NCBI GenBank assembly: GCA_005883075.1
Contig: VBAX01000067.1
Span: forward strand, 1,596-37,073
DNA from: Candidatus Bathyarchaeota archaeon
Lineage (GTDB): Archaea > Thermoproteota > Bathyarchaeia > 40CM-2-53-6
Direction: 5' to 3'
DNA: 35,478 nt
Part shown: piece by piece, positions 1 through 35,478 of the stretch
How the letters are laid out: each line of letters starts with the position of its first letter
How positions within the stretch are numbered: the stretch's first letter is position 1
Notes under the pieces: model-generated
What the model was told of the DNA's origin: nothing
Databases searched by the model: none
What the model saw: the letters and a program-made list of their open reading frames with translations, nothing else
Translations under genes and position numbers: made by a program

Positions 1-150
1 GAATAATTTTCGCTCGGTTCGTTTCCACGCTATTAAAGACTTGTCTATATCATACGGAGGCGAAAGACTTGACACTTGTCTTCGGAAACAATATAACTGC
101 GGAAACTCGGGGAATGCCAAACTGATTCGCCGAGCTAATGGTGATCCAAT

Positions 151-285
151 TTGAATCGCGTCATCGCAACTCTCACATTATTCCTAGGTTTGTCGGCCAT
201 GATGCTGGGCGTCTACTCGGAACAGTGGACCATTATCCAGCAAGCGGTGCGTCAGTTCGTTCCCTTCCTTAGCTGGGCAAGATAA
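151..285 (+). CDS. Putative small membrane protein (44 aa, TTG start) upstream of the NapH-like gene
   Basis: Read by eye: TTG AAT CGC ... AGA TAA gives LNRVIATLTLFLGLSAMMLGVYSEQWTIIQQAVRQFVPFLSWAR, one hydrophobic helix; stop lies 4 nt before the next ATG. Confidence 0.4.
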   Translation: MNRVIATLTLFLGLSAMMLGVYSEQWTIIQQAVRQFVPFLSWAR

Positions 286-289
286 TCCA

Positions 290-1291
290 ATGCAACCTGT
301 TGCCACAAGCGAACCGAAAATCGGGATCGCTAAGAGAATCTGGCAGACGTTACGGCGAGGTAGAATTTACTATTGGCCAATTAGGACCCTTGTGCAGCTA
401 GGATTCTTCCTATTGTTCGCCGGCCTCGCCATAGCTCGTCTGAATCCTTCGTTTGATGGAGCGAGGTCATGGGTTGTACTCCCAGTTGTTGCTAGTGTAA
501 AGGCACAGGGCGGGATCGGTTCAACGCTAGATGCGACTACGCTCCTCTTGTCGCAAGCAGTCTTTCCATGGTTGCCGATCGGGATAATGTTCGTGGTCGG
601 AGCAGTCCTAGGAAGATTCATGTGCGGCTGGATCTGCCCAGTCGGCTTCCTCCAAGACGTCATCACCGGAATCAAGGGAAGAGTCGATTCCGTCCAGACA
701 CGCACCAACGAATACTGGATCCGACTGAAGTATGTTCTAGTCGGGATAACTTTCTTGATTAGCGGGACTCTCGGTCTCGCTCTCTACTACGGTGTTGGGT
801 CAGATTACAAGCAAAGTCTAGGATCCGACCTAGCCTCGGGGCTCTTCATTGCTATAACCCCTGATGGCACCCTCTTCGGAACATTACCAGTCCTACTTGC
901 CCATTCATGGAGATTCCTCGGAACAGCTCAAGCGTCTGACCTCTCCGCCGCAAACCTTGGCTCGTGGCTAGGCAGCATATCGGCACTCACATGGATCAAC
1001 ATTCTCATACTCATCGGATTCATCTACGCGGCATGGCGAATCCCCCGATTCTGGTGTCGGTACATTTGCCCCGTTGGAGGCATCATGGCAGTTTTCCAGA
1101 AGAACAGCCTTCTCGGAATGCACCGCGACCCCATCAAATGCTCGAACTGCAAGGAATGCGAAACCGCGTGTCCGATGCAGATTCCAATATTGGACCTGGA
1201 TTGGAAGAAGTTCAACGATTCGGAGTGCATCCTCTGCATGGCGTGCATTGATGCATGCCCCGCGGGAGCACTCTCGCCGAAGTTCCCGTAA
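290..1291 (+). CDS. 4Fe-4S polyferredoxin membrane protein, NapH/NosR/CcoG-like
   Basis: Several TM segments, two CxxxCP motifs (CGWICPVG, CRYICPVG) and two C-terminal ferredoxin motifs (CSNCKECETACP, CILCMACIDACP). Confidence 0.85.
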   Translation: MQPVATSEPKIGIAKRIWQTLRRGRIYYWPIRTLVQLGFFLLFAGLAIARLNPSFDGARSWVVLPVVASVKAQGGIGSTLDATTLLLSQAVFPWLPIGIMFVVGAVLGRFMCGWICPVGFLQDVITGIKGRVDSVQTRTNEYWIRLKYVLVGITFLISGTLGLALYYGVGSDYKQSLGSDLASGLFIAITPDGTLFGTLPVLLAHSWRFLGTAQASDLSAANLGSWLGSISALTWINILILIGFIYAAWRIPRFWCRYICPVGGIMAVFQKNSLLGMHRDPIKCSNCKECETACPMQIPILDLDWKKFNDSECILCMACIDACPAGALSPKFP

Positions 1292-1354
1292 CACGAGGTT
1301 ATCCCAATCTCAGGTTCGGTTTCCTTTGGAGCCGGGGGTGGGAGTCGAACCCAC

Positions 1355-1377
1355 TTCAGCCATCCAATCCTGGATGC
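1355..1377 (-). other. tRNA-Cys intron at variable loop/T-stem junction (23 nt)
   Basis: BHB fold read by eye: CCCG-TAGT-AAG-CATCC-AGGATT-GGATG-GCTG-AAG-TGGG; two 3-nt bulges (AAG/AAG) around a 4-bp helix; excision leaves variable loop AGTAA. Confidence 0.8.
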
Positions 1378-1388
1378 TTACTACGGGT

Positions 1389-1403
1389 TGCTACGAGATG
1401 TTT
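1389..1403 (-). other. tRNA-Cys canonical 37/38 intron (15 nt)
   Basis: ACGGG-CTGC-AGA-AACATCTC-GTAG-CAA-CCCGT: 4-bp helix with 3-nt bulges AG|A and CA|A; excision gives loop CTGCAGA with anticodon GCA. Confidence 0.8.
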
Positions 1404-1432
1404 CTGCAGCCCGTCGCCTGAGCCGATCGGCC

Positions 1433-1448
1433 TTCGGTGGACAAGCCA
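1433..1448 (-). other. Candidate tRNA-Cys intron between acceptor stem and D-arm (about 16 nt, boundaries uncertain)
   Basis: About 16 extra nt between GCCGGGG and the D-stem GCC; the best BHB-like fold has a G.A mismatch in the central helix, and excision would give T8 G9 followed by the D-stem. Confidence 0.55.
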
Positions 1449-1537
1449 ACCCCGGCCTCGTCCCCCCGGCGATTCGGACCGAACCTGTCAGAACCGTATA
1501 AGCTTGTTGAAAATCAAAGACGCCCAGATCCTGACTA

Positions 1538-2617
1538 TCAGAGTATCTCCTTCCAAACTTCCCTTGCCACTTGTCTTGCAGCTTCTTCTGTGCGGACATT
1601 CCCGATCAGTAGTCTTCCTGTTTTGAAGACTGACACTCTGTGAACCTGTTTCGTGTAAACGAAAACGGATTCCGAGGTCGCGACCACTGATTCTTTGGGG
1701 ATCTTGGTGTTGAGAGATTGGAGATCTAGCGCAATGTCGTGTTCAGGCAACACGTTAGCTACATTGTCACCGCACAACATGATCGCGCTATCGTGATGAA
1801 TTGTTTTTGAAGGAGAGCGGCTGCATACGGGGCAGTCCTTTCGTCTCGCAATCTTGGTAAATAGAAAATCGGGTCCAGCTAGGTCCACTGTCAGCAATTG
1901 TCCAAGAATTGCTGTTGGCAATGCGAGAAGTCTCTTCATGGCCTCTGATGCTGCGAGAGTTCCGATTAGTCCTACTATTGTAGCGGTGACCCCTACGGTC
2001 TCGCAAGAGTCCAGAGACTCCGATTCGGCGTATGGTATCATGCATTCAAGACACGGGGTACTAGGTGGATTGAACAGGGAAATATGACCCTGATTCGCAA
2101 TCGCGCTCGTGAAGAGGTATGGAACGTGATTCTCTGTGGCAAACCTGTTTAGAGCATATCTTGCCCGGAGATTATCGGTTCCATCAAGAATTAGGTCCGC
2201 GTTAATTAGAAGCTCGGTAACGTTCTCTGTTCGAAGAGTTTCGATTACCGCTTTCGTTCTCGTCCACGGTTGGCGTGATCTCAGTCTTCTTGAGAGAGCT
2301 TCCGCTTTCGGCAAGTGAAGATCTTCGTTATCTACTCCGATGAGCCTGTGCAGGTTGCTCTCCTCAACAACATCTTGATCGATAAGTTTCAGAAATCCGA
2401 TCCCTTGGCTCGCGAGAAAGTAGGCAGCAGCACTTCCAACACCCCCTGTCCCGACAACTGCGACTTTTGCCGATTGCAACTTCTCCAAACCGGCCTGCCC
2501 AATTTCGGGTACGGCGGTTTCCCTCGCAAAGTAACTCAACATTTGTGCGTTCATGGCTGGCCGAATGGTCGGTTCGTCGCTTGAATTAGCTTCCCATGTC
2601 CCTGGAAGCATAGTCAT
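1538..2617 (-). CDS. HesA/MoeB/ThiF family E1-like adenylyltransferase
   Basis: VAVVGTGGVGSAAAYFLASQGIG nucleotide-binding motif, DLILDGTDNLRARYALN, and zinc-ligand pairs CLEC and CPVC. Start may be the internal MNAQML. Confidence 0.88.
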   Translation of the reverse strand: MTMLPGTWEANSSDEPTIRPAMNAQMLSYFARETAVPEIGQAGLEKLQSAKVAVVGTGGVGSAAAYFLASQGIGFLKLIDQDVVEESNLHRLIGVDNEDLHLPKAEALSRRLRSRQPWTRTKAVIETLRTENVTELLINADLILDGTDNLRARYALNRFATENHVPYLFTSAIANQGHISLFNPPSTPCLECMIPYAESESLDSCETVGVTATIVGLIGTLAASEAMKRLLALPTAILGQLLTVDLAGPDFLFTKIARRKDCPVCSRSPSKTIHHDSAIMLCGDNVANVLPEHDIALDLQSLNTKIPKESVVATSESVFVYTKQVHRVSVFKTGRLLIGNVRTEEAARQVAREVWKEIL

Positions 2618-2663
2618 CGCAAGGAATCTGTTCTTGCCTGCGGCTGCCTCGTCTCAGTCTCAG

Positions 2664-2882
2664 AAAAAAACGCCCATTATCAGCCCTGATCTCGAATCTG
2701 GAAGCCGTCCCCTTAATTGCATAGCAAACCGTTCTTGACGACTCGTTAAAACAGCATGTGATCCGAGCGTGGATTGTGCCCTGAATCGCCTGTCTCGCCC
2801 ATAATCATTGCCAGACAGAAGATTTTCTCTGGAGAAAGGGGGGGGTCTTGCACAGCGCACTTCGCAACGCAAGAGTGGTCAA
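2664..2882 (-). repeat. Dispersed ~215-nt element, copy A (putative ncRNA/mobile element)
   Basis: Reverse complement (GTGCGCTGTGCAAGACCCCCCC...GTCGTCAAGAACGGTTTGCTATGCAATTAAG...CAGATTCGAGATCAGGGCTGATAATGGGCG-TTTTTTT) matches 17893-18107 closely along its length. Confidence 0.75.
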
Positions 2883-3062
2883 CCTCGACGTAAAACAGCC
2901 CGGCTAGAGCGGGAGCCGGAATGTCGTCAAATTCGGATCCTCCCATGAAAGTACCCTGTTGAGAAGACGGCCGATAACAGGGTTCTGAGCGTGGGGCTGT
3001 CCCAACTTTTCCGAGAGTAGGCTTATTCCTAACCGAGTCCAAGATACTGGCGTTAGCCAATC

Positions 3063-4412
3063 TTGAGTAACCACCTTCGTGTCGCTCACAAGACCAGCGT
3101 TCTACTGCTCGCGGTCTTCATTCTGCTGATAATACAGTCTTCACTTTCCCCGCCTGCCAGGGCGAGTTCGAGTTACTACGTGGCTGCGATGAACGCGAAC
3201 ATAGACCCTGGGGCCGAAGACTTTGTCGTCTCCTCAATCAACGACGCCACAAGCCAGGAGATTCACAATTTCATCCTGGTATTGGACACATTCGGCGGTA
3301 ACGGCCAGAACATGGACAACATTATCATCGCGATCTCCAAGTATCGAGGAGCCGGCAACAACTTCACAACACTAATCGCGCCATTCGGCGCACACGCCTT
3401 CAGCGCCGGAGCATACATCGCCGAAGCATCCACAAACATCACCATCGTCCCAGGCACCACCATCGGCTCGGCAACCCCCATCGTCTACGGGATTCCCACC
3501 GGCGAAGAGAACACGACCCTGACAAAAGACATCAACGGCTTCTCCTCATTCATGATCTCCATCACGCCAAACTACCGGAACAGCAACGCAACAGCCCTCA
3601 TGGTTACCAAGGGACGCTCGTACTCATGTCAGTCGATCAACAGTTGCGAGGCCCTGAACAACCACGTAGTTGACAAGGTGATCAACGTCTCATCGACAAA
3701 CGACGCCCTTCTGGCCATATGCGGCTCACAGTGTGGAGACATTCACAATCCAGGAATAAGGTCTGCATTCCTATCCATTCTAAGCGACCCCAACCTGGAT
3801 GGTATCCTGTTTCTCCTCGGCACCTTCGCCATCCTCGCCGACGTGTACCATCCCACCGTCATAATATCGGTCGTAGGCGCAGCGGCAATCGCCCTCGCGC
3901 TCGTCGGTCTTGGAGTCTTCGGAGCCTCCATCGTCTCCATAATCCTGATGCTGATCGGCGCACTCTTCATCTTCTTCGAACTCAAGACACATCACGGAAT
4001 CAGCGCCACAATCGGCGTTGTAATCTTCATCGTAGGCTTCATCCTCGTATTCAGTCTCCCAGCACCCGCCCCGGGCCCAGGTCAACCGACCGGAAACCTC
4101 CCAAACCCTGTTATCGGGATATTAACCTACATCATCCTCGGACTAGTCGGCGGAGGCGTCGTCTTCGGAAGCGTCTACCTTTACAAAGTTCGAGAAACGA
4201 TCATGCAGCGGCCCTTGAGCATCAATCCCAAGGCTATAATAGGAAAGGAAGGCTACCTCACATCCGATGTGAAAGCAGGCGAATACGGCACGGCAACAAT
4301 AAGCTCTGAAGACTATACCGTATCCTCTTCGGAAAACCTGCAGAAAGGGACCAAGGTCCGAGTCAAAGACGTCCAGGGACTAAAGCTATCAGTTGAGAAA
4401 ATGGAGCAGTAA
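3063..4412 (+). CDS. NfeD-like membrane-bound serine protease (ClpP-class)
   Basis: Signal peptide, ClpP-like segment (FSAGAYIAEASTNITIVPGTTIGSATPI), multi-TM region, C-terminal OB-fold-like domain; directly followed by an SPFH gene. Confidence 0.87.
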   Translation: MSNHLRVAHKTSVLLLAVFILLIIQSSLSPPARASSSYYVAAMNANIDPGAEDFVVSSINDATSQEIHNFILVLDTFGGNGQNMDNIIIAISKYRGAGNNFTTLIAPFGAHAFSAGAYIAEASTNITIVPGTTIGSATPIVYGIPTGEENTTLTKDINGFSSFMISITPNYRNSNATALMVTKGRSYSCQSINSCEALNNHVVDKVINVSSTNDALLAICGSQCGDIHNPGIRSAFLSILSDPNLDGILFLLGTFAILADVYHPTVIISVVGAAAIALALVGLGVFGASIVSIILMLIGALFIFFELKTHHGISATIGVVIFIVGFILVFSLPAPAPGPGQPTGNLPNPVIGILTYIILGLVGGGVVFGSVYLYKVRETIMQRPLSINPKAIIGKEGYLTSDVKAGEYGTATISSEDYTVSSSENLQKGTKVRVKDVQGLKLSVEKMEQ

Positions 4413-4417
4413 CGTCG

Positions 4418-5386
4418 ATGTTCGATTCCGTCGCCCTTCAGCTAGAGACATCCACCCTCGCCGGAATACTCGGAATAATTCTAATAATCATAATAGCTCT
4501 CTGGATTTTCGCCTCCTCCGTCAAGATCATACGAGAATACGAACGCGTCGTCCAATTCCGCTTTGGCCGATCAATGGGCTCAAAGGGACCAGGAATAGTC
4601 CTTATCTTGCCCATCATCAACAGACTCGTCAAAGTTGACTTGAGAGAAAGATATCTTGAAGTCCCTCACCAAACCGCGATCACTAAGGACAACGCCCCTG
4701 TAGACATCGACTTTCTCATCTATTACAAAGTGGTCGATGCTTCCGCGAGCATTATCCAAGTCCAGAATTTCACCGGCGCTTCAGTCGGGCTAGCCACCAC
4801 CACCCTAAGGGCCGTTGTTGGTGACATACCTCTAGATGAGCTGCTGTCAAAGCGGGAGCAGATCAACTCGATTCTGCGCACAAGGCTGGACGAAGTGACG
4901 GAGCGATGGGGAATCAAGGTGACCAACGTCGAGATCCGGGAGATCAGACCTCCCAAAGACGTCCAGGACGCAATGGTCAAGCAAATGACCGCGGAGAGAA
5001 GCCGACGAGCACTGGTCACAGAATCCGACGGTATCCGGGAATCCTCAGTTCTCAAAGCCGAAGGGGCGAAGAACGCGGCCATCCTCCAAGCGGAAGGGCA
5101 AAAACAGTCCGCGATCCTCGTCGCGGAGGGAAACAAGCAATCCCAGGTCCTTGTGGCAGATGGGTACGCTCAAGCGTTGGGTCTCATTTTCTCGGCCGCC
5201 AAGAACATAGACGCGAAAACAATGGCTCTCCAATACCTAGACATGCTCAAAGCTCTCGGGGCAAGCCCGTCGACCAAATTCATCTTCCCAATGGAGTTCA
5301 CAAGTCTGGTGTCACGGTTGAGAGGCTTTGTTGAAGAGTCCGCCCAGGATAAGGCGCGGCCCGAGGAAGACCCAGCTCCCCATTAG
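4418..5386 (+). CDS. SPFH/band 7 (stomatin/slipin) protein
   Basis: N-terminal TM, EYERVVQFRFGRSMGSKGPGIVLILPIINRLVKVDLRERYLEVPHQ, and a C-terminal AEG-repeat coiled coil. Confidence 0.92.
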   Translation: MFDSVALQLETSTLAGILGIILIIIIALWIFASSVKIIREYERVVQFRFGRSMGSKGPGIVLILPIINRLVKVDLRERYLEVPHQTAITKDNAPVDIDFLIYYKVVDASASIIQVQNFTGASVGLATTTLRAVVGDIPLDELLSKREQINSILRTRLDEVTERWGIKVTNVEIREIRPPKDVQDAMVKQMTAERSRRALVTESDGIRESSVLKAEGAKNAAILQAEGQKQSAILVAEGNKQSQVLVADGYAQALGLIFSAAKNIDAKTMALQYLDMLKALGASPSTKFIFPMEFTSLVSRLRGFVEESAQDKARPEEDPAPH

Positions 5387-5474
5387 GTCGGGAAACTCAA
5401 TCGTCCAGACGGTCTAGATGGCCGCAAAGTGGCATGTGCAAGTTTCATAAAGACATAACACGCTCATTTCTCCC

Positions 5475-5984
5475 ATGGCCGACACTGGCGAGAAACCTCG
5501 AAAGCGACGTTTTCTGGGAGGTTGGAAATTCATAGCCGCTATCGTTCTGGTTCTAGGATATTCTGCTGCAGCCGCATATGGAGTAATGAGTGACACGTCC
5601 GTCCGCGGGCTTACGGTCAAAATGTTCAATGTTTCAAGATACTGCACCGCTCAGTCATCCTCCCCTAGGACGTTGAACTACAACGTTCGCGGGGCGATCT
5701 GGAGCGCATCATCTATCCAGACAAGCTTGAGCCACGTCAGCTTCACACTGTCCGTTGACGCTTCAGTTATGGGGACGGCTACTCAAAGCGACACCTCCTT
5801 TGGTCCCGGTCAGAGCGTTTCCTTCAACCTGACATTTACAGACCCAACACTCAACCCGACCATGCTTCCATTGTCCTCGAAGCTGGTTCTGGCACTCGGT
5901 GCAACCGTTGCGGCGGGCCTCTACAGCGCAAATGAGGCAGATTCCGACAGCACCCTCCAGACGTTCGCGAGTACCGGGTGCTGA
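5475..5984 (+). CDS. Hypothetical membrane-anchored protein, possibly LEA/WHy-like
   Basis: Basic N-terminus plus one TM, then an extracellular beta-rich region; two Cys. Confidence 0.6.
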   Translation: MADTGEKPRKRRFLGGWKFIAAIVLVLGYSAAAAYGVMSDTSVRGLTVKMFNVSRYCTAQSSSPRTLNYNVRGAIWSASSIQTSLSHVSFTLSVDASVMGTATQSDTSFGPGQSVSFNLTFTDPTLNPTMLPLSSKLVLALGATVAAGLYSANEADSDSTLQTFASTGC

Positions 5985-6182
5985 GACGCTCCTGATCTCG
6001 GCGTTTTCTGGAATCTACCAGTATCTTTCCCTAGCTTTATCGGAATTTGCAAGGCCCGAGAACAGCAGGACCTCGTTGGATCTTTCAGTGGTTTGGCCGT
6101 AAACGCTACTTTTTTGTGCGATAAGCAGGTGTTTCTGAACCAAGCGGAATGCTTTTCTTCTCATCGAATGAGCAAATAGACA

Positions 6183-6568
6183 TGCCGAAAACATCAGGAA
6201 TACCAAAGTCCATCCTCGCGGACATAAACAAACTGAAGACTAGACTAACAACCTTGGAAAAGAACCACAGCTCGCTGATCAAGGACTTCAAGAGTACGAT
6301 AAAATCGCACTCCGAGATGCTCAAGAAACAACAAAGTACCATCGCCCAGCAAGAGACCACAATCGCCCAGCTTGGCAAGAAATCCGTCAAGAAAGAGAAA
6401 CGCAAACCCAGCGAATACAACCTCTTCCTGAAAGGGAAGATGACCCAAGGAATGAGCATGATCGACGCAGTCAAAGCCTGGAAGGAAAAAGACAGCTCCA
6501 CATCATCGACGAGCTCTTCAACGCGACAGACAGGCCAAGACTGGCAATCACCGACACAACAATACTAG
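6183..6568 (+). CDS. Coiled-coil protein with C-terminal HMG/YABBY-like motif
   Basis: ORF from the internal ATG MPKTSGIPKS; heptad-like region, then KRKPSEYNLFLKGKMTQGMSMIDAVKAWKEK and a low-complexity Ser/Thr tail. Confidence 0.7.
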
Positions 6569-7053
6569 CTATTCAACCGCCATCGGGACGTCTGATGCGA
6601 GGATGCATCAGCTCATGCCATCGACTAACCCATTTTTTAGAATCGACATCCAACGGAATTATCCGGGACATCAGCTCCCCATACCCTCTTCACCAGAAAG
6701 GTCTCCGAAAACAAAACAAAGAAAGGGGTGGAAGGCGTCGAAGCAAAACAGTGACTTGACCTTGCAGTCCGACCTCGTCTTGTCAAAATCCTAGATAACG
6801 GTTGACGAGGAGTGCAACGTTAGAATATCTGAAACCCTTCACAATGTGCGACTTAAGAGCTAGTTTCCCAGTTCATACTAAGGCAGGACTAAGCGGTTGC
6901 TGGGCGGATATGATAACTCGCATCGTTTGGCGAAATGTAAGCGTTAAGCCTTCTGACACTTCCACCCGCCATGGCACGATACTTCGCACTTATGCTTGCC
7001 AATCGTGCTCCAAGTATCTTAGAAAGCGATAAGAATCAGCTCAGGTCTGAGAG

Positions 7054-7353
7054 ATGACGCATCCTTCTAGGGCGAAGAGTAAGATCGCTGGGGGCATACC
7101 ACACATGCCCTTCCAAGAGTTTACAATCAACAGCTTGGACCAACTGCTAGCAGAACTAAAGAAAGCCAAGATTCCGAACGCACAAATTGAAGTGTCCACC
7201 TCTGAAGATGGTCGCCACTACGCCTGTTCAAAACCACTGGTGAACGTGTTAGTGTATACATCACACAGCTTGGGAGAAGAGCAAGAGTACAAAGACCTCC
7301 TAGCACTTTACCAGTACTGCCCAGATTGCAAGAACGCTGCACGAGTCTTGTAG
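7054..7353 (+). CDS. Hypothetical small protein (start possibly at 7108, MPFQEF)
   Basis: Intact ORF with plausible soluble composition and a C-terminal CPDC; no overlapping stronger ORF. Confidence 0.5.
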   Translation: MTHPSRAKSKIAGGIPHMPFQEFTINSLDQLLAELKKAKIPNAQIEVSTSEDGRHYACSKPLVNVLVYTSHSLGEEQEYKDLLALYQYCPDCKNAARVL

Positions 7354-7483
7354 AGGTCGAACGGTCAGCAATCTGATTTCTCTGATGGGCTCTGAAGGGG
7401 TCGAGGGTAGTGAGACTTTGATTCAAAGTAAAAGTTTGAAAAGGGCCGTGCACAACCCCCCTCCTCTGGGTCCATAACACCAC

Positions 7484-8617
7484 ATGGAACTGGCGGAACC
7501 AGGCAAGAAAGGCGCACTGGTCCTCGAGGACGGCACTCTCATTCGAGGGAGTGGGTTTGGTGCCGAGACCGAGATTTCCGGCGAAGTTGTCTTCAACACC
7601 TCCATGATGGGATACCCAGAGCTGCTTACCGACCCGTCTTACCAAGAACAGATAGTAGTAATGACCTACCCGATCCTCGGGTCATACGGGGTGCCGCCTA
7701 GCTCCATTCGGGGCGTTGGAGGAGTCCCGCTCCACTTCGAATCCGATTCTGTAAAGGTCAAGGGATTTGTCGTCCACTCCCTCTCCCGACCTAGCCACTG
7801 GTCCAACCAGAAAACGCTTGACGAATGGTTGACTGAACAGGGAGTGCCAGGCATCTTTGGTGTTGATACACGGGTCCTGACGCAGCGACTGCGAAACAAG
7901 GGAACAATGCTGGGAGTTTTGAAAGTCTCTAGTTCGCCCATCGACCTAGCGGTCGTGGCCGGCCGTCTTTCGGAGCTTCAGGACCCGAACAAACAGGACC
8001 TTGTACAGAGAGTCAGCCCAAAAGAGCCTGTCTACTATGATGGGAAGGAAAAATCGACTATCGTAATCGTGGACTGCGGCGTCAAATACGGGATACTGCG
8101 CAATCTTCTCGCCAAGGGCGCAAGGGTTGTCCGCGTCCCGTATGACTTTCCTGCCAACAAGATCCTCGAACTGAATCCGGGGGGAGTAGTTATCAGTAAT
8201 GGACCTGGAGACCCCAGAATCGACCTCAGAACTATAAAGACCACCAGGCGTCTGATGGAGACCGAGATTCCGATAATGGGAATCTGCTTAGGCGCCCAGA
8301 TCCTCGGGCTGGCAGCTGGGGCGGAAACTTACAAGCTGAAGTTCGGCCATAGAGCTGTCAACCACCCTTGTATGGACCTTGAAACCGGAAGGTGTTTCAT
8401 AACAACTCAGAACCATGGTTACGCGATCGATCGTAACTCCTTAGAAGATACCAGCTTCTTTGCGAACTTCGTTAACATTAACGATAAGACTGTAGAGGGG
8501 ATCAAACACAGGAAGAAGCCGTTCTTGGGCGTTCAGTGGCACCCTGAAAGCTCACCGGGTCCATACGATACCAGATTCCTCTTTGACAGATTCTTCGAGG
8601 AGGCGTTGAAGGCTTGA
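7484..8617 (+). CDS. carA: Carbamoyl-phosphate synthase small subunit
   Basis: ALVLEDGTLIRGSGFG start, GATase motif MGICLGAQILGLAAG, and GVQWHPESSPGP; overlaps carB. Confidence 0.97.
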   Translation: MELAEPGKKGALVLEDGTLIRGSGFGAETEISGEVVFNTSMMGYPELLTDPSYQEQIVVMTYPILGSYGVPPSSIRGVGGVPLHFESDSVKVKGFVVHSLSRPSHWSNQKTLDEWLTEQGVPGIFGVDTRVLTQRLRNKGTMLGVLKVSSSPIDLAVVAGRLSELQDPNKQDLVQRVSPKEPVYYDGKEKSTIVIVDCGVKYGILRNLLAKGARVVRVPYDFPANKILELNPGGVVISNGPGDPRIDLRTIKTTRRLMETEIPIMGICLGAQILGLAAGAETYKLKFGHRAVNHPCMDLETGRCFITTQNHGYAIDRNSLEDTSFFANFVNINDKTVEGIKHRKKPFLGVQWHPESSPGPYDTRFLFDRFFEEALKA

Positions 8618-11600
8618 AGCTAGATGGCATCAAGACTGTCGTTATTGTAGGAAGTGGCGCGATAAAGATTGGAGAGGCTGGCGAGTTTGACTACTCAACA
8701 TCTCAGGCGATCAAGGCCCTCAGAGAAGAGGGAATAAGAACAATCGTCGTCAATCCAAATATTGCCACCATTCACACGGATGAGAAGTTCGCGGACAAGG
8801 TGTATTCCGTTCCGATTAGGACGGATTTTCTTGAGGAAATTATCGCCAAAGAACAACCCGACGGAATCCTTCTAGGGTTCGGAGGACAGACCGCCCTCAA
8901 CTGCGGCGTCGAACTTGCAGAGCAGGGTATTCTCTCGAAGTACGACGTGAAGGTCCTAGGCACTGGCATCGAGAGCATAGAGATTGCAGACAACCGGGAA
9001 CTGTTCAAGAAAACCATGATCGAACGTGGTATTCCTGTTCCAAAAAGTCGGAAAGCAGTTGACCTAGAAACGGCCCTTGAGGCGGCACGCGAAATAGGCT
9101 TCCCCGTCATGGTCAGGGTCGCCTACACGCTCGGGGGTCAGGGGTCAGGAGTAGCCTTCGATGAGCGAACACTCGGGGAGATTGCGCTCCGAGGACTTGC
9201 TTACAGTAGGATCAAACAGGTCCTGATCGAAGAATACCTCGAGAAGTGGAAGGAGGTCGAATACGAAGTCATGAGGGATCGCGATGACAATTGCATCATA
9301 ATCTGCAATATGGAAAACATGGATCCTATGGGAATCCATACTGGGGACAGCATCGTCGTCGCTCCCTCTCAGACACTCACAAATCGCGAGTACAACCTTC
9401 TAAGAGAAACGGCCCAGAAAGTCATTCGCACGCTCGGTATAGTCGGAGAATGCAACATCCAGTTCGCGCTGGACCCGAAGAGCGAGGAATTTAGGGTAAT
9501 TGAAGTGAATTCGAGACTCTCCAGAAGTTCCGCGCTAGCATCAAAGGCTACAGGATACCCCATAGCATACATCGCAGCAAAACTATCCCTTGGCTACGTT
9601 CTCCCAGAACTGTCGAATAAGATAACCGGGGTGACCTCGGCGTGTTTCGAACCCGCGTTGGACTACGTTGTAGTCAAAGCTCCTCGCTGGGACTTCCAGA
9701 AGTTCCGCAAAGTCAGCAAGGGTATCGGGACCCAGATGAAATCCGTTGGCGAAGTCATGGCTATCGGAAGATGCTTCGAAGAAGCACTGCAAAAGGCGAT
9801 CAGGATGCTCGACACTGGGAAGGAACTGACTGATAATGGAGTTGCAGGACGAAGTATCGAGAGGATCCGAAAAGAGCTCAGAGAGCCTACTGATGAGAGA
9901 ATCTTCTACGTGACAAAAGCTCTGAAATCCGGGATAAGCACGGACGAGATAACAAGACTGAGTGGAATCGACCGATGGTTTCTGGACAAGATCAAGAACA
10001 TCGTTGAGATGGAAAAACGGATAGTAAGAGAGAGAATCAATCCTGATATCATTAGGAAGGCAAAGGAATTCGGGTTCTCCGACAAAAAGCTGGGAAGACT
10101 CTTGGGGAAGAGCGAGACTCAAGTCCGCGACTACAGAAAAGCCCACCACATACTGCCAGTCACGAAACAGATCGACACGGTGGCCGCTGAGTGGCCCGCC
10201 GCGACAAACTATCTCTATCTAACATACGGAGGTGAGGTCGACGACTTCGAATACGCGCCTGGAGACAATGTAGTCGTCTTGGGCTCTGGCTGCTACAGAA
10301 TCGGATCAAGTGTAGAATTCGACTGGTGCTGTGTAAACATGGCTACAGCCTTGAAAAAGAGAGTGTCAGAGGTCATTATGGTAAACTGCAATCCAGAGAC
10401 CGTATCAACTGATTTTGACATACTGGACAAGCTCTACTTCGAGGAGCTGAGCCTTGAACGAGTCTTGGACATACTGGACAAGGAACGCCCACGCGGAGTA
10501 GTCGTAAGCGTCGGCGGACAAACCGCAAACAATCTAGTCAAGGGACTGTCCGAGCACACGACGATTCTGGGCACCTCCCCGGACAGCATTGACGCCGCTG
10601 AGGACCGGTCAAGATTCGGCCAGCTGCTTGATCAACTGAAGATCGAACAACCGAAATGGAACAAGCTCAGATCTCTAGAGGACGCCAGACGATTTTCCAA
10701 GGAAATAGGCTACCCTGTCCTCATCCGTCCATCCTATGTTCTCTCGGGCTCAGCGATGAACGTCGCGTTCAATGAGGCGCAACTTACGGGCTACATTCGA
10801 GAAGCGGCGCGTGTTTCGCGGAAGAATCCGGTTGTCATCTCGAAGTTTCTGACGGGAGCGAGAGAGGTTGAAGTTGACGGAGTCTGCGACGGCTCAAGAG
10901 TGTTTATCGGAGCAGTTATCGAGCATGTGGAAAATGCTGGGGTGCACTCGGGCGACGCGACAATGACCATACCGACCCTCTCAATAACCGGAACGGTCAG
11001 AAGAAAGATGCTATCCTATTCGAGAAGGATCGCTAGAAGCCTCAAGATCCGAGGACCGTTCAACATCCAATTCCTCGTCAAGAATGGACAGGCCTTGGTT
11101 ATCGAGTGCAACCTTCGAGCCTCCCGAAGCATGCCATTTGTATCCAAGACAATTGGGACAAATCTAATGGATCTGGCTGCGGAGGCCATAACTGACGGGA
11201 CCATAAAGCAGGGCGAAGGAATTCACCGAAGAATCGGAGTGAAAGCACCTCAATTCTCCTTCACAAGATTGGACAAGGCGGACCCGGTGACAGGGGTCGA
11301 AATGGTCTCCACCGGAGAAGTCGCTTGTTTCGGCGAAACTTTCCAAGAGGCATTCATTAACGCCCTGATCGCGAGCAACTTCTACATTCCAAAGAGAGAC
11401 GACGCCATCCTCATCTCGATGGGTGAAACGAGAAAAGGAATAATTCCATACGCTAGAATGCTCGCGCGAGCAGGCTACAGGATATTCGCAACACAACATA
11501 CCGCGGAAGAGTTCTCGAAGAACGGAATCGGATGCAGGATACTATACAAGGTGAGCGAGAAGAAGAAACCGAACATTATGGATTACCTCCAAAACAGAGA

Positions 11601-11907
11601 GATTCGCCTAGTAATCAACATTCCCAGCCACGAAGGGGACCCCGCCTCGCATCGAATACTGAAAGACGAATATCTCATCAGAAGAAAGGCGGCCGAATTT
11701 GGGATTCCGATCGTGACCAACCTCGAACTTGCCCGAGCATTAATTAAGGCGCTTGTTCGACACAATGCTCAACAACAATCCAAAGATCCCTCTAAGGCTG
11801 CTGCCCTCGTAGTTTCTCCATCAGCTTCGATCACCATTCGCGTCCCCCTTAGAGAATCAGCCAAACAAACGGAGCCCGTGCATGTCTCTATCCCTCAGAC
11901 GTCCTAG
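8614..11907 (+). CDS. carB: Carbamoyl-phosphate synthase large subunit
   Basis: VVIVGSGAIKIGEAGEFDYS and the repeated second half VVVLGSGCYRIGSSVEFDWC; full-length 1097 aa; TTG start overlapping the carA stop. Confidence 0.97.
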   Translation: MKLDGIKTVVIVGSGAIKIGEAGEFDYSTSQAIKALREEGIRTIVVNPNIATIHTDEKFADKVYSVPIRTDFLEEIIAKEQPDGILLGFGGQTALNCGVELAEQGILSKYDVKVLGTGIESIEIADNRELFKKTMIERGIPVPKSRKAVDLETALEAAREIGFPVMVRVAYTLGGQGSGVAFDERTLGEIALRGLAYSRIKQVLIEEYLEKWKEVEYEVMRDRDDNCIIICNMENMDPMGIHTGDSIVVAPSQTLTNREYNLLRETAQKVIRTLGIVGECNIQFALDPKSEEFRVIEVNSRLSRSSALASKATGYPIAYIAAKLSLGYVLPELSNKITGVTSACFEPALDYVVVKAPRWDFQKFRKVSKGIGTQMKSVGEVMAIGRCFEEALQKAIRMLDTGKELTDNGVAGRSIERIRKELREPTDERIFYVTKALKSGISTDEITRLSGIDRWFLDKIKNIVEMEKRIVRERINPDIIRKAKEFGFSDKKLGRLLGKSETQVRDYRKAHHILPVTKQIDTVAAEWPAATNYLYLTYGGEVDDFEYAPGDNVVVLGSGCYRIGSSVEFDWCCVNMATALKKRVSEVIMVNCNPETVSTDFDILDKLYFEELSLERVLDILDKERPRGVVVSVGGQTANNLVKGLSEHTTILGTSPDSIDAAEDRSRFGQLLDQLKIEQPKWNKLRSLEDARRFSKEIGYPVLIRPSYVLSGSAMNVAFNEAQLTGYIREAARVSRKNPVVISKFLTGAREVEVDGVCDGSRVFIGAVIEHVENAGVHSGDATMTIPTLSITGTVRRKMLSYSRRIARSLKIRGPFNIQFLVKNGQALVIECNLRASRSMPFVSKTIGTNLMDLAAEAITDGTIKQGEGIHRRIGVKAPQFSFTRLDKADPVTGVEMVSTGEVACFGETFQEAFINALIASNFYIPKRDDAILISMGETRKGIIPYARMLARAGYRIFATQHTAEEFSKNGIGCRILYKVSEKKKPNIMDYLQNREIRLVINIPSHEGDPASHRILKDEYLIRRKAAEFGIPIVTNLELARALIKALVRHNAQQQSKDPSKAAALVVSPSASITIRVPLRESAKQTEPVHVSIPQTS

Positions 11908-12002
11908 AATTCTACGCCTGATTAGAAAGGCCTCTACTGCTGTCGAATTGAGGGGCAAATTGATAAGAGACTGGACGCACCAGCCTCGTCGCTAGCGGTC
12001 AA

Positions 12003-12212
12003 ATGTTCACCTGTACTAAGTGTGACAAGCGGGAATTCCAACTAACCCAGCTCTCTGAGATGAGATTACTGGCCGAGTGTCCATCCTGCGGTGGGTCATT
12101 TATCATGGACACTGTGACGGAGAAGAGGCCTAGGGTGGAAGCGTCCGACCCAAATCAGCATATCATTTGGGACTGGAAAGCCGAGAAATGGGTTCCTGCG
12201 AATAGAAATTAA
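12003..12212 (+). CDS. Small zinc-ribbon protein
   Basis: CTKC ... CPSC pair in 69 aa. Confidence 0.6.
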   Translation: MFTCTKCDKREFQLTQLSEMRLLAECPSCGGSFIMDTVTEKRPRVEASDPNQHIIWDWKAEKWVPANRN

Positions 12213-12216
12213 CCTT

Positions 12217-13356
12217 TTAGGATCGTTGATCAATTGGCACATACGGAACCTGAGCGGGTCCCACGTATTCTGTCAGAGGTCTGATGAGTCTGTTGTCGGC
12301 ATACTGTTCATAGATATGCGCGATCCAACCAGATACCCTGTTGCAGGCAAAGACGGCTGGCATCAAGTCCTTGGGCACTCCAAGCGCGTTTAGAACGACC
12401 GCCGCGTAGAATTCGATATTAGGCCATAACTTCCTCTTGTCCATAACGACCCTCTCCACTTCCTCAGCAATATCTAGCCATTTCCTGTTGCCACCGCGTT
12501 CTTCAGCCAATTTTTCTGCGATGTTCTTCAGTATTCTGGCCCTCGGATCGTAGGTCCGATAGATCCTGTGGCCGAACCCCATTACTCTCCTGCCCGCGGC
12601 TAGCTCACGGTCAACGTATCCCTCAACTTTTTCCATAGTCCCAATCTCTTCGAGCATCTCCATTACGCGCTGGTTTGAGCCCCCATGGAGGGGACCCGCC
12701 AGGGTAGCGATTGCGCTTGTGACCGCTCCTCCGAGGTCGGCGAGGGTGGATATTGCTACGACGGCAGCAAAGGTAGAGGCGTTCATTTCGTGGTCCGCGT
12801 AGAGGACGGAGAGGGTATCAAAGGCGCCTCTCGACACTTCATCTGGTTTCTTTCCCGATAATCCGTAGAGAAAGTTCGCAGCGTGTCCCAGCCGTGGATC
12901 GGGCCTGACGGGGGTCTTTCCCTTTCTTATTCGTTCGTAGCTGGCCACAATGGTCGGAAGAGTAGATGTGAGTTGTAGAGACTCGCGGCGGTTAAACTGG
13001 TCAAACGTCTCTCCTTTTTTCCTAGGGAACGTTGCCATGTAGGAGACAGCTGTTCGGGCAACCTCCATAGGGATCGCCCCCTTCGGTATACCCCTTAGAA
13101 GTTTCAGGACTTCCCTTGGGAGGGGACGATGGACTGTGAGTTGTCGCTTGAATTCTGAAAACTGGGCTTTGTTTGGAAGGTTTGCGTTCCAGAGTAGGTA
13201 GGTGACTTCTTCGAAGTTCGATTTTGCTGCGAGTTCGTTAATGTCAATCCCTCTATACCGGAGGATTCCTTGCTGTCCGTCGATGAATGTGATAGAACTC
13301 TTCGCAATAACAACTCCTTCCAGACCCTTCTCGATCTCAGTTGTTATCAGTCTCAC
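12217..13356 (-). CDS. gltA: Citrate synthase
   Basis: GLEGVVIAKSSITFIDGQQGILRYRGIDINELA, GPLHGGSNQRVMEML, GFGHRIYRTYDPRA. Confidence 0.95.
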   Translation of the reverse strand: MRLITTEIEKGLEGVVIAKSSITFIDGQQGILRYRGIDINELAAKSNFEEVTYLLWNANLPNKAQFSEFKRQLTVHRPLPREVLKLLRGIPKGAIPMEVARTAVSYMATFPRKKGETFDQFNRRESLQLTSTLPTIVASYERIRKGKTPVRPDPRLGHAANFLYGLSGKKPDEVSRGAFDTLSVLYADHEMNASTFAAVVAISTLADLGGAVTSAIATLAGPLHGGSNQRVMEMLEEIGTMEKVEGYVDRELAAGRRVMGFGHRIYRTYDPRARILKNIAEKLAEERGGNRKWLDIAEEVERVVMDKRKLWPNIEFYAAVVLNALGVPKDLMPAVFACNRVSGWIAHIYEQYADNRLIRPLTEYVGPAQVPYVPIDQRS

Positions 13357-13516
13357 CGTTGAACCGTTGGAATGGTATTGCTGGTAGCACGGATGCTAGT
13401 CCTAGTTAAGGAATATCAATGACGCTAGGAACGCGTCGAAGCTTCAACTCGGCCAGGATAGCCGAGAAAGCCTTTTTCAACGGCAATTCGACGATCCTCC
13501 CACCGAGAGAACTTTC

Positions 13517-14548
13517 ATGACGACAACAGTGCACAAGATCGCAGTTCTACCTGGAGATGGAATTGGGCCAGAAGTTGTCGATGCCACGCTTATGGTCTTA
13601 GACGCCGCCCAGAAAACCGGACTAGTACACTTGGAATATCTGAAAGGCGATGCTGGATTCGACTCCATCAAGAAATTCGGCACAAACCTGCCGGAGAAAA
13701 CAGTTGAGATGATGAAACGAACGTCTGCCTGTCTGAAGGGCCCGATGACGACACCTGAGGAACCTGGAACACCTCGGAGCGCCGCGGTGACGATGCGCTC
13801 TCTCTTCAATCTGTATGCTAACGTTCGCCCTGCGCGGACCCTTCCAAACGTGACCGCTCTAAATCCGGGAATTGACTTGATAGTGGTGAGGGAGAACACT
13901 GAAGGATTGTATTCCGGAAAGGAATTCGAAGTTACCCCTGGGGTCGGTGTGGCGATGAAGATCATCACCCGAGCCGCCTCGGAGAGAATCGCGAAGTTCG
14001 CTCTCGAACTCGCGATGAAAAGAAGAAAGAAGCTTGCATTCGTTCACAAGGCAAACATCCTGAAGATTACCGATGGCATCTTCAAACAATCAGTCCTCGA
14101 CGTCGCTAAGGACTATCCAGACGTTGAGCTTGAGGATCTACACATTGACGCTGCAGCCATGCAGCTGATCAGACGACCGGAGAGCTTTGATGTGATGGTG
14201 ACGATGAATCTCTATGGCGATATTCTTTCGGACGAGGCCGCGGCAGCGGTGGGGGGCTTAGGAGTTGCTGCTGGCGCGAACATTGGTGAGACCTACGGTA
14301 TGTTCGAGCCCGTTCATGGCTCTGCGCCGAAGTACACGGGCCAGAACAAGGTGAACCCTGTCGCGACTATCGAGGCAGGGCGAATGATGCTTGACTATCT
14401 AGGTGAGAGTAAGGCTGCGAATCTAGTTGAGAAGGCTACGACCTCTGTCCTCAAGGAGGGGAAGGTGTTGACTTACGACCTTGGCGGAAAGGCGCGAACC
14501 AGTGACGTGGGCAAAGCGATAGCTGAGAAAGTTGTGTCCTTGAAGTAG
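13517..14548 (+). CDS. Isocitrate/isopropylmalate dehydrogenase family; isocitrate dehydrogenase likely from context
   Basis: IAVLPGDGIGPEVV, VRENTEGLYSG, NLYGDILSDEAAAAVGGLGVAAGANIG, EPVHGSAPKYTGQNKVNP; divergent neighbour of citrate synthase. Confidence 0.9.
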   Translation: MTTTVHKIAVLPGDGIGPEVVDATLMVLDAAQKTGLVHLEYLKGDAGFDSIKKFGTNLPEKTVEMMKRTSACLKGPMTTPEEPGTPRSAAVTMRSLFNLYANVRPARTLPNVTALNPGIDLIVVRENTEGLYSGKEFEVTPGVGVAMKIITRAASERIAKFALELAMKRRKKLAFVHKANILKITDGIFKQSVLDVAKDYPDVELEDLHIDAAAMQLIRRPESFDVMVTMNLYGDILSDEAAAAVGGLGVAAGANIGETYGMFEPVHGSAPKYTGQNKVNPVATIEAGRMMLDYLGESKAANLVEKATTSVLKEGKVLTYDLGGKARTSDVGKAIAEKVVSLK

Positions 14549-14552
14549 GATT

Positions 14553-16565
14553 CTACATTCGTTCGGCAAGTTCTAGGCCTAAGAGCCCCGCGACAGTTTT
14601 CAAGACTGTTCTGACTGCTAGGACAAGTGCGACCCTTTGCCATTTGAGTTCGTCGTTGCTAACGTGGGATATGTCGGATTTCTCATAGAACTCGTGGAAC
14701 CTCTGGGCAAGAAGATTGGCATACAGGCAAAGCAATGTTGGGTTAAGGTCATCAGCGGCTTTCGAGAAGGTTTCTGGAAACTTGGACAGCTCTAGAACCA
14801 GGGCTTGTTCGACGGGGTCTTTCAACAAGTCTAGCCTCTTTGGCTCTGCTATCCTCCCCAGCTTCCGGAGAATTCCGGAACTTCTTGTGTAAGCGTAGTT
14901 GATGAAAGCTGCACTGTTAGTTTCGAAGTTCAGGACCTTGTCCCAAACAAAGTTCGTGGACTTTATGGCCTCTACAGAGAGAATGGCGTATCTAACGGCT
15001 GAAATCGCGATTCTATCTGCCACTCTTTGCCTGATCTCATCGGGAATGCTTGGCGAGCGCTTGTCAACTTCAGACTTGGCTCTAGAGATGGTCTCGTCGA
15101 GGACTTGATCGAAGGTCACGTATCGGCCTCGTCGAGCGGACATTCGTTGTCCCTCGAGCATGAGCTGACCGATGGGGAAGTAGATGAATTTCTCAGCCTC
15201 TTTCCCGTGCCCGATAATCCAGAATGCGACCTTAACCTGGAGCTGTGCAAGAGACTGTTCAGTTCCGATCACGTTGATGACTCTCTCCGCTCGCCCGAAC
15301 TTATACAGCGTGTAGGCTATGTCCCGTGTTGCGTAGAGGGAGGTTCCATCGGATCGGATAAGGGTGAGCGAGGGAATCTCGAAGGTGGGGCTTACGCCCA
15401 GTTTCTCGCGTAATCCGAATTTTTCAACCGCCTTGGCTGCGTCAAGTTCCAGTGCTCCTCCTTTGTTGAAGGTGAATCCGGATTCTTTGAGGCAGTCTAG
15501 GAGTTCGGCAACACGTCCTGTCCAGAGCAGATCGCTCTCCCAGTCCCATTCGTCGAAGCGAATTCGAGCCCTTCGCAGGGTCTCCTCAAACCCGGTCAGT
15601 ACGGTTCGGCTGACCCGTCTCATCAATGCCCGGGTATCAGGGTCGTTTTTCTCGTACTTCCTGATTAGTTCCCGAATCGCATTCTCAGGGTCCGGATCCT
15701 GAGAGATCAGCTTGCCTAGAAGATCGAATTCCTCAGGGTATTTGCTTCGGAGGTCTGCGGCTATGCCTACCCATTCGTCGAGGGATTTTGTGGTGGCGAC
15801 GATGTCCGCGTCTAAGGCCTTGGCCTTCTTGAGGAGGGCAAGTCGCTTCTTCAGCTCTTCAATCTCGACAAGGGTTGCGGTTACGGAGTAGATTTTTCCG
15901 ATGAAATGGTCCGGCTTTCCCTCCGGAGTCGGCTCGTTCAGTAGCTTGTAGCCGTAAGCCATTATGGCGACCTGTCTTCCCGTGTCGTCTATGTAGAAGT
16001 GGGTCTGGACGATGTGTCCCCGTGCACTGAGCAGACGTGCTATCGTGTCGCCAAATATTGAGTTCTTGGCGGTACCTATGTGGATGGGTCTCGCGGGATT
16101 TGCGCTAGTATGTTCTACAATGGTCTTCTCTGGAGCACTTGTTTTGAGGAGTCCGTATTCTGCTCCGGCTCGCTGAACCGATTTGAGAGTGAGCTCGGTG
16201 AGTCTTGCAAGGTTTGCGCGGAAATTTACGTAGCCAGGTTCAGTCGCCTCAATTGATTCGACAAGGTCGAGTTTTGCGAGCCGTTTGGTGGTATCTGCTA
16301 GGGTTCTGGCTACTTCGATCGGCTTCCTCTTCTCGATTTTCGCCAATTCGAAGCTCAATGAGCTGGCAAGATGGCCAAAGGTCGGGTTGGGCGGATCTTC
16401 GAGGGTTGACACGATATCGAGGTCTGGAAGATCATGTCCCGAAGTTTTCCGGAGAGATAAGTACCCTTTTTTCAGCGCCGTCTCGCATTCGCGCCTGAAA
16501 GATCCGAAAGGATTGGCCTGATCCTGTTTCTCCTGTCTGAGTGTCTGCGCCAAGTCCGGAGTCAC
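14553..16565 (-). CDS. argS: Arginyl-tRNA synthetase
   Basis: VEHTSANPARPIHIGTAKNSIFGDTIARLL (HIGH-like), DGTSLYATRDIAYTLYKF, ArgS C-terminal anticodon-binding region. Confidence 0.94.
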   Translation of the reverse strand: MTPDLAQTLRQEKQDQANPFGSFRRECETALKKGYLSLRKTSGHDLPDLDIVSTLEDPPNPTFGHLASSLSFELAKIEKRKPIEVARTLADTTKRLAKLDLVESIEATEPGYVNFRANLARLTELTLKSVQRAGAEYGLLKTSAPEKTIVEHTSANPARPIHIGTAKNSIFGDTIARLLSARGHIVQTHFYIDDTGRQVAIMAYGYKLLNEPTPEGKPDHFIGKIYSVTATLVEIEELKKRLALLKKAKALDADIVATTKSLDEWVGIAADLRSKYPEEFDLLGKLISQDPDPENAIRELIRKYEKNDPDTRALMRRVSRTVLTGFEETLRRARIRFDEWDWESDLLWTGRVAELLDCLKESGFTFNKGGALELDAAKAVEKFGLREKLGVSPTFEIPSLTLIRSDGTSLYATRDIAYTLYKFGRAERVINVIGTEQSLAQLQVKVAFWIIGHGKEAEKFIYFPIGQLMLEGQRMSARRGRYVTFDQVLDETISRAKSEVDKRSPSIPDEIRQRVADRIAISAVRYAILSVEAIKSTNFVWDKVLNFETNSAAFINYAYTRSSGILRKLGRIAEPKRLDLLKDPVEQALVLELSKFPETFSKAADDLNPTLLCLYANLLAQRFHEFYEKSDISHVSNDELKWQRVALVLAVRTVLKTVAGLLGLELAERM

Positions 16566-16623
16566 ACGAGTGTCGCAAGATTCCGCCCAAGGTTCTTATT
16601 AGGACATTCGTGAGTCGTCGAAT

Positions 16624-17502
16624 TTGCGGGGGTGCGCTCTTTCGATGTTGGTCGTTAGTCCCTTCGAAGTCATTTCGATCTTTCTAATGTCGATTCTCGC
16701 AGGCCTGGTAGGCGCAGTCTTCGGCCTCGGCGGGGGGATCTTGATTATTCCGTTTTTGACGCTTGTGGAGGGTGTTCCGGTGCCTTATGCTGTGGGGGCC
16801 AGTATCGTCTCGGTTGTTGCGACCTCCAGCGCCTCTGCAGCCACGTATGTTCAGGATCGGCTTACGAATCTGAGGCTGGGAATGTTTCTTGAGGTTGGAA
16901 CCGTTCTCGGCGCTATTACTGGGGCCTTTGTGGCTGCTTTTCTCGCTCCTGGGATTCTTCTTGTTCTCTTCGGAATCCTGCTGATCTATGCGTCCACGAT
17001 CATGATTGTTGGTCGGAGGGTCGATTTTCCATCGGGAGTTGTTCCTGATAGGATTTCTCGGAGGCTTCGGTTGGGCGGTGAATATTTCGATCCTGCGACC
17101 GGTGCTACTAGCCGGTATGAGGTGACGAATACTCTTCGGACTCTGAGTATCAGCGGCATCTCCGGTATAGTCTCGGGGCTGCTGGGGATTGGTGGGGGGA
17201 TAATTGGGGTTCCTACTATGAACTTGTTGTCAAAGGTGCCGGTGAAGGTGGCTTCTGCAACTAGCAATTTTATGATCGGTGTAACTGCTGCGGCGAGTGC
17301 TTCTGTCTACTTTGTTCGGGGTGATGTACAGCCTTTGCTTGTGGCTCCCTTGATGGTCGGTGTCGTGGTTGGTGCTGCTGTTGGTACGCGGTTGCTTCGG
17401 AGGACTCCTCCGCTCAGGGTCAAGCTGCTATTTGCTATCCTACTCGTTACAGTGTCGGTTGCGATGATTCTGAAGGGATTCTTTCCGCAGATAGTGTTGT
17501 GA
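16624..17502 (+). CDS. TauE/SafE family sulfite exporter-like permease (start may be 16645)
   Basis: Two-repeat multi-TM protein with GLGGGILIIPFL and GIGGGIIGVPTMNLL motifs. Confidence 0.88.
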   Translation: MRGCALSMLVVSPFEVISIFLMSILAGLVGAVFGLGGGILIIPFLTLVEGVPVPYAVGASIVSVVATSSASAATYVQDRLTNLRLGMFLEVGTVLGAITGAFVAAFLAPGILLVLFGILLIYASTIMIVGRRVDFPSGVVPDRISRRLRLGGEYFDPATGATSRYEVTNTLRTLSISGISGIVSGLLGIGGGIIGVPTMNLLSKVPVKVASATSNFMIGVTAAASASVYFVRGDVQPLLVAPLMVGVVVGAAVGTRLLRRTPPLRVKLLFAILLVTVSVAMILKGFFPQIVL

Positions 17503-17509
17503 ACCGGGT

Positions 17510-17848
17510 TTGGATCTTAACCGGATTGTCGCCCAGTCGTTGCGGGTCGGGGTTCTTGTCAGCGCTGTCCTGAGTCTTCTTGGTCTTTCTTTGTGGGCCT
17601 TTGGCGGTTTTGGTAGCGTGAGTGTTCCAGCTGTGTTGAGTGTCGGAGTCATAATTGGACTCGCGTTTACCGGAGACCTGACGGGAATAGTGTATCTAGG
17701 AGTGATAGTATTGATCGCTACGCCAATTTTCCGGGTCGCGATCTCGTCGATATACTTCGCCGCTGAGAGGGATCGCGCGTACGCTGGGATCACGATTCTA
17801 GTCCTCGGAATGCTCTTGCTCGCCTTGTATTCCGGAGCAGCGGGCTAA
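17510..17848 (+). CDS. DUF1634-like small membrane protein
   Basis: Three TM segments; 112 aa directly downstream of the TauE/SafE gene, the usual context of this family. Confidence 0.7.
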   Translation: MDLNRIVAQSLRVGVLVSAVLSLLGLSLWAFGGFGSVSVPAVLSVGVIIGLAFTGDLTGIVYLGVIVLIATPIFRVAISSIYFAAERDRAYAGITILVLGMLLLALYSGAAG

Positions 17849-17892
17849 GCAAGACTAGCCTCTTTCTAGTTGACACGCTTGGACTGAGACTC

Positions 17893-18107
17893 TCGACCGC
17901 TTCTGCGTCGCGAGGTATGCTGTGCAAGACCCCCCCTTTTGGGGGAGGTCTCTGGTTGTTTCGCGCGGATTCTGGGCGAGTCTCATGATTCAGGCCCCAA
18001 TTCAGGCTTGGATACATTATCAATTTTACGGGTCGTCAAGAAGGATTTGCTATGCAATTAAGCGACAGGGCGCCAGATTCGAGATCAGGGCTGATAATAG
18101 CCGATTT
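17893..18107 (+). repeat. Dispersed ~215-nt element, copy B
   Basis: TGCTGTGCAAGACCCCCCC...GTCGTCAAGAAGGATTTGCTATGCAATTAAG...CAGATTCGAGATCAGGGCTGATAATAGCCG matches copy A in the opposite orientation. Confidence 0.75.
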
Positions 18108-18320
18108 CACAATCTTCTCTTCCCGGATTCACCATTCTCGCACGCAAGGATTGTGGAAAAGTTATAGGAATTTCTTGTCGAGATGCTCTTCCTGTCTTGG
18201 TGGGATTACGGGCTCGTTTTTTCGAGACGGGTGCGTTATCGGCTTGTCTAGTCTTTTTCGGTCCCTGTGGATTCCCCTAGGGATAAGCGTGGAATAGTAT
18301 GGTCTGGAAATCGCGGGCTT

Positions 18321-18353
18321 AGATTCGGGATCGGGGCTGATAATGGGCGATTT
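18321..18353 (+). repeat. Partial third copy (3' end) of the dispersed element
   Basis: AGATTCGGGATCGGGGCTGATAATGGGCGATTT versus AGATTCGAGATCAGGGCTGATAATAGCCGATTT in copy B. Confidence 0.6.
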
Positions 18354-18622
18354 ACCGCTGGGGATTTCGGGCCATGAAGGAAACCGGATCAGGCAGGGAC
18401 CGGTGAACGTGGAATTCTCGAGGGTTCACGAAGGGCGGGGGGGCGGGAAAAACAGGCCCCCGGGGGATCATGATTTAGTTAGCAGAAAAAATAGTTAGCG
18501 GAAAGCGGTTTGATGGCGAGGTCAAGTGGTATCGGTCCTGTGGTCCTTCCTGCTGGCTTGCGTCGTCACTTGGCGCTGTTTGTGCTCGGATGCTGGAAAA
18601 GGGGTTGGGAACCGGGGGGCTG

Positions 18623-21600
18623 CTAGGCGAATATTTCCTGGTCGCCTTGTTTACGCCTGAGATATCCCTTCTTCCAGGCAAACGCGACGAGCCCTATTGC
18701 GCCGATCGCCCCGGTAGCCGAGACCAAAGTTTGACTCTTCGAGGATAACCAAGATGGTTTTACCTCAAAAGTGTGCAAGGCGGTGCCGAGCGCGGAGTTG
18801 GGACCTTGTGCGGTTGCCAAGAGCGCGTAGGTGCCTATCGGACCAGTTGTCGGAACGGCGTAGACGGCCATGAACAGGCCTCCGGAGACTCCCTTAACAG
18901 TGAGTGAAACGTTCGATCCGTCAGGCTTGATCAGTGTCAAATGAATCTGGATGCTCGGAGCCTGAATAGCCAGTCCGTTTTGGAAGATTAGAACATACAC
19001 TGTTGCGGTGTCTCCGGGGAAGTATATCGTGCCAGTGTCAATCGAGACAGTTAGCGGCGTGGGCTCGGCGAGGACCTGGAACGGAGCTGTCGCGTTAACT
19101 CCGGTGACCAAGCCTAGGGCTTTGATGAGGTGTGGTCCTGGTTGTGCGTGCGGCACGTTGAATGTGAAGACGAAAGAGCTGTTTGATGCGAATGCCTCTC
19201 CGAGGAATTGGTCGTCGAAGGTTACCCAGAACGCCTGGTTCTGCGGGTAATATCCGGGTTGGAACAAGATGAAACCAGACCCGTTGATTTGGACCTTGGT
19301 TCCCACAGGTCCGCTAGGCGGTGTCACCCTCAAAACTGGCGGTGGAAAAACGACCAATGTTGAAGTGGTCAAGTGGATAAGTGAACCGCTTCTGCCCGTC
19401 ACGGTAAGAGTGTAATTCCTAGGAGGCGTATTTGGTCCGGTAAGGATGATCACGGATGTATAGCTGCCTCCGTAAATTGTGAGGATGGTGTCACGAAGAG
19501 AGACCCGAGGACCGTTAGGAACTAGTGGCGAGATCGAGACGCTGAGTGTTACGTTGAACGGCGGTAACGGCCCAGTACAGCAAGGAGATCGTTCTACATT
19601 AACACCCAGAAGTCCGGTAAATCCCGCGAGTACCTGGATTGTCGGTGGATATGTTTGGATTGTGAAGTCTGGGGGGCCGACCACGGTTACACTCACGATG
19701 TCCAAACCAGACAGGAATCCATTGGACCCTACAACGAAAACAAGGTAGGTGCCGGGTGGCGTTGTGGAGTACGGTTTTATGAGCATCGTTGAAAAGAAGT
19801 ACTTTCCAGGAAATATTGCCACGTTGGTCGGGGCAAATGATATGTTGAATGCCGAATTTGGCGCAGGCGCAGGTGAGCCTGTGTTTTGAGGTGACGATAA
19901 AGTGACTGTTGTGTTTAGATTCGAGGTGATTAGAGCAACCAGAACTGTTGTGCTTGAACCCGAAGTTATTGTGATCTGATGCGGTGATACGCTCAGGGCA
20001 AAGTTAGGTGCCAAGACTCTTACGGTTGCGGTTACATTATGAGATAGGATTCCTGCCGTTCCTATTATGATGACCCCATAATCACCTGGAAGAATGGTAG
20101 ATGATGCTGTTATGCTCATTGAAGAAAATGCGGACGTTGCTGGCCCTAAGGTCAGAATTGAGGGATTGAACGACAACGTCAAGCCTTGCGGCGAAATCGC
20201 GGAAAGAGAGACAGCGCCGGTCAGGCCGAAGCTAGTAGCCTGTATCCCGTCGGAATAGGTGAAGTTCTGTCCAGGGTTTATTGACACGAAACCTGGACCG
20301 GATAATGTGAAGTCATTGGGTGGTTTCGACGGAATGACTGTCAGGAGGATTGTCTTTGACCATTTGAGTCCGTTGCTGTCGGTGATCCTGAGAGTTACAG
20401 AGTATTTTCCGGCGAATTGATAGAGGTATGCTGTCGTGCTATTAGCACCTGAATCTCGGACCGGCAGGGGACTAAATGTGTCGCCGAACGTCCAAAAGTA
20501 ATCCGTGATTACGGCACCTGGCGATGGAAGGCTAGCGTTGCCATGAAGTGTTATGACTTGATTGGCGGTCGGATTTAGTGGCGACCAGGTGAAATCGGCC
20601 TTGGGCGGCGTGCACGGGGAGCCATTGCAACTAAGGCTGGTGTAATATCCATCATGAACTGTGGCAGGAATCGACGACCCCGCAAGTGCCAAGGAGTACT
20701 GTTTGATCTGAATCTGGCTGAAATTCGGGGCAGTCGTGTTAACGCTGAGAGTTAGAAAGAAAATGTTTCCCTGGGTACTGTTGGCTGTCGCCCCTCCTAG
20801 AATCGTCTGGGCGAATGACACCACACCAGGCCCGTCATCGGGCCCGCAGAGGCCATTTTGTCCAGCAATGGCTGAGATACCGTCCAGACAGTCCCGGACC
20901 AGGGCGGTCGGATAGATTGTTTGGGAAAGTACGTTTGTCGAATAGTTTAGGTTTGACGCATGCAATACGTGGTAGTCATATTCGATCGTGACTGCGACTC
21001 CATTGATTGAGGGAGATCCTGTCAAATTAACCGCGATGGTTATTGTCTTTGACGCGCGGGCCAGATCGATGGTAGCATAAGGGTCAACGGCTACGACCGT
21101 TCCCTGACCAACAGGGACGACAATAACACTGACCGAAGCAGAATGGGAATGGCCACCGCCACTGCCCGTTATGGTTACGGTGTAGGTTCCGATCGACCCG
21201 GCGCACGAGAGGATGCTTGTTCCTGAAATCGTGAAGTTCAGCGAGATTATGGTTGAACTGAGGCTACATGACAATCCTGAAACTGGTGTCACTGCGAATG
21301 AGAGAGCGACTGGTCCAGCAAAACCGTTTAAGGAAATCACAGTAATGGTGGAGGTCATGCCATAGCCAGGGGCGGCGGATAGTGTTGACGGGTTTGCGCT
21401 TATCTGGAAATCGGAGGCAGATCCAACCCCCACGGTGAGCATGGCTGCATGGGCTCTTGTGAAGCCGTTGAGGGTGGTGTTGCTGTTAATCATCAGCGTG
21501 AACGTCCCCGAGGGCGTGCTTGCCGTCGTGGTCACTGTGAGAATGGACGTTCCGGTGCCTCCAGAAATTGTATAGGTACTAAGTGATGCGCCAATCCCGG

Positions 21601-22681
21601 CAGAACTGGCAGTTGCAGGAATTGCTACGCCGAGCCTCACCAAGCCGCTGAAGCCGGCCTTCGGCGCGACGATGACAGCAACAGGTTTGACGCCGGGGGC
21701 AAGTATCGAGATCGTGGTTTGGTTCAATCCTAGACTATAGTCGGTGATAGCGAGCTGTAGGGAGAAGGCTGCGGACAGAGAGCTCGTGGTAAAAGTGACC
21801 ATGTCCTGAGTCTGGTATGTGGCTGTAACGGTTGCAATGTACACTCCAGCTGGCACGTTGGTAGGCACGGTCCCGGTCTGTGTGAATGTCTGTTGAGACA
21901 CGCCGGTTAGGTCGATAAAGGGAGCTGACAACGATACTGTCGGACGAATACCTGTTCCGTTGATGGTTGCGGCCAAGTTTAGTTGTGCAGTGCTCGTCGT
22001 GTTGAACCCGTTTTGAGACATTGCCGAGAATGTTGTTGTGGGGAGTGAGTGGGTTGGTGCGCCGGCGAGTGATGATCCCAGACTGGCTGCAGTCGTTGAA
22101 AGGGTGGCATACGCGAGGACAGTCGTGTCACTGTTGTCGAATCCTCCTGTCTGAGTAGACTCAGGAACCGGAGTGACTGTACCGTTTGATAAGGCTACAC
22201 AGAGGTTCCCGTTGCTTGAGCTTCTCGGGTCGCAGCCGTTCTGGTAACCTATCGTGACTCCGCCGGGCGCAGTGGTACCAATGATGCTAAAGATCGCAGT
22301 GAATAACAAGCCTGTTGCCCCAGGAGGAGAGAGAAAACCAAAAGGACCTACAACCGCGAGGTGCACGGTAGAGGGGTTGTCTGCGGACGGGCAACTTGCT
22401 CCAGTGATCAAGACGCCCCCAATACACTCTGTCAGTCTGATTGAGCCGGTGGGCATTATGCTCCCAGTCAGATCTGCCCCGTAAGGCTTCACCTTAGAAA
22501 CATCGCTCGAGTTGAGAGCAATATCGAACCCTATCAATCGAGCAGTATTATTGATCATACTCGGGATCCTTACCAAACTATTCGGTGTAGTCAGCGGCCC
22601 GCTGAAGGGTAACTTGCGCGATGCAGACAGTTCCCGTGATCGCCCCTTCCGCCCGAAATGGGAGTGCTTGAAGCATTGCAA
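18623..22681 (-). CDS. Giant cell-surface protein with cohesin-like, PKD and Ig-like segments and a C-terminal TM anchor; 5' end frameshifted
   Basis: PKD-like ADFTWSPLNPTANQVITLHGNAS...YFWTFGD...YQFAGKYSVTLRITDSNG; cohesin-like VDPYATIDLARASKTITIAVNLTG; C-terminal TM plus KKGYLRRKQ. Confidence 0.85.
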   Translation of the reverse strand: MQCFKHSHFGRKGRSRELSASRKLPFSGPLTTPNSLVRIPSMINNTARLIGFDIALNSSDVSKVKPYGADLTGSIMPTGSIRLTECIGGVLITGASCPSADNPSTVHLAVVGPFGFLSPPGATGLLFTAIFSIIGTTAPGGVTIGYQNGCDPRSSSNGNLCVALSNGTVTPVPESTQTGGFDNSDTTVLAYATLSTTAASLGSSLAGAPTHSLPTTTFSAMSQNGFNTTSTAQLNLAATINGTGIRPTVSLSAPFIDLTGVSQQTFTQTGTVPTNVPAGVYIATVTATYQTQDMVTFTTSSLSAAFSLQLAITDYSLGLNQTTISILAPGVKPVAVIVAPKAGFSGLVRLGVAIPATASSAGIGASLSTYTISGGTGTSILTVTTTASTPSGTFTLMINSNTTLNGFTRAHAAMLTVGVGSASDFQISANPSTLSAAPGYGMTSTITVISLNGFAGPVALSFAVTPVSGLSCSLSSTIISLNFTISGTSILSCAGSIGTYTVTITGSGGGHSHSASVSVIVVPVGQGTVVAVDPYATIDLARASKTITIAVNLTGSPSINGVAVTIEYDYHVLHASNLNYSTNVLSQTIYPTALVRDCLDGISAIAGQNGLCGPDDGPGVVSFAQTILGGATANSTQGNIFFLTLSVNTTAPNFSQIQIKQYSLALAGSSIPATVHDGYYTSLSCNGSPCTPPKADFTWSPLNPTANQVITLHGNASLPSPGAVITDYFWTFGDTFSPLPVRDSGANSTTAYLYQFAGKYSVTLRITDSNGLKWSKTILLTVIPSKPPNDFTLSGPGFVSINPGQNFTYSDGIQATSFGLTGAVSLSAISPQGLTLSFNPSILTLGPATSAFSSMSITASSTILPGDYGVIIIGTAGILSHNVTATVRVLAPNFALSVSPHQITITSGSSTTVLVALITSNLNTTVTLSSPQNTGSPAPAPNSAFNISFAPTNVAIFPGKYFFSTMLIKPYSTTPPGTYLVFVVGSNGFLSGLDIVSVTVVGPPDFTIQTYPPTIQVLAGFTGLLGVNVERSPCCTGPLPPFNVTLSVSISPLVPNGPRVSLRDTILTIYGGSYTSVIILTGPNTPPRNYTLTVTGRSGSLIHLTTSTLVVFPPPVLRVTPPSGPVGTKVQINGSGFILFQPGYYPQNQAFWVTFDDQFLGEAFASNSSFVFTFNVPHAQPGPHLIKALGLVTGVNATAPFQVLAEPTPLTVSIDTGTIYFPGDTATVYVLIFQNGLAIQAPSIQIHLTLIKPDGSNVSLTVKGVSGGLFMAVYAVPTTGPIGTYALLATAQGPNSALGTALHTFEVKPSWLSSKSQTLVSATGAIGAIGLVAFAWKKGYLRRKQGDQEIFA

Positions 22682-22739
22682 GGACGGCTAAAGTAGCGAT
22701 AATCGAGCCCAGTATCCTTCGTTTATGAAAAGCCCTCAA
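22578..22739 (-). other. Signal-peptide-encoding 5' part of the giant surface protein, in a different frame
   Basis: TTG start: MRAFHKRRILGSIIATLAVLAMLQALPFRAEGAITGTVCIAQVTLQRAADYTE*; offset by one nt from the 18623-22681 frame. Confidence 0.65.
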
Positions 22740-22973
22740 ACCAACTGATTCCAAGTTAGTCTTCTTTCGGTCAAGAGTTAAGCTTTCCGCCTGCCGTCCT
22801 AATCTTTCTCGCTATATCACGAGCATCCTCTGGAAATAGAGAGCCATGACGGTACGCGGGTGGAATCTGCCGCAAAACTTCTGATAGCTTGCCGATGGCG
22901 GCGCGAGAGTTGGGAAGAGGACTCGTTCACTCAGCCGGTCCATCGCCCCTTTGGCGCAGCCTCTGAAGCTGTC

Positions 22974-23273
22974 TCAGTTTCTTCGCTTCCTGGGCTTGCG
23001 GGGAGTTTGGAAACGATCAGATGTGTAGTTCGGGTAAACTACGCCCATCAACGGGAGTCTCTCCGTTGACAAGGGAGGAAAGGGCGGGATTCCCTTGATC
23101 TTGTCATTCTCTGCGGGTTCTTCAGGGGTCGAATCGTCATACGGAACGACCTTGAGGGTCCAAGAATCGCTGAGAACCCTGTAGCCGTCGAGACCTTCAT
23201 GATCAAGGAACTTGTGAAGAAGCAACTTGACATCTCGACCCTTCTCATCCTCGACCTCAATCCTTGTTGCCAT
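22974..23273 (-). CDS. Hypothetical small protein
   Basis: MATRIEVEDEKGRDVKLLLHKFLDHEGLDGYRVLSDSWTLKVVPYDD has protein-like composition; overlaps other short ORFs. Confidence 0.4.
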   Translation of the reverse strand: MATRIEVEDEKGRDVKLLLHKFLDHEGLDGYRVLSDSWTLKVVPYDDSTPEEPAENDKIKGIPPFPPLSTERLPLMGVVYPNYTSDRFQTPRKPRKRRN

Positions 23274-23489
23274 CTACCTTGATCCGCGCCTGGAATCTTC
23301 GACTGAAGGAACTTGGTTGTAGCTCCCGCTTCCCCGGGTAGCATCTTCAACTCTACAATTACCATATAACTACCTAGACAATTCAGGGTCTATCGTCGCA
23401 TTTTAGCCTGTTCAAGATAGGAAAAGGAGGACGGTACTCATAGAACAGCGAAAAGAAGGAATAAATTGTCGCGGCCTAGTCTGGCCTAG

Positions 23490-24710
23490 ATGGGCAAACG
23501 GTTGTCGGTGGCGGTTCAGGGATTCCACCCCTCAAGCTTCCTGTCCGAAGAGACGGCAAGACTCCGCGAACTCGTCCAAGAAAAGAAAATCATCTCAGCT
23601 ATATCAGGCGGCGTCGACAGCACCGTCGCAACCATGGTCGCGAGAGAAGCTCTCGGCGACAAACTACTACCGATCATGATAGACACAGGCTTTCTCCGGG
23701 CTGGGGAACCTGAACGGGTCAAAGAAAGACTCGCAACGTCTCCAACCTCTCTAACGGTGCGTCTTGTCCACGCCAGTGGTCGATTCCTTGCCTCAGTCAA
23801 AGGAGAAACAACCGCCGAGGAAAAGCGAAAGAAATTCCGACAAACATTCTACCAAATCCTCAAAGAAGAAGCCGAGAAAGAAGGTTGCGAATTCATCCTA
23901 CAGGGCACCATTGCTCCTGACTGGATCGAGACCCAGGGTGGGATCAAGACGCAGCACAACATTCTAGAGCAGGTTGGTATAGATCCCGCAACAACCTATG
24001 GCTTCAAGATCATCGAGCCTCTAGCCGACCTCTACAAGGACCAGGTGCGAACGCTCGGGCGTCACCTTAACCTTTCAAATGAACTCTCTGAGAGGCAACC
24101 CTTCCCAGGGCCAGGACTCCTCGTCCGATGCATCGGAAACGTGACCAAGGAAAAGATCCGTGTGCTCAAAGAAGCGACAAAGATGGTCGAGACAAGCCTT
24201 GCTCCTTTCAACTACGAGCAGTACTTTGCAGCGGTAATAGAGAACAGGTTCGCTAAGGACCCCTCGCTCGAGACTGTCTCAGAAACTGCGAGTGAGGCAC
24301 TTGGACTTCCGGAGTCCGAGGTCCACACGGAGGTCTTTGAGGACAGGGTGACGGGGGTGAAAGGGGACCAGAGATGCTATGGGTTGCTGGCCGGCGTCAA
24401 GCTCTCAGAAGAATCGCGCGAGACCTATGGCTGGCTCCAAGATAGGCTTCGCCAGCTTCAGGCGGGAATAGTGGAAAAGTTCCCGGATATCACTAGAGTA
24501 GCATTGCTCGTCAAGGAACGAAGAGGCGGGGGACCCTTATCCATTCTCGTCAGGGCGGTTTCAACCAGGGATTTCATGACTGCTGCAGTGTCCCCTGTGC
24601 CATGGAAGATCCTCAAAGACATCGGCCAGCAAATCCTGAAGGAAGAGAGCGTTAGCCGGGTTTACTACGACATCACACCGAAACCACCTGGAACCGTCGA
24701 GTTCGAATAA
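23490..24710 (+). CDS. guaAB: GMP synthase, ATP-pyrophosphatase subunit (archaeal split form)
   Basis: PP-loop SGGVDST, PFPGPGLLVRCIG, and C-terminus VYYDITPKPPGTVEFE. Confidence 0.94.
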   Translation: MGKRLSVAVQGFHPSSFLSEETARLRELVQEKKIISAISGGVDSTVATMVAREALGDKLLPIMIDTGFLRAGEPERVKERLATSPTSLTVRLVHASGRFLASVKGETTAEEKRKKFRQTFYQILKEEAEKEGCEFILQGTIAPDWIETQGGIKTQHNILEQVGIDPATTYGFKIIEPLADLYKDQVRTLGRHLNLSNELSERQPFPGPGLLVRCIGNVTKEKIRVLKEATKMVETSLAPFNYEQYFAAVIENRFAKDPSLETVSETASEALGLPESEVHTEVFEDRVTGVKGDQRCYGLLAGVKLSEESRETYGWLQDRLRQLQAGIVEKFPDITRVALLVKERRGGGPLSILVRAVSTRDFMTAAVSPVPWKILKDIGQQILKEESVSRVYYDITPKPPGTVEFE

Positions 24711-24713
24711 GAC

Positions 24714-25310
24714 ATGACGATAATACCAGTCGTATACGTCAAAGGTCAGTACAATCACCTGATCGTTCGAAACCTCAAGGAACTAGGGGTAGAATCCAAG
24801 CTACTGCCACCATCTGTCCCTCTCGAACAGCTCGAATCGATGAACCCGGACGCGCTGGTAATGGGGGGAGGCCCGCAAAGCGTAAGATCTCCCAACCAAC
24901 TGACTGGCGAGCTTGCGGATGCAGCCCGGTTAATCAGACAAGTTAAACTGCCCATGCTCTGTATCTGCGTCACTCACCAGCTACTCGCCACAGCTTTTGG
25001 TGGAGTCACCGAAGCCGCACAGAAACCAGAGTTTGGTCCGGTAGAAATTTCGGTCATTGACGAAGGACGAATTCTTGAAGGATTAAAGCCAAGTTTCACC
25101 GCGTGGGAGTCTCACAACGATGAGGTGGTAAAGGCACCAGAAGGTTTCCACGTGCTTGCCAAGTCAGACAACTGCGCAATTGAAGCCATGCGACATGACG
25201 ACAGAGACGTATTTGGAGTCCAGTTCCACCCGGAAGTCTCTCACACACTGAAAGGCGTGGACTTGTTCAGGAACTTCCTACATATCGTCGAAGAACATAA
25301 GCGAACATAG
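24714..25310 (+). CDS. guaAA: GMP synthase, glutamine amidotransferase subunit
   Basis: Class I GATase with VMGGGPQSV, CICVTHQLLATAFGG and VQFHPEVSHT; immediately downstream of the ATPase subunit. Confidence 0.9.
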   Translation: MTIIPVVYVKGQYNHLIVRNLKELGVESKLLPPSVPLEQLESMNPDALVMGGGPQSVRSPNQLTGELADAARLIRQVKLPMLCICVTHQLLATAFGGVTEAAQKPEFGPVEISVIDEGRILEGLKPSFTAWESHNDEVVKAPEGFHVLAKSDNCAIEAMRHDDRDVFGVQFHPEVSHTLKGVDLFRNFLHIVEEHKRT

Positions 25311-25408
25311 CTCCTCTGCTCGCTGACAATCATTCGAAGGGACAAGCGAGCGCCCAATTTCACCGGGTTCTGAGATGGGAGTCTTCTCTGGATTCTCCCA
25401 AGTAACGA

Positions 25409-26884
25409 CTACACAGTAGTTAGTGGCCAAGTAGGTCGTTTCTGACGGTCAGAGATTTCCTGCGGAGAAGAGACTGTCTCAGCCCACTCTACGACAAAGT
25501 CAACCAGCTGGTGGCGGAGCTCTTCGCCCTTAGACTGAGACCGTCTAAGGGTCCTAATATTATCGGCGAGTTGAATCGAACCCAACACATCCTTCGTCCA
25601 TTTCTCAAAATCCCTCCGTCCAATATGGTACTCCAGAGATTCTAATGGCACGATTTTGAGGGCTTCCAGGAATTCTCCAATTGAGGAGGCGAGTATTCCC
25701 GAATATAGTCCAAGACCAGTGTCAAAGTAGAATGACTTGTCCCTTGGAACCGCCATGATCCCATCTACGGTAGCGTCCGCTTCAACCCTGGTATTAGGCC
25801 ACAATCGACTCCCAGGCAGAATCTTTGCTCGGTCTCCGAGCGTGCAACCCTGCCCGATTATGGCACTATCAATGGTTACGTTGTCGCCCACAATCGCTCG
25901 CTCACCAATTATCGTTGATTTCACTGAACAATTACTTCCGATTTCCGTATGACGAAACGTAACCGTTTGATCCAAGAATGTCCCTGAGCGTATCTGGGAA
26001 TCTTCCTCCAAGACCGTTCCAGGCTGGATCTTAACATCATCTTCAATCTTGGCATCATTGTCGAACCATGACGGACCAGAAATCTGAACACGTTGACCCA
26101 TCCTGATGTTTCCCCTCACGAAAACCCGCGGTTTAGAATTGCCGAGTGCCCTTGAGTCGGTAGGAGGATCCTGATCTAGCTTGCCTAGGACCCAGCCAGC
26201 TCCTCTCAAATAGCCCTTGAGTTCTCCCACGTCCACCCAAAACGACTTGGAAGCGAACCCGAAGAGATGTTCACCTACTCGCATTAGGTAGGGGAATAGG
26301 TCCCGAGCAAAGTCCCACTTTTCATCCTCTATGTAATCGACGACATCGGGTTCGAGAATGTAGAAGCCAGTGCTCGCGAGGTTACTAAGCGCTGTGCCTG
26401 GTACCGGTTTTTCTAGAAACTTGACAATTTCCTCCCTCTTCCCCAGAACCGCGATTCCATAAAGGGACGGGTCTTCCACTTCAGTAAGAGCGATGGAAAC
26501 TTCTCCTCCCCTGTCCAAATGAAAGTGAACCATTTCGGTCAGGGAGATTTCGCTGATTGTGTCAGATTGGACGACCAGAAATGTTTCGTCCAGAAGATGA
26601 GCGGCCAGTTTCAGGCTTCCAGCGGTTCCGAATGCAACTCCTTCCGGTTCGACAACGTATGTGATTCTGACCCCGAACCGGGAGCCGTCTCCTAGATAGC
26701 CCATCAGTTGATCTTTGAGATAGCCAACGATGATGATAACGTCGTGAAATCCGTTCGAGGACAGATGGGAGAGTACGTAGTGGATTATTGGGTTGGGACC
26801 GAGTGGAAGCATTGGCTTAGGCCGGGTAAAGGTAAGAGGTCTTAGACGGGTTCCTTCGCCCCCGGCTAGAACAACAGCCTTCAA
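25409..26884 (-). CDS. Sugar-phosphate nucleotidyltransferase with left-handed beta-helix repeats and a C-terminal DUF5752-like domain
   Basis: MKAVVLAGGEGTRLRPLTFTRPKPMLPLG; hexapeptide repeats; C-terminal FYFDTGLG...EYHIGRRDFEKWTKDVLG...GEELRHQLVDFV. Confidence 0.9.
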   Translation of the reverse strand: MKAVVLAGGEGTRLRPLTFTRPKPMLPLGPNPIIHYVLSHLSSNGFHDVIIIVGYLKDQLMGYLGDGSRFGVRITYVVEPEGVAFGTAGSLKLAAHLLDETFLVVQSDTISEISLTEMVHFHLDRGGEVSIALTEVEDPSLYGIAVLGKREEIVKFLEKPVPGTALSNLASTGFYILEPDVVDYIEDEKWDFARDLFPYLMRVGEHLFGFASKSFWVDVGELKGYLRGAGWVLGKLDQDPPTDSRALGNSKPRVFVRGNIRMGQRVQISGPSWFDNDAKIEDDVKIQPGTVLEEDSQIRSGTFLDQTVTFRHTEIGSNCSVKSTIIGERAIVGDNVTIDSAIIGQGCTLGDRAKILPGSRLWPNTRVEADATVDGIMAVPRDKSFYFDTGLGLYSGILASSIGEFLEALKIVPLESLEYHIGRRDFEKWTKDVLGSIQLADNIRTLRRSQSKGEELRHQLVDFVVEWAETVSSPQEISDRQKRPTWPLTTV

Positions 26885-27308
26885 GGTTCACGCGAGTTCT
26901 AGGTCAACGATACCCGCATCCGGCCCCCACAAGAGACTGAAGCCAGTCACGTATAAAGTGCCTAGAAGGTGAAAAGAGGGAAGCTCTGACCGCAAATCTT
27001 CCGCTCCTAGTGCCAGCCTTGATATTACAATTCCAACAAGTCGTGACCCTGGGTTATTTGGAGAGTAGCCACCATGACAACGTAATCTCGACCAAAGAGA
27101 AGAGCGCTAAGCCCATGAGATAAGTGAAACCCGTGCTTGGGGATCGAAACCTAGTAGCGGCGACGCCGACCGAAGACCCATCATCGTTGGTATTGCAGGA
27201 GGAGTGCTAAAGAATGCTGATTGCCGGTGTTCCCTCGCTAGCAATGGTTGCGATACCTAACCCCTTTAAGTTTCCCAGACTGGACCCTCGTGAAGAAAGG
27301 CACTGCAG

Positions 27309-29150
27309 ATGCTCTCGACAAGCCAGCAAGCCCCGATGGGCAATCGTTCCACCCTAATTACCATTGGGAAGAACGGAGAACTCAGGCACCTATTCTGGCC
27401 TACACAAAACTATCCTCAGCATGTTCGGGGATCTCTACCGGGAATCATATGCGGGAAGGGTCAGAACGAATCCTTCAGCTGGTTGACAGACGACCCTTGG
27501 ACAAGAAGACAGAGATATCTTCCCGATAGCACTATTCTTGAAACAACTTTCACTGACAATCGTAATGGTTTCGAAGTAAGGGCTACGGATTTCGTCTTGC
27601 CCAGCAAGGATGCCCTTGTCAGAGTTTTCGAGATATCCAACAAGAACGTGGCTCCCATTGACACAAGTTTCCTCTACTACAACGACTTCAACATAGCCGA
27701 AACCCCTGTCGGTGATGCCTGCTACTACGACCAGAGATCTGACACTATCATCTCCTACAAGCGAAACTATTGGTTCACCTTTGGAGGTCAGAGACGATCT
27801 TCCGCCCATCAATGCGGGGTCCACGAAGAGGCATCAGATGCCTTCGTTGACGCAAAAGATGGCAAACTGTCCGGAAACCCTCTCGCCCTATATTCAGGGA
27901 CGAGAGGAGTGAATTCCTGTCTCAAGTGGGACCTTGGAAGTCTGAATCCAGGTGTCAAAGAACAACTTGTTCTCTTGATGTGCTTCGCACACAACAAGCA
28001 AGACGCCTTGTCTCTAATCGATACTGCAAGGAAGAGCTCGCTTCCGGAGATGGTTAATGACGTCAACAAATACTGTCAAGACTGGCTTAGAAATGCCAAA
28101 GTTGCTAGAGTTCCAGAAGCCTGGGAGGATCTGCTCAGAAGGTCCCTTCTAACTCTGAGAACACTTGTATCTCCAGACTTCGGAGGAATCGTCGCCGCCC
28201 CGACGCTAGAGCCAGATTACAGATACGTCTGGTCCCGAGACGGGACATATGTCGCATACGCGCTAGACCGCTGCGGCTACCACAAAGATGCAGAAGCCTT
28301 CTATCGTTGGTGCAAAGAAGCTCAGGAGCCGAACGGTGGATGGAATCAAAGATACAATATTGAAAAGACTCCCGCGCCATCCTGGGGAGAGCAGGAAGAC
28401 CAGTGCGCCACGATCCTATGGGGCTTCGGACAGCACTACGAACTGACTAAGAATCGAGACTTTCTGGAAGACGTTTGGCCCACCATAGAGAAAGGCGTTG
28501 AACATCTCTTGCTCGGAAGAGACCCGGAAACCGGTCTTGTCGGGCCATCGCTGGACCTCTGGGAAGAGAAGAGCGCACTACATACCTACACGAACTCGGC
28601 GGCATACGGGGCGCTGAGAGAGAGCGCTAAGATAGCGTCAGTCCTCGGACGTGACGCGCTAGCAGAATCCTGGAAGAAAGAGAATGGCATTCTGCAAAGT
28701 GCCATTGTCAAGCATCTCTGGAATGAACAGAATAATCGTTTCCTGAAATCAGTCAAGCCCGTGGACAATGACATTGACACCGCGATCATAGGACTATCCT
28801 TCCCATTTTGCGTATTACAGCCTGATGACCCTAGAATGCTGAGCACGGCTCATCAGATCGAAAACGCCTACCGCTACACCGCCGAAGGGATCGGAAGATA
28901 TCCGAGCGACGTTTACCAGGGAGGCAACCCTTGGTTCATTACGACACTCTGGATGGCGTTGTACCATTGCCAGCTCGGCAACTACCAGAAGGCCAAGACC
29001 CTCATCGACTGGTCAGCAAGGCACGTTGACGAGCTCCAGCTTTTCGCAGAACAAGTAAACAGAGAGAACGGAGAGCCCGTTTCAGCCTCGCCCTTGGCAT
29101 GGTCGCACGCTATGTTCATACTTAGCCTTCTAAACTTCAAGGAAGCATAG
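27309..29150 (+). CDS. GH15-family glucoamylase / glucan glucosidase
   Basis: PDYRYVWSRDGTYVAYALDRCGY, NGGWNQRYN, GPSLDLWEEKSALHTYTN, and C-terminal GNPWFITTLWMALYHCQLGNY. Confidence 0.9.
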   Translation: MLSTSQQAPMGNRSTLITIGKNGELRHLFWPTQNYPQHVRGSLPGIICGKGQNESFSWLTDDPWTRRQRYLPDSTILETTFTDNRNGFEVRATDFVLPSKDALVRVFEISNKNVAPIDTSFLYYNDFNIAETPVGDACYYDQRSDTIISYKRNYWFTFGGQRRSSAHQCGVHEEASDAFVDAKDGKLSGNPLALYSGTRGVNSCLKWDLGSLNPGVKEQLVLLMCFAHNKQDALSLIDTARKSSLPEMVNDVNKYCQDWLRNAKVARVPEAWEDLLRRSLLTLRTLVSPDFGGIVAAPTLEPDYRYVWSRDGTYVAYALDRCGYHKDAEAFYRWCKEAQEPNGGWNQRYNIEKTPAPSWGEQEDQCATILWGFGQHYELTKNRDFLEDVWPTIEKGVEHLLLGRDPETGLVGPSLDLWEEKSALHTYTNSAAYGALRESAKIASVLGRDALAESWKKENGILQSAIVKHLWNEQNNRFLKSVKPVDNDIDTAIIGLSFPFCVLQPDDPRMLSTAHQIENAYRYTAEGIGRYPSDVYQGGNPWFITTLWMALYHCQLGNYQKAKTLIDWSARHVDELQLFAEQVNRENGEPVSASPLAWSHAMFILSLLNFKEA

Positions 29151-29178
29151 CTACATGATCTTGCTGTAGCATGTGGGC

Positions 29179-29529
29179 CTAAGTTGTTCTCTTCTGGATC
29201 CTATTGATTCTCGTCTTAACCACGTCCACAAGACGCATGCGCAACTGTTCTCCAGAAAGCTTCTTCTCATTCAAACCGGTGATTTGTCGAGCAAGCGAAT
29301 CCTCCCCCAGCATCCTCAGCCAGTTCTCGAAATCTCCACGGCCAGTATGGAACTGGATGGAGGCAATATCAATGCTGCTCAACACTCCAACAAAGTCGGA
29401 CAAGTTTCGAGCCGCCGCTCCGGTCGGGGCTCCTATCGACCTGTAGAAATAGAACGCATTCTGCGGCGGAACATCTCGAAGTACACTCGCAGTTTCCTTC
29501 AAAGTCTTGGCTACAGGCATCAACTTCAC
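29179..29529 (-). CDS. Standalone DUF5752-like domain protein
   Basis: FYFYRSIG...GAAARNLSDFVGVL...FHTGRGDFENWLRMLGEDSLARQI...GEQLRMRLVDVV aligns with the C-terminus of the 25409-26884 product. Confidence 0.75.
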   Translation of the reverse strand: MKLMPVAKTLKETASVLRDVPPQNAFYFYRSIGAPTGAAARNLSDFVGVLSSIDIASIQFHTGRGDFENWLRMLGEDSLARQITGLNEKKLSGEQLRMRLVDVVKTRINRIQKRTT

Positions 29530-29612
29530 TTCCGAGTTGTCAGATACAAAATGGTTTCGCTTTAGGCTTTCTCTCTTAATTATCCCTTAGAGGCGGCTAT
29601 TGACCGTCTGGG

Positions 29613-31439
29613 ATGCTGACGAGGAGAGTGACTTCTCAACAACCCTCACTGAGCCGGGGGGCACATTCAGTAAAAAGAGTTTGGATGCTTAGTTATGAGT
29701 GCGCAGGACTCGCACAGGCTGGCGGTTTAGGAGAGGCTGTCGCGGGACTTGCCAGAACCCTCGCACAAGACTCCAAGATAGAAGTCACGGTTTTCCTCCC
29801 GAGTCATGGGAGGCACCTGGACCAGGACTTGAGAACAGCGTACAACCTGAAGGACGAAACGACTTTCATCGCGAACGGGTACAGAACGGGGACAGACCAC
29901 CTCCATTATCGTTACTTAGCCGGGATTGAACGGGGCCACAGAGATTCAGTCCGCTACGCGCTCGTAAAGGGCTTGGATGGACGGACAAGCAAATGGCTCA
30001 ATCACCGAACTCTCTACGATAGCAATGTCGTGTTTGAAAAAATGAGCTTGTTCGCGAGAACAGTGAAGACATACTCAGACTACCTGCTCGCCACAGGGTC
30101 GCTTAGCAACCTTCCCGATTTGATTCACGCCCACGACTGGCATATGATCCCAGCAGGAGTTGCCTTGAAGCAGTCTCTTGAGGAAAATCGTGTGCGAGTT
30201 CCACTAGTATTCACTATCCATCTGCTTGGGCGTGTTTCCCTGCCTTGGCATTACGGATCGGACGCATGGTGTGGAATCCAGGATCTTCAGCATGATGTAA
30301 GGATTGGAAGGAAAGGGGTCTTCACACTTGGATACCGTCAGGTCTGGGAAGCGTACTGTCACGACTCCCTAGAAAGGTTTGGATGTTACGAGGCGAATTA
30401 TGTCACTTCCGTGAGCAGCTCTTACCTGACCCATGATGTTTCCGATTACGTCGGGAACGCGATCAAAGGGAAGAGTGGACACGTCTACAATGGATGCGAT
30501 TGGGATAACGAAGAGATCAATTCAATGGTTCGAGTCGATCAAACTGGCGAGAAACCCATCGGTCTGAATGATCAGTACCTAAATCGCTGGGACCTCAGGA
30601 GACAACTTCTCACTCAAGGCCTGGCTGAAGCGAGACCGACAGTGGAGGGTCAAAATAATCTCGATGGATCTCAAGAACGACGAGATCAGAGCAAGCGGCT
30701 GATTGAGCCCTTTGAAGAGGACGGATCTCTCGTTCTTATGACAGGGAGATTGAGCCCACAGAAAGGCGTCGATATCCTCCTTGACGCGGTCCCACGTATT
30801 CTCAAAGTACTCCCAAGCACCAAGTTCCTATTCTTCCTACTGCCATCAAATGATCCGGACTCAAACAAGTCAACCAGTATGGTTGCTGCAGGTTACCCGA
30901 GGAATGTTAGACTTATCATGGGCAGGGACCGTCCGCTCTATCTCCTTTCCCATGTTGCAGCGGACGTTTACGCAATGCCCTCCAGGGTGGAGCCATTCGG
31001 GATCAGCGCCCTCGAAGCAATGATCACCGGGAACCCCGTCGTTGGGGCCGACGTCGGCGGCCTTAGAGAAACAGTTCTTGACATCCAAAAATACGGCGAT
31101 ACGGGAACAGGAATCTTGACTCCCGCCGAAGACGCGAGGTCTCTCTCCTCTGCCCTGATTTCTATGATAATAACGATGAAGATCGACGAGTCATCACAGC
31201 GTGGAGAAGTAGACATGAGCGATTCGGTGGAAGAGATTCCTTCCAAACCTATCAGGGAAATGGTCGGCAAGAACCCGCGGTTCGGATCGATGATCAGGGA
31301 GAACTGCAGGAGCAGAGTTGAAGAGAAGTTCAGATGGAAGAACGCGGGTCTCCTCGCACTCGCCCGGTACGCAAAGGCGAAACAATTATCCACGAAACCA
31401 ACGGTCTATTCCAAAGGCGGAAAGTCATCGAGAAACTGA
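29613..31439 (+). CDS. glgA: Glycogen synthase (GT5-like)
   Basis: VWMLSYECAGLAQAGGLGEAVAGLA, HAHDWHMIPAGVAL, MTGRLSPQKGVDILLDA, PSRVEPFGISALEAM. Confidence 0.9.
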   Translation: MLTRRVTSQQPSLSRGAHSVKRVWMLSYECAGLAQAGGLGEAVAGLARTLAQDSKIEVTVFLPSHGRHLDQDLRTAYNLKDETTFIANGYRTGTDHLHYRYLAGIERGHRDSVRYALVKGLDGRTSKWLNHRTLYDSNVVFEKMSLFARTVKTYSDYLLATGSLSNLPDLIHAHDWHMIPAGVALKQSLEENRVRVPLVFTIHLLGRVSLPWHYGSDAWCGIQDLQHDVRIGRKGVFTLGYRQVWEAYCHDSLERFGCYEANYVTSVSSSYLTHDVSDYVGNAIKGKSGHVYNGCDWDNEEINSMVRVDQTGEKPIGLNDQYLNRWDLRRQLLTQGLAEARPTVEGQNNLDGSQERRDQSKRLIEPFEEDGSLVLMTGRLSPQKGVDILLDAVPRILKVLPSTKFLFFLLPSNDPDSNKSTSMVAAGYPRNVRLIMGRDRPLYLLSHVAADVYAMPSRVEPFGISALEAMITGNPVVGADVGGLRETVLDIQKYGDTGTGILTPAEDARSLSSALISMIITMKIDESSQRGEVDMSDSVEEIPSKPIREMVGKNPRFGSMIRENCRSRVEEKFRWKNAGLLALARYAKAKQLSTKPTVYSKGGKSSRN

Positions 31440-31458
31440 ATTATTATCCAAACTACGC

Positions 31459-33420
31459 TCAAACCTCGTTCTTGAAAAACAGGGCTCCCAGAGGCGGTAG
31501 ATTAATCCGAATTGAATGTTCTTTGCCGTGAAATGCGTGAGCGTCGGTACTTACTCCGCCAAGATTACCCTGGCCGCTACCACCATATTCGACGGCATCA
31601 CTGTTCAGGATTTCCTTCCAGTATTCACTTCCGCTAACCCCCAGTCGATAGTTCTTTCGGGGCAGCGGGGTGAAATTCAGCACAACTAGGACTTGATTTT
31701 CCTGGGTCTTTTCTTTCCGGACGAAGCTGATTATGCTCTTTTCCCAGTCTTTGGTGTCCACCCATTCGAAGCCACTTCTCTCGAAGTCCATCTGGTGAAG
31801 CGCCTCTTCAGTTCGGTAGGTCTTGTTGAGGTCTTTCACCCATTGGTGAAGCCTCCTATGCGGTTCCTGTTCTAGTAAATGCCAGTCGAGGCTCTCCTCG
31901 AAGTTCCATTCGTTCCGCTGCCCGAAATCTCCACCCATAAAGAGGAGTTTCTTCCCAGGATGACCGTACATGTAGCCGTAGAGGAGTCTGAGGTTAGCGA
32001 ACTTCTGCCAGGTATCACCTGGCATCTTGTCGAGCAGAGAACGCTTCCCGTAGACGACTTCATCATGGGATAATGGGAGGATGAAGTTTTCCGAGAACGC
32101 GTACCAGAGACTGAAGGTGAGCTGGTCATGATGGTGCTTTCTGTAAACGGGGTCCTTGGCGAAGTATTCCAGCGAGTCATGCATCCAGCCCATGCTCCAC
32201 TTCATACCGAAACCGAGCCCTCCCACGTAAGTTGGGTGTGATACCATAGGCCACGCGGTTGATTCTTCCGCGATCATTTGGACGTCAGGCTGAGCGCGGT
32301 ATACTGCCTGGTTGAGCTCCTTGATGAAGGATAGTGCTTCCAGATTCTCCCTGCCCCCATACATGTTAGGCGTCCACTCACCCTTCTTCCGGGAGTAGTC
32401 CAAGTAGAGCATTGAGGCTACTCCATCGACTCTGAGTCCATCGGCGTGGTATTTGTTTAGCCAGAAGACCGCACTGCTCGCCAGGAAAGATCGGACTTCA
32501 TTCTTTCCAAAATCAAAGATGAAACTCTTCCAATCTGGATGATTTCTCTTCTGAGGGTCAGAATACTCGAAAAGGTGTGAGCCATCATAGCAAGCAAGTC
32601 CGTATGCGTCTGATGGAAAGTGAGAGGGGACCCAGTCCAGGATTACTCCGAATCCTTTTTTGTGAAGCTCATCGACGAGGTGCAAGAAGTCTTCGGGTAT
32701 GCCGAACCGGCTCGTGGGCGCGAAATAGCCCAGAGTTTGGTACCCCCAAGACCGACTGTAGGGATGCTCCATCACGGGCATAAATTCCACATGAGTGTAC
32801 TGCATCTCTTCTAGGTAGCCCGGCAGGTCCCTCGCCAACTCTCGATAGGTTAGCCATCGCTGGTTGTCTTCTGGGACCCGCTTCCAGGATCCGAGATGGA
32901 TCTCGTAAATGGCAAAGGGCGAGTCTAGAGAATTGTTCTTCGATCGGTCTTTCATCCATTCTTTGTCATCCCAAGAATGTTTGAGCTCCCAGACGACTGA
33001 TGCTGTTCGAGGTGGGATTTCCCAGAGTAGGGCGAACGGGTCCCCTTTTTCCATGGAATATCCGGCATGGATTCTGGACTCGATATTGTACTTGTAAAGA
33101 GCGCCTTTAGCGAGTCCTGGTATGAACCCTTCCCAGATCCCGGAGCCGTCGCTCCTAAGTTTCAGAGAGTGACTATTTTTCCGCCATTGATTGAAATCTC
33201 CAATCACGTGGACCTGTTTGGCATTAGGAGCCCACACCGCGAAATGTGTGCCTTCTTCCCCGTTGAGCTGGATGGGGTGGGAGCCTAGTTTCTCATAGAG
33301 TTGGATGTGTCTTCCTTCTTTGAAGAGATGAATGTCGTATGGCGTCAGTAGCTCGTGTTCGATAACCGTATCCATGGTTGGGAAAGCTCCTCGGCCCTTG
33401 GCTGGCAATGACGGACCCAT
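31459..33420 (-). CDS. glgB: 1,4-alpha-glucan branching enzyme (GH13)
   Basis: GTHFAVWAPNAKQVHVIGDFNQW, GYQTLGYFAPTSRFG, GLRVDGVASMLYLDYSRKKGEWTPN, ESTAWPMVS, LPLSHDEVVYGKRSL. Confidence 0.96.
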   Translation of the reverse strand: MGPSLPAKGRGAFPTMDTVIEHELLTPYDIHLFKEGRHIQLYEKLGSHPIQLNGEEGTHFAVWAPNAKQVHVIGDFNQWRKNSHSLKLRSDGSGIWEGFIPGLAKGALYKYNIESRIHAGYSMEKGDPFALLWEIPPRTASVVWELKHSWDDKEWMKDRSKNNSLDSPFAIYEIHLGSWKRVPEDNQRWLTYRELARDLPGYLEEMQYTHVEFMPVMEHPYSRSWGYQTLGYFAPTSRFGIPEDFLHLVDELHKKGFGVILDWVPSHFPSDAYGLACYDGSHLFEYSDPQKRNHPDWKSFIFDFGKNEVRSFLASSAVFWLNKYHADGLRVDGVASMLYLDYSRKKGEWTPNMYGGRENLEALSFIKELNQAVYRAQPDVQMIAEESTAWPMVSHPTYVGGLGFGMKWSMGWMHDSLEYFAKDPVYRKHHHDQLTFSLWYAFSENFILPLSHDEVVYGKRSLLDKMPGDTWQKFANLRLLYGYMYGHPGKKLLFMGGDFGQRNEWNFEESLDWHLLEQEPHRRLHQWVKDLNKTYRTEEALHQMDFERSGFEWVDTKDWEKSIISFVRKEKTQENQVLVVLNFTPLPRKNYRLGVSGSEYWKEILNSDAVEYGGSGQGNLGGVSTDAHAFHGKEHSIRINLPPLGALFFKNEV

Positions 33421-33452
33421 GAATCAATTGAAGGTTCCTAGTAACAATTTCA

Positions 33453-33749
33453 TCACAGGTCGAAATCCGGTACCTTTCTGAGCTGCCAGCTAACTTCGCC
33501 CTTCTCGGTATCTATCCAGATCAGGAACGCCTTGCCTGTTGAACCTTGCGACCGGAAGGAGTTTAGGTCCTCAATTAGCTTCCGATCGACGACAGCTTCA
33601 GCGGACGCCCCTTCACCGGTGTTAGGGTCCACGAGTTCGAAGCTCAGCCTAGTCATTGCTTCCTCCGGAATAGCTGAGTATCGTAGCACGTGGAATCCTC
33701 GGCCGTCCAGACTCAGAAGGATTGGCTTGTCAACAGGATCAGGGCTCAA
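33453..33749 (-). CDS. Hypothetical protein
   Basis: 98-aa ORF with protein-like composition between glgB and the AAA-Lon gene on the same strand. Confidence 0.55.
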   Translation of the reverse strand: MSPDPVDKPILLSLDGRGFHVLRYSAIPEEAMTRLSFELVDPNTGEGASAEAVVDRKLIEDLNSFRSQGSTGKAFLIWIDTEKGEVSWQLRKVPDFDL

Positions 33750-33821
33750 GCGATGACGAGTCCGATTACCTTCGTAGGTGTAATAGTCTCTTCTTGCTGA
33801 CCATGGGGGTTGTGGGAACCG

Positions 33822-35478
33822 TTACGTCCCCGAACTTCCAACAAGTCGTGAAGAACTAGGTCCCATATCGACTACAGATTCTCTTTCGATAAGAGATTGA
33901 CGAATCCTCTTCGCAAGATCCTCAGCGTTCATCGAGAAGAGTATCGGCCACCCATCTGGAGCGTTCGCGATAGGATGAACGATGATTCCCTCATCCTGAA
34001 TCATCTTCATCTCGTCGGAAGCGTTCTTGAAGTTGGACTCGGGAATTAGCAGGTCAGTGACCTTGATCTTCTCCGCCTTCAGAATACCCACTAGCTTCCC
34101 AGCTTCTCTACCTCTTCCACCCAGCCCGCCTACTGGTCCGATGTCCATTTTCAGCCCTATCGTTCCGGTCATCACTCGAGATTGTGGAATCGGGATTCCT
34201 GAGAGTTCAGAGACTAGCGCGTTCAGCATCGCATAACCCGCGCTTGGACCGGATACTCCTTGACCGGGCGCTCCTTCAAGAATTGATCGGATCTGAAACG
34301 CGACATGGAACCTGGTTAGGTTCGCCCGCGCTTTCAACCACAGCCACGACCTGATTGCTTCGACAGCGTTGGTAGCGCTTTGAATGACGGAATCATCTGG
34401 CACGAAGCTCTGTCCCATCATCATCGAGCTCGCTTGGCCCGTAACTGATACGTGTCTCTCTCCAGGATTGATGGGTCTTACAGTGCACTGAATGGTTAGG
34501 ATACCGCCACTTCCTCTATCACTCGTGTAGAGACCATACGTTACTCCAGGTATCACTTGTGATAGAATCAACGCCTCAGCGATTTCCCGGTGTTCCTTGT
34601 CTTCCAAGGACTCGAGGCTTGAGATGGCCCGTTGGAAGTGGAAGAGTCGTATCTTATAGTTGTCTTGGTTAACTTGGTCGGGCGTGAGTTCGCTTCCCTC
34701 GTTCTTGTAAATAGCGAGCAGCTGGTCCAACCGATCCAGGTCATCTTGGTACTTGAGAGTGACCGCCTGAAGCGATGTCTCTTGGCCCTTGGCTTGTGTG
34801 ACCTCGCGTGCTGCGGCAACCTCCGATGCCCACATGCGGTGAGCCTCCGATACTGTCTCTGCGGCACCTCTTGGGCTAAGAATCCTTTGTCGGCGGAACA
34901 TCTTCGTGATTTTGCCCGCATCGACTTCCGGGTGTAAGTATCTGCTGAATGTCTTTAGATGAATTCCGACGACCTCGTTCCATTCAGTATCGTTTTGTGG
35001 TGGGTGAACGTAGTAGATGTTGGGTTCGAACCTGTCCCGGGTTGCTTGGTCGATCAATTGTTCTTTGTTCGAAGTCGCGATCACAACTACCTTGTCCTCC
35101 GGCCTTAGCTCGCTTAGCTCCGCCTTTACTTGGGCAAGGATCTTGTTGCTAGAGGGGTCTCCTCCCCAGAAGATCGCGTCTGCCTCATCCAGTAGCAGTA
35201 TGCAAGGGCTCTTCTGCCGCACGAGCGAAAATAGGTCTTTGACTCTTTTCTCAGGGTCGCCCATGTAGTTCGCGCCGCTCATGAGTTCGCCGCCTCTGAC
35301 CTTGATGAATCCCACATTGTTCTCAGCAGCTGCCACCATGGCGAGAAGAGTTTTGCCGGTTCCTGGTGGACCCAACAGGAAGAACCTGGGGTTGGACTGA
35401 TGTCCTAGCTCAGCCATTGAAGGATTGAAGGCTAGTGCGATGTGGTTCAGAATCTTATTCTTAACATCGTGTAAGCCA
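33822..35478 (-). CDS. AAA ATPase-Lon (S16) protease fusion, 5' truncated by window edge
   Basis: GPPGTGKTLLA Walker A, ILLLDEADAIF Walker B, then GVSGPSAGYAMLNALVSELSGIPIPQSRVMTGTIGLKMDIGPVGGL. The frame stays open upstream of the listed Met (GLHDVKNKILNHIALAFNPSMAEL) to the window edge. Confidence 0.88.
   Translation of the reverse strand, partial: GLHDVKNKILNHIALAFNPSMAELGHQSNPRFFLLGPPGTGKTLLAMVAAAENNVGFIKVRGGELMSGANYMGDPEKRVKDLFSLVRQKSPCILLLDEADAIFWGGDPSSNKILAQVKAELSELRPEDKVVVIATSNKEQLIDQATRDRFEPNIYYVHPPQNDTEWNEVVGIHLKTFSRYLHPEVDAGKITKMFRRQRILSPRGAAETVSEAHRMWASEVAAAREVTQAKGQETSLQAVTLKYQDDLDRLDQLLAIYKNEGSELTPDQVNQDNYKIRLFHFQRAISSLESLEDKEHREIAEALILSQVIPGVTYGLYTSDRGSGGILTIQCTVRPINPGERHVSVTGQASSMMMGQSFVPDDSVIQSATNAVEAIRSWLWLKARANLTRFHVAFQIRSILEGAPGQGVSGPSAGYAMLNALVSELSGIPIPQSRVMTGTIGLKMDIGPVGGLGGRGREAGKLVGILKAEKIKVTDLLIPESNFKNASDEMKMIQDEGIIVHPIANAPDGWPILFSMNAEDLAKRIRQSLIERESVVDMGPSSSRLVGSSGT

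Follow-up and report, generated by a model that had tools for sequence, protein, structure and literature searches.

What kind of sequence occurs twice, on opposite strands and between genes, in one stretch of a soil archaeon's chromosome? The question was raised by 35,478 nucleotides of a Candidatus Bathyarchaeota genome (the window), for which a preliminary description had reported that the minus strand of one intergenic region (copy A) matches a second region (copy B) over its full length. The description proposed a dispersed non-coding element, conserved either as an RNA or as a mobile element and ending in a T7 run that resembles an archaeal terminator. The full-length match was borne out by a repeat search of the window, by BLAST, and by nhmmer, and the conserved words that had been quoted are present in the sequence. 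The repeat search finds two pairs of inverted arms, 2667-2750/18024-18107 and 2835-2880/17895-17940 (83% identity each), and when copy A is compared with the whole of its genome by BLAST, the match to copy B has 73% identity (E=4e-29). Both copies are thus real, but a further unit had been missed. A 24-nt tail motif occurs three times in the window, compared with none in 100 shuffles, and its third occurrence (18321-18344) ends a unit of a different type, beta, directly after the alpha unit of copy B; the alpha profile detects only the tail of this unit (18314-18353). Copy A lies between two divergent genes, one of the ThiF family (1538-2617, minus strand) and one for NfeD (3063-4412, plus strand), and the first unit of copy B lies downstream of a DUF1634 gene (17510-17848). 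The features are collected in Table 1.

Table 1. Repeat units and their parts in the window.
Feature	Position	Strand	Evidence or remark
Copy A, single alpha unit	2667-2880	-	nhmmer 2-213 of 213, E=1e-57; BLAST in own genome
3'-terminal T7 of copy A (A7 on the plus strand)	2664-2670	-	T-run statistics over 106 copies; not a conserved terminator
TGATTATGGGCGA box inside copy A, recurring in the unit's tail	2795-2807	-	
Copy B, first unit, alpha type	17895-18107	+	nhmmer E=5e-45
Copy B, first unit: conserved 3' tail	18075-18107	+	
Short spacer between the head-to-tail units of copy B	18108-18131	+	Constant tandem spacing of ~21 nt at many loci
Copy B, second unit, beta type; shares the head and the GATCGGGGCTGATAATGGGCGATTT tail	about 18132-18355	+	Beta profile match, L014 from 1738 onwards, E=2e-63

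The repeat unit is ~213 nt long and strand-asymmetric. Its 3' end is sharp and usually reads GGGCGATTTC, its 5' end lies at about AACCACTCTTGCG with weak conservation upstream, and its head is CACTCTTGCGTCGCGAG; some first units are preceded by a weaker leader, TTTACTTTCGCA..GTCCGGAGG. Conserved blocks alternate along the unit with a variable middle, so that 77 of the 213 alignment columns exceed 1.3 bits, and the GGGC-containing box found within the unit recurs in its tail. Units are of alpha or beta type and stand singly or head to tail; at many loci the spacer of such pairs hardly varies in length. The beta type, found in the window and in many relatives, has the head and tail of alpha and its own middle, ATTCCCCTAGGGATAAGCGTGGAATA. 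Beta also adjoins an alpha-type unit in another genus (at L240, L248, and L251), and the pair seen in copy B is therefore probably the ancestral arrangement. The beta middle (ATTCCCCTAGGGAT..GGAATA; for example, window 18132-18355 and L248 475-699) is recognisable across genera and the alpha middle is not. Head-to-tail dimers with left and right monomer types and a short spacer are familiar from Alu-type repeats, but the likeness is an analogy only, as the present element is archaeal, occupies vertically inherited positions, and lacks features of retroposition.

The preliminary description had suggested a BLASTN comparison with the genome and its relatives, and this does reveal further copies: with copy A as query, 54 matching pieces were found in its own genome. 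A sequence-only profile built on 95 copies detects 65 matches (E<=0.01) in this 1.9-Mb genome and 11-71 matches in each of seven other genomes searched, one of another genus included; copy counts from the larger searches are to be read as "at least". By plain BLAST, the element is present in 11 of 18 genomes of the genus (its own included) and in none of 23 outside it. The apparent absence from seven genomes of the genus was rejected, because the profile recovers diverged copies in these BLAST-negative genomes, as it does in another genus. With a cross-genus profile, 20 of the family's 21 genomes prove to carry the element, and the order's other families gave no match in 17 genomes; all genomes are metagenome-assembled (MAGs), many are incomplete, and family and genus labels are those assigned by the search tool. 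An exact pattern scan of genome contigs returned 39 stretches, all from soil MAGs titled Candidatus Bathyarchaeota archaeon or Crenarchaeota archaeon 13_1_40CM. As far as tested, then, the repeat family is ancient and confined to one family of soil Bathyarchaeota. We found no description of such repeats for Bathyarchaeota in the open-access papers searched.

The genomic positions of the units are conserved to a degree that would be rare if placement were random. Of the ten relatives with a ThiF match, nine carry the element between ThiF and NfeD, and the contig of the tenth (G001) stops short of this site. The locus contains one or two units, whose strand is minus in the window's own genome (G000), G017, and G005 and plus in seven other genomes. 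At many other G000 loci the orthologs also contain the element, although most of the relatives' loci were fetched for holding it and absence is thus under-sampled. At several loci the same gene interval and orientation are kept even between deep clades (L188 with L144/L169, L173 with L019/L038, and L181 with L011). The element is absent from G015 at locus B; there (L111, G015:C45 near 6800) similarity is lost immediately downstream of the DUF1634 gene, and the sequence, judged by eye, appears to pass into tRNA-like sequence and then other DNA. The units are not evenly spaced along the chromosome (CV 0.78 vs 0.84 simulated).

What fills these positions is less constant. At several loci, orthologous units are 60-75% identical while their flanks are 85-95% identical, and at several the best match is a paralog from the same genome (for L004, 0.93 compared with 0.71 for the ortholog). 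Units L001-L006 are 88-93% identical to one another within G000. Element positions are vertically inherited, and the occupant, the number of units, and sometimes the orientation change; the copies of one genome are homogenised, and sequence is exchanged from position to position. Separately, a unit pair at G017:C22:7388-7914, 312 nt apart, matches a diverged clade (with the spacing of G016/G008/G010) within a genome of the other clade, which reflects either an exchange or a binning error.

Fixed addresses with changing occupants are what ectopic conversion between copies would produce, and we infer that the copies serve as substrates of homologous recombination. Indeed, a 14.7-kb segment (G000:C108 3586-18246) is inverted in G001, and both G001 breakpoints carry alpha units in inverted orientation, with a near-identical core and differing ends. 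In the light of established recombination biology, this pattern is best taken as the trace of homologous recombination between dispersed copies. Locus B was also considered as a rearrangement breakpoint and rejected; a ~5-kb insertion adjoins the element there.

What, then, are the copies for? In the reading to which we give an even chance, the element is an ancient interspersed family whose copies are recombination substrates and also double-stranded DNA sites for a chromosomal protein. The conserved blocks, with their repeated GGGC-containing boxes (TCAGGGC-TGATAAT-GGGCGATTT), would be the putative binding sites, and the protein may be architectural or broadly regulatory. Binding to duplex DNA is suggested by three properties: linear blocks conserved without RNA structure, repetition of the boxes, and the lack of a fixed orientation to genes. 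Among 85 gene contexts, which rest on crude longest-ORF gene calls, 29 are convergent, 22 divergent, and 22 and 12 co-directional, and this variety argues against a riboswitch, promoter, or terminator. Under selection for protein binding, the blocks would be preserved and the middle left to drift. Orthologous units do differ by 4.7% at conserved columns and by 25% at variable ones, but a similar contrast (ratio 5.7 vs the 5-fold observed) would be expected if units were replaced by random paralogs, so that the column contrast does not separate purifying selection from conversion. Conserved blocks persist at fixed places between clades whose genes share ~70% identity, and also between genera, which means that the copies either have a function or are copied anew again and again. 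A more specific proposal, which we regard as unlikely, is that of a family-specific genome-organising element, in which some 50-80 dispersed double-stranded DNA sites per chromosome would be bound by a putative archaeal protein, stay in place for the lifetime of the family, and be homogenised by ectopic recombination.

A selfish origin is somewhat unlikely. The units would then be a non-autonomous, MITE-like repeat in the broad sense, old and mostly immobile, propagated by a putative transposase or by homing into existing copies. They are indeed short, intergenic, and numerous, the L001-L006 group resembles a subfamily burst, and copies swap between sites, with orientation varying at the ThiF locus. 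However, the "mobile element" of the preliminary description was not borne out, and several observations speak against it. Terminal inverted repeats were not found (best 12-mer end identity 5.5 vs 5.8 for shuffled ends), nor were target duplications, as flank repeats of k=5-9 were not above those of shuffled pairs in 103 copies, and the positions are conserved between species and clades. Neighbouring genes belong to housekeeping families, with no transposase, among the 25 of 89 families listed. There were no viral, phage, or plasmid matches, and a source of this kind was rejected. An association with Y1 or TnpB proteins was likewise rejected: the Y1 transposase (PF01797) is found in none of the 21 family genomes, in a search with a positive control, and TnpB was not found in seven element-bearing genomes, G000, G001, G002, G006, G007, G008, and G011. 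The omega RNA loci associated with IscB and TnpB also occur as dispersed copies of ~200 nt without an adjoining protein, but the present units show no RNA structure, and TnpB is absent from several genomes with full element sets, that of the window included.

Known prokaryotic repeat families offer close comparisons. MITEs of the ERIC, Correia, and Chunjie types (PMC10969869) resemble the present element in length (100-400 bp), in having tens to hundreds of copies that are mostly intergenic, and in lacking an open reading frame. In contrast to these, the Bathyarchaeota element has no terminal inverted repeats, direct repeats, or hairpin fold, comes as two tandem unit types, and persists across genera with some positions conserved. 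REP sequences and REPINs (PMC12306157, PMC3116915) are similarly extragenic, abundant, and conserved in a lineage, but the element is not palindromic, is several times longer, and resides in genomes without a Y1 (RAYT-type) transposase.

We consider it improbable that the units are a family of ~200-nt non-coding RNA genes, perhaps unstructured and protein-bound. The strand asymmetry, the sharp 3' end, and the weak leader before some first units would suit such genes, but the remaining evidence is against them. Single copies fold no better than shuffles on either strand (mean z -0.50 and +0.18), and RNAalifold consensus structures in five alignments of 213-274 columns lie between 0 and -4.8 kcal/mol (-0.07 for 95 alpha copies; -4.8 at best for three other groups and the beta alignment). 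Mutual information reveals no helix, and a structured RNA was rejected on these grounds. The Rfam scan that had been suggested matched no family, even at E 0.5. The region upstream of the units shows no clear promoter-like AT peak, only a weak rise (0.58 vs background 0.50). The supposed terminator proved to be a peculiarity of one copy: a T run of six or more near the 3' end is found in only 5 of 106 copies, and T7 is nearly private to copy A. A coding sequence was rejected because no frame stays open along the whole unit in most copies (at most 21 of 155 for any frame), and a 5'-leader or riboswitch was rejected because orientation to genes is not fixed. The original view of the element as dispersed, non-coding, and distinct from known Rfam families, tRNAs, and IS ends holds as far as tested. 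Finally, a transcription-terminating or insulating role between genes is very improbable: convergent pairs are the commonest context, but units also lie between divergent and co-directional genes, and there is no conserved stem-loop or T run.

Long, non-palindromic, modular interspersed repeats that different clades retain at the same intergenic addresses seem unusual among prokaryotes. As a test system, they bring concerted evolution and repeat-driven inversions within reach in archaea that are uncultured. Because several copies lie near contig ends, the repeats may also interrupt the assembly of MAGs.

Three further observations concern the surroundings of the units. A second dispersed motif of ~58 nt (CACGAAGGGCGGGGCGCGGGAAAATCGACCACCCCCGGGGGTCGAGAAAAGCATGCTT) often lies downstream of units, with 21 matches in the loci examined, among them window 18427-18466, L296 3506-3563, and sites in L007, L009, L063, L143, and others; on the G000 side, one copy lies at the inversion breakpoint. 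Window 18360-23430, which separates the element from guaA, comprises ~5 kb with the gene for a 1352-aa PKD-domain protein; this stretch is present in G000 and not in G001 or G017. Lastly, window 25345-32143 is 92% identical to G012:C9 over 6.8 kb, compared with 73-85% elsewhere in the region, which perhaps reflects a recent exchange between species.
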